64,000 nucleotides of DNA from Alphaproteobacteria bacterium (GTDB lineage: Bacteria; Pseudomonadota; Alphaproteobacteria; UBA828), in contig JAJEEP010000049.1 of the NCBI GenBank assembly GCA_022820945.1, forward strand, positions 1 to 64,000. Direction: 5' to 3'. The notes beneath the pieces are model-generated. The model had not been told where the DNA came from. It was given only the letters and a program-made list of their open reading frames with translations, and did no database searches. Within the stretch, counting starts at the first letter, position 1. The number at the start of each line of letters is the position of its first letter. Below are positions 1-64,000 of the stretch, piece by piece. The translations under genes were made by a program, and so were the position numbers.

Positions 1-138
1 CCCGATCGCGGCCGAAACCAACTACAGAATCATGCCCTCGTCACCGAACCAACAGCGTCGGCGCTCAACCGTCTGCCGAAAACAGCCTCACGCGCTGGAA
101 AACCGGCGAATAAGCGCGCCTCTTCACCGGCGTCAACA
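1..138. other. Left edge, no gene recognised
   Basis: No frame here gives a recognisable protein. A minus-strand frame ending with TGA at 30-32 reads about 35 plausible residues but is too short and has no start in the window, so I do not call it. The stretch leads into a palindromic repeat and then an insertion sequence. Confidence 0.4.
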
Positions 139-204
139 GGCTTGTCCCGGCCATCCACGTCTCGCCGCCACACCTGGTTGACATGGGATGCCCGGACTAA
201 GTCC
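139..204 (+). repeat. Palindromic intergenic repeat, copy 1, cut by the IS
   Basis: This is a partial copy of the element seen complete at 3071-3160 and again at 1463-1538. It carries the GGCTTG..CCCGGCCATCCAC segment and the left arm ATGCCCGGA (188-196), loop CTAAG and only TCC of the right arm. The rest of the right arm is missing exactly where the insertion sequence begins at 205. Confidence 0.7.
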
Positions 205-1461
205 ATTGCTGTCCGGTTTAGATTTTGGCAAAGGGGATTTGGAGTTGGTCATGGGTTTGTGGCGCCTCGGGCGGTGGTTCGAAGAGGTCGGTGAGGGCCC
301 GGCGTTGGAAGGTCGTCTTGGCGATGAGGCGGGCGATGGCCTGGAGGCCGAGCCCGGTTCCGGTTCCGATCTGTGCGAGCCGCAGCAGCAGGTAGGCGAT
401 CAGCGCGGTGACGATCTGGATGCGTACGGCATTTTCGCTGGTGCCGAGGAAATGCCGGATCTTCAGGTTCTGCTTGATCCACTTGAAGAACAGCTCGATC
501 TGCCAGCGCTGCTTGTAGAGCGCCGCGATCTCTTCGGCCGGAGCATTGAGGTCGTTGCTGACCAGCGTGATCTCCCTGCCGCTGTCGATGCGCACGTCGA
601 CCAGACGCACCGGCTTGTCAAAGGGGTTCTGGCGGCTCGCCGCCAGGCGCTTCGACAGCAAGGCCACGCGGTCGGCCACGACCGGGCCGTCCGGCTTGAC
701 CGGGCGGGTCTCGATCAGGCTTGTGGGCGAGTTCTTCTTCAGGCGGGTGACGAAGCGGCTCCCCTCGGCATCGAGGGCTGCCCAGAAGGCGAAGTCGTAA
801 TAGCCCTTGTCGAAGACGTAGGTCGCGCCGGGCTCGATGGGGAAGCGCTTGGCCGGCGTGATGTCGTTGACCCTGACCGAGGTCACGGCGAAGCAAACGG
901 GCGCCTCCGCGTCCGGATCGTAGACCACGTGCAGCTTGACGGCGCCGTCGGCCTCCCAGCTCTCGATCCGTTTGCCGACCAGGACCCGGGTCGCGTCGAC
1001 GAGGCGCAGCATCTCCCGCCCGCGCCGGCCCGCAGATGCGCCCAGCTGGGCGACCAGGGCCTCGAGCACATCCTCGAACAGGGCCGCCGGACGTACCCGG
1101 TTGGCATCCGCGAGCGTAGACCGCCGCACCGGCGCCAGACCCAGATGGGCGTGGATGCCCGGAAAGCGCTCCAGCGCACCGACCGCCTCGCGCAGCGAGC
1201 GCGAGCCCGACAGCTGGGCGAACACCATCGCCTGGAGCTGGGCCCACGACGAAAGACGCCGGACCCGGTAGTCCGCACCGTGGCGGTCTGCCAGCTTGTC
1301 GAAGCGCCAGCGCGGAAACGCCTTCATCAGTCCGCCGAAAATCGTATCCTGGTAGGGCATGGCTTGGGCTCCAATCCGAGCTTCGATTCGACAGGTCTTG
1401 CGAAAACCCAGTTGAATCCAAGCCATGCACCTTGTCCACCCAAGCTAAACCGGACAGCAGT
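205..1461 (-). mobile_element. IS4-family insertion sequence
   Basis: The element is about 1257 bp, bounded by 17-bp terminal inverted repeats. The left end 205-221 and the reverse complement of the right end 1445-1461 agree at 16 of 17 positions and share TGCTGTCCGGTTTAG. It holds one transposase gene whose stop codon lies inside the left inverted repeat. I cannot see a clean target duplication. Both flanks are copies of the same palindromic repeat family, one truncated at each junction, so insertion into a repeat or a later deletion is likely. The transposase frame is intact, so the copy may still be active. Confidence 0.85.
218..1360 (-). CDS. IS4-family transposase with DUF4372-type N-terminus
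   Basis: This is a DDE transposase of 380 residues from the ATG at 1360. That start begins MPYQDTIFGG, as in IS4-group proteins carrying a DUF4372-type N-terminal domain; a longer upstream frame exists but looks like leader sequence. Acidic residues fit the RNase H-fold catalytic triad: D122 (LRLVDATR), D184 (YVFDKGYYD) and E288 in the IS4 signature Y281-x2-R284-x3-E288-x6-K295. The N-terminal 100 residues would bind the ends. Length and frame are complete, with no frameshift. The TAA stop overlaps the left inverted repeat. Family assignment is from the YREK motif and is firm; the exact IS name is unknown. Confidence 0.9.
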   Translation of the reverse strand: MPYQDTIFGGLMKAFPRWRFDKLADRHGADYRVRRLSSWAQLQAMVFAQLSGSRSLREAVGALERFPGIHAHLGLAPVRRSTLADANRVRPAALFEDVLEALVAQLGASAGRRGREMLRLVDATRVLVGKRIESWEADGAVKLHVVYDPDAEAPVCFAVTSVRVNDITPAKRFPIEPGATYVFDKGYYDFAFWAALDAEGSRFVTRLKKNSPTSLIETRPVKPDGPVVADRVALLSKRLAASRQNPFDKPVRLVDVRIDSGREITLVSNDLNAPAEEIAALYKQRWQIELFFKWIKQNLKIRHFLGTSENAVRIQIVTALIAYLLLRLAQIGTGTGLGLQAIARLIAKTTFQRRALTDLFEPPPEAPQTHDQLQIPFAKI

Positions 1462-1462
1462 G

Positions 1463-1538
1463 GGCTTGACCCGGCCATCCACGTCGTGCCGCCGCACCGA
1501 GTCGATATGGATGCGCGGATCAAGTCCGCGCATGACGG
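1463..1538 (+). repeat. Palindromic intergenic repeat, copy 2
   Basis: This copy starts just after the right end of the IS. The first hairpin is incomplete, but the last hairpin is intact: ATGCGCGGA (1511-1519), loop TCAAG, TCCGCGCAT (1525-1533). Compared with the copy at 3133-3155 (ATGCCCGGA / TCCGGGCAT), a C-to-G change in one arm is matched by a G-to-C change in the other. The repeat ends about 10 bases before the start codon of the next gene. Confidence 0.75.
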
Positions 1539-1547
1539 TTTAAGGAC

Positions 1548-2708
1548 GTGAGTGAAAGCGCCGAAGGGCCGCTTGCGGGCCTCCTGGTGGTCTCGGTCGA
1601 GCAGGCCGTGGCCGCGCCGTTCGCCACCATGCGCCTCGCGGACGCGGGCGCGCGCGTCATCAAGGTGGAGCGGGCGGAGGGCGACTTCGCCCGCTTCTAC
1701 GACCGCCACGTGGGCGGCGAGTGCGCCTGGTTCGTCTGGCTCAACCGGGGCAAGGAATCCGTCGTCCTCGACATCAAGGACGCGGACGACAACGCCCTGC
1801 TGCAGCGCATCGTCGCGCGCGCCGACGTGTTCGTGCAGAACCTCGCGCCCGGCGCGGCGGCGCGCGCGGGCTTCGATTCGGACGCGCTCAGGCGCCGGCA
1901 TCCGCGCCTTATCACCTGCGACATCAGCGGCTACGGCGAGAGCGGCCCCTACGCCGCGATGAAGGCCTACGACTTCCTCATCCAGTGCGAATCGGGGATC
2001 GCGTCGGTCACCGGCACGCCCGAGTCCGCGAGCCGGGTCGGGGTCTCGGTCTGCGACATCGGGGCGGGACTCAACGCCTACGGCGCGATCCTGGAGGCGG
2101 TGATCGGCCGCGCGCGCACCGGCCGGGGCACCGGCATCAGGGTCTCGCTCTTCGACGGCATGGCGGACTGGATGACCGTGCCGCTGCTGCATCTGGAGCA
2201 CGGCGGCAAGGCGCCCGCGCGCACCGGCCTCAGCCACGCCATGATCGCGCCCTACGGCGCCTATCCCGTGGGCTGCGGCGGGCAGATGGTGATCGCGATC
2301 CAGAACGAGCGCGAGTGGGCGCGCTTCTGCGAGGCGATCCTGGGCGATGCGGCGCTTAGCGTCGATGCGCGCTTCGCCGGCCACCCGGCCCGGCTCCGGA
2401 ACAAGCCGGAGATGGACGCGCTGATCGTCGCGGTCTTCAGCCGCCACGACATGGAGTCGCTCGCGGCGGCGTTGCGCGAGGCGGGCATCGCCTTCGGCCG
2501 GCTCAACGACGTCGCGGGCTTGTCCGCGCATCCGCAGCTCCGCCGGGCAGCCGTGGAGACGGCCGCCGGCACGGTCGAGATCGTCGCACCCCCCGCCCGC
2601 CACGGCGACGGCGCGGACGCCGCCCGCCCCCTCCGCCCCGTCCCCGCTCTCGGGGAGCAGAGCGAGGCGATACGGGGGGAGTTTGGTTCCGGGTCCGGCG
2701 GCAACTGA
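1548..2708 (+). CDS. Family III (CaiB/BaiF) CoA-transferase
   Basis: Enzymes of this family move CoA between carboxylic acids through aspartyl-CoA and enzyme-bound anhydride intermediates; they act in the cytoplasm. The 386-residue protein has the family N-terminus (LADAGARVIKVER, about 30-42), the GYGESGPY segment near 129-136, and an aspartate at 170 (VCDIGAG) at the position of the catalytic Asp169 of formyl-CoA transferase. Length is normal. The start is GTG at 1548; AAGGA lies only a base or two upstream, an unusually short spacing, so the true start may differ slightly. The gene stands alone behind an IS and a repeat, with a small exported protein 15 bases downstream. The acyl substrate cannot be told from sequence. 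Confidence 0.85.
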   Translation: MSESAEGPLAGLLVVSVEQAVAAPFATMRLADAGARVIKVERAEGDFARFYDRHVGGECAWFVWLNRGKESVVLDIKDADDNALLQRIVARADVFVQNLAPGAAARAGFDSDALRRRHPRLITCDISGYGESGPYAAMKAYDFLIQCESGIASVTGTPESASRVGVSVCDIGAGLNAYGAILEAVIGRARTGRGTGIRVSLFDGMADWMTVPLLHLEHGGKAPARTGLSHAMIAPYGAYPVGCGGQMVIAIQNEREWARFCEAILGDAALSVDARFAGHPARLRNKPEMDALIVAVFSRHDMESLAAALREAGIAFGRLNDVAGLSAHPQLRRAAVETAAGTVEIVAPPARHGDGADAARPLRPVPALGEQSEAIRGEFGSGSGGN

Positions 2709-2723
2709 TTGAAGGAGAGTCGA

Positions 2724-3041
2724 ATGAGGTTCGCTCTGTTGACGCTGGCCGTTATCCCGCTGTGCCTGGGCTCGGCTCTTGCCTGCGACGATCACGTTGG
2801 GACTTGCGAGATTGAGAATTGGCGGTGGCAGAACGCGATGGGAATGCTATCCATCGAAGCCAGCACGACTTGCGATACGGGCATGGCTCACATCCGCTTA
2901 TACGAGGATAGCGGTGCCGAACCACGCTTCCTGGGCGTTGCGCAGGGCATTATTCAGGGTCACGCGCTGACAGCGTTGGCCACCGATATAGACAAACCCC
3001 AGTCGCTAACGATCAAGTACAGCATCGATCCTGACTTCTGA
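2724..3041 (+). CDS. Small exported protein of unknown function
   Basis: The product is 105 residues from the ATG at 2724, preceded by AAGGAG at 2711-2716. It begins with a clear Sec signal peptide (MRFALLTLAVIPLCLGSALA, residues 1-20) with likely cleavage before Cys21. The mature part is about 85 residues with three cysteines: two in CDDHVGTC (C21, C28) and one in TTCDTG. It ends in a beta-rich sequence (SLTIKYSIDPDF). A lipobox is not convincing, so a soluble periplasmic or secreted protein is more likely than a lipoprotein. It follows the CoA-transferase by 15 bases and may share its transcript. I recognise no named family. Confidence 0.7.
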   Translation: MRFALLTLAVIPLCLGSALACDDHVGTCEIENWRWQNAMGMLSIEASTTCDTGMAHIRLYEDSGAEPRFLGVAQGIIQGHALTALATDIDKPQSLTIKYSIDPDF

Positions 3042-3070
3042 GCGGGAGACGGGCGCGAACCCACCCTCTC

Positions 3071-3160
3071 GTCATGGCCGGACTGGTTCCGGCCATCCAC
3101 GAAGGCGCACGGAGTGCGCCTTGAGCCACGAGATGCCCGGATCAAGTCCGGGCATGACGG
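3071..3160 (+). repeat. Palindromic intergenic repeat, complete triple-hairpin copy
   Basis: Three perfect hairpins follow one another. The first is 3074-3096, stem ATGGCCGGA with loop CTGGT. The second is 3102-3122, stem AAGGCGCA with loop CGGAG. The third is 3133-3155, stem ATGCCCGGA with loop TCAAG. The outer two have 9-bp stems, the middle one 8 bp, and every loop is 5 nt. Related copies flank the IS at 139-204 and 1463-1538. It lies between converging genes and could act as a transcription stop or be a REP-like mobile remnant. Confidence 0.8.
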
Positions 3161-3227
3161 TATGGGGGTGTGGATTTGACCAGAACACACCCCGAATCAA
3201 CGGTTTACGACCTTTGGATACGGGCCA

Positions 3228-3656
3228 CTACACATCCCGGACGAGGAAGACGGCGCCGGGCGTGCGGAACCCCATGCGCTCGTAGAATCCGGCGGCGCTG
3301 AGCCAGGAGGCCACGACGATGTTCTGGCCGCCGCGCGCCCGCGTGCGCCGCACCAGTTCGCCGATCATCCGGCGCCCGATGTGCCGCCGCTCGGCGCCGG
3401 GCGCGACGGCCATGTAGCTGACGAAGCCGGTGAACCCGTCGAAGACCGACAGCGTGACGCCGACGATGGCGCCGTCCTCCTCGGCGACGAGGTAATCGGC
3501 ATTGGCCGTCTCCAGAGTCGCCGCGAGCCGCTGCTGCAGCCCTTCGGCGGCGCAGAGCCCCTGCTCGACCAGGATGCGGCAGGCGGAGTCCAGATCGTCG
3601 CGGGTCATGGTGCGGACGACCCTCGATTCGCCGGACGCCTGGCTTGCACTCGGCAT
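3228..3656 (-). CDS. GNAT-family N-acetyltransferase
   Basis: This is a 142-residue GCN5-related acetyltransferase. The fold order is visible: N-terminal helix region VRTMTRDDLDSACRIL, central strands (DYLVAEEDGAIVGVTLS), then motif A, MAVAPGAERRHIGRRMI. There R-R-H-I-G-R corresponds to the Q/R-x-x-G-x-G/A pyrophosphate loop that binds acetyl-CoA. The C-terminal motif B region is SAAGFYERMGFRTPG, with the usual YE..GF signature. The size is that of a minimal GNAT domain. The start is ATG at 3656. It stands alone on the minus strand with a repeat-rich spacer upstream. The acceptor substrate is unknown. Confidence 0.85.
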   Translation of the reverse strand: MPSASQASGESRVVRTMTRDDLDSACRILVEQGLCAAEGLQQRLAATLETANADYLVAEEDGAIVGVTLSVFDGFTGFVSYMAVAPGAERRHIGRRMIGELVRRTRARGGQNIVVASWLSAAGFYERMGFRTPGAVFLVRDV

Positions 3657-3752
3657 CGTGCCCTCCCTGCTTCGCGACCGGCTCCCGCCGCTCCGTGTTT
3701 ACGCCGCGCAGTCGGTCGGCCTCAGCCATCCCCCGCGCGTGACCCGTCAAGG

Positions 3753-3808
3753 CCCCAGACCATGGTGCGGTGCACGGGGCGCGGTTGCTGCGTCAGGATG
3801 GCGCCATG
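3753..3808 (+). repeat. Dispersed 56-bp repeat C, copy 1
   Basis: This matches 62646-62701 in the same orientation at roughly three quarters of positions. A 20-base identical core, GACCATGGTGCGGTGCACGG, lies at 3758-3777, and an identical GCGTCAGG follows downstream. The core contains the dyad GTGC-GGT-GCAC. Both copies are intergenic and each lies near a GGGAT-type repeat. Confidence 0.7.
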
Positions 3809-3940
3809 TGCCCATTACCTTCCCGCGCGCGTTACCGCGCGACGCCGTGCGAGAGCGAGCGGGTCACCGCAAACAAGATGGATGCGCGGGCCTCTGTTTT
3901 CGCGCGCACGACACTGCGCGCGTGCGCGACCGCGACGTCG

Positions 3941-4020
3941 CCACCTCGGTCCACCTTGGTCCACCTTGGTCCACCTTGGACCACCTTGGGCCACCTTGGT
4001 CCGGCTTAGGCCGGAATAGG
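3941..4020 (+). repeat. Tandem array of a 10-bp unit
   Basis: Eight consecutive 10-bp blocks start at 3941. Five blocks are CCACCTTGG plus one variable base (3951-4000), preceded by CCACCTCGGT and followed by two decayed blocks (CCGGCTTAGG, CCGGAATAGG). The unit has no internal dyad and there are no spacers, so this is a microsatellite-like array and not CRISPR. The period is close to one helical turn. Confidence 0.9.
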
Positions 4021-4105
4021 CCGCCTGAAATAATTCTTCCCGTCGTTGCAGAGGGCCGGGCGGGCGCGAGGCTGCTCTCGTGGGCACGACCCTTCAGGTG
4101 TGCGG

Positions 4106-4331
4106 GACTCTTTGATTGCGCGCTCGCGACTCTTCGGGCGTGAGCGACACCTCCCACCTATCCCACCTATCCCGCCTGATCCCGGCGTATCTCGCGATTT
4201 TGGGTGTAGTTCCGTCCCATCGCGCCGGGGAAACGGTTCGGGAGGCCAGGGCGAGACTCTTGATTGCGCGCTACCCTTCGGGCGCGGAAGACTCTCGATT
4301 GTGCGCTCGCGACCCTTCGGGCGCGAGCGAC
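4106..4331 (-). repeat. Three hairpin repeats at the 3' side of rpmE
   Basis: Three copies of a segment of about 40 bp, of the form GACTCT..GATTG.GCGCT followed by C.CTTCGGGCG, lie at about 4106-4147, 4254-4292 and 4291-4331. The copy nearest rpmE folds as CGCTCGCG (4304-4311), loop of 10, CGCGAGCG (4322-4329). The first copy folds the same way with one G-T pair (4121-4146). The middle copy has lost part of the stem. No T-run follows, so termination by this structure is uncertain. Confidence 0.6.
4149..4235 (+). repeat. GGGAT/ATCCC-rich dispersed repeat B, copy 1
   Basis: The core ATCCCGCCTGATCCCGGCG is shared with the reverse strand of 31185-31262, and the neighbouring ATCCCACC blocks and the TCCCAT end also align. 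Weaker relatives lie at 36478-36530 and 62783-62835. All are intergenic. Confidence 0.55.
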
Positions 4332-4556
4332 CTAGTTCAGGCCGAAGTCGCCGAAGCGCTTGTTGAAGCGCGAGACCTGGCCGCCGCGGTCGACGAGGCG
4401 CTGGGCGCCGCCGGTCCAGACCGGGTGCGAGAGCGGGTCGATGTCGAGGGTCAGCGTGTCGCCCGCCTTGCCCCACGTGGAGCGCGTGGTAAACGTGCTG
4501 CCGTCGGTCCGAACCACGGTGATCTCGTGATAGTCGGGATGAATGTCTTTCTTCAT
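4332..4556 (-). CDS. rpmE: 50S ribosomal protein L31, zinc-free form
   Basis: This is a 74-residue large-subunit ribosomal protein. It starts at the ATG at 4556 with [10 protein letters not shown] and shows the family landmarks [23 protein letters not shown] and VSRFNKRFG near the C-terminus. The CxxC zinc-binding cysteines of the C+ form are absent, so it is a C- type L31, the usual form in Alphaproteobacteria. It is monocistronic on the minus strand. A sigma-70-like promoter lies at 4582-4610, and a small hairpin (CCGCT-TGCCG-AGCGG, 4565-4579) sits in the leader. Hairpin repeats follow its stop codon directly. Confidence 0.97.
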
Positions 4557-4581
4557 GGCGGGCCCCGCTTGCCGAGCGGCT

Positions 4582-4610
4582 TTCATATAGTTGAGGGGCG
4601 GAAGGTGCAA
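4582..4610 (-). promoter_or_regulatory. Likely sigma-70 promoter of rpmE
   Basis: On the minus strand TTGCAC (4610-4605) and TATGAA (4587-4582) are 17 bases apart. TATATG two bases upstream is an alternative -10. The position, about 25-55 bases before the start codon, suits a short leader. Confidence 0.45.
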
Positions 4611-4843
4611 GCGGCGATGTGTATTGGCGGGGTACCCACCTCCCCCTGTCCCCCAACTTGTTCATTTCCCTCAGGCGCCGGGCGCTCGCTCCGCTCGCTT
4701 GGCTACGCGCATTCGCGCGCGGCGCAGTCGCGCCGTCCGGGCCTGCGGCCCGGAGGACTGGAGCCTCGCGCCGAGTTGCCACACTACCCAAGTCTTGGCG
4801 CGCGGGTACCATCGTGCCGCCAGCAGCGTTGGGGGCGGCAGCG

Positions 4844-6706
4844 GTGAGCATCTTCGGATCGGAAGCGAGGCGGCGGCGCACGGGCGATCCGCCGGCATCG
4901 TCCGCCCGGCCGCCCCGCGGCGAGATCCGCCGCATCCGCTACCTGTTCCGCTTCCTCCGGCCGTACCGCGGGGTGATCGTGGCGGCGGTCTTCGCGCTTT
5001 GCATCAGCGCCGCGGCGGTGCTCGCGATGGGCCAGGGGCTCCGGGTCCTGATCGACGACGGCCTCGGCAAGGAGGAGGTCTCGCGGCTCCACGAGGCGCT
5101 GATCTACATGGCGGGCATGGTGGTGCTGCTGGCGGGCGGCTCCTTCGCGCGCTTCTACCTCGTCTCCTGGCTCGGCGAGCGGGTGATTGCCGACATCAGG
5201 CGGGCGGTGTTCCGCCGCCTGGTGGGGCTGAGCCCGGCCTTCTTCGAGATCAACAAGGTGGGCGAGCTGCTGTCGCGCATCACCACCGACACCACCCTGC
5301 TGCAGACCGTGATCGGCCAGCAGGCGTCGTCGGCGCTGCGCAACCTGCTGCTCTTCCTCGGCGCGAGCGCGATGCTGGTGGTGACGAGCCCGACGCTCAC
5401 CGGCTTCGTGGTGCTGATGGTGCCCGTAGTGGTGATCCCCATCGTGGTGCTGGGCCGGCGCGTGCGGCGCTACTCCCGCCTCGCCCAGGACCGCGTGGGC
5501 GACGTGGGCGGCCACATGGAGGAGGCGCTCGGCGGCATCCGCACCGTGCAGGCGTTCGGGCAGGAGGAGCGCAGCGGCGAGCGCTTCGGCGACCACGTGG
5601 AGGCGGCGTTCCGTGCGGCGCTCCGCCGCGTGCAGGCGCGGGCAATGCTCACGGCGATCGTCATCCTGCTGGTCTTCTGCGGCGTCGGCCTCGTGCTCTG
5701 GATCGCCGGCACCACGGTGCTCCAGGGCGAGATGACCGGCGGCGAGATGACCGCCTTCATGTTCTACGCCGTGGTGGTCGCGGGCTCGGTGGGCTCGCTC
5801 AGCGAGGTCTACGGCGACATGCAGCATGCCGCCGGCGCCGCCGAGCGGCTGGCCGAGCTGCTGAACGAGGAGCCCGCGTTGGCACCTGCGCCGGCAGTGG
5901 CGGAGCCGTTGCCGGAGCCGCAGCGGGGGGCGGTGGAGCTTGACCGCGCCACCTTCCACTACCCCGCGCGGCCGGACATGCCGGCGCTGGAGGGCTTCTC
6001 GCTCGCCGTGGCGCCGGGCGAGACGGTGGCCCTGGTCGGCCCCTCGGGTGCGGGCAAGTCGACAGTCTTCAACCTCCTGCTGCGCTTCTACGACCCGGAG
6101 GACGGGCGCGTCGCGCTGGACGGAGTCGACCTGCGGGAGGCCTCGCTCGAGGCGGTGCGGCGCTCCTTCGCGCTGGTGCCACAGGACGCTGTGATCTTCG
6201 CCGCGAGCGCGCGGGAGAACATCCACTTCGGCCGGCCCGAGGCGAGCGACGAGGAGGTCCGTGCCGCGGCGGAAGCGGCGGGTGCTGCGGCCTTCCTCGA
6301 CAGCCTGCCGGAGGGCTTCGACACCTTCCTCGGCGAGAAGGGCACCCGGCTCTCGGGCGGGCAGAAGCAGCGCTTGGCACTCGCCCGCGCGGTGCTGCGC
6401 AACCCGGCGGTGCTGCTGCTCGACGAGGCGACCAGCGCGCTGGATGCCGAGAGCGAGCGCGCGGTTCAGGCGGCGCTGGAAAGGCTCATGGCGGGGCGGA
6501 CCACCATCGTCATCGCCCATCGCCTCGCCACCGTGCAGAAGGCGGACCGCATCGTGGTGATGGACGAGGGCCGCGTGGTCGCCGAGGGCACGCACCGGGC
6601 GCTGATGGCGCGGGGCGGGCTCTACGCCCGGCTCGCCGCGCTCCAGTTCAACGACGGCCAGAAAGAGGAGACCGATGCAGAGGCGCCGCGCAGCGCCGCG
6701 GGGTAG
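4844..6706 (+). CDS. MsbA-type ABC exporter (fused permease and ATPase)
   Basis: This is a half-transporter of about 620 residues that would dimerise in the inner membrane and export a hydrophobic or lipid-like substrate. The N-terminal six-helix domain covers about residues 30-330. The ATPase domain follows with Walker A GPSGAGKST (near 399), signature LSGGQKQR (near 503), Walker B VLLLDEATSALD and H-loop IAHRLAT. I chose the GTG at 4844 (VSIFGSEARRRR) because the longer open frame upstream is low-complexity and would add 75 residues unlike the family; the ribosome site is weak. It is divergent from rpmE. Substrate (lipid, drug, peptide) is not deducible. Confidence 0.9.
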   Translation: MSIFGSEARRRRTGDPPASSARPPRGEIRRIRYLFRFLRPYRGVIVAAVFALCISAAAVLAMGQGLRVLIDDGLGKEEVSRLHEALIYMAGMVVLLAGGSFARFYLVSWLGERVIADIRRAVFRRLVGLSPAFFEINKVGELLSRITTDTTLLQTVIGQQASSALRNLLLFLGASAMLVVTSPTLTGFVVLMVPVVVIPIVVLGRRVRRYSRLAQDRVGDVGGHMEEALGGIRTVQAFGQEERSGERFGDHVEAAFRAALRRVQARAMLTAIVILLVFCGVGLVLWIAGTTVLQGEMTGGEMTAFMFYAVVVAGSVGSLSEVYGDMQHAAGAAERLAELLNEEPALAPAPAVAEPLPEPQRGAVELDRATFHYPARPDMPALEGFSLAVAPGETVALVGPSGAGKSTVFNLLLRFYDPEDGRVALDGVDLREASLEAVRRSFALVPQDAVIFAASARENIHFGRPEASDEEVRAAAEAAGAAAFLDSLPEGFDTFLGEKGTRLSGGQKQRLALARAVLRNPAVLLLDEATSALDAESERAVQAALERLMAGRTTIVIAHRLATVQKADRIVVMDEGRVVAEGTHRALMARGGLYARLAALQFNDGQKEETDAEAPRSAAG

Positions 6707-6735
6707 AGCATTTCCGTTTGACACGGAATTGCTCT
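6705..6735 (+). terminator. Strong stem-loop after the ABC exporter
   Basis: AGAGCATTTCCGT (6705-6717), loop TTGAC, ACGGAATTGCTCT (6723-6735) form a 13-bp stem with one mismatch, followed by a pyrimidine stretch ending CTCTTT. It overlaps the last bases of the exporter gene and faces a converging gene, so it probably ends transcription. The following 6760-6860 is GC-rich and self-complementary but has no clear single structure. Confidence 0.6.
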
Positions 6736-6876
6736 CCCTCTTTATCGCTCACGGCAGCCGGCCGTCGCGCGGGCACGCGCGCCTATGGGCGCGGCGGCCG
6801 GCGCCTCCGCGAGGGCGCCGCTTCGCGGCGGGCCGCGGTCGCGGCCTGTCGCGAGTCCGTCAAAGGCGGCCTCGCT

Positions 6877-8307
6877 CTAACGCTGCGTCAGCTTGAGCTC
6901 GATTCGGCGGTTTCGGCGATAGGCGATCTCGTCCTCGCGCGCGTCGAGGGGCTGGAATTCGCCGTAGCCGGCGGCGCTCAGGTGCTCGGGCGGGATGCCG
7001 AGAGCGATGAGGAAGTTCACCACCGAGATCGCGCGCGCCGCCGAGAGCTCCCAGTTGGACGGGAAGCGGGCCGTCTGTATCGGGCGGCTGTCGGTGTGGC
7101 CGTCGACCTGCAGGATCCAGGGCAGATCGGACGGAATCTGAACCATCACGCCCTTGAGGACCTGCGCAAACTTCGCCAGCTTGTCGTGACCTTCCGGGCC
7201 CAGCTCGTCGGAGGCGGGGGCGAACAAGACCTCGGACTGGAACACGAAGCGGTCGCCGATGATGGTGAAATCGCGCCGGTCGCTCAGCACCTCCCGGAGC
7301 CGGCCGAAGAACTCGGAGCGGTAAGCGGCGAGCTCCTCCACCTTGGCGGCGAGCGCCATGTTGAGGCGCTGGCCCAGGTTGGCGATCGTCACGTCCTGCT
7401 CCTGGGTCTTGCGCTCAGAGATCTGCAGGGCCTCTTCGACGCGCCCGAGCTGCGCCCTGAGCGCATTGATCTGCTGGTTGAGCACGGCGATCTGGTCGCG
7501 CTGGCGCGCGCTCAGCTGGCGGTTCTCGTCCAGCGCCGCCTGGGTGCCCTCGTACGAGGATTGGGCCGCGAGGTGGAGGGCCTGCACCTCGGCGAGGCGG
7601 ATTTCCCGCTCCTCCAGCGTGCGCTGGGCGAGCACCGTGCGCTCCTGCTCGTCGGAGAGGCGCGCTTCGAGCTCCGCCGTGGTGTCGCGCAACGCCGAGA
7701 GGTCGGCGCGCACGGCCGCGGTCTCGTCCTCGCTCTGGTCGAGCTCGCCCCGGCTCTCCACGAGCGCGGCGGCCATTATGCCGACCTTGGATTCGAGATC
7801 CCGGCGTACCGCGTTCAGCGCGTCGATGTCGCGGCGCAGGCGCTCGATGTCGGAGAGCATGACCTTGATCTTCTCCTCGCCGGCGTCGGCCCTGATGGCG
7901 GCCTGGGCTTCCTCGGCGAGTGCCGTCTGCGCCTCGCCCGTCATCTCTCTGAGGCGAAGCTGGAGCGTGTCGCGCTCGCCGGTCACCATCGAAAGCTCGG
8001 CGATGAGCTGGTCCCGGACCGAGAGCGAGGACTGAAGCTGATCCGCAAGCTGGGCGATGTTGATCCTGAGGTCCGCGTTGGCCTGCTGCTCGAGGGCGAG
8101 TGTCTCGTCGAGACTGTTGAGCTGGGCGTTGAGGTCGTCCTTCGCCTCGGTCTCTTCCGACAGGGTCCGCTGCAGGAAGTACTGCGCCAGCATGTAGACG
8201 ACGAGCAGGAAGATCATCACCAGGAGCAGCGTCGACATCAGGTCGACGAAGCCCGGCCAGTAGTCGGCGCTAGAGCCCCTTCGTTTCAGGCGCGATGCGG
8301 CAAACAC
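6877..8307 (-). CDS. OmpA/MotB-like envelope protein with long coiled coil
   Basis: The product is 476 residues. One transmembrane helix sits near the N-terminus (about 19-44, FVDLMSTLLLVMIFLLVVYM), a long heptad-rich coiled coil runs about 50-330, and a C-terminal OmpA/MotB peptidoglycan-binding domain follows (about 345-476). Its motifs include VDGHTDSRPI, WELSAARA and the terminal RRNRRIELKL. The start is GTG at 8307 with GGGAGG eight bases upstream. It follows the MotA/ExbB-like gene by 18 bases. By analogy with MotB and ZorB it should anchor an ion-channel stator to the cell wall. An acidic residue in the helix (FVDLM) suits a proton path. Real role unknown. Confidence 0.8.
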   Translation of the reverse strand: MFAASRLKRRGSSADYWPGFVDLMSTLLLVMIFLLVVYMLAQYFLQRTLSEETEAKDDLNAQLNSLDETLALEQQANADLRINIAQLADQLQSSLSVRDQLIAELSMVTGERDTLQLRLREMTGEAQTALAEEAQAAIRADAGEEKIKVMLSDIERLRRDIDALNAVRRDLESKVGIMAAALVESRGELDQSEDETAAVRADLSALRDTTAELEARLSDEQERTVLAQRTLEEREIRLAEVQALHLAAQSSYEGTQAALDENRQLSARQRDQIAVLNQQINALRAQLGRVEEALQISERKTQEQDVTIANLGQRLNMALAAKVEELAAYRSEFFGRLREVLSDRRDFTIIGDRFVFQSEVLFAPASDELGPEGHDKLAKFAQVLKGVMVQIPSDLPWILQVDGHTDSRPIQTARFPSNWELSAARAISVVNFLIALGIPPEHLSAAGYGEFQPLDAREDEIAYRRNRRIELKLTQR

Positions 8308-8325
8308 CGGGCGGGCCTCCCGCGC

Positions 8326-9483
8326 TTAGTTCTGGCGCCGATCGTTCTCGGCGACCGCCGCTATGGTCCGTGCGAGGAGCTTGATCTCGCTGCGAAGCTC
8401 GGCGACCGATTGCTCGCGCCCGGAGACCATCTCCTCCAGGAGCCGCTGGAGATAGACGTCCAGGTTGCGCAGATGCGCGCGGCTGGGCTCGTCGAGGCCG
8501 CCCTGCCGGGTGGCGCCCGCCGCGAGGCGCTCAAGCACCGGCCGCATCTCCAGCTGATTCTCCACCAGCTTGACCATGAGGTCCTGCTCGGAGCGCATGT
8601 GGTCGGTGAGCGTGGCCAGGCGCTCGGTGAGCGAGAGGAGGTTGGACGAGGAGGTTGCGCGTTGCTCTTCGCCGCGCGCGAGCGTTCGTTGCAGCTCCTC
8701 CAGGCTGTCGGCGGTCTTCTCCAGCAGGGCGCTGACGTAGGCCGGAACCGACTGGTCGCCCTCCACGCCGAGCGTGCCGCCGGTAAGCCGGGTATAGGAG
8801 GAGAGCCAGTCCTCCAGCTCGTTGTAGAAGCGGTTCCGCGCCTGGTTCGCCTGGAGGTCGAGAAAGCCCAGGACAAGCGAGCCCGCGAGTCCGAAGAGCG
8901 AGGAGCTGAAGGCCGTGCCCATCCCTTCGAGCGGGGCTTCGAGGCCGCCCTTGAGGTCGTCGAAGACGCCGATCATGTCCTGATTGGCGACCGAGAGGTC
9001 GCCGATCACGTCGCCCACCGAGGTCACGGTCTGGAGCAGACCCCAGAACGTACCCAGCAGGCCCAGGAAGATCAGCAGGCCGATCATGTAGCGCGACAGA
9101 TCGCGCGATTCGTCGAGGCGCGAGCCGATGCCGTCGAGCAGGCTGCGCAGCGAAACCGCGGAGAGCGTCATGCGGCCCCGCCGGTCCGCCAGCATCGTCG
9201 CCAGGGGCGCCAGCAGGCGCGGCTTGCGGGCCGACGCCGGTGCCGCCGCGCCCGGCACGTCGTCGCTCTTCACCGCCGCGAGCCAGGCGGTATCCGGCTT
9301 CAACAGCAGGACTTGGCGGAAGTTGTAGACGATGCCGATGACCAGCGCGCCAAGGATGACGCCGTTCAGAATCGAATTGGCGAAGAACGCGTCGGCCAGG
9401 GTATCGCTCAGCACGACCACCACCCCGACCACGAGGGCCAGGAAGAGGCTCATGCGAATCAGAAATGGCCGCTGTCCGCTCAT
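8326..9483 (-). CDS. MotA/TolQ/ExbB-like membrane channel protein
   Basis: The product is 385 residues. Hydrophobic helices lie at about 9-26, 34-52, 132-155 (YMIGLLIFLGLLGTFWGLL) and 197-213 (FGLAGSLVLGF). The LGTFWGL and GMGTAFSSSLFGLAGS segments match the MotA/TolQ/ExbB signature region. A cytoplasmic helical region of about 170 residues follows and ends hydrophilic. The start is ATG at 9483, with GAGG about 13 bases upstream. It is the first gene of a two-gene unit with the OmpA/MotB-like protein. Together they look like a proton-driven stator or force-transducing unit other than TolQR, with no flagellar genes nearby. Confidence 0.75.
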   Translation of the reverse strand: MSGQRPFLIRMSLFLALVVGVVVVLSDTLADAFFANSILNGVILGALVIGIVYNFRQVLLLKPDTAWLAAVKSDDVPGAAAPASARKPRLLAPLATMLADRRGRMTLSAVSLRSLLDGIGSRLDESRDLSRYMIGLLIFLGLLGTFWGLLQTVTSVGDVIGDLSVANQDMIGVFDDLKGGLEAPLEGMGTAFSSSLFGLAGSLVLGFLDLQANQARNRFYNELEDWLSSYTRLTGGTLGVEGDQSVPAYVSALLEKTADSLEELQRTLARGEEQRATSSSNLLSLTERLATLTDHMRSEQDLMVKLVENQLEMRPVLERLAAGATRQGGLDEPSRAHLRNLDVYLQRLLEEMVSGREQSVAELRSEIKLLARTIAAVAENDRRQN

Positions 9484-9669
9484 CGCGTGTGCGTCGTCCT
9501 CGGAACGCCGAGTCGGTGTCCCATGATCGCGCTCAGACCCATCCAGACGGTTCTGCTCGGGCGACTGTCGCGTGGCCCGCGGCAGTTGGACACATTAGTA
9601 CAGCGCGCCGCAGGCCGACAACCGGCGGCCTCGACGCAGGATCTGCAATATGCCCGTTCCAGCATGTCT

Positions 9670-10668
9670 TTAGCCGCCCGAGCGCGCGCGGCCTGCAGCG
9701 GCGAGGGGATGCCCGGCCTCGACCAGCCGCCGGAGCCGCTCGTCGAGGACGTGGGTGTAGATTTCCGTCGTCGCGATGTCGGCGTGGCCGAGCATCTTCT
9801 GCACCGCCCTCAAGTCCGCACCATGGGCGAGCAAATGGCTCGCAAACGCGTGACGCAGCGCGTGGGGCGAGACCCGGCTCGGCTCGATCCCCGCGGCCGT
9901 CGCCACCGCCTTGAGCATCTGCGCAAGCCGATGCCGCGTCAGGTGGCCGCTCGCGCTGCGCGAGGGGAACAGCCAGCGGGACGGAGCTCCGCCCGCCACG
10001 TGGCGATCGCGCACAGCGAGATAGGCGTCGAGGGCGCGGCGGGCCGGTGCCCCGAGCGGAACCAGTCGTTCCTTGTCGCCCTTGCCCCGCACCAGCAGGC
10101 TCCGTGTCTCGGCCGAGACCGCGTGGAGCGGCAGCGACACCAGCTCCGAGACGCGGAGCCCGCTGCCGTAAAGCAGCTCGATCATGGCCCGCAGGCGAAG
10201 ACCGTCGGCCTCGCGCTTGGGCGAAGCCTTCGTCGCATCGTCCTCCGGCCACGCTGCCGCCAGCAGCCTCTCGACCTCTTCCTCGCTCAGCACGCCGGGG
10301 AGCGTGCGGGGGAGCGTAGGAGAATCCACAGGCGCGGTCGGGTCGTCATCGCGCCGGCCGTCGGTCAGCAAGAACCGATAGAATTGGCGCAAGCATGAGA
10401 GCCGACGCGACGCAGTGCGCGCCGCAACGCCGGAGCGATGCTGTTCCGCCACGAACCCCCGGATCGATGCGGTGTCGGCATCGGCCAACGCCACACGGGA
10501 GGGCGCGAGATAGGCGGCAAAGCAGGCGAGGTCGCGCCGGTAGGCGTCGATCGAATTGCGGGCGAGCCCGCGCTCTGCCGCGGCCATTTCCAGAAACGCC
10601 TCGATGGCGGCCGCGTCGCCCTCGCGGAGCTCGGCCTTGGCTGTCGATGGCCGACCTCGCCGTGTCAA
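9670..10668 (-). CDS. xerD: Tyrosine recombinase XerD
   Basis: This site-specific recombinase would resolve chromosome dimers at dif with XerC. It has 332 residues: a SAM-like core-binding domain (about 20-105, EAFLEMAAAERGLARNSIDAY) and a catalytic domain with R in GSGLRVSEL, K in RGKGDKER, HALRHAF, LGHADI and the nucleophilic Tyr in TEIYTHV. The tail contains HPLA, typical of XerC/D. The start is TTG at 10668, overlapping the stop of the upstream gene as TTGA, so it is translationally coupled. Position next to aroK-aroB is the usual alphaproteobacterial context for the chromosomal XerD, which argues against a phage integrase. Confidence 0.92.
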   Translation of the reverse strand: MTRRGRPSTAKAELREGDAAAIEAFLEMAAAERGLARNSIDAYRRDLACFAAYLAPSRVALADADTASIRGFVAEQHRSGVAARTASRRLSCLRQFYRFLLTDGRRDDDPTAPVDSPTLPRTLPGVLSEEEVERLLAAAWPEDDATKASPKREADGLRLRAMIELLYGSGLRVSELVSLPLHAVSAETRSLLVRGKGDKERLVPLGAPARRALDAYLAVRDRHVAGGAPSRWLFPSRSASGHLTRHRLAQMLKAVATAAGIEPSRVSPHALRHAFASHLLAHGADLRAVQKMLGHADIATTEIYTHVLDERLRRLVEAGHPLAAAGRARSGG

Positions 10669-12566
10669 AGTCCTGCCGCCTGCGCCGCCTCGAGGGCAAT
10701 GGCCCGCGCCTCCTCCTGCAGGCCGGCAGAAACGAGGCTGGAGACCACGGGCCCGACGGTCGCAATGCCGGCAGCGGCAGGGCCAGCGTCGCCGAGCAGG
10801 AGCAGCGCCAACAGGACGGTTTCGCCGAGCCGCCCACCCTCAGACGCCTGCAAGAGGCCGTTCGCCAGCGCCAGTGCCGGCGCACGCGCTGCCACGGGTT
10901 GCTCGTCCAGCAACAGGCGATCCCACACCTCCGGGTCCACACGGCCCCCGAGCGCATCGACCAGAATCGCCAGCCAGTTCGCCCGCGCGACTGCAACCGT
11001 CCGCCCGCCCTCGTCGGCCCGCAGCGAAAGCCAAGCGCCGAACTGGGCCGTGGTCAGATGGTCGTCATCGCCGCTCAGAAGCATCAACGGCCAAAGTCGC
11101 AATGCGGTGCGCATCGCTTCAGGGGTTCGCGACCCATGATCCGTGGCCAGCGCGTACCAGCGTGCGGCCGCATCGAGTTCGCTGGCGGCGATGAGGGCTC
11201 GTCCGGCCGCTGCGCTGAACCAGACGTGCGCGGGCGCCGGCGGCACCGTGTCTACCAGATGCGCGAACGCGCGCGCGGCAGTCCCGTGCGCCCCTTGAGC
11301 CTCGGCAAGAAAGAGCGCCTCCGCCAGCAGCTCCGCCCGCAAGGCAGGCGCCGTCTCTGCCTCGATCGCCTGGAGCATCAAGGCACGGCCGAGCGGCGGT
11401 TCCAGCGATTCGACCTGCGCCAAGGCGTCGGCGCGCTCCTCCAAAGAGAACGGCATGGCCCGGTAAAGATCGCGAAGGGCCTCGATGGGGAGCGTGCCGG
11501 TCGCCTCCGCGCGTTCCGCCGCCAGCAGCCGCGTCCCCGGCATCGATTCGGGCGCGCCAACAATCGCCGGCAGCACATCGGGCGCTGCCCGCGCCACCGC
11601 CTCCGCCGGAATCGGGAGCTGCGCAAGCCGCCAGGCAGCGACGCGCAGGGGAGTCGGATCGGCGAGCGGATCCACCACCGGCTCGGCCAACCCCGCCATG
11701 GCATAGATCGTGTCGTCGAACACCTGGTCGGGCGCGGTATCCGTTTCGAGCAGCAACTCGAGTCCGAGAGTTGCGGCCTCGATCAAGCCGGCGTGCGCCT
11801 GACAGAGGATGCGAACGCGGCGCCAATAGCCATCGCCGGCCCGACCCGTCTTGCCGAGGATTTGCGCGCATGCGGCGTCGAGATCGAACGCGGCGAGAAG
11901 GCGGTCGTTCTCGATTCGGGCGATGAGGCTCTGGCCGCCGGCCGGACCGGCCCGCTCCAGCAGCGCAAGAGCCGCATCGCGCGCTCCCATGGCCACCAGG
12001 CGCTCGGCCCGCGCAAGGGCCAGCGCACCGGCTTCGCTCTCGCCCGCAGGCGGTTGCGCCGGCGAGGCGAGCAACCCCAACGCGAGCCGCCGCATGGCAA
12101 ACGAAGGCGCCGCGACAGGCAGGCGCGGCAGCAGGGCCTCGACCCTTGAGCGGCGCGACCCCGACCAGACATCGCCGGGAAATGACTCGATGCCCGGCAT
12201 GGACACGCCGGCTGCGTCCGGATCGATGGCCTCGAGCGCACCGACCTGGATGTCGCTATCGGCCGATGCGGGAGCGGCCGAGTCGGTCGCGTCGTTGCCC
12301 TCCGCGCCTACGACCGAATCGATGTTCGGGGACTCGCCTTCGCCCCCGCCCGGCTCCGCACTGCTTTCGTCACCCTCCTCGGTTTGCTGTTGCGGGATCA
12401 GCCGCAACGGCTCATCGGCCTCCTGAGCGATGCTTTCGCCCATGGACGCGATCAGCAGCAGGACGGCCGGAAGGAATGCGCCGACAAGCGCGGACCATGG
12501 CTTTCGGCCAGCTGGCGAACGGCAAAGAGGCAGTCGGAACATCCGACTACCCGGGGGTGCTCTCAC
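10665..12566 (-). CDS. Large exported protein of unknown function
   Basis: The product is 633 residues from the GTG at 12566. That start is supported by a GTGA overlap with the stop of the small gene upstream. A hydrophobic signal sequence lies at about 25-48 (LVGAFLPAVLLLIASMGESIAQ), followed by an acidic, low-complexity linker (about 49-110, rich in E, G, S). The rest is long alanine/leucine-rich helical sequence, with short helix pairs resembling TPR/SEL1-type solenoids (ARAERLVAMGARDAALALLER). No catalytic motif is visible. It is coupled by a TTGA overlap to xerD. It is probably a periplasmic scaffold; I recognise no family name. Confidence 0.75.
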   Translation of the reverse strand: MRAPPGSRMFRLPLCRSPAGRKPWSALVGAFLPAVLLLIASMGESIAQEADEPLRLIPQQQTEEGDESSAEPGGGEGESPNIDSVVGAEGNDATDSAAPASADSDIQVGALEAIDPDAAGVSMPGIESFPGDVWSGSRRSRVEALLPRLPVAAPSFAMRRLALGLLASPAQPPAGESEAGALALARAERLVAMGARDAALALLERAGPAGGQSLIARIENDRLLAAFDLDAACAQILGKTGRAGDGYWRRVRILCQAHAGLIEAATLGLELLLETDTAPDQVFDDTIYAMAGLAEPVVDPLADPTPLRVAAWRLAQLPIPAEAVARAAPDVLPAIVGAPESMPGTRLLAAERAEATGTLPIEALRDLYRAMPFSLEERADALAQVESLEPPLGRALMLQAIEAETAPALRAELLAEALFLAEAQGAHGTAARAFAHLVDTVPPAPAHVWFSAAAGRALIAASELDAAARWYALATDHGSRTPEAMRTALRLWPLMLLSGDDDHLTTAQFGAWLSLRADEGGRTVAVARANWLAILVDALGGRVDPEVWDRLLLDEQPVAARAPALALANGLLQASEGGRLGETVLLALLLLGDAGPAAAGIATVGPVVSSLVSAGLQEEARAIALEAAQAAGL

Positions 12567-12691
12567 TTCTCGAAGCGATCATTGGACAGCACCTTTTCGA
12601 CCGGACCGGGCGGCGGGGGGATATCCCAAGTCAGAAGAAATCCAATTCCGCCGCCGATGATGAGCAAGAGGATGATGACGAGGACTTTCAA
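12563..12691 (-). CDS. 42-residue membrane peptide coupled to the exported protein
   Basis: The frame runs from TTG at 12691 to TGA at 12563-12565. It encodes a short Lys-led transmembrane helix (VLVIILLLIIGGGIGFLLTW, about 3-22) followed by a soluble tail with DIPPPPGPVEKVLSNDRFEK. An in-frame TGA lies four codons before the start, so the TTG is the only reasonable one. A GAAGG/AGGAG ribosome site lies 13-18 bases upstream, rather far. The stop overlaps the next start as GTGA, which strongly supports that it is translated. It heads the unit micropeptide - 633-residue protein - xerD. Function unknown. Confidence 0.7.
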   Translation of the reverse strand: MKVLVIILLLIIGGGIGFLLTWDIPPPPGPVEKVLSNDRFEK

Positions 12692-12858
12692 CGGGACGTG
12701 CCTTCACTCCTGAACACGCGTCGACGCTGAAACAGCCGCGAGGCATTCGACGCTTGTGTGTTAGAATCGGATTATGGCGATGGTGTGGCAGTCTATCGGC
12801 GCGGGCGCAGCGCTTCAACGACGCGCGTTCGGGCGGAGCGGAGTGTGCCGCTGAGCCA

Positions 12859-13452
12859 ATGACGGCAGAATTGGGGTGCCCACGGATAGACTGCTCGGTC
12901 GTCCTCGTGGGCCTGATGGGTGCGGGCAAGAGCGCGATAGGCCGCCGGCTCGCCAGCCGACTCGGCATTCCGTTCGTCGATGCGGACGAAGAGATCGAAA
13001 GCGCCGCGGGATGCTCGATCTCGGACATCTTCGAGATACACGGGGAAGCGGCATTCCGCGATGGCGAGCGGCGGGTCATCGCCCGGCTGCTGAGCCGCCC
13101 GCCGCACGTTCTGGCGACCGGCGGCGGGGCGTTCATGGACCCCGAAACGCGCACGGCGATCAGGGCGTGCGGCATATCGGTGTGGCTGCGCGCCGACCTC
13201 GAATTGCTGGTCTCCCGCGTCTCGCGGCGCAATAACCGCCCGCTGCTGGCCGGTGGCGATCCGCGCGAAATCCTGCGGCGGCTGATGAACGAGCGTCACC
13301 CGATCTACGCCGAGGCCGACGTCGTCGTCGAAAGCAGGGACGGACCGCACGAACAGACGGTAGAGGCGGTTCTCGGCGCGCTCGGGGCGCATGTCGAGGC
13401 GCAGAGGCGAGAGGCGGCTCCCGATTCGTCGTCAGCGAGCATCGAGGCCTGA
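12859..13452 (+). CDS. aroK: Shikimate kinase
   Basis: Phosphorylates shikimate at O3 with ATP, the fifth step towards chorismate. It has 197 residues from the ATG at 12859 (MTAELGCPRID); an earlier in-frame start would add 35 residues of leader. Motifs are the P-loop GLMGAGKSAIG, the metal and shikimate-binding DADEEIE, ATGGGAF in the shikimate-binding region, and RNNRPLL with the lid arginine. The 30-residue tail is longer than in E. coli AroK and low-complexity. It lies four bases before aroB in the conserved aroK-aroB pair and is divergent from the micropeptide-xerD unit. Confidence 0.95.
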   Translation: MTAELGCPRIDCSVVLVGLMGAGKSAIGRRLASRLGIPFVDADEEIESAAGCSISDIFEIHGEAAFRDGERRVIARLLSRPPHVLATGGGAFMDPETRTAIRACGISVWLRADLELLVSRVSRRNNRPLLAGGDPREILRRLMNERHPIYAEADVVVESRDGPHEQTVEAVLGALGAHVEAQRREAAPDSSSASIEA

Positions 13453-13456
13453 CCCG

Positions 13457-14623
13457 GTGAGCACGGCGGACCCCGACCCACGACCCGAACGTGACCGGGA
13501 GACGGTGCGCGTCGAACTCGGACCGCGCAGCTACGACGTCGTGGTGGGTGCCGGCCTCGTCGGCGAGGCGGGACGGCTCATGGCGCCGCTCCTGGCAGGC
13601 CGCTCGGCGGTTGTGATCACCGACCGCGTCGTGGCCGGGCATTATCTCGACGCGGCCCTGAACTCCCTGCGGGAAGCGGGTTTTTTGTGCTCTCAGCTGG
13701 TCGTCGACGCCGGCGAGCAGAGCAAGGACCTGGCCACGCTCGGTGGCGTGCTGGAGAACATACTGGGCCGCGGGATCGAGCGTTCGACCGCGCTGGTGGC
13801 ACTCGGCGGCGGGGTCGTGGGCGACCTCACCGGCTTCGCTGCGAGCATTCTGCTGCGCGGCATCCCCTTCGTTCAGATACCGACCACACTTCTTGCCCAG
13901 GTGGATAGCGGCGTCGGTGGCAAGACCGGCGTGAACAGCACCCTTGGCAAGAACCTGATTGGCACGTTTTACCAGCCGCGCCTGGTGCTCGCCGACGTAG
14001 CGACGCTGGACACGCTGCCGCTGCGCGAGCGCAGGGCAGGCTATGCCGAGGTCGTGAAGTACGGCCTCATCGACGACCCTGCGTTCTTCGCCTGGCTCGA
14101 GCGAAACGACGCGGCACTCCTCGACGGCGATCCGGACGCGCTGCGAACCGCCGTGGCCCATTCCTGCCGGGCCAAGGCGCGCATTGTCGCCGACGACGAG
14201 CGCGAGAGCGGCAACCGGGCCTTGCTCAATCTTGGCCACACCTTCGCCCATGCCCTGGAGGCGGAGGCCGGCTACGACGGATCGCTCCTGCACGGCGAGG
14301 CAGTCGCCTACGGCATGGTGCTCGCACATCGGCTGTCCGCAGCCCTCGGGCTGTGCAGCGAGGGTGACGCCGCGCGGGTGGCGGCCCATTTTCGTGCGGT
14401 TGGTCTACCCGGCGAGGCGGACGCCCTCCCCGCGATTCGGTGGAACTCAGCCGCGCTGATCGAGCGCATGAAGCATGACAAGAAGGTGCGGGACGGACGC
14501 ATGACGTTCGTGCTGACACGCGGCATCGGACGCGCTTTCCTCAGCCGGGATGTCCCTCTCGACGCACTTCGCACTGTGCTCGACCAGGCCTTTGGCGAAG
14601 GGGGCCTTTCGGCTCCCCGTTGA
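13457..14623 (+). CDS. aroB: 3-dehydroquinate synthase
   Basis: NAD- and metal-dependent cyclisation of DAHP to 3-dehydroquinate in the shikimate pathway. It has 388 residues from the GTG at 13457, four bases after the aroK stop. Family motifs are GGGVVGDLTGF (NAD binding), DSGVGGKTGVN, KNLIGTFYQP, AEVVKYGL and the metal-binding GHTFAHALE followed by LLHGEAVAYGM. The C-terminal KHDKKVRDGRM is also typical. Length is normal with a short charged N-terminal extension. Together with the preceding kinase it supplies aromatic precursor synthesis. Confidence 0.96.
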   Translation: MSTADPDPRPERDRETVRVELGPRSYDVVVGAGLVGEAGRLMAPLLAGRSAVVITDRVVAGHYLDAALNSLREAGFLCSQLVVDAGEQSKDLATLGGVLENILGRGIERSTALVALGGGVVGDLTGFAASILLRGIPFVQIPTTLLAQVDSGVGGKTGVNSTLGKNLIGTFYQPRLVLADVATLDTLPLRERRAGYAEVVKYGLIDDPAFFAWLERNDAALLDGDPDALRTAVAHSCRAKARIVADDERESGNRALLNLGHTFAHALEAEAGYDGSLLHGEAVAYGMVLAHRLSAALGLCSEGDAARVAAHFRAVGLPGEADALPAIRWNSAALIERMKHDKKVRDGRMTFVLTRGIGRAFLSRDVPLDALRTVLDQAFGEGGLSAPR

Positions 14624-14653
14624 TCCCCCACCACAATCCCCGACGACACAACC

Positions 14654-15940
14654 ATGACAACCGAGACTGCCATCACCATCGGCGCAATCGGCTTTCTGAT
14701 AGCGCTGTCGGGTTTCTTCTCGGGTTCCGAGACCGCGTTGACCGCGGCCTCCCGCCCGCGCATGCACCATCTTGCCGGCACCGGCAACAGGCGCGCGCGC
14801 GCCGTCGAACGCCTCACCGACGATCGTGAGCGACTGATCGGCGCGATCCTGCTCGGCAATAACGCCGTCAACATTCTCGCCTCGGCCCTGGCAACCAGCG
14901 TGCTGATTTCGGTCGTGGGCGATGCCGGCGTGGCCTACGCGACGATCGGCATGACCCTCGTCATCCTGGTGTTCGCCGAGGTCCTGCCCAAGACCTACGC
15001 GATCCGCGATCCGGACCGTGTCTCGCTGCGAGTCGCGCCGGTACTGGGCCCCATCGTATGGCTGCTCTCTCCCATCGTTCGCGCTGTGCGACTGATCGTC
15101 TCAGCCACACTCAGCGCAGCCGGCGCTTCTCAGGGAGAGCGTGAAGAAGGCGCTGCCGAGGAAGAGTTGCGCGGCACCATCGCGCTGCACGCGCAGGAAG
15201 GCGCCATGGTCAAGCATGAGCGCGATATGCTTCACAGCATCCTCGATCTCGAGGATGTCGATGTCGGCGCGGTGATGACTCACCGCAAGGCCATGGAGAT
15301 GATCGACGCGGAGGCTGCGCCAGCAGATATTCTTAACCAGGTCGTCCGCAGTCCCCACACGCGCCTTCCGGTGTGGAAGGGCGAGCCCGACAACATCGTC
15401 GGCGTGTTGCACGCCAGAGACCTTCTGCGGGCGGTGCATGAGAACCTCGCCGACCTCGACAGGCTCGACGTCATGTCTATCGTGACCGAGCCCTGGTTCG
15501 TGCCTGAGACCACGCCGCTCGACGAGCAACTCCACTCGTTCCGCGAGCGACAGGCTCATTTCGCGCTGATCGTCGACGAATACGGCTCGCTGATGGGTCT
15601 CGTGACCCTGGAGGACATCATCGAGGAGATCGTGGGCGAGATCGTCGATGAACACGACGTCGCACTCGGCGAAGTGGAGGAGAGCGCGGACGGCTCGTTC
15701 CTCGTTCCGGGAACCATTGCAATCCGCGATCTCAACCGGGCGTACGAATGGGATCTCCCCGACGAAGAGGCCGCAACCATAGCGGGCCTCGTGCTGAACG
15801 AGGCGCAGGAGATCCCCGAAATCGGCGAATCGTTCACGCTCTATGGCTTCACCTTCGAAGTCCGTGCCCGCAAGCGTAATCAGATAACGCAGCTTCGCGT
15901 GATCCCGCGTCCGCGCGCTGCCAGAAGGCTCGACGCCTGA
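14654..15940 (+). CDS. CNNM/CorC-type membrane protein with CBS pair
   Basis: The product is 428 residues with the three-part layout of HlyC/CorC proteins. A DUF21/CNNM membrane domain (about 5-150) has the SGFFSGSETALTA signature and LLGNNAVNILAS. Two CBS domains (about 195-330) include VMTHRKAM, RLPVWKGEPDNIVGVLH and VDEYGSLMGLVTLEDIIEEIVGEI in pieces. A C-terminal CorC_HlyC domain (about 345-425) follows. These proteins are linked to magnesium or cobalt efflux; hemolysin activity is a historical label. It lies 30 bases after aroB, in the same conserved cluster, with start ATG at 14654. Confidence 0.9.
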   Translation: MTTETAITIGAIGFLIALSGFFSGSETALTAASRPRMHHLAGTGNRRARAVERLTDDRERLIGAILLGNNAVNILASALATSVLISVVGDAGVAYATIGMTLVILVFAEVLPKTYAIRDPDRVSLRVAPVLGPIVWLLSPIVRAVRLIVSATLSAAGASQGEREEGAAEEELRGTIALHAQEGAMVKHERDMLHSILDLEDVDVGAVMTHRKAMEMIDAEAAPADILNQVVRSPHTRLPVWKGEPDNIVGVLHARDLLRAVHENLADLDRLDVMSIVTEPWFVPETTPLDEQLHSFRERQAHFALIVDEYGSLMGLVTLEDIIEEIVGEIVDEHDVALGEVEESADGSFLVPGTIAIRDLNRAYEWDLPDEEAATIAGLVLNEAQEIPEIGESFTLYGFTFEVRARKRNQITQLRVIPRPRAARRLDA

Positions 15941-16080
15941 GTTAACAGCCCTGTTCCCACACGCTACGAGGGCCGGGTTGCATGTCGGCTGCACCCCCAC
16001 CATATGGCGTCAGCGGCGGCGGCCGAGTGCCAGGTGCGACCGTCGCCGCGGTGGCAGGCGCGGGCGATTCGAGGTTCCGA

Positions 16081-16108
16081 TTGTCGAAACGCCGCCTCGT
16101 GCTATACA
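16081..16108 (+). promoter_or_regulatory. Likely sigma-70 promoter of accA
   Basis: TTGTCG (16081-16086) and TATACA (16103-16108) are 16 bases apart, and the start codon of accA lies 25 bases further on behind an AAAGG ribosome site. The 190 bases before it (15941-16132) show no gene. Confidence 0.5.
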
Positions 16109-16132
16109 TGATCTGGGTTAAAGGGCGAGTCG

Positions 16133-17089
16133 ATGAACAGTTATCTCGACTTCGAAAAGCCGATCGCGGAAATCGAAGGCAAGCTCCAGGAGCTTCGCCA
16201 CCTCAGCGACGACAGCGGCGTCAACATGCTCGACGAGGTCACCCGCCTCGAGAGCAAGGTCGACCGTCTGCTCAAGCAGACATACAGCCGCCTGACTCCG
16301 TGGCAGAAGACGCAAGTCGCCCGCCATCAGCTCAGGCCCCACTGCTCCGATTACATCGCGCGCCTCATCACGGACTTCATTCCGCTTGCCGGCGACCGTG
16401 CCTTCGGCGAGGACCGGGCCGTGATCGGCGGGCTGGGGCGCTTCCACGGCCACACCACCATGGTCATCGGCCAGGAGAAGGGATCCGATACCGAGGGCCG
16501 GGTCGCCCACAACTTCGGCATGGCCAACCCCGAAGGTTACCGCAAGGCGTCGCGTCTGCTGCGGCTGGCGGAGCGCTTTCAGGTCCCCGTGCTGACGCTG
16601 ATCGACACGCCGGGCGCCTATCCCGGCGTCGGCGCTGAGGAGCGCGGACAGGCGGAGGCGATCGCGCGCTGCATCGAGGCCTGTCTCGATGTCAGGGTTC
16701 CTGTGGTTGCACTGATTATTGGCGAGGGCGGGTCCGGCGGGGCGATTGCGCTAGGCGTCGCCAACCGCGTGCTGATGATGGAGCACGCGACTTATTCGGT
16801 GATCTCGCCAGAGGGTTGCGCGTCGATCCTTTGGCGCGACGCGGCTCATGCGGAGACCGCGGCGGAGGCGCTGCGATTGACGGCGGAGGATTTGCACTCC
16901 CTCGGCGTGATCGACAGCATCGTGCCGGAGCCGGTGGGCGGCGCCCACCGGGATGCGGCGAGCGCGATCGATCGGGCCGGTTCGGTGCTGGAAGAGGCGT
17001 TCGCCGAGCTGCGCGGCCTCGACGGAGCGTCCCTGCGCGGCCAGCGGCGGGAGAAGTACCTGGCGCTGGGCGCCGTCGCCGAAGGTTAG
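16133..17089 (+). CDS. accA: Acetyl-CoA carboxylase carboxyltransferase alpha subunit
   Basis: With AccD this forms the carboxyltransferase that moves CO2 from biotin carrier to acetyl-CoA, the committed step of fatty acid synthesis. It has 318 residues, the standard size. It begins MNSYLDFEKPIAEIE with the N-terminal coiled helix region. The crotonase-like core has VIGQEKGSDT, RVAHNFGMANPEGYRKA, LIDTPGAYPGVGAEERGQ and the oxyanion-forming IGEGGSGGAIALG. The start is ATG at 16133 with a close promoter and AAAGG. It converges on ccmC with a 33-base gap. Confidence 0.97.
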   Translation: MNSYLDFEKPIAEIEGKLQELRHLSDDSGVNMLDEVTRLESKVDRLLKQTYSRLTPWQKTQVARHQLRPHCSDYIARLITDFIPLAGDRAFGEDRAVIGGLGRFHGHTTMVIGQEKGSDTEGRVAHNFGMANPEGYRKASRLLRLAERFQVPVLTLIDTPGAYPGVGAEERGQAEAIARCIEACLDVRVPVVALIIGEGGSGGAIALGVANRVLMMEHATYSVISPEGCASILWRDAAHAETAAEALRLTAEDLHSLGVIDSIVPEPVGGAHRDAASAIDRAGSVLEEAFAELRGLDGASLRGQRREKYLALGAVAEG

Positions 17090-17122
17090 TGCGACGCTCC
17101 CCCCGCCCGCGTCGGGGCAACC

Positions 17123-17896
17123 TTAAAGAGAGACCTGGGCCAACCGCAGATTCCGGATGCGCCGGCTCGCGATCTCTGCGCGCACGCGCGGAATCAGCAC
17201 GGTCAGGTAGTAGGCCATGAAGCCCGCCGCCATCAGCAGAAGTGGCGCCACCATGGAGCTGTCGATGGACGGCGCGTCGATCTTCGAGATCGTCGCCGGC
17301 TGGTGCAGCGTGTTCCACCAGTCGACCGAGAACTTGACGATGGGCACGTTGACCACGCCCACCAGCGCCAGGATCGCGGCGACGCGGGCGCCCTTGGCGG
17401 GATCGTCGAAGGCAGCGTGGAGCGCCATGTACCCGAGATAGAGGAAGAACAGGATCAGCATCGAGGTGAGCCGCGCGTCCCACACCCACCACGTGCCCCA
17501 CATCGGCTGCCCCCAGAGCGACCCGCTCAACAGCGTGATGAAGGTGAAGGCGGCGCCGACCGGTGCGCTCGACTTCGCCACCAGGTCCGCAAGCGGATGG
17601 CGCCAGACCAGGCTGGCCGCACTGCAGAGCGCGATCACGACGTAGACGAAGAGCGACATCCACGCCGCCGGCACATGGACGAAGATGATGCGGTAGGCGT
17701 CGCCCTGCTGATAGTCGGGCGGTGCCACGTAGAGGCCGAGCACCAGGCCGGCCGCGATCAGCGCCGCTGTCGCAGCCGCCGCCCAGGGATAGACCGCGCG
17801 CGCAACGCGGAGAAAGCGCGCCGGGTTGGCGAAGAAGTGGATGCTCGTCCAGCTCGTTTTCGCGCGCCTCGTCGCTCCCGTTGCCCGTGTCGCCAT
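17123..17896 (-). CDS. ccmC: Heme exporter permease CcmC
   Basis: Inner-membrane component of system I cytochrome c maturation that loads heme onto CcmE. It has 257 residues from the ATG at 17896. Six hydrophobic segments are visible, and the periplasmic tryptophan-rich heme-handling motif GTWWVWDARLTS is intact. Histidines HVPAAWM and TLHQPA flank it at the places expected for heme ligands. It is last in ccmA-ccmB-ccmC, five bases after ccmB. No ccmD or ccmG/dsbE follows; the next gene is the converging accA. A longer frame extends upstream but only antisense to ccmB. Confidence 0.95.
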   Translation of the reverse strand: MATRATGATRRAKTSWTSIHFFANPARFLRVARAVYPWAAAATAALIAAGLVLGLYVAPPDYQQGDAYRIIFVHVPAAWMSLFVYVVIALCSAASLVWRHPLADLVAKSSAPVGAAFTFITLLSGSLWGQPMWGTWWVWDARLTSMLILFFLYLGYMALHAAFDDPAKGARVAAILALVGVVNVPIVKFSVDWWNTLHQPATISKIDAPSIDSSMVAPLLLMAAGFMAYYLTVLIPRVRAEIASRRIRNLRLAQVSL

Positions 17897-17901
17897 CCGA
17901 C

Positions 17902-18570
17902 CTATTCCACCGTCATGCGGAGTGCCGCCGCTGCAGCCACTGGCCCAAGCGTCAGCGCGGCCGCCAGCCCGCCTGCCATGATCGACAGGTTCGCATGCAC
18001 GCCGACATCGAGCACGGCGCCCTCCACCGCACCCACGCCGAATATGAGAACGGGAACATAGAGCGGCAAGACCAGAAGCGCGATTAGCGCGCTTCCGCGT
18101 CGCAAGCCCACGGTCAGCGCCGCGCCGACAGCCCCGATCAGGCTGAGGATCGGCGTGCCCAGCAGCAGCGAGACGATCAGGATGACGAGGCCGTCCGTAC
18201 TCATGTTCAGGAGGAGCGCGAGAATCGGCGCGGCGATGGCGAGCGGAAGTCCGGTCGTGAGCCAATGCGCCACTGTCTTGGCCAGCACGACGAACTCCAG
18301 CGGCAGCATGCCGAGCATCAGCTGTTCGAGGCTGCCGTCCTCGTGGTCGGCGACGAAGAGCCGGTCCAGCGACAAGAGCGCCGCGAGCAGCGCCGCGACC
18401 CAGACGGCGCCGGGCGCAATTCGGCTGAGCAGGCCGAGCTCCGGCCCGACGCCGAGCGGAAAGAGCGTCACCGCGATGACGAAGAAGACCACCGCCATCA
18501 ACGTGCCGATGCCGCCCCGCACCGCGAGCGTGACCTCGCGCCCGATGAGCCGGAGGAAGACGCCTACCAC
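17902..18570 (-). CDS. ccmB: Heme exporter permease CcmB
   Basis: Membrane partner of the CcmA ATPase in releasing holo-CcmE during cytochrome c maturation. It has 222 residues with about six transmembrane segments, the family N-terminus FLRLIGREVTLAVRGG and the loop LFVADHEDGSLEQLML that contacts the ATPase. The start is GTG at 18570, overlapping the last seven bases of ccmA, so the two are coupled. Length is as expected (about 220). Confidence 0.95.
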   Translation of the reverse strand: MVGVFLRLIGREVTLAVRGGIGTLMAVVFFVIAVTLFPLGVGPELGLLSRIAPGAVWVAALLAALLSLDRLFVADHEDGSLEQLMLGMLPLEFVVLAKTVAHWLTTGLPLAIAAPILALLLNMSTDGLVILIVSLLLGTPILSLIGAVGAALTVGLRRGSALIALLVLPLYVPVLIFGVGAVEGAVLDVGVHANLSIMAGGLAAALTLGPVAAAAALRMTVE

Positions 18571-19352
18571 TGTTCTTCGTCCTCCGGCGTGGGCTCCTGG
18601 TCGGCCAGCAGCGCATCGGCCGTGATCGCGTGCCCACCGAGGTCGAGCCGGTGAGCACCGTCGAGCGCGATCTCCCCATGGGTGGCCACGACCACGATGC
18701 CGCCATCGGTCCGGTGCGCGGCGATCATGGTCGCGACGAGGTGGGCGGCTTCCGCGTCGAGCGTGACCGTCGGCTCGTCGAGCAGCCAGAGCGGCGCGGG
18801 CGTCGCCAGAATTCGTGCCAGCGCCAGCCGCCGTCGCTGTCCTGCCGACAGGTAACGCCCCGGCACGTCGGCAAGCCCCTCGATGCCGAGGGCCTCAAGC
18901 GCGCCGGGCGCGGCCCGCGCAGCCCCTCTGAAACGCGCCCAGCCATCCAGGTTCTCGGCCGCCGAGAGCGTCGGCTTCACCGCGTCGAGATGACCGACAT
19001 AGTGGAGCCGGCCGCGATGCGCGGGCCAATCCTCGTCGAGCGATTCGCCTTCCCAGGCAAGCGTTCCACCCGCCCGCTTCAGGAGACCCGCGAGGATGCG
19101 CAGCAGGCTCGACTTGCCCGAGCCGTTAGGTCCGACGAGCGCGAGCGCTCCACCGGGCTCAAGGCGGAAGGAGACCCCGGTAAAGACCGGGCGCTCTCCG
19201 CGGATGCAGGCCACGCCGTGCGCCTCGAAACAGGCTGGGGGCGACGCTGGCCGTGACGCTGGTGAGATATGCGGGCTAGCCGGGCCGGGAATCTTGCACC
19301 CCTCTCCGGTCGAGCCTAGAAGGAACGCCAAGCCTATCGGCGGCACGTGCAT
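18564..19352 (-). CDS. ccmA: Heme exporter ATP-binding protein CcmA
   Basis: ATPase of the CcmABCD complex. Motifs are Walker [11 protein letters not shown]-loop region [15 protein letters not shown], signature [13 protein letters not shown], Walker [14 protein letters not shown] and the H-loop THGEI. The start is unresolved. The first conserved strand ([16 protein letters not shown]) has no ATG, GTG or TTG just before it. I give the ATG at 19352, which makes 262 residues against the usual 205-215. An ATT at 19290-19292, six bases after GGAGAGGGG, is a tempting rare start giving 242 residues. The head of the gene faces acnA, only tens of bases away. Confidence 0.88.
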
Positions 19353-19398
19353 GCGGCAAGCAGGCACCCGGCGCCGGAATGCAAGGGGGAACAGCGCG

Positions 19399-22095
19399 TT
19401 GATCGCCTTGGGACAAGACAGCCTCCGCACCCGCCGCACACTCAGCGTCGGCGGGCGCTCCTACGACTACTACAGCTTGCCGGCGGCTGCCGAGTCCGAC
19501 CTCGGCGACATCGCCCGCCTGCCGTTCTCCCTCAAGGTCCTGCTGGAGAACCTGCTCCGCTTCGAGGATGGCCGCAGCGTCAGCGTCGACGACATCCGTG
19601 CGGTCGCGGGGTGGTTGGACGAGGGACGCGGCGGGGGGGAGATCGCCTACCGGCCGGCCCGCGTGCTCATGCAGGATTTTACGGGCGTGCCGGCGGTAGT
19701 GGACCTCGCCGCAATGCGGGCCGCCGTGACCGCGCTTGGCGGCGATGCCGGCCGCATCAATCCGCTCTCGCCGGTCGATCTCGTGATCGACCATTCGGTG
19801 ATGGTGGACCATTTCGGCACGACCCAGGCCTTCGGGCAGAACGTCTCGCTGGAGATGGCGCGCAACGGCGAGCGCTATGCCTTCCTCCGCTGGGGCCAGC
19901 AGGCGTTCGAGAACTTCCGCGTGGTGCCGCCGGGCACGGGCATCTGCCATCAGGTCAATCTGGAGTATCTCGCCCAGGTGGTGTGGACCGACGAGGCCGA
20001 CGGCGCCACCGTCGCCTATCCCGACACCCTGGTCGGCACCGACAGCCACACGACCATGGTCAACGGCCTCGCCGTGCTCGGATGGGGCGTCGGCGGAATC
20101 GAGGCCGAGGCGGCCATGCTCGGCCAGCCGATCTCGATGCTGCTGCCGGACGTGATCGGCTTCAAGCTCTCAGGCCGGCTCCGCGAGGGCGCGACCGCGA
20201 CCGATCTGGTGCTGACCGTGACCCAGATGCTGCGCGAGCGCGGCGTGGTCGGGAAGTTCGTCGAGTTCTTCGGGCCCGGCCTCGACGATCTCGGGCTCGC
20301 GGACCGCGCCACCATCGCCAACATGGCGCCGGAATACGGCGCGACCTGCGGCTTCTTCCCCATCGACCGCGAGACCGTCGACTACCTCACCGGCAGCGCG
20401 CGGGAGCCCGAGCGCGTCGCGCTGGTCGAGGCCTACGCGAAGGCGCAGGGCATGTGGCGCGAGGCCGGCACGCCCGATCCCGTGTTCACCGACACCCTGG
20501 AGCTCGATCTGGGTCAGGTGGAGCCCAGCATCGCCGGCCCCAAGCGGCCGCAGGACAAGATCCGGCTCTCCGACGCCAAGCCGACTTTCGCCGCCGCTCT
20601 GGACTCGACCTTCGGCGTCTCGGACGGGGCAGCAAGCACGCGCGTGCCGGTCGCCGGCACGGACTACACTCTCCGGCACGGCGATGTGGTGATCGCCGCC
20701 ATCACGAGCTGCACCAACACCTCCAACCCGAGCGTGATGGTGGGGGCCGGGTTGCTCGCCCGCAACGCGGTCGCCCGTGGCCTCAGCGTCAAGCCCTGGG
20801 TCAAGACCTCGCTGGCGCCGGGCTCCAAGGTGGTCTCGGACTATCTTGCCAAGGCAGGACTGCAGGACGACCTCGACGCACTGGGTTTCAACCTCGTGGG
20901 CTACGGCTGCACCACCTGCATCGGCAATTCGGGGCCGCTGGAGCCGCCGATCGCCGAAGCCGTCGAGAGCGCCGACCTGGTGGTCTGCTCCGTGCTTTCC
21001 GGCAACCGCAACTTCGAGGGCCGGATCAGCCCGCACGTGAAGGCCAACTACCTGGCCTCGCCGCCGCTGGTCGTGGCCTACGCGATCGCAGGCTCCATGA
21101 CGCGCGACCTCGGCACCGAGCCGCTCGGCACGGGCCACGGCGGCGAGCTTGTCTACCTGCGGGACATCTGGCCGACGGCGGCCGAGATTCGCGACACCGT
21201 GCAAAGCGCCATCACCCCCGCCATGTTCCGCGAGCGCTACGGCGATGTCTTTACCGGCGACGACGACTGGCGCTCGATTGCGGCGCCGGCCGGGCAGACC
21301 TACGCCTGGGATGCGGGCAGCACCTACGTGCAGCACCCGCCCTACTTCCAGGGCATGGCGGCGGAGCCGCAGCCGCCGGAGGACATCGGCGGCGCGCGGA
21401 TCCTCTGCCTCCTCGGCGACACCATTACCACCGACCACATCTCGCCCGCCGGCGCCATCGGCGCCGAGACCCCCGGCGGCACGTACCTGCTGGAGCGCCA
21501 GATTGCGCGCCGGGACTTCAACTCCTACGGCGCGCGGCGCGGCAACCACGACGTGATGATGCGGGGCACCTTCGCAAACATCCGCATCCGCAACGAGCTT
21601 GCGCCCGGCACCGAGGGCGGCATCACCCTTCACATGCCGGACGGCACCGAGATGCCGGTCTACGACGCCGCCATGGCTTACCAGGCCGAGGGCGTGCCGC
21701 TCGTCGTGTTCGCGGGCAAGGAATACGGCACCGGCTCCTCGCGCGACTGGGCAGCCAAGGGCACGCGGCTGCTCGGCGTGCGGGCCGTCATCGCCGAGAG
21801 CTTCGAGCGCATCCACCGCTCCAACCTGGTGGGCATGGGCGTGCTGCCGCTGGAATTCACCGAGGGCACGACGCGGAAGAGCCTGGGTCTCGACGGCAGC
21901 GAGCAGATCGACCTGGAGGGCATCGCCGGCGGAATCACGCCGCGCATGACCGTGACCTGCCGCATCCGCCGCGCCGACGGTTCGGCGGAGGAGATCGCGC
22001 TCCGCTGCCGGATCGATACCGCCGACGAGGCCGATTACTACCGCCACGGCGGCATCCTGCACTACGTGCTGCGGGGCCTTGCCAAGGCTGCGTGA
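19399..22095 (+). CDS. acnA: Aconitate hydratase A
   Basis: Interconverts citrate and isocitrate in the TCA cycle. It has 898 residues from the TTG at 19399, chosen because AAGGGGG ends nine bases upstream and the product then begins [15 protein letters not shown], as in AcnA proteins. The open frame extends much further upstream, but that part is antisense to ccmA. Three cluster-binding cysteines are at about 438 (TSCTNTSNP), 504 and 507 ([13 protein letters not shown]), matching the IRP/AcnA spacing. The C-terminal swivel domain has [16 protein letters not shown]. It is divergent from ccmABC, a frequent alphaproteobacterial arrangement, and converges on the acyl-CoA ligase with an 18-base gap. 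Confidence 0.96.
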
Positions 22096-22113
22096 ACGCT
22101 CCGCTGACGCCGT

Positions 22114-23766
22114 CTATTCGGCGGCCCGATCGGCCGTCGGGTCGCCCAGCCTTTCCAGGGCAAGCGCGCGAAGCTTGTGCTTCTGCACCTTGCCGCTCGC
22201 GGTCATGGGGAAGGCATCGACCGAGAGCACGTGGCGCGGGCTCTTGAAGCTCGCGATCCGGCCCTTGCAGTAGGCAGCAATCTCTTCGCCGGTGACGGAC
22301 TTACTCGGCGCGGTGACGACGAACGCCACGGCGACCTCGTTGAGCCGCGCATCGGGATAACCTACCACCGCCACCTGGTCGACAGCCTCGTGGGCCATGA
22401 GGAAGGCCTCGACCTCCGCCGGCGACACGTTCTCTCCGCCGACCCTGAGCTGGTCCTTGAAGCGGCCGACGAAGCGGATGTGCCCGTCGGCGCGGAGCAC
22501 CACCGTGTCGCCGGTATGCAGCCAGCCGTCGCCGTCGATGGCCTCGGCGGTCTCCTCGGGCTTCTTGTAGTAGCCCTGGGTGATCATGTAGCCGCGAATC
22601 AGCAGCTCGCCTTCCTCACCCACCGCGATCTCCCCGCCGGTCTCCGGGTCAACGACCTTGATCTCGAAGCCCGGCGCCGGGAAGCCCGAGGCATCCGAGC
22701 GCTGCTCCGGCGTCGAGTTGCCGAAGGACATGGTGGCAAAGGTGAAGGTCTCGGTCATGCCCCAGCCGGTGAACGTGGGCACCATCTCGGTCTGCACCCG
22801 CCGCGCGATACGGGCCGAGCTGGTCATGCCGGAGGGAAAGGTGCCGAAGCGCAGGCTGGAGATGTCCCGCGGCGTCCGCTCCAGGGAATCGAGATACTCC
22901 TTGTAGTGGGTATCGAAGCCGTGGGTAATCGTGCCCTTCTCCGCCTCAACCAGCCGCATGCACTCGTCGGCGTCGAAGCGGTCCAGCAGCACGTGCTTGC
23001 AGCCCGCGATCACGGCGATCAAGCCGGCCTCGCTGAAGCCGTACATGTGGAAGAGCGGCAGCGGATTGACGATCGCGTCCTCGAAGGTGAGGCCGATGCG
23101 GTTGGCCCGCTCGCGCATGTTGCGGATCATCAGGTGGGTGTGGAGCACGCCCTTGGGGTGCCCGGTGGTGCCGGAGGTGTAGCCGATCATCACCGGCTCG
23201 TCGGGATCGACCGCCGCCGCACGGGCCCCGAGCGCGGCATCGCTCACCGCGTCGCCCCCTGCGAGCATCGCCTCCCAGCCCACCGTACCGGGCACGTCGC
23301 TCTCGCCCACCGTGACAAGTCGACGAAGCCGGGGGAAGCCCTCGATTGCGGCTGCGCGCGGATCCTGCGCCGCCAGCCTCGGCAGCACCTCCGCCAGCAT
23401 CGCCGCATAATCGACCGGGCCGGAGCGGTCCACGCTGATCCAGGTGCCGCTGTCGGATTGCCGCACCGTGTAGGCCACGTCGTCGGTGCGGTAGCGGGTG
23501 TTGAGCGGCACCAGCACGGCACCGATCTTGGCGATGGCGAAGGTGAGGAAGAGCCACTCCGGCCGATTGTTCATCCAGAGCGCGACGTGCTCGCCCGTCT
23601 CGACGCCGAGCGCCATCAGCCCCTTGGCGACACGATCCACCTCCCGGTCGTAGTCCCGGTAGGTCCAGCGCTTGCCGTCGCAGACCAACGCCTCGCGCCC
23701 CCCCCAGCGCCGGGCCGCCTCCGCCGGCAGGTCGCCCAGCCGCTCCTTCGGGTACCAGTCGCCCAT
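22114..23766 (-). CDS. AMP-forming acyl-CoA ligase
   Basis: Activates a carboxylic acid to its CoA thioester through an acyl-adenylate. It has 550 residues from the ATG at 23766; the larger open frame upstream is a shadow of the flavoprotein gene. Motifs are the P-loop-like YTSGTTGHPKGV, GWGMTETFTF, LHTGDTVVLRADGHIRFVGR and the C-terminal catalytic lysine in MTASGKVQKHKL. It lies 17 bases downstream of the flavoprotein gene on the same strand and is likely co-transcribed. The substrate is not deducible; medium-chain or aromatic acids are common for this group. Confidence 0.88.
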   Translation of the reverse strand: MGDWYPKERLGDLPAEAARRWGGREALVCDGKRWTYRDYDREVDRVAKGLMALGVETGEHVALWMNNRPEWLFLTFAIAKIGAVLVPLNTRYRTDDVAYTVRQSDSGTWISVDRSGPVDYAAMLAEVLPRLAAQDPRAAAIEGFPRLRRLVTVGESDVPGTVGWEAMLAGGDAVSDAALGARAAAVDPDEPVMIGYTSGTTGHPKGVLHTHLMIRNMRERANRIGLTFEDAIVNPLPLFHMYGFSEAGLIAVIAGCKHVLLDRFDADECMRLVEAEKGTITHGFDTHYKEYLDSLERTPRDISSLRFGTFPSGMTSSARIARRVQTEMVPTFTGWGMTETFTFATMSFGNSTPEQRSDASGFPAPGFEIKVVDPETGGEIAVGEEGELLIRGYMITQGYYKKPEETAEAIDGDGWLHTGDTVVLRADGHIRFVGRFKDQLRVGGENVSPAEVEAFLMAHEAVDQVAVVGYPDARLNEVAVAFVVTAPSKSVTGEEIAAYCKGRIASFKSPRHVLSVDAFPMTASGKVQKHKLRALALERLGDPTADRAAE

Positions 23767-23783
23767 GCCGTGCCCTGCCGCCC

Positions 23784-26231
23784 TCAGCTCCGCAGCCGCT
23801 CGCCCGCCGGATCGTAGAAAGGCGTGAGCGACATCGTCGCCGGCACGCGCTCGCCGGCGATATCGACCTCGTACACACCCTCGTCGAGTGTCTGCCACCA
23901 GCACGGCTTCTCGCTCAGCAGGTAGCCCATGCCGACCGGCCGGTCGAAGCCGTAGCCGTAAGCCGCAGACGTGATGCGGCCCACGACCCCGTCGCCCCGG
24001 TAGATCGTCTCGTCGTGAAACATGAAGGGCTCGGGCTTCTCCAGCATCACGTGCACGAGGCGCGCGGTAAGTCCTTCCTCGCGTTGGCGTTCCAGCGCCG
24101 CGCGGCCGATGAAGTCGGCATCCTTCTTGAACGAGACGGCGAAGCCCAGGCCCGCCTCTAGTGGGGTCTCGGCCTGGGTGATGTCGTGGCCCCAGTGGCG
24201 ATAGCCCTTCTCGCTTCGGAGCGAATCCATCGCGTGGATACCGCAGAGCCTGACGCCGAGATCGGCGCCCGCCGCCATGAGGCGGTCGAAGATGGGCACG
24301 ACGTACTCGGTCGCGATGTGCAGCTCCCAGCCCAGCTCGCCCACGTAGGAGACCCGCATCGCCCTTGCGTGCGCGTAGCCGATATCGATCTCCCGGCAGG
24401 TACCGAAGGGGAAGGCCGCGTTGGAGAGGTCCGCATCGCTGACCCGCCCGAGCAGAGTCCTCGCGTTGGGCCCCATCACGGCGAGCACGCCCGAGCCCGA
24501 GGTCACGTCGGTCACGTAGACTCGCGCCCCGCCGCTCAGGTTCCTCTCGATCCAGGTGAGGTCGCGGGTCTGGGAAGCGGCCGAGGTCACCACCAGGTAT
24601 CGGTCGTCGGCGAGCCGGGTCACGGTAAGGTCCGCCTCGATCCCGCCCCGCCGGTTGAGGAGCTGCGTGTAGACGATCTTGCCCGCCGGCACCGCGACGT
24701 CGTTGGCGCAGAGGCGCTGCAGCTCGCGCTCGGCATCCGGCCCCTGCACCAGGTATTTCGCGAACGAGCTCATGTCGAGGATGCCGACCGCCTGGCGCAC
24801 GGCGTGGTGCTCCTCCCGCACATGATCGAACCAGTTCTGCTTGCCGTAAGCGTATTCGTAGGTCGGTTCCACGCCTTCGGGCGCGAACCAGTTGGCGCGC
24901 TCCCACCCCGCCGCCTCGCCGAAGCAGGCGTTGTGGGCGACGAGGCGCGGGTGCAGCGGGCTGAGGCGCACGGGCCGCGCGGTCTCCACCTGGCGATAGG
25001 GCCAGTGCATCTGGAACAGCAGGCCCAGGCTCTCCTTGGTGCGGTCGACCAGATAGCGGCGGTTGTTCTGGAAGCGGGCGAAGCGGGAGATGTCGAGCTC
25101 GGCGAGATCCACAGTGGGCTGCCCCTCGACGATCCACTCCGACATCACCTTGCCGGCGCCAGCGGCGGTAAGGATGCCCTGCGAGTTGAAGCCGGCAGCG
25201 ACGAAGAAGCGCGCAAGCTCCGGCGCCTCGCCCAGCACGAACTTGTTGTCCGGGGTGAAGCTCTCGGGCCCGTTCATGAAGCGGCGGATCGGCGCTCGCT
25301 CAAGCACCGGTAACAGCTCGATGGCGTTGGTCATCGGCAGCTCGAAGTGGTCCCAGTCCTCCGGCAGCTCGACGAACTCGGCCCCGGCCGGCAGCTTCTC
25401 CAGCGGCAGCGGCTTGGCCACCGGCTCAAACGAGCCCACGAGAAGACGACCTGCGTCCTCCTTCACGTAGATGTAACCATCGGTGTCGCGGACGATCGGC
25501 GCATCGGGAGAGAGCCCGTCGATCGGCTCGGTGACCACGTACATGTGCTCGGCGGCGTAGAGCGGCACGTTCACGCCTGCCATCGACCCGATCTCGCGTG
25601 CCCAGACGCCGCCGCAGTTGACGACGGTTTCGCAGGCGATGGTGCCTTTCGCGGTGCAGACGCCGGAGACCGCGCCGTTCCTGCGCTCGAAGCCGGTGAC
25701 GGCCGTTTCCTCGAAGATTCGGGCGCCCCGTGTGCGGGCGCCCTTGGCAAGTGCCATCGCGGTATCGACGGGATTGGTCTGACCGTCCCCGGGAATATAG
25801 ATCGCGCCCTTGATCCACGAGACGTCCATCAGCGGATAGAGCGCCGCCACCTCGTTCAGCCCGACCTCGTAAGCCTCGACGCCGAAGCAGTCGCCGAGCG
25901 CGGCCGTGCGCCTGATCTCGGTGAGCCGTTCTTCGGTGCGTGCGATGGGAAGACTGCCCTTGCGGCGGAAGCCGGTCGCCTGGCCGGTCTCCGCCTCCAG
26001 TGCTTCGTAGAGGCCGACGGCGTAGCGGGCGAGCTCGGTCAGCGTCGCGGTCGCGCGAAGCTGGTTCACCAGGCCTGCGGCATGCCACGAAGTGCCGCCG
26101 GTGAGATGGCCCCGCTCCAGCAGCACCACGTCCCGTCGGCCCAGCTTGGTCAGGTGGTAGGCCATGCTGCATCCGATGATGCCGCCGCCGACGATCACCA
26201 CTTCGGCCTGGCTCGGTAACGCCTCGGTCAT
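23784..26231 (-). CDS. Sarcosine/dimethylglycine dehydrogenase-type flavoprotein with GcvT domain
   Basis: The product is 815 residues in two halves. The N-terminal DAO-type oxidase (about 8-370) has the FAD dinucleotide motif VIVGGGIIGCSMAYH and TSWHAAG, whose His is the covalent FAD attachment site in dimethylglycine dehydrogenase. After a linker domain comes a GCV_T aminomethyltransferase domain with its C-terminal barrel (about 430-810; KYLVQGPDAE, SYVGELGWELH). Family members oxidatively demethylate N-methylglycines and pass the methylene group to tetrahydrofolate. Length is that of the bacterial and mitochondrial enzymes. It is first gene of a unit with the acyl-CoA ligase. Exact substrate (sarcosine, dimethylglycine or a relative) is uncertain. 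Confidence 0.85.
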   Translation of the reverse strand: MTEALPSQAEVVIVGGGIIGCSMAYHLTKLGRRDVVLLERGHLTGGTSWHAAGLVNQLRATATLTELARYAVGLYEALEAETGQATGFRRKGSLPIARTEERLTEIRRTAALGDCFGVEAYEVGLNEVAALYPLMDVSWIKGAIYIPGDGQTNPVDTAMALAKGARTRGARIFEETAVTGFERRNGAVSGVCTAKGTIACETVVNCGGVWAREIGSMAGVNVPLYAAEHMYVVTEPIDGLSPDAPIVRDTDGYIYVKEDAGRLLVGSFEPVAKPLPLEKLPAGAEFVELPEDWDHFELPMTNAIELLPVLERAPIRRFMNGPESFTPDNKFVLGEAPELARFFVAAGFNSQGILTAAGAGKVMSEWIVEGQPTVDLAELDISRFARFQNNRRYLVDRTKESLGLLFQMHWPYRQVETARPVRLSPLHPRLVAHNACFGEAAGWERANWFAPEGVEPTYEYAYGKQNWFDHVREEHHAVRQAVGILDMSSFAKYLVQGPDAERELQRLCANDVAVPAGKIVYTQLLNRRGGIEADLTVTRLADDRYLVVTSAASQTRDLTWIERNLSGGARVYVTDVTSGSGVLAVMGPNARTLLGRVSDADLSNAAFPFGTCREIDIGYAHARAMRVSYVGELGWELHIATEYVVPIFDRLMAAGADLGVRLCGIHAMDSLRSEKGYRHWGHDITQAETPLEAGLGFAVSFKKDADFIGRAALERQREEGLTARLVHVMLEKPEPFMFHDETIYRGDGVVGRITSAAYGYGFDRPVGMGYLLSEKPCWWQTLDEGVYEVDIAGERVPATMSLTPFYDPAGERLRS

Positions 26232-26368
26232 CGCTCCCTCACCCGCAGCGGGCCCCTTCGCCGCGCCGCGTCATGGCGCCGCCGCATTCCCTAGCACGGC
26301 GGCGCACGGCGGAAAACGGAGCGGGCGGAGCCGGCGGATCGGCCGGGAGACCACGCCCGGCGCTGGGT

Positions 26369-26397
26369 TTGCATTCCCGCGGCGCTCTTCGCATAGT
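26369..26397 (+). promoter_or_regulatory. Possible sigma-70 promoter of the first peroxiredoxin
   Basis: TTGCAT (26369-26374) and CATAGT (26392-26397) are 17 bases apart, about 55 bases before the start codon. Match to consensus is only moderate. The 220-base gap 26232-26451 also holds the start region of the divergent flavoprotein gene. Confidence 0.35.
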
Positions 26398-26451
26398 GCG
26401 CGCCAACCGGGGCCGGCCCGGCGATCGAACACTCAAGAGGAGAGGGAGACA

Positions 26452-26937
26452 ATGGCAGTTAGCGCGGGCGACAAGATGCCGTCGGTCAACTTCAAGATGC
26501 TCACGGCAGACGGACTCTCTGACGTATCGAGCGACGACTACTTCGGCGGCAAGAAGACGGCGCTCTTCGCCGTCCCCGGCGCGTTCACGCCGACCTGCTC
26601 GGCCAAGCACGTGCCGAGCTTCCTGGCGCAGGCCGATGCGCTCAAGGCCAAGGGCGTCGACCAGATCGCCTGCGTGTCGGTGAACGACGCGTTCGTGATG
26701 AAGGCCTGGGGCGAGAACACGGGCTCCGGCGACACCATCGACATGCTGGCCGACGGCAACGGCGAGTTCGCGCGGGCCACGGGGCTTACCCTCGACGGCA
26801 CCGGCTTCGGCCTCGGCGAGCGGACGACCCGGTTCTCCATGATCGTGGACGACGGCACGATCACCGCCCTCAACGTGGAGGAGAACCCGGCGGAGATGGA
26901 CGTGAGCAGCGCGGAGCACATGCTCACGCAACTCTGA
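26452..26937 (+). CDS. Peroxiredoxin, Prx5 type
   Basis: Thiol peroxidase of 161 residues that reduces peroxides with glutathione or a glutaredoxin-like donor. The peroxidatic cysteine is in PGAFTPTCSAKHVP (about residue 49), with the Prx5 signature of Thr three residues before Cys. ACVSVNDAFVMKAWG in the middle and RFSMIVDDG near the end are typical of the subfamily. The start is ATG at 26452 behind GAGAGGGAG. It is followed 177 bases later by a second, unrelated peroxiredoxin in the same direction. Confidence 0.92.
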   Translation: MAVSAGDKMPSVNFKMLTADGLSDVSSDDYFGGKKTALFAVPGAFTPTCSAKHVPSFLAQADALKAKGVDQIACVSVNDAFVMKAWGENTGSGDTIDMLADGNGEFARATGLTLDGTGFGLGERTTRFSMIVDDGTITALNVEENPAEMDVSSAEHMLTQL

Positions 26938-27114
26938 CTTCGTCCGGCTTCGCGCAGGCGCCCACAAAAGGCGCTTGCGCGGCGGGCTGCGCTCACCACA
27001 TTGTCGTCTATCGGCGGCCGCCACGGCACGCGCGGGGCCGTTCGACCCCAGTTTAACCGGACCGCAGCCGGCTCCACGGCCAGCGCGCGGACGCTCAGGA
27101 GGAGACATCAGGCG

Positions 27115-27774
27115 ATGGCACTGAGAATTGGCGACGAAGCCCCGAACTTCACGGCAGACACGACCGAAGGCTCGATCGACTTCCACGACTGGATCGGCGA
27201 CGGCTGGGCGATTCTTTTCTCCCACCCCAAGGACTTCACGCCGGTCTGCACCACCGAGCTCGGCTACATGGCCGGCCTCAAGTCGGAGTTCGAGAAGCGC
27301 AACTGCAAGGTCCTGGGGCTCAGCGTGGACGGCGTGAGCGATCACCACGCCTGGTCCAAGGACATCGAGGAGACGCAGGGCCACGCGGTCAACTACCCGC
27401 TAATCGGGGACCCGGAGCTCAAGATCGCGACCCTCTACGAGATGCTCCCGGCGGGCGCCGGCACCACTTCCGAGGGGCGCACGGCGGTGGACAACCTCAC
27501 CGTCCGCACCGTCTTCCTCGTCGGGCCCGACAAGAAGATCAAGCTCTCCCTCACCTACCCCATGAGCACCGGCCGCAACTTCGACGAGGTGCTGCGGGTG
27601 CTCGATTCCTGCCAACTCACGGCGAAGCACAAGGTGGCGACGCCGGTGAACTGGAAGCAGGGCGAGGATGTGATCATCGTGCCGGCGGTCTCCGACGAGG
27701 AGGCCAGGAAGACCTATCCCGACGGCTGGAACGCGCCCAAGCCCTATCTCAGGATCGTGCCGCAGCCCAAGTAG
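27115..27774 (+). CDS. 1-Cys peroxiredoxin, Prx6 type
   Basis: The product is 219 residues, the size of Prx6 proteins, which have a C-terminal extension beyond the thioredoxin-like core. The peroxidatic cysteine lies in SHPKDFTPVCTTELG (about residue 45). KLSLTYPMSTGRNFDEVLRV and the tail VATPVNWKQGEDVIIVP are characteristic. The start is ATG at 27115 with AGGAGGAG 10-17 bases upstream. Other cysteines exist (CKV, SCQ), but the resolving position of 2-Cys enzymes is not obvious. It converges on the amidohydrolase gene across a strong hairpin. Confidence 0.93.
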   Translation: MALRIGDEAPNFTADTTEGSIDFHDWIGDGWAILFSHPKDFTPVCTTELGYMAGLKSEFEKRNCKVLGLSVDGVSDHHAWSKDIEETQGHAVNYPLIGDPELKIATLYEMLPAGAGTTSEGRTAVDNLTVRTVFLVGPDKKIKLSLTYPMSTGRNFDEVLRVLDSCQLTAKHKVATPVNWKQGEDVIIVPAVSDEEARKTYPDGWNAPKPYLRIVPQPK

Positions 27775-27793
27775 CGCGGCCCACCCTGTCGGG

Positions 27794-27831
27794 GCTCCTC
27801 TCCGCTCGTCGGCTTGCGGACGGAGAGGAGC
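27794..27831 (+). terminator. Bidirectional stem-loop between converging genes
   Basis: GCTCCTCTCCG (27794-27804) and CGGAGAGGAGC (27821-27831) form a perfect 11-bp stem with a 16-base loop. It lies in the 66-base gap between the peroxiredoxin gene and the converging amidohydrolase gene. No T-run is present on either side. Confidence 0.6.
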
Positions 27832-27840
27832 GGACAGCCG

Positions 27841-28683
27841 TCACGCCCCGTCGTCGGCGCCGGCCGGCACCCGGTTCTCGATCTCGAGCGGCGAAAGCGC
27901 CGCGTGCACGCGGGCGAGAACTTCCGCGAGCGTCCCCGCCCAGTCCTCGGCGCCTTCCTGTGTGCCGATCAGGTCCTGGCGCACCTCGAACTCGATATGG
28001 GGCAGCCCGCGCCCCTGGCCGTGCACCGGAATCGAATAATCCGACGGGCCGATAATGGCGTAGGGTTCGTTGTCGCCGATGGTGAGCCCGGGGCGGACCG
28101 CGTTTAGCGCGTCCTTCAGCGGCTGCACCAGCCGGTCGTCGTGCTCGTAAAGCAGTCCGATCTCCCACGGGCGGACGAAGCCCTGGAACACCGGCGTGAA
28201 GCTGTGAACGGCAATGAGCATGGGCACCGCGCCGGCCTCGATCACCCGGTCGAGGTAGCCGGCGATGGCGCTGTGGTAGGGCCAGAAGAGCGCATCCGTC
28301 CGCGCCGTCGCTTCCGCCTCCGAAATCGCCTGGTTGCCCGGCACCGCCGTGCCGTCGCTTACCGCTGGCATCGCCGTAGGGCTCCCAAACGGGCGGTTGC
28401 AATCGACCACCAGGCGCGAATAGCCGGAGAAAAAGGCCGGCGCGTCGAGCAGGGCGCTCAACGATCGGGTGACCGTCGCCGCGCCGATGTCCCAGCCGAT
28501 GTGGCGGTCGAGCTCCGACTGGTCGAGGCCCAGCCGATTCATATGAGCCGGCACCGCGTTGCTGGCGTGATCGCACACCAGCACGAAACGCGGATCGGCG
28601 CTGTCCGGCCCGATCCAGGAGAAAGGCGCCGGGTCGTCGGCGGTGAGCCGCGACGGATCGAACCGGGCGGCGGGCGCGCTCAC
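27841..28683 (-). CDS. N-formylglutamate amidohydrolase family protein
   Basis: The product is 280 residues of the FGase fold. Members hydrolyse N-formyl-L-glutamate or related N-acyl amino acids in a metal-dependent way. Visible metal-site regions are VLVCDHASNAVP (near 35-46), DIGAATVTRSLS, VDCNRPFGSP and AVHSFTPVF. The start is GTG at 28683, overlapping the rnd stop as GTGA, so translation is coupled. No histidine-utilisation (hut) genes are nearby, so the link to histidine breakdown is not supported by context. Confidence 0.85.
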   Translation of the reverse strand: MSAPAARFDPSRLTADDPAPFSWIGPDSADPRFVLVCDHASNAVPAHMNRLGLDQSELDRHIGWDIGAATVTRSLSALLDAPAFFSGYSRLVVDCNRPFGSPTAMPAVSDGTAVPGNQAISEAEATARTDALFWPYHSAIAGYLDRVIEAGAVPMLIAVHSFTPVFQGFVRPWEIGLLYEHDDRLVQPLKDALNAVRPGLTIGDNEPYAIIGPSDYSIPVHGQGRGLPHIEFEVRQDLIGTQEGAEDWAGTLAEVLARVHAALSPLEIENRVPAGADDGA

Positions 28684-29900
28684 CGCCGCTCCGCAGCCGC
28701 CAAAGACTGAACCGGCGCCTGCGCGCCCTCGCCGGCCCCGTCGCAGGCGATCAGACGCAGCGCGCCGTGCTCCACGGAGAGCGCGAGCCTGCCGTTCACC
28801 AGATCGAGGGCGGCAGCGCCGAAGAGCTCGCGCCGCCAACCCTGTAGCGCCGGCACGCCATTCGTCTGCCCCTGGGCAATCCGCTCCAGATCGGCGGCGC
28901 TGGCGATCAGCTTTCGGGCGACGCCGGACTCCTCGCTCTTGAAGCTGAGCAGCACCTTTAGCAGGTCGGTCAGGGCCGCCGGCGCCGAAGACTTTTCGGG
29001 CCGGGGCGGCAGCGTCGGACAGTCCTCGTCCGGGAGCGCCAGGCCGCGCTCCACCGCCGCCAGCAGCGCAGCGCCCGTGGCGCTCTCGGCGGTCCGCTGG
29101 CTCACCGAGCGCAGCTTGGCGAGCTCCTTGGCCGTGCGTGGGCGCTGCGCCGCGATCTCGCTCAGCGCGGTGTCGCGCATCACCCACGGGCGGGGCTTGT
29201 CGCGCCGGGCCGCCTCGGTCTCGCGCCACGCCGCGACCTCGCGCAGGACCGCGAAGAAGCGCCGGTTGCCGCCGCGCACCTTGATCCGCCGCCATGCTTC
29301 CTCGGGCGGCGCTTCGTAAGTGGCGGGGTCGATGAGCACCGCATGCTCCTCGTCGAGCCACGAGCGCCGGCCGGTGCGCTCCAGCTCCGCCGCGAGCTTC
29401 TCGTACACAACCCGGAGGTGGCTCACGTCGGAGAGCGCGTAGCGCAGCTGGCGCTCGGAAAGCGGCCGGCGCGCCCAGTCGGTGAAGCGCTGGGTCTTGT
29501 CGATGCGCCCGCGCGCGAGCTTGGCGACCAGCGTCTCGTAGCCCACCGAGTCGCCGAAGCCGCAGACCATGGCGGCAATCTGGGTGTCGAAGAGCGGGTG
29601 CGGCACCCCGCCGGCGAGCGGCAGCAGCACCTCGACATCCTGCCGCGCCGCGTGGAAGACCTTCAGCACCGGCGCGCGTGCCAGCAGGTCGTAGAGCGGC
29701 GCGAGGTCGATCCCGTTCGCGAGCGGGTCGACCGCGACCGGCTCTCCCTTGGCCGGGCCGATCTGCAGCAGGCAGAGCTTGGCGCGATAGGTGCTCTCGC
29801 GCATGAACTCGGTATCGACCGTGACGAAGTCCGCCTTCCGCCACGCCTTGCAGAGCTCGGCGAGCGGGGCGCTCTCGATAATCAGCCGGGGCTCGGTCAC
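28680..29900 (-). CDS. rnd: Ribonuclease D
   Basis: 3'-5' exoribonuclease acting on tRNA and other small RNA 3' ends. It has 406 residues from the GTG at 29900. The DEDDy nuclease core shows D29 and E31 in VDTEF, HAARQDVEVLL, and the Tyr and Asp of YALSDVSHL. HRDC-type domains follow (about 205-375, RPRTAKELAKLRSVSQ). Length agrees with bacterial RNase D. The stop overlaps the start of the amidohydrolase gene. Upstream reading of the same frame is a shadow of mnmA. Confidence 0.95.
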   Translation of the reverse strand: MTEPRLIIESAPLAELCKAWRKADFVTVDTEFMRESTYRAKLCLLQIGPAKGEPVAVDPLANGIDLAPLYDLLARAPVLKVFHAARQDVEVLLPLAGGVPHPLFDTQIAAMVCGFGDSVGYETLVAKLARGRIDKTQRFTDWARRPLSERQLRYALSDVSHLRVVYEKLAAELERTGRRSWLDEEHAVLIDPATYEAPPEEAWRRIKVRGGNRRFFAVLREVAAWRETEAARRDKPRPWVMRDTALSEIAAQRPRTAKELAKLRSVSQRTAESATGAALLAAVERGLALPDEDCPTLPPRPEKSSAPAALTDLLKVLLSFKSEESGVARKLIASAADLERIAQGQTNGVPALQGWRRELFGAAALDLVNGRLALSVEHGALRLIACDGAGEGAQAPVQSLAAAERR

Positions 29901-29956
29901 GGGCCCTCGCCGCGCACGAAGGCCGGGCCGTCGAGATGCACGGGCGCGACCCGGCG

Positions 29957-31138
29957 TCAGGCGGCGGCCATTGCGGCCGCCAAGCCGTGCCCGCTGCGTT
30001 CGGCCAGCGCCGCGCTCCGCCCGGTGCCGGTAATCCAGCCGCCGCCGAGCACGCGCTCGCCGTCGTAGAGCACGCAGGCCTGCCCCGGCGCGGTCGCGGG
30101 CTCCGGCTCGTCCAGCGTCACCTCGGCCGTGCCGTCGGCTCCCTGCACCAGCCGCGCCGGCGCGCCGGGATGGCTGGAGCGGAGCCGCGCCATCACCGCC
30201 CGCGCCTCGCCGGGCACGGGCACGTCGCGGCCGATCCAGGCGAGCGGGCCGGTGAAGACCCGGTCGCGCAACAGCGCAGCCTGCGGCCCGACCGTGACCG
30301 CGCGGCGCGCGGCATCGACCGCGAGCACGTAGAGCGGCTCGGGTGCCGCGATGCCGAGCCCGCGCCGCTGGCCCACGGTGTAGTGGATGATGCCCGCGTG
30401 GCGGCCCAGCACCCGGCCGCCCTCGTCCACGATATCGCCGGGCTCGGCGGCACCGGGGCGCAACTTCTCGATCACGCCGGCATAGCGGCCGGACGGCACG
30501 AAGCAGATGTCCTGGCTGTCCGGCTTGTCCGCGACCGCGAGGTCGAGCCGCTCGGCTTGCGCCCGCACCTGCTCCTTCGGCATGTCGCCGAGTGGGAAGC
30601 GCAGGAACTCCAGCTGCTCCTGCGTCGTCGCGAAGAGGAAGTAGCTCTGGTCGCGCGCGCCGTCGACCGCGCGGTGGAGCTCCGGTCCCTCCGGCCCCGC
30701 CACCCGCCGCACGTAGTGGCCGGTGGCGAGCGCGTCCGCGCCGAGATCGCGGGCGAGCGCCAGCAGGTCGCGGAACTTCACCCGCTCGTTGCAGCGCACG
30801 CAGGGAATCGGGGTCTCGCCGCGCAGGTAGGAATCGGCGAAGTCGTCGATCACCGCCTCCCTGAAGCGCGCCTCGTAGTCGAGCACGTAGTGGCGGATGC
30901 CGAGCCGGTCCGCGACCCGGCGGGCATCGTAGATGTCCTCGCCCGCGCAGCAGGCGCCGGGCCGGGTGCGCGCACCGCCCGCCGCATAGAGCTGCAGCGT
31001 GATGCCAACCACCTCGTAGCCCGCTTCCGCCAGCAGGGCGGCGGTCACGGACGAATCGACGCCGCCGGACATGGCGACGACCACGCGCGTCTGCCGGCGC
31101 GGCTTGGCGAGGCCGAGGTCGAGGGTCTCTGCGGGCAT
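29957..31138 (-). CDS. mnmA: tRNA-specific 2-thiouridylase
   Basis: Installs sulfur at position 2 of the wobble uridine in Lys, Glu and Gln tRNAs. It has 393 residues from the ATG at 31138; a GTG three codons earlier is the alternative. The PP-loop [11 protein letters not shown] binds ATP. The two catalytic cysteines sit in NERVKF-preceding PCVRCN and in [16 protein letters not shown] and [14 protein letters not shown] are family landmarks. An extra GACCAGED motif near 70 is typical of the alphaproteobacterial form. It lies 56 bases upstream of rnd on the same strand. Confidence 0.96.
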
Positions 31139-31184
31139 GGCGCGCACTATAGGGTGGCGCTGGCAGGGTGCAACTACCCCGCCC

Positions 31185-31262
31185 GCGTCTCACGTGGGAT
31201 GGACAACCGTAATTTTGTTGTGGGACACGCCGGGATCAGGCGGGATGGGCGGGATTCCGCAG
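31185..31262 (-). repeat. GGGAT/ATCCC-rich dispersed repeat B, copy 2
   Basis: On the minus strand this reads ATCCCGCCCATCCCGCC.. then TGATCCCGGCG and, after a gap, CCATCCCACG. It matches 4149-4235 in the core. It lies in the 217-base gap between the MFS gene and mnmA; I see nothing else certain in that gap. Confidence 0.55.
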
Positions 31263-31355
31263 GGCCGACGACCGCGCCGCAGACTGCGGACGGCGGGCTC
31301 TTGAGGGCGGAGCGTCGGCGCATCGAGCGAAAGACCTCGGTAAGGCCGAACGGAA

Positions 31356-32567
31356 TCAGTTGCGGGGGCGGCGGTCGGTCGCAAACAGGCCGGCCACGAG
31401 GCCGAGACCGGCGCCCGAGACCGCGAGCATCACCCACCAGGATGCGGCCCAGCTGCCCAGGCCCTCGACCGCCGCGGCCATCACGGGAGGGCCGAGCAGG
31501 CTGCCGATCGCGGCACCCTGCACCACGAAGCCGCTCGCCATGGCGACGAAGGCGGTACGCGGCGCGTGGTCGGCGGCACCGGCGATCGCCGCCGCCGGCA
31601 GCAGGCCGCCGACGGCGCTGAACACGAAGGCCAGCACGATCTTCAGTCCGCCCGGCGTGCCGGCGAGAAAGATCCCGGCCGACGACCCGCCCATGGCGCA
31701 GTAGGCGATCCCGATCAGCGCCCAGCGCGGCACGCGCCGGTGCATCAGCCAGGCAGCGGCGAAATTGCCGAGGGCGTTGGCCGCCACCACCATCGCGCCC
31801 CAGATCGCCGCGCCGGCCGCGCTGCGACCCTGCGTCTCGATCAGGAAGGTCGGCAGCCAGGCCGTGATGGCGAACCACTGCAGCGTGTAGAAGGCGAACG
31901 AGAGACCGAAGAGCCAGAGCGCGGCGCGCACCAGTGTCTCCCGGACGCCGGGCCAATCGAGCGCCTGCGCGTCGAACGCCACCGGCCAACGCCGCGGGTG
32001 CAGGCTCCAGCCCAGCGCCGCCATGAAGAGCGCGACCAGCGCTGCGCTGAACAGCCAGAAGCCGCGCCAGCCGATGGTATCGAGCAGCGCCGGCGCGATC
32101 AGCATGGCGATCGCCATGCCGAGCGGCATGTAGGCACCCCAAATGCCGAAGGCAAGACCGTGGTCGCGGGGCCGCGCCGCTGCGGCGATCAGCTTGGGCG
32201 CGGTTACCGTTATGCCCACGAACCCGAACCCCTCGATAAAGCGCGCGACCAGCAGCCAGGCGCTGCCGCTTACCAGCCCGCCCAGCAGGCTGCCCGCCCC
32301 GAGGAAGGCCACACCGGCCAGCATCAGCCGGCGCGGGCCTGCGCGATCGGAAAGCAGGCCCACGGCGACGGCGACGGCAGCGCCGATCGCGTAGTAGATC
32401 GAGGTGAGCCAGCCGGCAGTGACGAAGTCGAGCCCCAGACTCTCGCGCAGCACAGGCAGGGCCGGCGGCACCTTGCCCACCTGGAAGCCGGCGAGGATGC
32501 CGGCGCCGAGCGCCATCAGCACGATGTCCCAACGGGTGGCCTCCGCAGGCGGCGCCCCCTGGCTCAT
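31356..32567 (-). CDS. Major facilitator superfamily transporter
   Basis: The product is 403 residues with twelve predicted transmembrane helices in two bundles. MFS signature A is present between helices 2 and 3 (GLLSDRAGPRRLM), and a glycine-rich helix ARFIEGFGFVGITVTAPKLI, split here as ARFIEGFGF and VTAPKLI, resembles signature C-like regions of CynX/NNP-type carriers. The start is ATG at 32567. It follows the DegT-type aminotransferase by 19 bases on the same strand and is probably co-transcribed. The transported compound is unknown; the neighbouring phosphonate genes make an organophosphonate or amino acid conceivable, but that is inference. Confidence 0.85.
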   Translation of the reverse strand: MSQGAPPAEATRWDIVLMALGAGILAGFQVGKVPPALPVLRESLGLDFVTAGWLTSIYYAIGAAVAVAVGLLSDRAGPRRLMLAGVAFLGAGSLLGGLVSGSAWLLVARFIEGFGFVGITVTAPKLIAAAARPRDHGLAFGIWGAYMPLGMAIAMLIAPALLDTIGWRGFWLFSAALVALFMAALGWSLHPRRWPVAFDAQALDWPGVRETLVRAALWLFGLSFAFYTLQWFAITAWLPTFLIETQGRSAAGAAIWGAMVVAANALGNFAAAWLMHRRVPRWALIGIAYCAMGGSSAGIFLAGTPGGLKIVLAFVFSAVGGLLPAAAIAGAADHAPRTAFVAMASGFVVQGAAIGSLLGPPVMAAAVEGLGSWAASWWVMLAVSGAGLGLVAGLFATDRRPRN

Positions 32568-32586
32568 GGAAACGCCTGCCGCACCC

Positions 32587-33732
32587 TCACCCGGCCGCCG
32601 CGTCCCGCACGGCGCGGGCGATGCGCACGGCCGTTGCCTCGTCGAGGTCCGCGTGCATCGGCAGGCACAGCACCTGCCGGCTCAGGCGCTCGCTCACCGG
32701 CAGCGAGCCGGGGCCGTCGCCGTGGGCGCGATAGGCGGGCTGCAGGTGCATTGGCACCGGGTAGTGGATCGCGGTCGGGATCGCCTGCTCCGCCAGCGCC
32801 GCCTGAACCGCATCCCGCCGCTCCAGCCGGATGGTGTACTGCGCCCAGGTCGAGCTTCGCGCCGGCAGCCGACCCGGCAGGCTGACGGCACCGGCCAGCA
32901 CCGAATCGTACGTCGCCGCCACCCGTTCGCGCGCGTCGATCTCGGCATCGAAGGCGGCGAGCTTCACCAGCAGGATCGCCGCTTGGAGGGTATCGAGGCG
33001 GCTGTTGAGGCCGACCCGCACGATGTCGTACTTGCCCTCGCCCTGGCCGTGCTGGCGGATCGAGCGCCAGCGCGACGCCCGCGCCGCATCGTCGGTGAAG
33101 AGCGCACCCCCGTCGCCATAGCCGCCCAGCGGCTTGGCCGGATAGAAGCTGGTGGCGGTGACCGGCGCCAGCGCGCCCACCGGCCGGCCGCCGCTGGCCC
33201 CGCCGAAGCTTTGGGCCGCGTCGTCGATCAGCAGCAGGCCCCACTCCGCCGCGAGCGGCGCCAGCGCCTCATAGTCCGCCGCCTGGCCGAAGAGGTCCGC
33301 CGCGATCGCCGCCCTGGGCGCGAGCCGCCCGTCTGCCGCCACGCGGTCGATCTTCGCCGCGAGGTCGGCGGGGTCCATCATGCAGCTCTCTTCGTCTACG
33401 TCGACGAAGACCGGCGACGCCCCCACCAGCGCCACCACGCCCGCCGTCGCGGGAAAGGTGAAGCCGGGCACGAAGACCGCATCGCCCGGCCCGATCCCCT
33501 CCGCCATCAGCGCGATCTGAAGAGCGTCGGTGCCGCTCGCGCAGGTGACAGCGTGGGCAACGCCCGCGCGTGCGGCAAGCGCCGTCTCCAGCTCGGCCAC
33601 CGCCGGGCCGAGGACGAAGCGGCCGTCCTCGAGCACTCGCGCGAGCGCCGTGTCGATGTCCGCCTTGAGCCGCCGGTATTGCGCGCGCAGGTCGATGAAG
33701 GCGATGGGGTCGTGATCGGCGGGTGATGACAT
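32587..33732 (-). CDS. DegT/DnrJ/EryC1-type PLP aminotransferase
   Basis: The product is 381 residues, fold-type I PLP enzyme of the sugar aminotransferase group. The Schiff-base lysine is K200 in [16 protein letters not shown]170-D171 in [12 protein letters not shown] bind the cofactor; [12 protein letters not shown] is the phosphate-binding region. The C-terminal [12 protein letters not shown] is typical. The start is ATG at 33732, and a longer reading adds 17 basic residues. It faces the PEP mutase gene across about 106 bases, so the two share a control region. Usual substrates are nucleotide-linked keto-sugars, but a phosphonate aldehyde or keto acid is possible here. Confidence 0.87.
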
Positions 33733-33838
33733 GCGGCTCCGTCTTTGTCGGTTGCGTCGGGAGGCGGAATCGGAGCGCCGCATTGCATCGGCGCCGGCTT
33801 GTCGTTACCCTTTTATATCATCGCGATACGTCAGGTTC

Positions 33839-35536
33839 ATGGACGAACGGGCGACGAACCGGCGATCTCCCATGGCGACACGACTCCCCATCGGCAGCGC
33901 CGAGGCGCAGAGCGAGCCGGTCTCCAAGGCCGGGCGACTGCGCGCCCTGCTCCAGGCTCCTGCGCTCTCCTTCATCATGGAGGCGCATAACGGACTATCC
34001 GGGAAGATCGTGGAAGAAGCCGGATTCGAGGGCATCTGGGCCTCGGGCCTCTCCATGTCCGCAGCGCTCGGCGTGCGCGACAACAACGAGGCCTCCTGGA
34101 CCCAGGTCCTGGAGATGCTGGAGTTCATGGCCGACGCCACCACGATCCCCATCCTGGTGGACGGCGACACCGGCTACGGCAACTTCAACAACGTCCGCCG
34201 CCTGGTGAGGAAGCTCTGCCAGCGCGGCATCGCCGGGGTCTGCATCGAGGACAAGCTGTTCCCCAAGACCAACTCCTTCATCGGCGAGAATCAGCCGCTG
34301 GCGGACGTGGAAGAGTTCTGCGGCCGCATCAAGGCGGGCAAGGACAGCCAGAGCGACGGCGACTTCCAGCTCGTCGCCCGCGTCGAGGCGCTGATCGCCG
34401 GCTGGGGCATGGAGGAGGCGCTGCGCCGCGCCGAGGCCTACCGCGAGGCCGGGGCCGACGCGGTGCTGATCCACTCGAAGAAGGCGACCGCCGACGAGAT
34501 CACCGGCTTCTGCGAGGCCTGGGGCGGGCGGGCGCCGGTGGTGATCGTGCCCACCATGTACCACCGCACGCCGACGCAGACCTTCCGCGATGCCGGCGTC
34601 TCCATGGTGATCTGGGCCAACCACAACATGCGGGCCGCAGTCTCCGCCATGCGCCAGGTGAGCACGGCCATTCGGGAGAGCGAGTCGCTCGTCGCCGTCG
34701 AGGAGGAGATTACGCCGGTGCGCGAGGTGTTCGCGCTCACCGGCCAGGCGGAGCTCGCCGCGGCCGAGGCGCGCTATCTCGCGACCGGCGGCGGCCCCCG
34801 CGCGATTCTGCTCGCGGCCTCGCGCGGGGCGAAGCTCGGCCCGCTCACCGAGCAACGGCCCAAGTGCATGCTCGACGTGCGCGGCGAGCCCCTGCTGCAG
34901 CGCCTCGTGCGCACCATCAACGAGAGCGGCCTGCGCGACGTGACCGTGGTGCGCGGCTACCGCAAGGAGGCCATCGCGCTCGCCGGCATCGAGACCGTGG
35001 ACAACGACCGCTACGGCGAGACGGGCGAGGCCGCCTCCCTCGCCTGCGCCCGCGACCGGCTCGACGGCCCGTGCCTGATCTCATACGGCGACATCCTGTT
35101 CCGCCGGCACGTGCTGGACGGGCTGCTCTCGGCGGACGGCGACATCGTGACCGTGGTCGATGCCAGGCGCCGGGCGGATTCCTCGCGCGCGCCCGACCGC
35201 CCGGTCGACTGGGTGCGCTGCTCGCGCCCCTTCACCGGCAGCTACCTGGACGACGATCGCGTGATCCTGGAGGCGATCTGGAACGACGAGACCGGCGCCG
35301 ACGACGCCCACGGCGAGTTCATCGGCCTCACCAGGCTGAGCGAGGACGGCGCCGCCCTAGTTCGGGCCGCGCTCGACGCCATGAGCAAGGACGGCACCCT
35401 CGACGGCGCCGACCTCCCCACCCTCTTCACCCGCCTCATCGGCCAGGGCGCCGCCATCGACGTGCTCTACATCACCGGCCACTGGCTCGACGTGGACGAC
35501 GCCTTCGACCTCGCCTCCCTGCGTAACCTGGTGTAG
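33839..35536 (+). CDS. Phosphoenolpyruvate mutase fused to a nucleotidyltransferase
   Basis: The product is 565 residues from the ATG at 33839 (a second ATG at 33872 gives 554). Residues about 30-300 are PEP mutase, which rearranges PEP to phosphonopyruvate. The metal site is D108/D110 in [10 protein letters not shown], with E137 in IEDK. The diagnostic gating loop [10 protein letters not shown] includes K139, N145 and S146, and R181 lies in VARVEA. This loop separates true mutases from isocitrate-lyase relatives. Residues about 320-565 are a nucleotidyltransferase with [29 protein letters not shown] and SYGDI, resembling PntC/LicC cytidylyltransferases. No phosphonopyruvate decarboxylase is in the window. 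Confidence 0.9.
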
Positions 35537-35637
35537 CCGCTCCTCTACCCTCCCCAAGCCCGTAGCCCATCGAGGCGCCGGATCTGCAGGTGTTCGCGAG
35601 GGTTGCGCTGCGCGCCGATACCGGTGAGAAAACGGCT

Positions 35638-36474
35638 ATGCCCAAGGTGCTGCCAACCTCTGCCGTCGAGCAGTACGGACGGGACGGATATTGCCCGCCG
35701 ATCCCCCTGCTCTCGCCGGAGGAAGCGGCCGCGATGCGCGGCGCGCTGGAGCGCCTGGAGGCGGAACGCGGCGGGCCTCGCAGGGGCGCATTTCGCATCA
35801 AGGGCCACCTGCTCCTGCGCTGGATGACGGACCTGGTCCGCAATCCCCGCCTGCTCGATGTGGTAGAGGACCTCATCGGCCCCGACATCCTGTGCTGGAC
35901 CAGCCAGTGGTGGATCAAGGAGCCGCGCTCGCCCCAGTACGTCTCCTGGCATCAGGACAGCAACTACTGGGGCCTGGATACGGACCACCTGGTCAGCGCC
36001 TGGGTGGCCCTCTCGCCGGCGACGGTGGAGAGCGGCTGCATGCGCTTCATGCCCGGCAGCCACCTCGGCCCCAGGCTGCCGCACCGCGAGACATGGCACG
36101 ACGACAACATGCTCTCGCGCGGCCAGGAGATCAGCGCGGGGATCGACGAAGACGACGCCGTCAACATGGAGGTCGCCACCGGCGAGGCGGCGCTCTTCGC
36201 CTACCGCCTCGCGCATGCCTCGCACCCCAATCGCAGCGACGACCGGCGCATCGGGATCGCCATCCGCTACATGCCGCCCGACGCGCGCCAGACCCTCGCC
36301 GACTGGGACAGCGCGACCCTGGTCAGAGGCGAGGACAGGTTCGGCTACTTCGAGCACGAGCCCACGCCGGCCTGCGACTTCGACCCGGTCGCGGTCGCGT
36401 ACCACGAACGCACGGAGCTCAATCACCGCCGCATCGTCTACCAGGGCACGGGCCTGACCGAGCACCGCACTTAA
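35638..36474 (+). CDS. PhyH-family Fe(II)/2-oxoglutarate dioxygenase
   Basis: The product is 278 residues from the ATG at 35638. Iron ligands are H105 and D107 in SWHQDSNYW and a distal His (H193) in LAHASHPNRSDDRR, whose arginines would hold 2-oxoglutarate. VALSPATVESGCMRFMPGSH is the family signature. Members hydroxylate unactivated carbons of small molecules; some, such as PhnY, hydroxylate 2-aminoethylphosphonate. It lies about 100 bases after the PEP mutase fusion on the same strand, so a role in modifying a phosphonate is plausible but unproven. Start choice is by similarity, because the ribosome site is weak. Confidence 0.85.
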   Translation: MPKVLPTSAVEQYGRDGYCPPIPLLSPEEAAAMRGALERLEAERGGPRRGAFRIKGHLLLRWMTDLVRNPRLLDVVEDLIGPDILCWTSQWWIKEPRSPQYVSWHQDSNYWGLDTDHLVSAWVALSPATVESGCMRFMPGSHLGPRLPHRETWHDDNMLSRGQEISAGIDEDDAVNMEVATGEAALFAYRLAHASHPNRSDDRRIGIAIRYMPPDARQTLADWDSATLVRGEDRFGYFEHEPTPACDFDPVAVAYHERTELNHRRIVYQGTGLTEHRT

Positions 36475-36477
36475 TCG

Positions 36478-36530
36478 CCGTCCTGCGAAATCCCGCTTTA
36501 TCCCGCCGAATCCCGGATCCGGTCCGCGGG
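36478..36530 (+). repeat. GGGAT/ATCCC-rich dispersed repeat B, weak copy
   Basis: Three ATCCC blocks (AATCCCGC, TATCCCGCCG, AATCCCGGA) lie between the oxygenase and hyuB genes and resemble the core of the copies at 4149 and 31185. Similarity is limited to the core. Confidence 0.35.
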
Positions 36531-36621
36531 CGGGCGGCCGGGCGGATGGACGGCAGCGCGTGAATTTGGCACTCTCGCCGGCGCCCGGCAGAGCCCCGCC
36601 GGGCCTTCGGGAATAGCCGCC

Positions 36622-38469
36622 ATGGAAGACCTGCCCTACTCCGAATCGGACACGATCACCGTCGGCGGCGATGCCATGTCGGCCGCAGCGCCGGACTTCG
36701 ACCCGATGCTGCTCTCGGTGCTCTCCAGCCGCTTCGGCGCCATCCTGCGCGAGATGAGCAACGGCGTGCTGCGCGCGAGCAAGTCGGGCGTCATCAAGAT
36801 CGCGCGCGACATGTCCTGCGCCATCCTCACCTACGATCACAGGCTGGTCTGCATCGAGGAGTGCATCCCGGTGCACGCGGCGGCCATCGACCTCACCACC
36901 CGGCCGCTCACCGAACTCTTCGACGACATCGAGGAGGGCGACGCCTTCCTCAACAACTGCCCCTACACCGGCGTCACCCACCACGCGGACCTCACGCTCT
37001 GCGTGCCGGTCTTCTTCGACGGCAAGCCGCTCTTCTGGACCGTCTCGCGCGCGCATCATGCCGATGTTGGCGCGCCGATCCCGTCCACATACCTGCCCTA
37101 CGCGAAGACCATCTTCGAGGAAGGGCTGCACTTCCCCGGCGTGCGGGTCGAGCGGGGCTACAAGGAAATCCGCGACATCATCCGCATGGCCAGGATCAAG
37201 GTGCGCGTGCCCGACCTCTGGTACGGCGATTATCTGGCGCAGGTGGGCGCCTGCCGCACCGCCGAGCGCCGGATCAAGGAGCTGGTGGAGAAGTACGGGC
37301 CGGAGACCATCGCCGAATTCGTCGAGGCCTGGATGGCCTACGGCGAGCGCCGCGCCGCCGCCGCCATCCGGACGCTGCCGGCCGGAACGTGGTCTTACGA
37401 GAACCGGCACGATCCGCTGCCCGGCGTCGCCGACGAGGGCATTCCGGTCCGGGCGCAGGTGACGGTCGATCCCGACGCGGCGACGATCACCGTGGACGTG
37501 CGCGACAATGTCGACTGCATCCCCGGCGGGCTGAACCTGAGCGAGACCTGCTCCATCGCGGCCTGCCGCGCCGGCGTCTTCTACAACATCGACCACACCA
37601 TCCCGCACAACGAGGGCAGCGCGCGGCGCATCCGGGTGCTGCTGCGCGATGGCTGCATCGTCGGCCGGCCGCGCTATCCGGTCGGCACCTCGGTCGCCAC
37701 CACCAACGTGACCGACCGGCTGGTGAACGCGGTCTCCTGCTGCTTTGCCCAGATCGGGCCGACGCATGGCATGGCCGAAGGCGGCTATCAGCAGGCGCTC
37801 GGGCTCGCCGTGATCTCGGGCGAGGATCCGCGCCGCGACGGCCAGACCTACGTCAACCAGATGTTCATCGGCTTCGGCGGCGGGCCGGGGCTGCCGGGAC
37901 ACGACGGCTGGGTCACCTTCGGCGGGCCGGTGGACGGCGGCATGCAGATCCTCTCCCCCACCGAGGTGGACGAGAGCATGTTCCCGATCCACTTCGAGTG
38001 CCGGGAGCTTGCCATCGACACCTTGGGCCACGGCGAGTGGGACGGCGCGCCCGGCACGCTCGCCGTCTACGGCCCCGTCGCGGGCGAGATGACCGCGGTC
38101 TATTGCAGCGACGGCGACACCTACCCCTCCAAGGGCGTGCGCGGCGGCAGCGACGGCGCGCCCTCGATCAATCAAAAGCGAACCGCCGACGGCGCCCTCG
38201 TCACCCTCCCCTCCTTCCACGAGGAGCGCTGCGCGCCGGGTGAGATGTTCCGCTTCGTCACCACCGCCGGCGGCGGCTACGGCGATCCCGTCCGGCGGGA
38301 CCCGGTGGCGGTCGCGCGCGCGGTGGACAACGGCTGGCTCAGCCCGGAGAAGGCGGAGGATGTCTACGCCGTCGCGCTCGGCCTCGCCGCCGACGGCATC
38401 CGGCACGAGGTGGACGCAGACGAGACCGCGCGGCTGCGGCAGGCGCGAAACGGCGGAGCCGAGGCCTAG
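36622..38469 (+). CDS. Hydantoinase B / oxoprolinase family subunit
   Basis: The product is 615 residues of the HyuB fold, the larger catalytic partner of ATP-dependent hydantoinases, acetone-type carboxylases and 5-oxoprolinases. Recognisable segments are SNGVLRASKSGVIKIARDMS, shown here as SNGVLRASKSG, then HADLTLCVPVFFDGKPLFW, RVPDLWYGD, PHNEGSARRI, and the C-terminal TTAGGGYGDPVRRDP. The start is ATG at 36622. Its stop is followed without any gap by the hyuA start, so the subunits are made together. Substrate unknown: cyclic amides, ketones and aromatic ketones are all possible in this family. Confidence 0.87.
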   Translation: MEDLPYSESDTITVGGDAMSAAAPDFDPMLLSVLSSRFGAILREMSNGVLRASKSGVIKIARDMSCAILTYDHRLVCIEECIPVHAAAIDLTTRPLTELFDDIEEGDAFLNNCPYTGVTHHADLTLCVPVFFDGKPLFWTVSRAHHADVGAPIPSTYLPYAKTIFEEGLHFPGVRVERGYKEIRDIIRMARIKVRVPDLWYGDYLAQVGACRTAERRIKELVEKYGPETIAEFVEAWMAYGERRAAAAIRTLPAGTWSYENRHDPLPGVADEGIPVRAQVTVDPDAATITVDVRDNVDCIPGGLNLSETCSIAACRAGVFYNIDHTIPHNEGSARRIRVLLRDGCIVGRPRYPVGTSVATTNVTDRLVNAVSCCFAQIGPTHGMAEGGYQQALGLAVISGEDPRRDGQTYVNQMFIGFGGGPGLPGHDGWVTFGGPVDGGMQILSPTEVDESMFPIHFECRELAIDTLGHGEWDGAPGTLAVYGPVAGEMTAVYCSDGDTYPSKGVRGGSDGAPSINQKRTADGALVTLPSFHEERCAPGEMFRFVTTAGGGYGDPVRRDPVAVARAVDNGWLSPEKAEDVYAVALGLAADGIRHEVDADETARLRQARNGGAEA

Positions 38470-40548
38470 ATGGCCGCTGCCTCTCCGCCCGGCGACTACC
38501 GGGTCTGTATCGATATCAGCGGCACCTTTACCGACTGTGTCGTCTCGGACCCCGACCAGCGCCTCCGCATCTTCAAGACTCCTTCCACGCCCGCCGGGTT
38601 CGAGCAGGGCTTCATGAACGCGCTCGGCCTCGCGGCCGAGGGCTACGGGCTGGAGTTATCCGACTTCATGGCGCGGGTGGCGCGCATCGTCCACGGCACC
38701 ACGGTTTCCACCAACGCGCTGCTGGAAGGCAAGCACGCGAGCGTCGGGCTGATCTGCACCCACGGCTTTCGCGACATCCTCACGCTGCGCGAGGCGCCCC
38801 GCAAGCCGCCGTTCCAGTGGCGCCTCACCTACCCCGAGCCCTTCGTGCCCCGCATCCGGACGCGCGGCGTGCGCGGGCGGATCGACGCCACCGGCGCGGA
38901 ACACACGGCGCTGGAAGAAGACGACGTGCGCGCGGCAGTCGAGGATTTTCGCAAGCTCGGCGTGGAGGCGGTCGCGGTCTGCCTGCTCTGGTCGGTGGTG
39001 AACGGCAGCCACGAGCGGCGCGTGGGCGAGATCGTGCGCGACGTCTGGCCCGAGGTCCCGGTGACCCTCAGCCACCGGCTCAACCCCATCGCCCGCGAAT
39101 ACCGCCGCGCCGTCTCCGCCGCCATCGACGCCGCGCTGCGCCCGGTGGTGAGCGCCTACGTCCACGCGCTCGACCGGGGCCTGCGCGAGGGCGGCTACGG
39201 CAACGAGCTGATGATCGCGAATTGCCTGGGCGGCATGATGCCGCCGGACGATATCGCCGAGCGGCCGATCTACAGCGTGATGTCGGGGCCGACGCTGGCG
39301 CCGGTCGCGGCGCGCAGGCTCGCAGACGTACCCGATCTCGTGGTGGTCGACATGGGCGGCACCTCGTTCGACGTCTCTGCGGTGCGGGACGGCCAGCTCG
39401 TGATCTCGCCCGAGGCGATGCTGACCGAGTTCGACATGCTTGGCATCCCCAAGGTGGACGTGCGCTCGGTGGGCGCCGGCGGCGGCTCCATCGCCCACGT
39501 GGACGCGGGCGGGCTGCTACGCGTGGGGCCGGAGAGCGCGGGCGCCGACCCCGGCCCCGCCTGCTACGGCCTCGGCGGCACCCGGCCCACGGTGACCGAC
39601 GCCGACGTGGTGCTCGGCATCATCGACCCCGACTACTTCCTCGGCGGCCGGATGCGCCTCGACAAGCAGGCGGCGGAGCGGGCTGTGGGCACCATCGCCG
39701 ATGCGCTCGGCATCGAGCTTGCGGCGGCCGCCCGCGCCATCGCCAGCACGGTCGATCACACCATGATCGCCGCCATCGAGGACATCACCGTGCAGGAGGG
39801 GATCGACCCGCGCGAGAGCTACTTCGTCGCCGGCGGCGGGGCCACCGCCATCCACATGGGCCAGATGGCGCGGGTGCTCGGCATCAAGGGCTACATGGTG
39901 CCCAAGTTCTCCGCCGGACTCAGCGCTTTCGGCGGACTCATCTCCGACATCGTGTGGGAGGAGACCGCGACCCTGGTGACCGACGCCGCGCGCTTCGACG
40001 CAGACGGCGTCAACGCGGTGCTGGCCACGCTGGTGGAGCGGGGCCGCGCCTTCCTCGCGCGCGCGGGCATCGCCGAGGCCGACCAGCGTTTCGAGTACGC
40101 CTATCTCGGCCGCTACCAATACCAGTCATGGGAAATCGAGGTGCCGTTCGAGACGGCGAATGGCGCGCTCGCTGCCGACGACGTGGCCGGGCTCGCCGAG
40201 GGCTTCCATCGGATGCACGAGCGCATCTACACGATCAAGAACGAGAGCGACCTGGTCGAGTTCACCACCTGGAAGGTCCGCGCCATCGGGCCCGCCGCCG
40301 CCGAGCTTGCGCCGGCGGAAGGCTCGGATACGGCGCCACCACCGGAGCTTCACGGCACCCGCCGGGTTCACCTGCCCGGCCGGGGCACACCCGAGGAGGT
40401 GCCGGTCTATCGCGGCAACGACCTGGCGCCCGGCGCCACGCTTGCGGGCCCCGCCATCGTCGAGGAAGCAACCACCACGGTCCTCGTGCCCGAGGACGCC
40501 AACGCCGTCATCGACGCGCTCGGCAACTACCGCGTGACGCTGAAATAG
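38470..40548 (+). CDS. Hydantoinase A / oxoprolinase family subunit
   Basis: The product is 692 residues, the ATPase-fold partner of HyuB. The N-terminal Hydant_A_N domain has the phosphate motif DISGTFTDCVV and HGTTVSTNALLE. The core Hydantoinase_A domain has MGGTSFDVSAVRDG, VGAGGGSIAHVDAGG and GADPGPACYG. The C-terminal half has PKFSAGLSAFGGLISDI and YLGRYQYQSWEI. The start is ATG at 38470, immediately after the hyuB stop. The usual order of the two genes is hyuA before hyuB; here hyuB comes first. It ends 10 bases before a converging methyltransferase gene. Confidence 0.88.
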   Translation: MAAASPPGDYRVCIDISGTFTDCVVSDPDQRLRIFKTPSTPAGFEQGFMNALGLAAEGYGLELSDFMARVARIVHGTTVSTNALLEGKHASVGLICTHGFRDILTLREAPRKPPFQWRLTYPEPFVPRIRTRGVRGRIDATGAEHTALEEDDVRAAVEDFRKLGVEAVAVCLLWSVVNGSHERRVGEIVRDVWPEVPVTLSHRLNPIAREYRRAVSAAIDAALRPVVSAYVHALDRGLREGGYGNELMIANCLGGMMPPDDIAERPIYSVMSGPTLAPVAARRLADVPDLVVVDMGGTSFDVSAVRDGQLVISPEAMLTEFDMLGIPKVDVRSVGAGGGSIAHVDAGGLLRVGPESAGADPGPACYGLGGTRPTVTDADVVLGIIDPDYFLGGRMRLDKQAAERAVGTIADALGIELAAAARAIASTVDHTMIAAIEDITVQEGIDPRESYFVAGGGATAIHMGQMARVLGIKGYMVPKFSAGLSAFGGLISDIVWEETATLVTDAARFDADGVNAVLATLVERGRAFLARAGIAEADQRFEYAYLGRYQYQSWEIEVPFETANGALAADDVAGLAEGFHRMHERIYTIKNESDLVEFTTWKVRAIGPAAAELAPAEGSDTAPPPELHGTRRVHLPGRGTPEEVPVYRGNDLAPGATLAGPAIVEEATTTVLVPEDANAVIDALGNYRVTLK

Positions 40549-40558
40549 CCGCGCGGCG

Positions 40559-41401
40559 TCAGGGCTTCCACCCGATCGCCTCGCCCCAGGCGAAGCCGGC
40601 GAAAGCGCCGGGCTCGTCCATCCATGCGTCGAGTGAGCGGCTCCATCGCTCGAACTGTTCCTGGGTCGCAAGCCCGAGCTTCATCGTCGCTTCCATGGTC
40701 AGCGGCGAGAAGAACCAGCCGATGATCAAGCCACGCAGAAACTCGAGGTCGTCGGCCGTGTCATAGGTCTCGAAGGAGGCGCTGGCACGAACGTCGGCGA
40801 ACCCGGCTTCGACGAACGCAGCCTTGAGCTCACGGCCCATCTGGGGATGGCCGCCATTGGCCGCGAGCAGCTTGAGGAACGTCGCCCAAACCGTGTCGCC
40901 GGTAATACCGCCCAGATCGCGCGCGGGCTCGATGAACGACGAATCGCCGAACACCTCCCGCGCGGAGAAGAGGCCGCCGGGCTTCAGCACCCGCTTCACC
41001 TCGGCGAGCACCGCCTGCGTGTCGGGGGCGTGGTTGAGCAAGGCATGGCAGTGGGCCACGTCGAAGAACGCATCCTCGAAGGGAAGATCGGTCGCATCCC
41101 CGACCTGGAAGACCGCTTTGCCATGCCCGCCGGCCGTGGCGGCTGCGCTGGCCATCTCGATCTGCGACACCTCCATGTCGATGCCGTGCAGCGCTCCGGG
41201 TGCAACCGCGTCCGCCAGCCCCACCGAAATCGTGCCGGGACCGCAGCCGAGGTCGAGCAGGCGCATGCCGGGCTTGAGATGCGGCAGCAGATGGGCGGCG
41301 CAGACCGCCACGTTCCTGCGCTCGAGCATCTTCTGGAATTCGGGGCCGTAGCCCATGGTGTAGGTGGGCGTGGACCTTTCGTGAGTGGCGTCGCGGTTCA
41401 T
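40559..41401 (-). CDS. SAM-dependent class I methyltransferase
   Basis: The product is 280 residues. Motif I LLDLGCGPGTIS (about 49-60) binds SAM, followed by the acidic residue in GIDMEVSQIEMA, VGDATDLPFEDAFFD and HALLNHAPD (motif II), and the post-motif VLKPGGLFSAREV. The order resembles UbiE/Methyltransf_11 small-molecule or quinone methyltransferases. The start is ATG at 41401 with GGGGA about eight bases upstream. It is divergent from the GFA-fold gene. Acceptor unknown. Confidence 0.85.
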   Translation of the reverse strand: MNRDATHERSTPTYTMGYGPEFQKMLERRNVAVCAAHLLPHLKPGMRLLDLGCGPGTISVGLADAVAPGALHGIDMEVSQIEMASAAATAGGHGKAVFQVGDATDLPFEDAFFDVAHCHALLNHAPDTQAVLAEVKRVLKPGGLFSAREVFGDSSFIEPARDLGGITGDTVWATFLKLLAANGGHPQMGRELKAAFVEAGFADVRASASFETYDTADDLEFLRGLIIGWFFSPLTMEATMKLGLATQEQFERWSRSLDAWMDEPGAFAGFAWGEAIGWKP

Positions 41402-41518
41402 CGGTGATTCCCCGTCTGCGATTGTCTGCTTTACCGCCTTATGGCGAATGCGCGACGCTATGCAAGTGATGCGTCGCCGGTCGATGCGAAGGCGCCGCGA
41501 CGACGAGGGGAGATTTCC

Positions 41519-41950
41519 GTGGCCAACACCTTGGAAGGCGCCTGTCATTGCGGCGCGATCGGCGTCGCTCTGGAGGTCGAGGACGACACGCCCCTCTCCC
41601 CGCGCCATTGCGGCTGCAGCTTCTGCCGGAAGCACGGCAGCCTTTACGTCTCCGCGCCTTCGGGCCGCCTCACCATCACGCTCGCCGAGCCCGACCTGGT
41701 CAGCCGCTATGCGTTCGGCCACGAGACCGCGACCTTTCTCGTCTGCGCCCGCTGCGGCGCGATCGCCGCGGCCGTCTGCGAAATGGAGGGGCGCCTCTAC
41801 TCGGTCCTGAACTCGAACCTGCTGGAGCCGCCGCTAGACGTGGATCGCGCGTCCGTCCCCATCGCCGACTACGAAGCGGAGGATGTCCCCGGGCGGCTCG
41901 CGCGCCGCAAGCAGCGCTGGATCGGGAACGTCGCCATCGTCGAGGGTTGA
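41519..41950 (+). CDS. GFA/CENP-V fold zinc protein
   Basis: The product is 143 residues from the GTG at 41519, chosen because AGGGGAG lies just upstream and the product then begins close to the conserved core. Cysteine clusters ACHCGAI, HCGCSFCRKHG and CARCGAI match the zinc sites of glutathione-dependent formaldehyde-activating enzyme (Gfa) relatives. SVLNSNLLEP near the C-terminus is also family-like. Most members have no proven activity, and the formaldehyde link is weak in general. It converges on the alpha/beta hydrolase gene five bases away. Confidence 0.82.
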   Translation: MANTLEGACHCGAIGVALEVEDDTPLSPRHCGCSFCRKHGSLYVSAPSGRLTITLAEPDLVSRYAFGHETATFLVCARCGAIAAAVCEMEGRLYSVLNSNLLEPPLDVDRASVPIADYEAEDVPGRLARRKQRWIGNVAIVEG

Positions 41951-41955
41951 CCGGG

Positions 41956-42777
41956 TCAGAGGGCGGAAAGGAACTCCGCCAGGCTCGCGTTGAACCGCTC
42001 GGGATACTCCCAGAACATCATGTGACCGCCGAAGGCCTCCACGCCGGAGTTGGGGCAATGCTTGGCCAGGAACGGCTTGGCGGTCTCGGCCCAGTGGTCG
42101 GCTACGAAGAAGATCGACGGAATGTTCGCGTCCGCCTGCTTCGCCTCTTCGAGATAGTTCGCGAAGCACACGTCGGCGATGAGGTTGGCGGCGATCAGCG
42201 GCGGCGTGGACAAAGACTGCTCGACGATCCAGGCGGTCACCTCGGGCGACATCTCGCCTTCGATCATGATGTTGTCGGCGTACCAGATGACGACGCCCCG
42301 CTGCCCCTGCGCGGTCTGCACCCCCTGGAAGAACCCGGCGAGAGCGTCGATCGCCCCTTCGACCCAGTCGCTCCGGTCGTAGCTCATGCCGAGCGGCGGC
42401 ATGTCGATGGAGACGAGCGCGCGAATGCCGTCCGTGCCCCGATTGCGGACATGGTGCCACGCGGTCAGCGAGCCCGCGGACCACCCCGCCAGAACCGGAT
42501 TCTCGACCTTGAGATGGTCGAGAAGCGCGGCCAGGTCCGCGGCCTGGGTGGCGTAGTTGTTGCCGTCGCTGGTGACGGTCGAGCGGCCGTGGCTGCGCGG
42601 GTCGAACGAGATGACCCGATAGGAGTCCGAGAACGCCGCGAATTGATGGTCGAAGACCCTGGTCGTGAAGGTCCAGCCGGGGATCAGGACCAGCGGCGGC
42701 CCTTCCCCTTCGTCTTCGTAGTAGATGTCGACGCCGGGGGCGACCTCGACGTAGGCACCGATGCGTTGAGCGGCCAT
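41956..42777 (-). CDS. Alpha/beta hydrolase
   Basis: The product is 273 residues with the classical fold. The oxyanion region is LVLIPGWTF, the nucleophile S100 is in the elbow AGWSAGS, an acid is likely in FFVADHWAET, and the catalytic His is in GGHMMFWEYPE. FDPRSHGRS is typical of the group with haloperoxidases and epoxide hydrolases. The start is ATG at 42777, with AGGAGAGAG close upstream. It is 40 bases behind acdS on the same strand and probably in its transcript. Substrate unknown. Confidence 0.87.
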   Translation of the reverse strand: MAAQRIGAYVEVAPGVDIYYEDEGEGPPLVLIPGWTFTTRVFDHQFAAFSDSYRVISFDPRSHGRSTVTSDGNNYATQAADLAALLDHLKVENPVLAGWSAGSLTAWHHVRNRGTDGIRALVSIDMPPLGMSYDRSDWVEGAIDALAGFFQGVQTAQGQRGVVIWYADNIMIEGEMSPEVTAWIVEQSLSTPPLIAANLIADVCFANYLEEAKQADANIPSIFFVADHWAETAKPFLAKHCPNSGVEAFGGHMMFWEYPERFNASLAEFLSAL

Positions 42778-42817
42778 GACTCTCTCCTGCGTAGGACCGA
42801 TGGGCGGCGGCCGGTGG

Positions 42818-43831
42818 TCAGCCGTTGCGATAGATGTAGCTGTAGCCGTTGATGGCGGGCACGCCGCCGAGATGGGCATAGAGAATTTTCGATCCCGCCG
42901 GGAAGTACCCCGTCCGCACCAGGTCGATCATGCCCTGCATGGATTTCCCCTCGTAGACCGGGTCGGTCATTAGCCCCTCGGTGCGGGCGGCGAGGCGGAT
43001 CGCGTCGTTGGTCTCCGCCGACGGCACGCCGTAGGCGGGATAGGCGTAGTCCTCGAGCAGCACGAGATCGTCGTCCGTGATGTCCCGGCCGAGCTCCACG
43101 AGCTCCGCCGTGTTGCGGGCGATGTCCATCACCTGCGCGCGGGTCTGCGCCGGCGTTCCCGACGCATCGATCCCGATGACCCTGTCGGCGCGCCCGTCCT
43201 TGGCGAATCCCACCAGCATGCCGGCATGGGTCGAGCCGGTGACCGTGCAGACGATGATGTAATCGAACCCGATGCCGAGCTCTTGCTCCTGCGCCCGCAC
43301 CTCTTCGGCGAAGCCGACGTAGCCGAGCCCGCCGAACTTGTGCACCGAGGCTCCGGCGGGAATGGCATAGGGCTTCCCGCCCTTCGCCTTCACGTCCTCG
43401 AGCGCCCGCTCCCAGCTTTCCCGAATCCCGATGTCGAAGCCTTCGTCGACCAGTTCGATTTCCGCCCCCATCACGCGGCTCATCAGGATGTTGCCCACCC
43501 GGTCGTAGACGGCGTCCTCGAACGGCACCCAGCTCTCCTGCACCAGGCGGCACTTCATGCCGAGCTTCGCGGCCACCGCCGCGACCTGCCGCGTGTGGTT
43601 CGACTGCACGCCCCCGATGGTCACCAGCGTATCGGCGTTCGACGCGATGGCATCGGGCACGATGTACTCGAGCTTGCGGATCTTGTTGCCGCCGAAGGCG
43701 AGGCCCGAATTGCAGTCGTCGCGCTTGGCGTAGAGCTCGACCGCGCCGCCGAGATGCTTGGAGAGCCGATCCAGCCTTTCGATGGGCGTGGGACCGAAGG
43801 TCAGCGGATAGCGTTCGAATCTGTCCAGCAT
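42818..43831 (-). CDS. acdS: 1-aminocyclopropane-1-carboxylate deaminase
   Basis: PLP enzyme that opens the cyclopropane ring of ACC to give 2-oxobutyrate and ammonia; plant-associated bacteria lower plant ethylene with it. It has 337 residues from the ATG at 43831, matching the 338-residue standard. K50 in [11 protein letters not shown] binds PLP. Y293-E294 in DPVYEGKSM and L321 in AHLGGVPA are the residues that distinguish true deaminases from D-cysteine desulfhydrases of the same family. [13 protein letters not shown] is the conserved substrate region. AGGAG lies about 11 bases upstream. An alpha/beta hydrolase gene follows. Confidence 0.9.
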
Positions 43832-43988
43832 CGGTTTCCCGCTCCTCTCCGGGCCCGCACCCGCTTCGTCCGATGCTGCGTCTGCCGCGCCCATGCGGAC
43901 AAGGGGGACGATGGTATGATTTATCGAATGGGGTGACGCGCCGCAACGCGGCCCTGGTCACGAGAGTAGGAGCGGAAAGGCGTCGCTC

Positions 43989-45335
43989 GTGCCGAATCGA
44001 GAGGACGACAGGCTGAGCGGGCGGGTACGCCGCTATGCGCGGGTGGGCACCTCGGTGGGCGGCATTGCCGCACGCATGGCTGGCCAGCGCTATCTCGGCC
44101 TGCCCGCCGACCGGGAGCGGAACGCCGAGGACCTCAAGCGTGCCCTCGGCGGCCTCAAGGGGCCGCTGATGAAGGTCGCGCAGTTGCTGTCCACGATCCC
44201 CGGCGGCCTGCCCGACGAATACGCCGAGGCGCTGGGCGCCCTCCAGTCGCGGGCGCCGGCGATGGGCTGGAGCTTCGTCAAGCGGCGCATGGCCGCCGAG
44301 CTGGGCCCCGACTGGCGCTCCGCATTCGCCGACTTCGAGACGGAAGCGGTGGCCGCGGCCTCTCTCGGCCAGGTGCATCGCGCCACGGCGCACGACGGCA
44401 GGGCGCTCGCCTGCAAGCTGCAATACCCGGACATGGCGTCTGCCGTGGCGGCCGACATCCGCCAGCTCAAGCTGATCTTCGCCGTCTATGCCCGCTACGA
44501 CCCGGCCATCGAGACCGGCGAGATCCACGCCGAGATCGCGGCGCGGCTCCGCGAAGAGCTCGACTACGAGCGCGAGGCCCGGCACATGGCGCTCTATGGC
44601 GAGATGTTGCGGGACAATCCGGGCGTTCACATGCCGGTGGTGGAGGCCGGGCTGTCGACCAGGCGGCTGCTGACCATGAACTGGCTCGAAGGTGCTGCGC
44701 TGCTCGACTTCAAGGAGGCGCCGGCCGAACAACGCAACGCCATCGCGCGCCACATGTTCGATGCCTGGTACGTGCCGCTCTACCGCTACGGCGTTCTCCA
44801 CGGGGACCCGCACCTCGGCAACTACACCGTGCGCGAGGATGGCACCGTCAATCTCCTGGACTACGGCTGCATCCGCGTGTTCGAGAGCCGCTTCGTGCAA
44901 GGCATCATCGACCTCTACCGCGCGGTGCGGGACGATGACCGCGACCTCGCCGTGCACGCCTACGAGACTTGGGGCTTCAGCGATCTCTCCAACGAGATGG
45001 TCGATGCGCTCAACATCTGGGCCCATTACATCTACGGGCCGCTGATCGACGACCGCACCCGGTTAATCGACGAATCGGGGAACGCGCGCTACGGCGGCGC
45101 GGTCGCGGCCAAGACCCACCGGGAGATCCGGCGCCTCGGCGGCGTCACGCCGCCCCGCGAGTTCGTCCTGATCGACCGCTCGGCCATCGGCCTAGGCTCG
45201 GTCTATCTGCACCTCAAGGCCGAGCTCAACTGGCACCGGCTCTACGAGGAGCTGATCGCGGATTTCGACGCCGCCCGACTGACCCGTCGTCAGGCCGCCG
45301 CGCTGGAGAATTGCGGCGTGCCCGAGGCCGCCTGA
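43989..45335 (+). CDS. ABC1/UbiB-type atypical kinase
   Basis: The product is 448 residues of the UbiB/ADCK/AarF family, involved in ubiquinone or lipid homeostasis. Family marks are GLKGPLMKVAQLLS (a variant of the KxGQ motif, with Pro and Val at positions that are often different), AAASLGQVHRATAHDG (the alanine-rich loop), YGVLHGDPHLGNY (catalytic loop) and LLDYGCIR (metal-binding Asp). There is no C-terminal transmembrane pair, so it resembles the soluble branch. The start is GTG at 43989 behind GGAAAGG. It is divergent from acdS. Confidence 0.88.
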   Translation: MPNREDDRLSGRVRRYARVGTSVGGIAARMAGQRYLGLPADRERNAEDLKRALGGLKGPLMKVAQLLSTIPGGLPDEYAEALGALQSRAPAMGWSFVKRRMAAELGPDWRSAFADFETEAVAAASLGQVHRATAHDGRALACKLQYPDMASAVAADIRQLKLIFAVYARYDPAIETGEIHAEIAARLREELDYEREARHMALYGEMLRDNPGVHMPVVEAGLSTRRLLTMNWLEGAALLDFKEAPAEQRNAIARHMFDAWYVPLYRYGVLHGDPHLGNYTVREDGTVNLLDYGCIRVFESRFVQGIIDLYRAVRDDDRDLAVHAYETWGFSDLSNEMVDALNIWAHYIYGPLIDDRTRLIDESGNARYGGAVAAKTHREIRRLGGVTPPREFVLIDRSAIGLGSVYLHLKAELNWHRLYEELIADFDAARLTRRQAAALENCGVPEAA

Positions 45336-45385
45336 CACGCGCCGGCAATGCGGCTCCGACGCCCGGATCAACCCTCCGTGAAAAC

Positions 45386-45413
45386 GTGCGGTGCCGGTCT
45401 TGGCAAACCGCAC
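45386..45413 (+). terminator. Stem-loop between the UbiB-like gene and pntAA
   Basis: GTGCGGT-GCC and GGC-AAACCGCAC pair with a two-base bulge and a short loop in the 128-base gap. It could end the upstream transcript or form part of the pnt leader. No T-run follows. Confidence 0.4.
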
Positions 45414-45463
45414 CGAGCGGGGCATTGTGGCGCCGCTCCCGGGGAGCCGGAGTCGCTGCGCGA

Positions 45464-46615
45464 ATGAGGATCGGGGTTCCGAAGGAAATCGTCCCGGGCG
45501 AGACCCGAATTGCCGCGTCTCCGGATTCGATCAGGAAATTCACGGCACTCGGCGTCGAGGTGCTGGTTGAAAGCGGCGCCGGCGCCGGCGCGCAGATGTC
45601 GGACGAAGTGCTGGCGGAGGCGGGTGCCCACATCGTCGTCGACGCGAAGACCGTCTACGGTGACGCCGATCTCGTCACCAAGGTCCGCGCACCGCTCTGT
45701 GACGGAAACGCGGCCGACGAACTCTCCTACATGAACTCCGACACGGTGCTGGTGGGCCTGCTCGCCCCCCTGCAACAGCGCGAGCAGGTCGATCGCTACG
45801 CGTCCCACGGCGTCACGGCCTTCGCGATGGAGCTGATCCCGCGCATCAGCCGCGCTCAATCGATGGACGCGCTCTCATCGCAGAGCAATATCGCCGGCTA
45901 CAAGGCGGTGATCGACGCTGCCGATCATTTCGGCCGGATCCTGCCGATGATGATGACCGCAGCCGGCACCGTGGCCCCGGCGCGGGTCGTCGTACTGGGC
46001 GCGGGCGTCGCGGGCCTTCAAGCGATCGCGACCGCCAAGCGACTGGGCGCGCTGGTCTCCGCCTTCGACGTGCGCCCTGCCGTGAAGGAGCAGGTCGAGA
46101 GCCTGGGAGCCAAGTTCATCTCCGTCGACGCCGACGCCGGCGATGCCGAGACCGCCGGCGGCTACGCCCGGGAGATGGGCGATCTGTACAAGGCGCGTCA
46201 GGCCGCGCTGATCCACGAGACGCTCGCGAAGCAGGACATCTGCATCACCACAGCACAGATTCCAGGCAAGCCCGCCCCGGAGCTGATCACCGAGGCGATG
46301 GTCAAGGACATGAAGCCCGGCTCGGTGATCGTCGACCTGGCCGTCGAGAGCGGCGGCAATTGCGCACTGAGCGCCTACGACCAGGTGGTCGTGCGCCACG
46401 GCGTCACCATCATCGGCCACGCCAACTATCCGGCGCGGGTTCCGGTCGATACCAGCACGCTCTATGCGCGCAATCTGTTCAACTTCATCCAGCCGATGGT
46501 CAATCGGGAAAACAGCTCGCTCGAGATCGACTGGGAGGACGAGGTGATACGGGGAGCCTTGCTGACCAAGGACGGGGCGGTGGTGAACCCGGCGCTGCAA
46601 GGCCAGGAGATCTAG
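45464..46615 (+). CDS. pntAA: NAD(P) transhydrogenase subunit alpha part 1
   Basis: NAD(H)-binding domain I of proton-translocating transhydrogenase, cytoplasmic. It has 383 residues from the ATG at 45464. It begins [15 protein letters not shown], with GAGAQMSDE, then the alanine-dehydrogenase-like Rossmann domain [21 protein letters not shown], written here in part as [20 protein letters not shown] and [10 protein letters not shown] are conserved substrate loops. The upstream open frame is a shadow. The subunit is split from the membrane part, the usual arrangement in Rhodospirillum-type bacteria. pntAB starts two bases after the stop. Confidence 0.96.
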
Positions 46616-46617
46616 CC

Positions 46618-46920
46618 GTGGAGCACGTGCTCGAGCTGCATCCTCTGGTCATTGCCGTCACGGTTTTCGTGCTGGCCGTGTTCATCGGATACTACGTGGT
46701 GTGGAGCGTAACGCCGGCGCTGCATACCCCCCTGATGTCGGTCACGAACGCCATTTCGAGCGTGATTATCGTTGGCGCGTTGTTGGCGGCAACGCCCGCC
46801 GAGGGCAGCGTCCTGGCCAAGATATTCGGCGGTGTCGCCGTGGGACTTGCGGCCGTCAACATATTCGGAGGGTTCACGGTCACCCAGCGAATGCTCTCGA
46901 TGTTCAAGAAGAAGAAATAG
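46618..46920 (+). CDS. pntAB: NAD(P) transhydrogenase subunit alpha part 2
   Basis: Small membrane part of domain II, 100 residues from the GTG at 46618 with AGGAGA upstream. Three hydrophobic helices are visible, with conserved [19 protein letters not shown] (shown in part) that lines the proton path and the C-terminal [18 protein letters not shown]. It sits two bases after pntAA and 12 bases before pntB. The three genes together rebuild the full PntA2B2 enzyme that makes NADPH at the cost of proton-motive force. Confidence 0.95.
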
Positions 46921-46932
46921 GCTGCGCGTCCC

Positions 46933-48315
46933 ATGACCTCCAATCTGGCGGCGATTTTCTATCTGATCGCTGGCGTCTGTTTCATCATGGCCCTGCGGGG
47001 GCTTTCGTCGCCCGCGACCGCGCGCAGCGGCAACATCTTCGGCATCGCCGGCATGGTGATCGCCGTCGGCACGACCCTCGGCCAGCCAGGGGTCGACGAC
47101 TACTTGTGGGTCGGTGTCGGCATCGTGGTCGGCGGCCTGATCGGCACGGTAATCGCGCTCCGCATCCGCATGACCGCGATGCCCCAGCTCGTGGCCGCCT
47201 TCCACAGCCTGGTGGGGCTCGCCGCCGTGCAGGTCGCCGGCGCCGCGCTCTACGCGCCGGAGACCTTTCACATCGGCATGCCCGGCGACATCCGGCTGGT
47301 GAGCCGGATCGAGATGTGCTTCGGCGTCGTGATCGGCGCGCTCACCTTCACCGGCTCCGTCGTCGCCTTCGCGAAGCTTCAGGAACTGATGACAGGCGCG
47401 CCGCTGGTCTTCCGCGGCCAGCATCTGCTTAACCTCGCCCTCATCGTCGCGATCGTCGCCCTCGGCGTGGTGTTCTCCATCGAGCAGCAGGAGAGCGTGT
47501 TCTGGGCCATGACCGGGCTTGCGCTGGTCTTCGGCGTGCTGCTGATCGTCCCCATCGGCGGCGCCGACATGCCGGTCGTGATCTCGATGCTGAACTCCTA
47601 TTCGGGATGGGCCGCGGCCGGCATCGGATTCACGCTGGAGAACACGGTGCTCATCGTGGTCGGCGCCCTGGTGGGTTCGGCCGGCGCGATCCTGAGCTAC
47701 ATCATGTGCCGCGCGATGAATCGCTCCTTCATCAGCGTCATCCTCGGCGGCTTCGGCACCGATTCCTCCAAGTCCGTCTCCGCGACCGACCGCACCCACA
47801 AGGCGGGCAGCGCCGACGATGCCGCCTTCATCATGCGCAACGCAGGCTCGGTGGTCATCGTGCCGGGCTACGGCCTCGCCGTGGCCCAGGCCCAGCACGC
47901 CATACGCGAGATGGCCGGCCTGCTTCAGAAGGAGGGGGTCGAGGTCCGCTACGCCATCCATCCCGTGGCCGGCCGCATGCCGGGCCACATGAACGTGCTG
48001 CTGGCCGAGGCCAACGTCCCCTACGACGAGGTCTTCGAGCTCGAGGACATCAACAGCGACCTGCCCAACACCGATGTTGCCCTCGTTATCGGGGCCAACG
48101 ACGTGGTCAATCCCGTGGCGAAGACGGACCCGCAAAGCCCGATCGCGGGTATGCCGATCCTCGATGTGGAGCTCTGCAAGACGGTGCTGTTCGTCAAGCG
48201 CTCGCTGGCACCGGGCTACGCGGGCATCGACAATCCTGTGTTCTACCGGGACAACACGATGATGCTCTTCGGCGACGCCAAGAAAATGGTCGAAGAGATC
48301 GTCAAGTCTCTCTAA
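46933..48315 (+). CDS. pntB: NAD(P) transhydrogenase subunit beta
   Basis: The product is 460 residues. The N-terminal two thirds hold about nine membrane helices (domain II). The C-terminal NADP(H)-binding domain III starts near 285, with VIVPGYGLAVAQAQHAI, HPVAGRMPGHMNVLLAEA, VPYDEVFELEDIN and VIGANDVVNPVA, all diagnostic. The start is ATG at 46933. It closes the pntAA-pntAB-pntB operon. The 105 bases after the stop contain no obvious hairpin with a T-run. Confidence 0.97.
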   Translation: MTSNLAAIFYLIAGVCFIMALRGLSSPATARSGNIFGIAGMVIAVGTTLGQPGVDDYLWVGVGIVVGGLIGTVIALRIRMTAMPQLVAAFHSLVGLAAVQVAGAALYAPETFHIGMPGDIRLVSRIEMCFGVVIGALTFTGSVVAFAKLQELMTGAPLVFRGQHLLNLALIVAIVALGVVFSIEQQESVFWAMTGLALVFGVLLIVPIGGADMPVVISMLNSYSGWAAAGIGFTLENTVLIVVGALVGSAGAILSYIMCRAMNRSFISVILGGFGTDSSKSVSATDRTHKAGSADDAAFIMRNAGSVVIVPGYGLAVAQAQHAIREMAGLLQKEGVEVRYAIHPVAGRMPGHMNVLLAEANVPYDEVFELEDINSDLPNTDVALVIGANDVVNPVAKTDPQSPIAGMPILDVELCKTVLFVKRSLAPGYAGIDNPVFYRDNTMMLFGDAKKMVEEIVKSL

Positions 48316-48420
48316 TTCCGTTTCACTTAAATGCGGACGAGCTCGACGCCGCCGCAATCGGGCCGGCGTGGGAATTTCTCAACGTAATTGACGGCGTCGC
48401 GAGGCCGCGAATGACGGGTG

Positions 48421-48624
48421 TTATTCTTCCCGCTGGGCGCGCTTGCGAGCGAGTTTCCGGGCGCGGCGAACCGCCTCCGCCTTCTCGCGCGCCCGCCGCT
48501 CCGAGGGCTTCTCGTAGTGGCGGCGCATCTTCATTTCCCGGAAAATTCCCTCGCGCTGCATCTTCTTTTTGAGTGCTTTCAACGCCTGATCGACATTGTT
48601 TTCGCGTACGACTACATGAACCAA
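48421..48624 (-). CDS. rpsU: 30S ribosomal protein S21
   Basis: The product is 67 residues, starting with TTG at 48624 behind AGGAAGGG about ten bases upstream. It reads [20 protein letters not shown], then [21 protein letters not shown] and a basic tail, all as in S21. S21 helps the small subunit engage mRNA. Alphaproteobacterial S21 is often monocistronic, as here. A good sigma-70 promoter lies at 48675-48703. Confidence 0.96.
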
Positions 48625-48674
48625 ATTTCTGCTTCCCTTCCTAAGAATTCGGGTTTCATTCCTGGGCCGGCGGC

Positions 48675-48703
48675 TCTATAGCACGCCGCGCCGAGGCTGT
48701 GAA
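48675..48703 (-). promoter_or_regulatory. Sigma-70 promoter of rpsU
   Basis: On the minus strand TTCACA (48703-48698) and TATAGA (48680-48675) are 17 bases apart, close to consensus, about 50 bases before the TTG start. A 14-base segment, TAGCACGCCGCGCC (48679-48692), inside this promoter is repeated at 48746-48759 in front of purE. Confidence 0.55.
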
Positions 48704-48789
48704 GGCGGCCTGGGCACTGCCCGCAGCCGCCCGCGGGCGGTAAGGTAGCACGCCGCGCCCCAATTTGTGAGCCGTAACGGGAGAGCGCC

Positions 48790-49277
<488 letters not shown>

Positions 49278-49281
<4 letters not shown>

Positions 49282-50390
49282 TCGCGCCGGGCGCTACCAT
49301 CGGCATTCTCGGCGGCGGCCAGCTCGGCCGGATGCTGGCAATCGCCGCCGCGCCTCTCGGCTACCGCTGCCACATCTTCTCGCCGGAGCCCGGCGGACCC
49401 GCCGCGCGGGTCTCGGCCGCCGAGACCGTGGCGGCCTACGACGACCGCGCGGCCCTCGACGCCTTCGGCGCTGCAGTCGACGTAGTTACCACCGAGTTCG
49501 AGAACGTTCCCGTTGACGCACTGGAGCGGCTGGGGCGCGCGGTTCCGGTCCGGCCGGGCGCCCGCTCGCTCCGCATCGCCCAGAACCGCGTCGCCGAGAA
49601 GGATTTTGTGCGCGGCCTCGGCCTCGAGACGACTCCTTACGCGGCGGTAGCGGTGGGTGCCGACAACGCGGCCGCCGATGCGCGGGTCGGCCGGCCCGCC
49701 GTGCTCAAGACCCAGACCCTCGGCTATGACGGCAAGGGGCAGGTGGTGCTAGCGTCGGGCGACGATCTGCTCATGGCCTGGCGAGACACGCTCGGCGGCC
49801 GGCCGGCGATCCTCGAAGCGTTCGCGCCCATCGAGCGCGAGGTCTCGGTCGTGGTGGCTCGCACAGCCGACGGCGCCACGGAGACCTTCGACCCGGTCGA
49901 GAACCGCCACGTGAACGGCATCCTCGACGTGACGCTGGCGCCGGCGAGCCTCCCCCCTGCCCTCGCGGCGGAAGCACGCGACCGCGCCGAGCGCGTCGCC
50001 CAGGCGCTCGATCACGTAGGCGTGCTCTGCGTCGAGTTCTTCGTCACCCGGGACGGCCGGCTGCTGGTCAACGAGATCGCCCCCCGCGTCCACAACTCGG
50101 GCCACTGGACCATCGAGGGCTGCGAGACCAGCCAGTTCGCGCAGCACGTCCGCGCCGTCTGCGGCCTGCCGCTGGGCTCCACGGCACGGCGGGCCAACGC
50201 CTGCATGAAGAACCTGATCGGCGCCGATGTCGAGCACTGGCGTGCGCTCGTCGCGGACCCGACCGCGCACCTCCATCTCTACGGCAAGGCGCAAACCCGC
50301 GCCGGCCGCAAGATGGGCCACGTCACCTGGCTTGGCCCCCTCGACGCACCAACACCGGCGCCGGTTTGGCCGTCGGAAAGCGCTCCCTAA
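49278..50390 (+). CDS. purK: N5-carboxyaminoimidazole ribonucleotide synthase
   Basis: ATP-grasp enzyme that carboxylates AIR with bicarbonate. It has 370 residues from the GTG at 49278. [16 protein letters not shown] opens the preATP-grasp domain, TTEFENVP follows, then [12 protein letters not shown] binds ATP, and [18 protein letters not shown] is the active-site signature. The end overlaps the stop codon of the converging amidotransferase gene by three bases. The presence of purK confirms the PurK/PurE class I route. Confidence 0.96.
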
Positions 50391-51106
50391 CGGCCGCGTA
50401 CCAGCGCCATGAAGTTGTCGTAGAGGATGCGGGCGTCCCGGTTGAAGGACGGCATGTTCCGGGCAGCCTCGGCCTCGAACGGTGCGAGACCGTCTGGCCC
50501 CAGCGCGCGCTCCAGCGAGTCCTGGTAGGCCGGCACGGCACCCCAGTCGGCGACCGTCGTCGGCGTCAGCTCCACGTGATACTGCAGCCCGTAGGCGTAG
50601 CGCCCGACGCGGAAGGCCTGCACCGAACAGAGCGGCGACGACGCGAGGCTGACGCCGCCGTCCGGCATCGCGGTCACCGCGCAGCCGTGCCATTGCAGGC
50701 AGGTCACGGTCGGGTCGAGCCCGGCCAGTAGCGGGTCCGCGCGCCCGGCATCGGTCAGGTCGACCGTCATGATGCCGACCTCGGGCTCGGCCATGGTCTC
50801 CACCCGGCCGCCGAGCGCATCGGCAAGCAATTGATGGCCGAGGCAGACGCCGAGGAAGGGCATGTCGCGCTCCGCCACGGCCTCGCGAATGGCCACCTTC
50901 TCGTCGGCGAGCCAGGGATGCTCGTCCTCCTCGAAGACATCCATCGGCCCGCCCATGGAGATCAGCGCGTCGTAGCCCTCCAGGGGCGGGATCGCCTCGC
51001 CCTCGTCGAGCTCGACCGCGTCCCATTCGACCCCGTCGGCGCGCATGAAGTCGCGGAAGATGCCCGGATGCTCGATGTCGATGTGCTGGAGCACGAGGAA
51101 CTTCAT
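50387..51106 (-). CDS. Class I glutamine amidotransferase-like protein
   Basis: The product is 239 residues. The nucleophile elbow is FLGVCLGHQLLADALGG and the His-Glu pair is in GLQYHVELT, so the Cys-His-Glu triad is complete. LISMGGPMDVFEEDEHPWL is typical of stand-alone GuaA-like domains of the GATase1 type, which may hydrolyse gamma-glutamyl compounds. The start is ATG at 51106 with GGAGAGA upstream. It is last in the leftward unit after the membrane spermidine-synthase-like gene (23-base gap). A paralogue of similar size lies at 62872-63582. Confidence 0.85.
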   Translation of the reverse strand: MKFLVLQHIDIEHPGIFRDFMRADGVEWDAVELDEGEAIPPLEGYDALISMGGPMDVFEEDEHPWLADEKVAIREAVAERDMPFLGVCLGHQLLADALGGRVETMAEPEVGIMTVDLTDAGRADPLLAGLDPTVTCLQWHGCAVTAMPDGGVSLASSPLCSVQAFRVGRYAYGLQYHVELTPTTVADWGAVPAYQDSLERALGPDGLAPFEAEAARNMPSFNRDARILYDNFMALVRGR

Positions 51107-51129
51107 CGCCGGTCTCTCCAGGGCTGGGG

Positions 51130-53589
51130 TTAACGAGGCGTCTCCCCCACCGGCTGCGGCGGGAAGGCGGCGGCGAGAACATAGAGCACCAAAGCACAGC
51201 CGAGCACCGGGGTGAAGCCGACATGGAGCGCGATAAAGGTCGCGAGCGACGCGCTCACCACCGAGGCGCAGGCGTTGATCCCCCAGGCCCAGGGCACCAG
51301 CGCAGGCGCGCGTGCGCCCAGCGCCTTCAGCCCGAGCGGGAACGGCATGCCCAGGAGGAATCCGATGGGCCCCAGCAGAGCGAGCGCCACGGCGAGGCGC
51401 GCCGCCACCGGCCACCCCTGCGCGGCCTCGAACACGTAGGGTAAGAGCCCGACATAGGCACCGCCCACGACGACGATCCCGGCCGCGACGAGAACGACGG
51501 GCGGCCAGCGGCCTGCCAGACGCGCGAGGCGGTCAATCGCGCCGGCGCCCAGGCCGGCGAAGACCAGCAGGCCGGCGAGCACCACCGCGATGGCGTAGAG
51601 CGGATGCCCGAGAAACACCACGAAGCGCTGCATGAAGGCGATCTCGATGAAGAGAAACGCCAATCCCAGGCTTGCGAAGAAGAGCACCACCCGCCAGCGG
51701 GCGGGTGGGCGCGCTTCCGTCGTGCGCGTGGCACGGAGCGCAAGCAGCGGTGCCAGGACCAACAGGGCCGCGGCGACAAACGCCTGAACCAGCGTCGCCA
51801 CCAGGATCACGAAGCCCCATTCGATCAGCGGCAGTCCGCCCTGCGCGCGCAACGCGAGCAGCTCGGGCAGCGTCGACCACTTGAGCGTGTGAAAGAAGAA
51901 CGGCCGGTCGTCGGTCGCGGGTGTGAGCGCGAACTTGTAGCGGGCCGCATAGTCCTCCGGGTCCGGCCCCAGAATGGCGGCGGCGCCGCGATAGAACTCG
52001 GGCTCGCCGAGGCGGTTGTAGCGGTTGGCGTCGCCCTCCGCGATCCCCGGATACCAGACCGGGTCGAACGCGTAGTCCCCGGTGAACCCGCGCAGCCCCG
52101 CGATTGCGTCCTCGCCGAAGGGACGGGCCCCGACCACCAGCGTGGTGGTCTTCCAGCCGCGTATCATGACGAGCCGCGATGCCGGATCGGCGACACCCCG
52201 CGCCTCCAACGCCCGCCGCGCGGTCCACAGCAGCCTGAGCGAATCCCGCGGCGGCAGCTTGAGCCAGCGGGTGACGGCGAGCACGCCGCCCGGCGCAAGA
52301 CGATCCAGGAAGGTCTCGAACGCCTCCACGGTGTAGAGCAGGGATTCGTCGAGCGCATGCACGCCCGCCGCCGCCGCGCTGAAGGAGTCCACCAGCGCGA
52401 TCTGGATCAGGTCCCACTGTTCGGAGGAGCGCGCGGCGAAGCTGCGCGCGTCGGCCACGTGGGTGCGAACCTCGCCGCCCTCCCACTGGCCGTCCGGCAC
52501 TCCCGCCATCACCGCGCGCACGATGGCGAGCACGTCCGGGTTCAGCTCCACCGCATCGACCGCGCTCGCGCCGTGGCGCAGCGCCCGCAGCACCTCGGCC
52601 CCGCCGCCGGCGCCCAGCACCAGCACCCGCGGGTCCTCGACCAGATGGTAGGGGAGCGCCGCGGTCTCGGCCTCCAGATAGCGCAGGTCGGCGTCGGCGC
52701 GGGTGATCGCGCCGGGGGCACCGCCGTCGGTGAAGAGGCCGATCTGTTCGGGCGGGCCGGCCGGCGCGAGCAGGCTGAGGCCGGGCGCATGGCGAAACGG
52801 CACGGTCGGACTCTCCACCGCCGTGACCCAGCCGAGCGGGCCGTGGCGCTCCGCCACGATCCGCGCCTCGGGCGCGGTCAGGGCCAGGCTCAGCCCCTTG
52901 TAAGGCGATGGATTCGGGCGCAGCCAGTGATCGGGGAGCGCCGCTGCCAAGGCCAACCCCGCGCACACCGCCAGCAGTGCGCCGCCCCGCACAAGCAGAC
53001 GGACGTTCCCGGTCAGCAGGACCACGCCGCCCGCAGCGGCGCCCAGCGCACCCACGACCCGCAGCGCATCGGCGAGCGGCAGCGCGTCCAGCAGGAAGAC
53101 CATGCCCAGCGCCCCGAGGCCCGCGCCCATCAGGTCCATGCGGTAGAGCGCACCGGCGCGCGCAGAGTGCGCCCGAAAGGCCAATGCCAGCGCCAGCGCC
53201 GCGCTGAAGAACGGTAACGAGAGGACCAGATAAAGGGCGAAGAGCCAGCCGAGCTGGGCGCGGTCCCAGGCGATCTCGAGCGCGTTGAAGGGCAGCGACT
53301 GGGCCAGGGCGAAGGCCAGGGGCGCCCCGGCACCGAAGCCCAGTGCCGCGCCGCCGAAGGCCCAGCGAAAGCGCGCGAGCAGCGGCGTCTGGAATATCGC
53401 GACCAAGCTGCCCGCCGCACCGAAGCCCAGCAGCGCGACCGCAATGATCATGTAGGCGAAGTGGTGCCAGTGCACGATCGCAAGCAGGCGCGCGAGCAGG
53501 ATCTCGTAGCCCAGAATGCCGGCCGCGAGCAGCGCCACGGCGAAGAAGATGCCGGCCCGTGAGAGGCTCTGCGTTGCCTCGCCCGCCAC
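51130..53589 (-). CDS. Membrane-embedded spermidine synthase/methyltransferase-like protein
   Basis: The product is 819 residues in three parts. About 6-7 membrane helices run about 12-215. A soluble Rossmann-type domain of the spermidine synthase fold lies at about 290-580, with VLVLGAGGGAEVLRALRHG, AVELNPDVL and HVADARSFAA; these bind decarboxylated SAM or SAM in relatives. At least six further helices run about 605-810. Catalytic aspartates of true spermidine synthase are not clearly matched, so polyamine synthesis is doubtful. The start is GTG at 53589, six bases after the methyltransferase gene. The role may be modification of a substrate at the membrane. Confidence 0.75.
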   Translation of the reverse strand: MAGEATQSLSRAGIFFAVALLAAGILGYEILLARLLAIVHWHHFAYMIIAVALLGFGAAGSLVAIFQTPLLARFRWAFGGAALGFGAGAPLAFALAQSLPFNALEIAWDRAQLGWLFALYLVLSLPFFSAALALALAFRAHSARAGALYRMDLMGAGLGALGMVFLLDALPLADALRVVGALGAAAGGVVLLTGNVRLLVRGGALLAVCAGLALAAALPDHWLRPNPSPYKGLSLALTAPEARIVAERHGPLGWVTAVESPTVPFRHAPGLSLLAPAGPPEQIGLFTDGGAPGAITRADADLRYLEAETAALPYHLVEDPRVLVLGAGGGAEVLRALRHGASAVDAVELNPDVLAIVRAVMAGVPDGQWEGGEVRTHVADARSFAARSSEQWDLIQIALVDSFSAAAAGVHALDESLLYTVEAFETFLDRLAPGGVLAVTRWLKLPPRDSLRLLWTARRALEARGVADPASRLVMIRGWKTTTLVVGARPFGEDAIAGLRGFTGDYAFDPVWYPGIAEGDANRYNRLGEPEFYRGAAAILGPDPEDYAARYKFALTPATDDRPFFFHTLKWSTLPELLALRAQGGLPLIEWGFVILVATLVQAFVAAALLVLAPLLALRATRTTEARPPARWRVVLFFASLGLAFLFIEIAFMQRFVVFLGHPLYAIAVVLAGLLVFAGLGAGAIDRLARLAGRWPPVVLVAAGIVVVGGAYVGLLPYVFEAAQGWPVAARLAVALALLGPIGFLLGMPFPLGLKALGARAPALVPWAWGINACASVVSASLATFIALHVGFTPVLGCALVLYVLAAAFPPQPVGETPR

Positions 53590-53595
53590 GTATCG

Positions 53596-54339
53596 TCAGT
53601 GCCCGCCGGTCAGCGGAACGAAGATGACCGGCAGGATCTGGCGGCTGGTAATGGCGCCGTCCTCTCTCTTCTCGATCAGCAGGAGCTGCTGCGTGAGGAA
53701 GGGGCTGCCCACGGGGATCACCATGCGCCCGCCCGGCTTGAGCTGGGCGATGAGGGGCGGCGGCACGTGGCTCGCGGCCGCCGTGACGACGACGATGTCG
53801 AAGGGCGCGTGCTCGGGCCAGCCGAAGTAGCCGTCGCCGGCCCGCACGGTCACGTTGTCGTAGCCGAGCGCGTCGAGCCGATCCGTCGCGCCCGCCGCAA
53901 GCGGCTCCACGATCTCGACCGTGTAAACCTCGGCGACAAGCTCGGCCAGCACCGCCGCCTGATAGCTCGATCCGGTGCCGAGCTCAAACGCCACATCGTC
54001 GGGCTCCGGCGCCAGCAGATCGGTCATCAAGGCGACGATATAGGGCTGCGAGATGGTCTGGCCGTAGCCGATGGGGAGCGGCCTGTTGAGGTAGCCGAAG
54101 TCCTGCAGCTCCGGCGGCACGAAGAGATGGCGCGGCACCCGCCCCATCGCCTCCATCACCCGGGGCGCCAGCGCCGTCTTGCCGATCCACTCGGCGGTCC
54201 GCTCGGCATCCAGCGCCACAGCACGCACCATCGCGGCCCGCGCCCCCGCGAACGGATCGTCATCGGCGGTGGCGGTGTGCGCGAAGAGCAGCAGCGCCGC
54301 CGTGGCAAGCGCGACGAGGCCGGGTCGGGTCGGTCGCAT
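53596..54339 (-). CDS. Exported protein-L-isoaspartate O-methyltransferase
   Basis: The product is 247 residues from the ATG at 54339. A Sec signal peptide is present (LVALATAALLLFAHTATA, about 8-25), followed by a PCMT domain. VPRHLFVPPELQ, GYGQTISQPYIVALMTDLL (in part), FELGTGSSYQAAVLAEL (SAM motif I, with Ser where Gly is common) and VEIVEPLA are the family marks. PCMT repairs isoaspartyl residues in aged proteins and is normally cytoplasmic, so an exported copy is notable: SAM supply in the periplasm is unclear. It lies between the acyl-CoA ligase and the spermidine-synthase-like gene with very short gaps. Confidence 0.85.
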   Translation of the reverse strand: MRPTRPGLVALATAALLLFAHTATADDDPFAGARAAMVRAVALDAERTAEWIGKTALAPRVMEAMGRVPRHLFVPPELQDFGYLNRPLPIGYGQTISQPYIVALMTDLLAPEPDDVAFELGTGSSYQAAVLAELVAEVYTVEIVEPLAAGATDRLDALGYDNVTVRAGDGYFGWPEHAPFDIVVVTAAASHVPPPLIAQLKPGGRMVIPVGSPFLTQQLLLIEKREDGAITSRQILPVIFVPLTGGH

Positions 54340-54365
54340 CGCTTGCCCGGCCAGCCGGCGCCGCG

Positions 54366-56006
54366 TCAGAGCGCGGCGGCGCGCTCCCTCAGCACGTACT
54401 TGCGGACCTTGCCGGTCGAGGTCTTGGGTAGCTCGCCGAACACCACGGTCTTCGGGCACTTGTAGCGCGCAAGCTCGCCCCGGCAGAACTCGATCAGCGC
54501 GGCTTCTTCGACCTGCTCGCCGTCTTTCAGCGTGACGAAGGCGCAGGGCGTCTCGCCCCAGGTCTCGTCGGGTCGCGCCACCACTGCGGCCTCCAGCACC
54601 GCCGGGTGGCGGTAGAGCGCGCCTTCGACCTCGATGGTGGAGATGTTCTCGCCGCCGGAGATGATGATGTCCTTGGCGCGATCCTTGAGCTCGATGTAGC
54701 CGTCGGCGTGAACCACGCCGAGGTCGCCGGTGTGGAACCAGCCGCCGGCGAAGGCCTCCTCGGTCGCCTTGGGATTAGCGAGGTAACCCTTCATCACCGT
54801 GTTGCCGCGCATGAAGACCTCGCCCATGGTCTCGCCGTCCGGCGGCACGGGGGCCAGCGTCCTGGAGTCGGCCACCATGAGCCCGTCGAGGGTGGCGTAA
54901 GGGACGCCCTGGCGGGCCTTGAATGCCGCCTGCTCCTCAAGCGGCAGGGCGTTCCACTCGTCGTGCCAGGCGCACACGGTCGCCGGGCCGTAGACCTCGG
55001 TGAGCCCGTAGACGTGAGTGACGTGGAAGCCGGCCGATTCAATGCGCGCGATGACGGCGGCGGGCGGCGGGGCCGCAGCGGTCATCACCTCGACACGGTG
55101 GTCGAAGGGCACGCGCTCCTCTTTGCTCGCGTTGCTGAGGAGGCTGAGCACGATGGGCGCACCGCAGAAGTGCGTGACCCTGTGCTCGGCAATCGCCTGA
55201 AAGATGGCGCCCGCCTCGACCTTGCGCAGGCACACGTGCGTCCCTGCATAGGCGCTGACCGCCCAGGTGAAGCACCAGCCGTTGCAGTGGAACATGGGCA
55301 GAGTCCAGAGATAGACCGGCCCATGCGGCATGGCCCAGGTAACGCCGTCGCCGAGCGAGTTCAGATAGGCGCCCCGGTGGTGGTAGACGACGCCCTTGGG
55401 GTTGCCCGTGGTGCCGGAGGTGTAGTTGAGCGAGATCGCCTCCCACTCGTCCTCGGGCCAGCGCCACTCGTAGTCGGGGTCGCCGTCGGCCAGCAGCGTC
55501 TCGTATTCGATCCCGCCGAGCAGGTCGCCGCCCTCCTCGGGCGCATCGTCGATGTCGATGACCAGCGGCGCCGCCTCGGCCTGCGCGAGCGCGCCCGCGA
55601 TCACCGGCGAGAACGACCGGTCGGTGAGCAGAACCCTGGCCTTGGCGTGATCGAGGATGAAGGCGAGCGAGGCGGCATCCAGCCGGTAGTTGAGCGCGTT
55701 GAGCACGGCGCCGCACATGGGAACGCCGTAGTGCGCCTCCAGCATCGCCGGCGTGTTGGGGGACATGATGGCGACCGTATCGCCCGGGCCGATGCCGCGC
55801 TTCGCCAACGCCGAAGCGAGGCGCCGGCAGCGCGCGTAGAACGCGGCGTAGCTGGCCTGACGGCCGCCGTGAATCCAGGCCGTCCGCTCGGGGAATACCG
55901 CTGCGGCGCGGCGCAGGAAAGAGAGCGGGGTCAGAGGGACGTAGTTCGCGCCGTTGCGCTCGAGCCCGGCCTCATACGGGCTCTTGTCGGTGCGCGTGCC
56001 GCCCAT
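54366..56006 (-). CDS. AMP-forming acyl-CoA ligase, DmdB/AcsA-like
   Basis: The product is 546 residues from the second of two adjacent ATGs at 56006, seven bases from GGGGAG. LNYTSGTTGNPKGVVYHH is the AMP-binding signature, HVYGLTEVYGPATVC the second motif, WFHTGDLGVVHADGYIELKDRAKDII in parts the third, and KTSTGKVRKYVLRE carries the catalytic lysine. The FHCNGWCFTW segment is typical of the methylmercaptopropionate/medium-chain acyl-CoA ligase group. It heads a unit with the exported PCMT (26-base gap). Substrate unknown. Confidence 0.86.
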   Translation of the reverse strand: MGGTRTDKSPYEAGLERNGANYVPLTPLSFLRRAAAVFPERTAWIHGGRQASYAAFYARCRRLASALAKRGIGPGDTVAIMSPNTPAMLEAHYGVPMCGAVLNALNYRLDAASLAFILDHAKARVLLTDRSFSPVIAGALAQAEAAPLVIDIDDAPEEGGDLLGGIEYETLLADGDPDYEWRWPEDEWEAISLNYTSGTTGNPKGVVYHHRGAYLNSLGDGVTWAMPHGPVYLWTLPMFHCNGWCFTWAVSAYAGTHVCLRKVEAGAIFQAIAEHRVTHFCGAPIVLSLLSNASKEERVPFDHRVEVMTAAAPPPAAVIARIESAGFHVTHVYGLTEVYGPATVCAWHDEWNALPLEEQAAFKARQGVPYATLDGLMVADSRTLAPVPPDGETMGEVFMRGNTVMKGYLANPKATEEAFAGGWFHTGDLGVVHADGYIELKDRAKDIIISGGENISTIEVEGALYRHPAVLEAAVVARPDETWGETPCAFVTLKDGEQVEEAALIEFCRGELARYKCPKTVVFGELPKTSTGKVRKYVLRERAAAL

Positions 56007-56110
56007 CATGATCTCCCCATCGCCGAAACGGGGCGCGATTCTGGTCGCGCGCCACCACGAATGCAAACGGCGAGTGCGAGCAGACCGGCGAGCGCAAGCA
56101 GGGAGGCGGC

Positions 56111-56629
56111 GTGCGGCGGCTCTATCTGATGCGTCACGGCAAGGCCGAGGCCGGGATGCCGCCCGGCGGCGGCGATCTCGACCGCGCGCTCGTGGACAGG
56201 GGCCGCAAGGAAAGCCGGTGGATGGGCGCCTTCTGCCGCGACCAGGCGCAGCCGCCGACGCTGATCCTGTGCTCGCCCTCGCGGCGCACCGTGGAGACCT
56301 GCGAGGCGTTCTGCGAAGGATTCGGGGAGGACCTGCCGCGCCGGATCGTCGACGGCATCTACATGGGCAGCCCGTCGGCCCTCCTCTACGCGGTGGCCGA
56401 GGCCGGCGGCGATGAGCCGGGTGTCCTTCTCATCGGCCACAACCCCGGAATTCATGCAACGGCGCTCGCGCTGGGCCGGCGCGGGCCGGGGCCGGTACAG
56501 AGGCGGCTTTCGACGCGCTTTCCGACGGCGGCGCTTGCCGTCTTCGAGACAGGCGTCGACGCCTGGGCCGCATTCAGGGCCGAAAGCGCGGCGCTCGCGG
56601 CCTTCAAGATACCGAAGGAAATGCGCTGA
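56111..56629 (+). CDS. SixA-type phosphohistidine phosphatase
   Basis: The product is 172 residues of the histidine phosphatase superfamily. The catalytic RHG is at residues 8-10 (LMRHGKAE), the first arginine helper in CSPSRRTVET, and the second histidine in LLIGHNPGIH. SixA proteins remove phosphate from histidine of phosphotransfer domains. The start is GTG at 56111 with AGGGAGG just upstream. It stands alone between a divergent ligase and a converging prenyl synthase gene. Confidence 0.88.
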   Translation: MRRLYLMRHGKAEAGMPPGGGDLDRALVDRGRKESRWMGAFCRDQAQPPTLILCSPSRRTVETCEAFCEGFGEDLPRRIVDGIYMGSPSALLYAVAEAGGDEPGVLLIGHNPGIHATALALGRRGPGPVQRRLSTRFPTAALAVFETGVDAWAAFRAESAALAAFKIPKEMR

Positions 56630-56664
56630 ATCTCGGCCCAATCCGGACCGAGCGAGTTCCCGAG

Positions 56665-57702
56665 TCAGTGCGCCCGGGCGGTGCAGAAATCGACCACGTC
56701 GAGCAGCGCGTCCTTCGCCTCGGACGCTGGGAAGAGACCGAGCGCATCGCGCGCCATCGCGCTGTAGTGGCGCGCCCGTTCCACCGAATCGGCGATCGCG
56801 TCGTGGCGGGTGAGCAGGGCCATCGCGTGCGCGAAATCGTCGTCCTCCTGTTCCTCGTCCTCCATGGTTCGCCGCCAGAAGGCGCGCTCCTCGTCGTCGC
56901 CCCGGCGAAACGCCAGCACCACCGGCAGCGTGATCTTGCCGTCGCGGAAATCGTCGCCCACCGTCTTGCCCAGCACCGATTCGCGGGCGCCGTAATCGAG
57001 GGCGTCGTCCACCAGTTGATAGGCGATGCCGAGGTTGAGTCCGAAGCTCCTGAGCGCTTCCTCCTCGGCGGCGGAGCGTTCGGCCACCACCGCGCCCAGC
57101 TGGCAGGCGGCCGCGAAGAGCGCCGCGGTCTTCGCGGTCACCACCTTCATGTAGGCGCCTTCGCTGGTCTCGGTGTCGTTGGAGGTGGTGAGCTGCATCA
57201 CCTCGCCTTCGGCCAGCGTCGCCGCGGTATCGGCCAGGATACCGAGCACACGGAGCGAGCCGTCGGCGACGGAGATCTGAAACGCGCGGCTGAACAGGAA
57301 GTCGCCCACCAGCACGCTCGGCTTGTTGCCCCAGACCGCGTTGGCGGTCGCCGTGCCCCGCCTGAGCGCGCTGTCGTCCACGACATCGTCGTGGAGCAGA
57401 GTCGCGGTGTGAATGAACTCGACGCAGGCGGCGAGGTCGATGTGGCGCCTGCCGGTGTAGCCGCAGAGTCGGGCGGAGCCCAGAGTCATCATCGGCCGGA
57501 GGCGCTTTCCGCCGGCTGCGACGATATGCGCGGCGAGCTCCGAAATGAGCATCACCGAGCTTTCCATGTTGTCCAGAATGACACCGTTGACGGCACGCAG
57601 ATCGTCCGCGACCAGCCCGTGAAGCGGGTCCAGCGAGACCCCGGAGGCCGCCTTGCGCCGTGCAGAAGCCCGCCCCTCGAGCGGAACGACCGTGTCCGAC
57701 AT
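56665..57702 (-). CDS. Long-chain polyprenyl diphosphate synthase
   Basis: Makes the side chain of ubiquinone (octa- to decaprenyl diphosphate). It has 345 residues from the ATG at 57702, with GAGAGGG just upstream. The first aspartate-rich motif is LLHDDVVDDS (D105-D109), the second LVDDALDYG (near 230), with GGKRLRPMM before them. The small residues upstream of the first motif are compatible with long products. Length and motifs match IspB-type enzymes. A converging SixA gene ends 35 bases away. Confidence 0.93.
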   Translation of the reverse strand: MSDTVVPLEGRASARRKAASGVSLDPLHGLVADDLRAVNGVILDNMESSVMLISELAAHIVAAGGKRLRPMMTLGSARLCGYTGRRHIDLAACVEFIHTATLLHDDVVDDSALRRGTATANAVWGNKPSVLVGDFLFSRAFQISVADGSLRVLGILADTAATLAEGEVMQLTTSNDTETSEGAYMKVVTAKTAALFAAACQLGAVVAERSAAEEEALRSFGLNLGIAYQLVDDALDYGARESVLGKTVGDDFRDGKITLPVVLAFRRGDDEERAFWRRTMEDEEQEDDDFAHAMALLTRHDAIADSVERARHYSAMARDALGLFPASEAKDALLDVVDFCTARAH

Positions 57703-57827
57703 AGACCCTCTCGCTTGACGGCGCGCGCGCGCAAGGGCATCCATGCGCAACAGCGCCGACGCTAACGTAACACTTGGCGCGAGGCTCGGCACGGATCGAG
57801 TGGGTCCACTACGGGAGTCGGGACAGA

Positions 57828-58040
57828 ATGGTCGAGCTCCTGCGCACGAACGACCTGGTGCAGCTCTCGTTCCTCGGTGCCGTGCTGAGAGACGGCGGCA
57901 TCGAGCCCATCGTGCTCGATCAGCACATGAGCGTGCTGGAGGGGAGCGCAGGCGCGATCCCGCGTCGGCTCATGGTCAGCGACGAGGACGCAGACGCAGC
58001 GCGGCGCATCTTGAGGGAGGTCGGCGCGCTCGATGACTGA
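57828..58040 (+). CDS. DUF2007-domain small protein
   Basis: The product is 70 residues from the ATG at 57828. MVELLRTNDLVQLSFLGAVL, GIEPIVLDQHMSVLEG and PRRLMVSDEDADAARRIL cover the whole DUF2007 domain, a small ferredoxin-like fold labelled as a putative signal transducer. No catalytic residue is known. It overlaps the following methyltransferase gene by eight bases, and the gene pair is a common alphaproteobacterial arrangement. A longer upstream reading has poor composition. Confidence 0.88.
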   Translation: MVELLRTNDLVQLSFLGAVLRDGGIEPIVLDQHMSVLEGSAGAIPRRLMVSDEDADAARRILREVGALDD

Positions 58041-58824
58041 GACGGGGTCTGCGCGGGTCACCAGCGATACGCTGCTGGGCGGCAGGGTCGCGCTGCAGCA
58101 GCCGGCGGCAGGCTATCGCGTCGCCATCGATCCGGTCCTGCTTGCGGCCGCGGTGCCGGCCTCGGATGGCGAGCGCGCGCTCGATGTCGGCTGCGGTGTG
58201 GGCGCCGGTGCCCTCTGCCTCGCGAGCCGCGTGACCGGCCTGCATGTCACTGGGATCGAGGTGGACCGCGCCTTCGCGCAGCTTGCCAAGGACAACGCCG
58301 CGCTCAATGGGCTTGAGGAACGGCTCGACGTGTGGGTCGGCGATTTCGAGCGGCCGCCGCCCAAATTGCCACCGAAGGGCTTCGATCACGTGTTCGCGAA
58401 CCCGCCCTTCTTCGAGGAGCGCGCAAATCAGCCGCCGGCGTCGCGCAGCCGCGCGCAGGCGACGGTGGAAGGCGCGGCCGGGCTCGACGCCTGGCTGGAG
58501 TTCTGTGCCCGGATGGTGCGCCCGGGCGGCTCCATCACGATCATTCACCGGCCGGAGCGGCTGACGCAGATTCTCGGCGGTCTCTCGCAAGCGCGTGCCG
58601 GCGCCATCGTCGTCTATCCGCTGTGGTCGCATAATCCGTTCAGCGGCGCGCGCACCAAGAAGATCGCGAACCGCATCGTCGTGCAGGCGACGGCCGAGCA
58701 CGGCGGGCCCTTGCGGCTCGCCAGCGGCATGATCCTGCACGACGACGACGGCAGCTTCACCCACGCGGCGGACCGCGTGTTGCGGGGCGGCGGCGCGCTC
58801 GCGCTCCTGGAGGAGGAGGAGTGA
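58033..58824 (+). CDS. tRNA1(Val) A37 N6-methyltransferase-like protein
   Basis: The product is 263 residues of the TrmN6/YfiC group. QQPAAGYRVAIDPVLLAAAV is the N-terminal signature, LDVGCGVGAGALCLASRV the SAM motif, GIEVDRAFAQLA the acidic loop, and FANPPFFEERA carries NPPF for amino-group methylation. The C-terminal part has HRPERLTQIL. The start is ATG at 58033, inside the end of the DUF2007 gene. The S49 peptidase gene overlaps its stop (TGATG). Confidence 0.87.
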   Translation: MTETGSARVTSDTLLGGRVALQQPAAGYRVAIDPVLLAAAVPASDGERALDVGCGVGAGALCLASRVTGLHVTGIEVDRAFAQLAKDNAALNGLEERLDVWVGDFERPPPKLPPKGFDHVFANPPFFEERANQPPASRSRAQATVEGAAGLDAWLEFCARMVRPGGSITIIHRPERLTQILGGLSQARAGAIVVYPLWSHNPFSGARTKKIANRIVVQATAEHGGPLRLASGMILHDDDGSFTHAADRVLRGGGALALLEEEE

Positions 58825-59678
58825 TGCGGCGGTTGCTGGCGCGGCTTACGTTCCGGCGGCCGCCGCCCGTGGTCTCGGTGGTGCGGCTGGCCGGCGTGAT
58901 CGGGCAATCCGGCATGTTCGGCGGGCGCATCAACATCGAATCGGTCGGCCCCGCGCTGCAGCGTGCCTTCCGCCAGCCGGGGCTGAAGGCCGTCGCGCTG
59001 GAGATCAATTCGCCGGGCGGCTCGCCGGCGCAGGCCGCTCTGATCCACAATCGCATTCGCGCTCTTGCGACCGAGCGCGACGTGCCGGTGATGGCCTTCG
59101 TGGAAGATGTCGCGGCCTCCGGCGGCTATTGGCTGGCGACCGCTGCCGACGAGATATTCGTGGACGACAATTCGATCGTGGGCAGCATCGGCGTGGTCTA
59201 TTCGGGCTTCGGCTTCCACGAAGCTCTCGGCAAGCTCGGGGTCGAGCGTCGGCTCTACACCGCGGGCGAGAAGAAGGCGCTGCTGGACCCGTTCCTTGCC
59301 ACCAAGCCGGCCGATCTCGATCGCTTGCGCCGGGTGCAGGAAGAATTCCACGACAACTTCAAGACGCTGATCCGCGCGCGGCGCGGCGCACGCCTCGACG
59401 AAAACGATTCCGACCTCTTCAGCGGCGAGTTCTGGGTCGGCCGCAAGGGAGTCGGCCTCGGGCTGGCCGATGGCATCGGCGATATCCGAAGCGTGTTGCG
59501 CGAGCGCTACGGCCGAAAGGTGGTCATGCGCAAGATCGGCCGGCCACGCGGCTGGCTGGCGCGCCGCTTGCGGCCGGGCCTCTTTCTCGGAAACGATGAC
59601 CAAGAAGCCGGCTCGCTCGCCGGCGACCTGCTCGGCGCGATCGAAGCCCGCCTCTGGTGGTCCCGCTACGGGCTCTGA
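58824..59678 (+). CDS. S49-family serine peptidase (SppA/SohB-like)
   Basis: The product is 284 residues from the ATG at 58824, which shares one base with the upstream stop and follows AGGAGGAGGAG. The catalytic dyad is S99 in VAASGGYWLA and K151 in TAGEKKALLDPF. INSPGGSPAQ and SIVGSIGVVYSGF are family landmarks. No clear signal peptide is present, only a basic start followed by a moderately hydrophobic strand, so it may face the cytoplasm or be membrane-associated. It probably digests cleaved signal peptides or membrane proteins. Confidence 0.88.
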   Translation: MRRLLARLTFRRPPPVVSVVRLAGVIGQSGMFGGRINIESVGPALQRAFRQPGLKAVALEINSPGGSPAQAALIHNRIRALATERDVPVMAFVEDVAASGGYWLATAADEIFVDDNSIVGSIGVVYSGFGFHEALGKLGVERRLYTAGEKKALLDPFLATKPADLDRLRRVQEEFHDNFKTLIRARRGARLDENDSDLFSGEFWVGRKGVGLGLADGIGDIRSVLRERYGRKVVMRKIGRPRGWLARRLRPGLFLGNDDQEAGSLAGDLLGAIEARLWWSRYGL

Positions 59679-59798
59679 ACCGCCCGACGCTCTCTCTGCC
59701 ATCCCGCCCCGATCTTGCTGGAGGCGGCCTCGGGCATGGACTAACATCCAAATCAGACTGCCCGTAACGGGCGGCTCGGCGACTACAGGAGAGGGTCA

Positions 59799-60251
59799 AT
59801 GATTTCTCTGAAGATCAACGGTGTCAGTCGCCAGTTCCACGGCGATCCTGACATGCCGCTTCTCTGGTATGTCCGAGACGAACTCGGACTGACAGGGAGC
59901 AAGTTCGGCTGCGGCGCAGCACTCTGCGGCGCATGCACCATTCACGTGGACGGTGAGGCCGTCCGCTCCTGCGTCACCCCGGTATCGGAGGCCGACGGCA
60001 GGGACGTCACCACCATCGAGGGTCTCGATCCCGAGGGCAACCACCCCGTGCAGCGGGCGTGGCGCGCCCACAACGTGCCGCAGTGCGGCTACTGCCAGTC
60101 CGGGCAGATCATGTCGGCGGCGGCGCTGCTGAACGAGAACCCCGACCCCAGCGACGAAGAGATCGTGGACGGCATGGCCGGCAACATCTGTCGCTGCGGC
60201 ACCTACCAGCGGATCTTCGCGGCGGTCCGCACAGCGGCGGAGGAGGTCTGA
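59799..60251 (+). CDS. iorA: Molybdenum hydroxylase iron-sulfur subunit, isoquinoline oxidoreductase type
   Basis: The product is 150 residues with two [2Fe-2S] clusters. The plant-type cluster cysteines are in [17 protein letters not shown] plus the later SCVTP, and the second set is in QCGYCQSGQ and ICRCGTY. This is the small subunit of two-subunit molybdenum hydroxylases of the IorAB group. The start is ATG at 59799 with AGGAGAGGG upstream. A 13-base palindrome GCCCGT-A-ACGGGC at 59760-59772 may be an operator. The large subunit follows after two bases. Confidence 0.92.
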
Positions 60252-60253
60252 CC

Positions 60254-62548
<2,295 letters not shown>

Positions 62549-62645
62549 CAGCGCGGACGACGGGGCGGCGGGGGATGCGAGACCCCTCGCCGCCCTTTAT
62601 TCTTGTCTTGTCGATTGGAGCGGCGCGGCTCGACTGACGAAATGA

Positions 62646-62701
62646 GCCCGGACCATGGTGCGGTGCACGGCAGGCGCCGGGCGCGTCAGGCTCGCCTCAT
62701 G
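62646..62701 (+). repeat. Dispersed 56-bp repeat C, copy 2
   Basis: The 20-base core at 62651-62670 is identical to 3758-3777, and the whole unit aligns without gaps to 3753-3808. It lies in the spacer after iorB. Confidence 0.7.
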
Positions 62702-62782
62702 CGGCGCGAGAAAGAGTGGTCACGACCGGCGGGACTAAACGTAGCTCTCACTGGGATCGCGTCCCGCCCCTTGACCGCCTGT

Positions 62783-62835
62783 TCCGCATAATCCCGGCGA
62801 ATCCCGCATGAACTTAATTTCGCCCGGGGTGGGAC
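62783..62835 (+). repeat. GGGAT/ATCCC-rich dispersed repeat B, weak copy
   Basis: TTCCGCATAATCCCGGCG followed by AATCCCGCATG resembles the core of the copies at 4149 and 31185. Outside the core the match is poor. Confidence 0.35.
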
Positions 62836-62871
62836 GCCGAACCGGACCGCGACGATGGCGAGAAGTGCGGG

Positions 62872-63582
62872 CTAGAAGCGCTCCAGCCAGCGGTCGAGAA
62901 AGCCGTCCAGCCAGCGGTGCACCGCCGGGTCGTAGCGCACGGAGTCGGCGCGCTGCCGGTCGGCGGACGGAACCTCCGGAAGCGCAAAGTACTTTTGGGC
63001 CTTCGGGTTGTTGAGCCAGCGCTCATGCGTCACCGGCGTCATCTCGGGGTGAAACTGGACCCCGAACGCCCGCTCGCCGTGGCTGAACGCCTGGTTCTCG
63101 AAGATGACGCCCCGCGCCAGCAGCTCCGCCCCCGGCGGCAGGTCGAATCCTTCGCGGTGCCAGTGAAAGACATGGATGGGCGACGGGAACAGCGAACACT
63201 CCGCGTTGGCGGGGTTGAGCGGCTGATAGCCGACCTCGCACAGTCCCTCGGGATGGGGATAGACGCGCCCGCCGAGAGCACGGGCCATGATCTGTGCACC
63301 GAGGCAGATGCCGAGAAGCGGCGCGTCGGCCGCGAGCTGTGCCGCGATCCATTCGGTCTCCGTCCGAAGGAAGGCATGCTCGTCGACATCGCAGGCGCTC
63401 ATCGGCCCGCCGAACACCACGGCTGCGTCGTAGCCCTGCAGGCGCCCGCCGTTCATGGGCGGCAGGGCGTCGCCGCCGGCCACGAAGCAGACCTCGGTCT
63501 CGCAGCCCCGCGCATGCAGCGCCTCGCGCACCTTGCCGGGATTGGCGCGCTCCGAATGGGTTACCAGGACGATCCGCTTCAC
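62872..63582 (-). CDS. Class I glutamine amidotransferase-like protein
   Basis: The product is 236 residues from the GTG at 63582. The nucleophile is in LLGICLGAQIMARALGG, the His-Glu pair in FGVQFHPEMTP, and AVVFGGPMSACDVDEHAFL is the conserved early loop. The longer upstream frame is low-complexity. It resembles the protein at 50387-51106 in size and motifs. It may hydrolyse gamma-glutamyl compounds or be a GuaA-like glutaminase of unknown partner. It is divergent from the partial oxygenase gene. Confidence 0.85.
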   Translation of the reverse strand: MKRIVLVTHSERANPGKVREALHARGCETEVCFVAGGDALPPMNGGRLQGYDAAVVFGGPMSACDVDEHAFLRTETEWIAAQLAADAPLLGICLGAQIMARALGGRVYPHPEGLCEVGYQPLNPANAECSLFPSPIHVFHWHREGFDLPPGAELLARGVIFENQAFSHGERAFGVQFHPEMTPVTHERWLNNPKAQKYFALPEVPSADRQRADSVRYDPAVHRWLDGFLDRWLERF

Positions 63583-63710
63583 GGTGCTTGCCTTCTCCCT
63601 TAGCAGGCGGTGGGGCGTCGCTTCGAAGCGGCTGTTTGCCTCATTGGACCGCAGTCGGCAAGGGCGCGGCGGTAGCCCCATGCCCGCCGCCGTGAGACCA
63701 TGACCCGGCC

Positions 63711-64000
63711 ATGCGCGAGAGCACCGTCCCCGTCGTCGACATCGCGCCGTTCCTGAGCGGTGACGGCGCCGCAAAGGCCGCCGTGACACAGGCGGTCGAT
63801 GAGGCCTGCCGCCGCATCGGCTTCCTGATCGTTGCCGGGCACGGCGTTCCTCGCCCGGTGGTCGACGACTGCCTGGCGGCGACCTGGGCGTTCTTCGACC
63901 TGGACGACGCCGAAAAGCGCCGATGGATATCGCCCAAGGGCGACTTCCGCCGCGGCTACCTGCCCGTGGGTGGCAATGCGCTGGCCTACACCCTCGACCG
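63711..64000 (+). CDS. 2-oxoglutarate/Fe(II) oxygenase, N-terminal part (leaves window)
   Basis: The frame is open from the ATG at 63711 to the window end (96 codons). It reads MRESTVPVVDIAPFLSGDG, then EACRRIGFLIVAGHGVPRPV and TWAFFDLDDAEKRRW. This is the non-haem dioxygenase N-terminal domain found in isopenicillin N synthase-like and plant-type oxygenases. The catalytic HxD..H region lies beyond the window, so substrate and completeness cannot be judged. It is 128 bases from the divergent amidotransferase gene. Confidence 0.8.
   Translation, partial: MRESTVPVVDIAPFLSGDGAAKAAVTQAVDEACRRIGFLIVAGHGVPRPVVDDCLAATWAFFDLDDAEKRRWISPKGDFRRGYLPVGGNALAYTLD

Follow-up and report, generated by a model that had tools for sequence, protein, structure and literature searches.

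The window, the whole stretch of 64,000 nucleotides that we analysed, carries a gene whose product joins a PEP mutase (PepM) domain to a nucleotidyltransferase domain, flanked by an aminotransferase and an oxygenase gene (Table 1). The translation of this ORF is free of stop codons and its start at position 33839 is supported by the alignments of genus relatives, which begin at residue 1 or 2. Full-length orthologues are found in five genomes of the same genus (86–90% identity) and in the family (60–71%), so that a chance origin of the fusion ORF can be excluded. The fusion class itself is already known and not new, as 33% of Ppm enzymes have been reported to be fused to a PF12804 nucleotidyltransferase (PMC6697681).

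Table 1. Features of the fusion locus and its immediate neighbours (positions in the window).
Feature	Position	Strand	Evidence and remarks
MFS transporter	31356..32567	-	PF07690; neighbour, outside the pathway assignment
DegT/DnrJ/EryC1 aminotransferase	32587..33783	-	PF01041, 322.7 bits; divergent neighbour of the fusion
PEP mutase–nucleotidyltransferase fusion	33839..35536	+	565 aa; TIGR02320, PF12804, PDB 1m1b E 5e-122
PEP mutase domain, residues 34–303	33938..34747	+	Profile matches and fold comparison
Gating loop (10 residues), residues 137–146	34247..34276	+	Ppm motif EDKXXXXXNS, kept in 28 fusions
MobA-like/PntC-like nucleotidyltransferase domain, residues 320–565	34796..35533	+	Retains K342 and D418 but lacks the motif Arg
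PhyH-type Fe(II)/2-oxoglutarate oxygenase	35590..36474	+	PF05721, 127.8 bits; variable neighbour

The N-terminal half of the fusion scored 396.8 bits against the curated PEP mutase equivalog TIGR02320 (cut-off 319.55), and its closest solved relative by sequence is the Mytilus PEP mutase, 1m1b. An AlphaFold model of the fusion (mean pLDDT 83.5) matched this enzyme with a TM-score of 0.90–0.95 over the target and 64–65% identity in the fold alignment. The EDKXXXXXNS gating motif of PEP mutases is present in the fusion and nearly invariant across 28 relatives; of the five PF13714 matches in the genome, the other four are without this loop. As judged from these sequence and fold matches, the N-terminal half is a true PEP mutase, predicted to convert PEP to phosphonopyruvate, and the first-pass annotation was right in describing a PEP mutase–nucleotidyltransferase fusion with a full gating loop. 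Alternatively, the domain could be one of the hydrolases or lyases of the isocitrate-lyase superfamily, in which case no phosphonate would be made at the locus. PEP mutases belong to the same superfamily, and weaker matches were obtained to the phosphonopyruvate hydrolase (TIGR02321, 252.8 bits, cut-off 374.4) and methylisocitrate lyase (prpB, 146.7 bits, cut-off 354.4) models. However, we regard this alternative as extremely improbable, given that the PEP mutase model alone exceeds its cut-off, that the gating loop is intact, that the identity to the Mytilus enzyme is so high and that Ppd and PhnW come after the fusion in relatives.

The C-terminal half matched PF12804 with 52.5 bits, and a profile built from 28 fusions recognised LicC (1jyk, E 7.5e-21) and PntC (6pd1, E 4.2e-13), in agreement with the earlier description of a PntC-like nucleotidyltransferase fused to the mutase. 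The same domain families and the same EDKXXXXXNS motif were described for Ppm and PntC by Rice et al. (2019, PMC6697681), who gave the PntC consensus as GXG(T/S)RX4-8PK, showed that changing either its Arg or its final Lys to Ala leaves Tde-PntC with less than 10% activity, and found that related PntC enzymes activate 2-aminoethylphosphonate (AEP) as CMP-AEP. The fusion in the window departs from this consensus over the corresponding 17 residues: within the 15 residues that align with the motif the Lys of PK is kept and the Arg is not. The claim that the nucleotidyltransferase N-terminus was complete therefore stands for the catalytic Lys, K342, and for D418 (the Asp of YGD), both invariant in the 28-row alignment, but not for the motif Arg, which is missing here as in nearly all fused relatives. 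Across some 90 relatives the residue at this position varies, and by eye only L069 has an Arg there, the family motif being [S/T/G/A]-[R/Q]-G-x-x-[L/F]...T-x-x-x-P-K. The characterised PntCs Ari1348 and Tde1415 differ in that they are not Ppm fusions and have the Arg. Because the fused family does not keep this residue, we call the domain PntC-like and not PntC. We infer from its family that it would form CMP-AEP from AEP and CTP, although without the motif Arg its substrate or mechanism may differ. The segment 34796–34866 of the window and its counterparts in L013–L122, across phyla, share the absence of the GXG(T/S)R Arg together with a conserved Arg or Gln at the second motif position (ASRG/ATQG).

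No ppd or phnW gene lies inside the 64-kb window, so the earlier remark that no decarboxylase was in view holds as far as this stretch goes. The genome to which it belongs, a MAG of 178 contigs (95% complete, 6.45% contamination), encodes one phosphonopyruvate decarboxylase (Ppd; C100:51232–52320, 420.9 bits, cut-off 312.5) and one PhnW (C50:12891–13964, 460.9 bits, cut-off 400.8), while the fusion is on contig C172. Thus, the AEP gene set is complete: as in the known PepM–Ppd–PhnW pathway, the three enzymes are single-copy and over their curated cut-offs, but here they are spread over three contigs and not gathered in one operon. Exactly one Ppd and one PhnW were found in all 14 high-quality genomes among 26 related ones, and both are single-copy in seven of the eight genus members, the eighth genome being only 62% complete. 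MAG contamination as the source of the two genes was rejected on account of these single copies across the genus, the 82–85% identity of the Ppds and their one common site. Two further candidates were discarded: a split Ppd-like pair on C93 falls below the Ppd cut-off, and a PhnW-like match at C172:111848 is a pyridoxamine–pyruvate transaminase (610.3 bits, cut-off 600). The pyridoxamine–pyruvate transaminase gene at L229:7726–9495 (G000:C172, about 112–113.5 kb) directly adjoins the dxs-shc cluster of that contig.

Elsewhere in the family, beyond the genus, ppd is found directly 3' of the fusion or within about 3 kb, and in farther relatives phnW often follows ppd as well; of the 74 longer loci from relatives, 63 have ppd 10 kb or less from the fusion. 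PhnW is unlinked from the fusion throughout the window's family (f1), and in the window's genus both ppd and phnW are unlinked from the mutase gene, unlike in the systems of Rice et al. (PMC6697681). In the genus members examined, ppd occupies one new common site beside a TAXI-TRAP transporter, and in the Ppd tree the genus proteins form one fully supported clade that groups with the linked Ppds of the family. The position of this clade among linked Ppds, together with the single common site, argues for a gene move followed by vertical descent and not for a different chemistry; a ppd that seems to be missing beside pepM can simply have moved.

The first-pass annotation had proposed that, with no ppd or phnW gene in view, the DegT-type or another enzyme may pull PEP mutase forward. 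This is not borne out: what it named as counter-evidence, a ppd-phnW cluster elsewhere in the genome, exists in substance, as both genes are present on other contigs in single copy, although unlinked from each other, and with them the DegT and PhyH enzymes are not required as substitutes. The route without Ppd, in which one of these two would draw phosphonopyruvate forward, for example to phosphonoalanine, could appeal to the conservation of the DegT gene beside the fusion in the genus loci (82–91% identity) and near it in one further family member, L049 (61%). Nevertheless, transamination is not an irreversible pull, Ppd and PhnW are both present in single copy and Ppd is vertically inherited, and the DegT protein resembles nucleotide-sugar aminotransferases, falling below all NCBIfam equivalog cut-offs. 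Furthermore, among the genus loci compared the PhyH gene adjoins the fusion here and in G002 (L101), with no match in the other four (L043–L046). We therefore hold this route to be very improbable; a role of DegT in the pathway is possible, but none is needed. We also rejected the idea that PhyH tailors a phosphonate at this locus, on its occurrence in the window and G002 only and because it reached no specific family cut-off. In the window (36622–40548) and most genus members the fusion is followed downstream by a hydantoinase A/B pair that is caprolactamase-subunit-like, remains below equivalog cut-offs and is by family unrelated.

A search of the rest of the genome for CDP-alcohol phosphotransferases, as had been recommended, yielded a candidate at C145:84859–85542. 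It can be placed in PF01066 in general, reaching none of the equivalog cut-offs, and it adjoins HpnA (500.1 bits) and a second nucleotidyltransferase (the three genes spanning C145:83879–86316). The other PF01066 match of the genome, on C29, adjoins a uvrC-like frame and, by eye, is probably pgsA, so that only the C145 gene stands out as a candidate for the CMP-AEP transfer. Hopanoids are sterol-like membrane lipids, and the genome encodes the genes of a hopanoid producer: besides HpnA, Shc (772.4 bits) and HpnH (554 bits) exceed their cut-offs, and HpnG (166.4 bits) is slightly under its own (187.1). The genes dxs, shc, hpnG, hpnH and ispH lie at 113–120 kb of C172, the contig that carries pepM, about 80 kb away from it. 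A second, more distant squalene-cyclase-like gene (G000:C71:38174–40087; 274 bits, under cut-off) contains one in-frame TAG.

In relatives, hopanoid genes adjoin the fusion itself. Among 74 relative loci of more than 8 kb around the fusion, we counted HpnH in 13, HpnA in 13, HpnN in 12, HpnL in 22, Shc in 8, a CDP-alcohol transferase in 24 and a second nucleotidyltransferase (NTP2) in 32, against a chance expectation of about 0.3 of 74 loci for a single-copy gene. In the case of Salinisphaera (L109), shc-hpnN-CDPOH-hpnA-hpnL-NTP2-pepM-ppd-phnW-hpnH follow one another on one strand; an alphaproteobacterial locus (L071) holds hpnC, hpnD, shc, hpnH, ispH, hpnA, NTP2, pepM, ppd, phnW, two CDPOH genes, hpnN and hpnL, with similar full clusters in two other alphaproteobacteria (G048, L226; G080, L227/L228), and a Nostocales cyanobacterium (L120) has CDPOH, NTP2, pepM, ppd, phnW, hpnH and hpnA. 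Thus pepM-ppd-phnW stand amid hopanoid genes in alpha- and gammaproteobacteria and in a cyanobacterium. The window's family groups among the hopanoid-linked alphaproteobacterial fusions in the fusion tree, and in three of its loci (L230–L232) the transferase and the second nucleotidyltransferase lie within the shc-dxs-hpnC/D region. Compared with known hopanoid operons (shc, hpnA, hpnC/D, hpnG, hpnH, hpnL, hpnN), the named families are the same, but a CDP-alcohol transferase and a second nucleotidyltransferase are added, as are pepM-ppd-phnW in many lineages.

The same association was seen in the gene content of whole genomes, where we took matches with E below 1e-30 as strong transferase homologues. 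Nearly every fusion carrier among 95 relatives has both Shc and the transferase, and the six carriers among 73 class-level outgroups all have Shc (19 of 73 overall) and the transferase (7 of 73 overall). A second draw, a phylum sample of 397 genomes, contained ten full fusions; the strong transferase was confined to the six genomes that combine the fusion with Shc, all of which have it (6/6), and occurred in none of the four with the fusion but no Shc or the 41 with Shc but no fusion. These six genomes represent three families, and the Fisher values, which ignore shared ancestry, therefore overstate independence. This distribution fits a product that holds both AEP and a hopanoid. Some fusion carriers (Stappia, family f122) have neither a squalene-hopene cyclase nor such a transferase, which indicates that the fusion in itself is not hopanoid-specific, and one genome (G001) gave no clear fusion match although the other genes are present. 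In an f102 genome with no pepM match, a longer CDP-alcohol transferase-like frame of about 410–450 aa (L268; G210:C103:11907–12284) shares its contig with shc (G210:C103:2409–4334); such enzymes may serve hopanoids, possibly with a phosphorus head group, without any phosphonate.

We observed directly which genes are present, to which families they belong, how they are linked and with what they co-occur, and from this we infer the catalytic activities of a route in which the PepM half would convert PEP to phosphonopyruvate, the Ppd on C100 would provide the pull by its irreversible decarboxylation, the PhnW on C50 would form AEP from the resulting phosphonoacetaldehyde by transamination, the fused nucleotidyltransferase domain would activate AEP to CMP-AEP, and the CDP-alcohol phosphotransferase on C145 would move AEP onto the hydroxyl of a membrane lipid, possibly a product of the hopanoid pathway, this acceptor being the most conditional element of all. 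Judged by these gene families, the fusion is likely to open an AEP/CMP-AEP pathway that is complete, though scattered over the genome, and that supplies the envelope, and the earlier proposal of a phosphonate on a surface molecule probably holds in the form of an envelope-bound product.

The clusters in relatives suggest that the phosphonate ends on a hopanoid-type lipid, and we tentatively propose a hopanoid as the acceptor of AEP here. HpnA and the second nucleotidyltransferase, which have no assigned role in such a product, and the f102 transferase-like frame near shc without pepM count against it. On the other hand, AEP could be made and activated but end on a conventional phosphonolipid of the diacylglycerol or sphingoid kind or on a surface glycan, the hopanoid linkage reflecting only a common membrane-lipid neighbourhood. 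This is a serious possibility, though short of probable: AEP is known to be attached to glycans, lipids and proteins (PMC9381506, PMC6697681), no assignment closer than the general PF01066 family was reached for the transferase, and the Stappia-type carriers do without a hopanoid pathway. However, it does not account for the confinement of this transferase type to genomes with both fusion and Shc, nor for the interleaving of hpnA, hpnH, hpnL and hpnN with pepM-ppd-phnW in distant lineages. By extension, a phosphonohopanoid head group made by the PepM–nucleotidyltransferase fusion, Ppd, PhnW and a dedicated CDP-alcohol phosphotransferase might be found, although we would not yet call it probable, across alpha-, beta- and gammaproteobacteria and in some cyanobacteria.

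To the best of our knowledge, no phosphorus-bearing head group is known on a hopanoid. The search of the literature returned no paper joining hopanoids with phosphonate biosynthesis or describing a phosphonohopanoid, which is weak evidence of novelty as most subscription journals lay outside it. Terpenoid genes have been noted beside the mutase in Acetobacteraceae and an undiscovered 'terpene-phosphonate' was proposed (PMC8776678); that prediction was general and concerned one family, whereas the fusion is here associated with particular hpn genes and a single type of transferase in several classes and a second phylum. The new part is the proposed destination, with a conserved genomic tie of AEP genes to hopanoid synthesis. 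Two-thirds of phosphonate gene clusters carry a nucleotidyltransferase (PMC6697681). The destination of bacterial phosphonates is mostly open, and a named acceptor pathway with a single candidate transferase would make it directly testable. If true, the phosphonohopanoid would add a lipid class and bear on membrane biology, the marine phosphorus cycle and hopanoid biomarkers.

Two further features recur in relatives. A PhyH-type oxygenase gene lies near the fusion at L075:14771–15538 and at 14 other loci; it is weakly similar to PhnY, the methylphosphonate hydroxylase (107.9 bits, cut-off 500), and from this resemblance it could hydroxylate AEP. Moreover, two CDP-alcohol transferase genes stand close together on opposite strands in L052, L054, L056, L061, L063, L070 and L071, suggesting two transfer steps, perhaps one for each nucleotidyltransferase.
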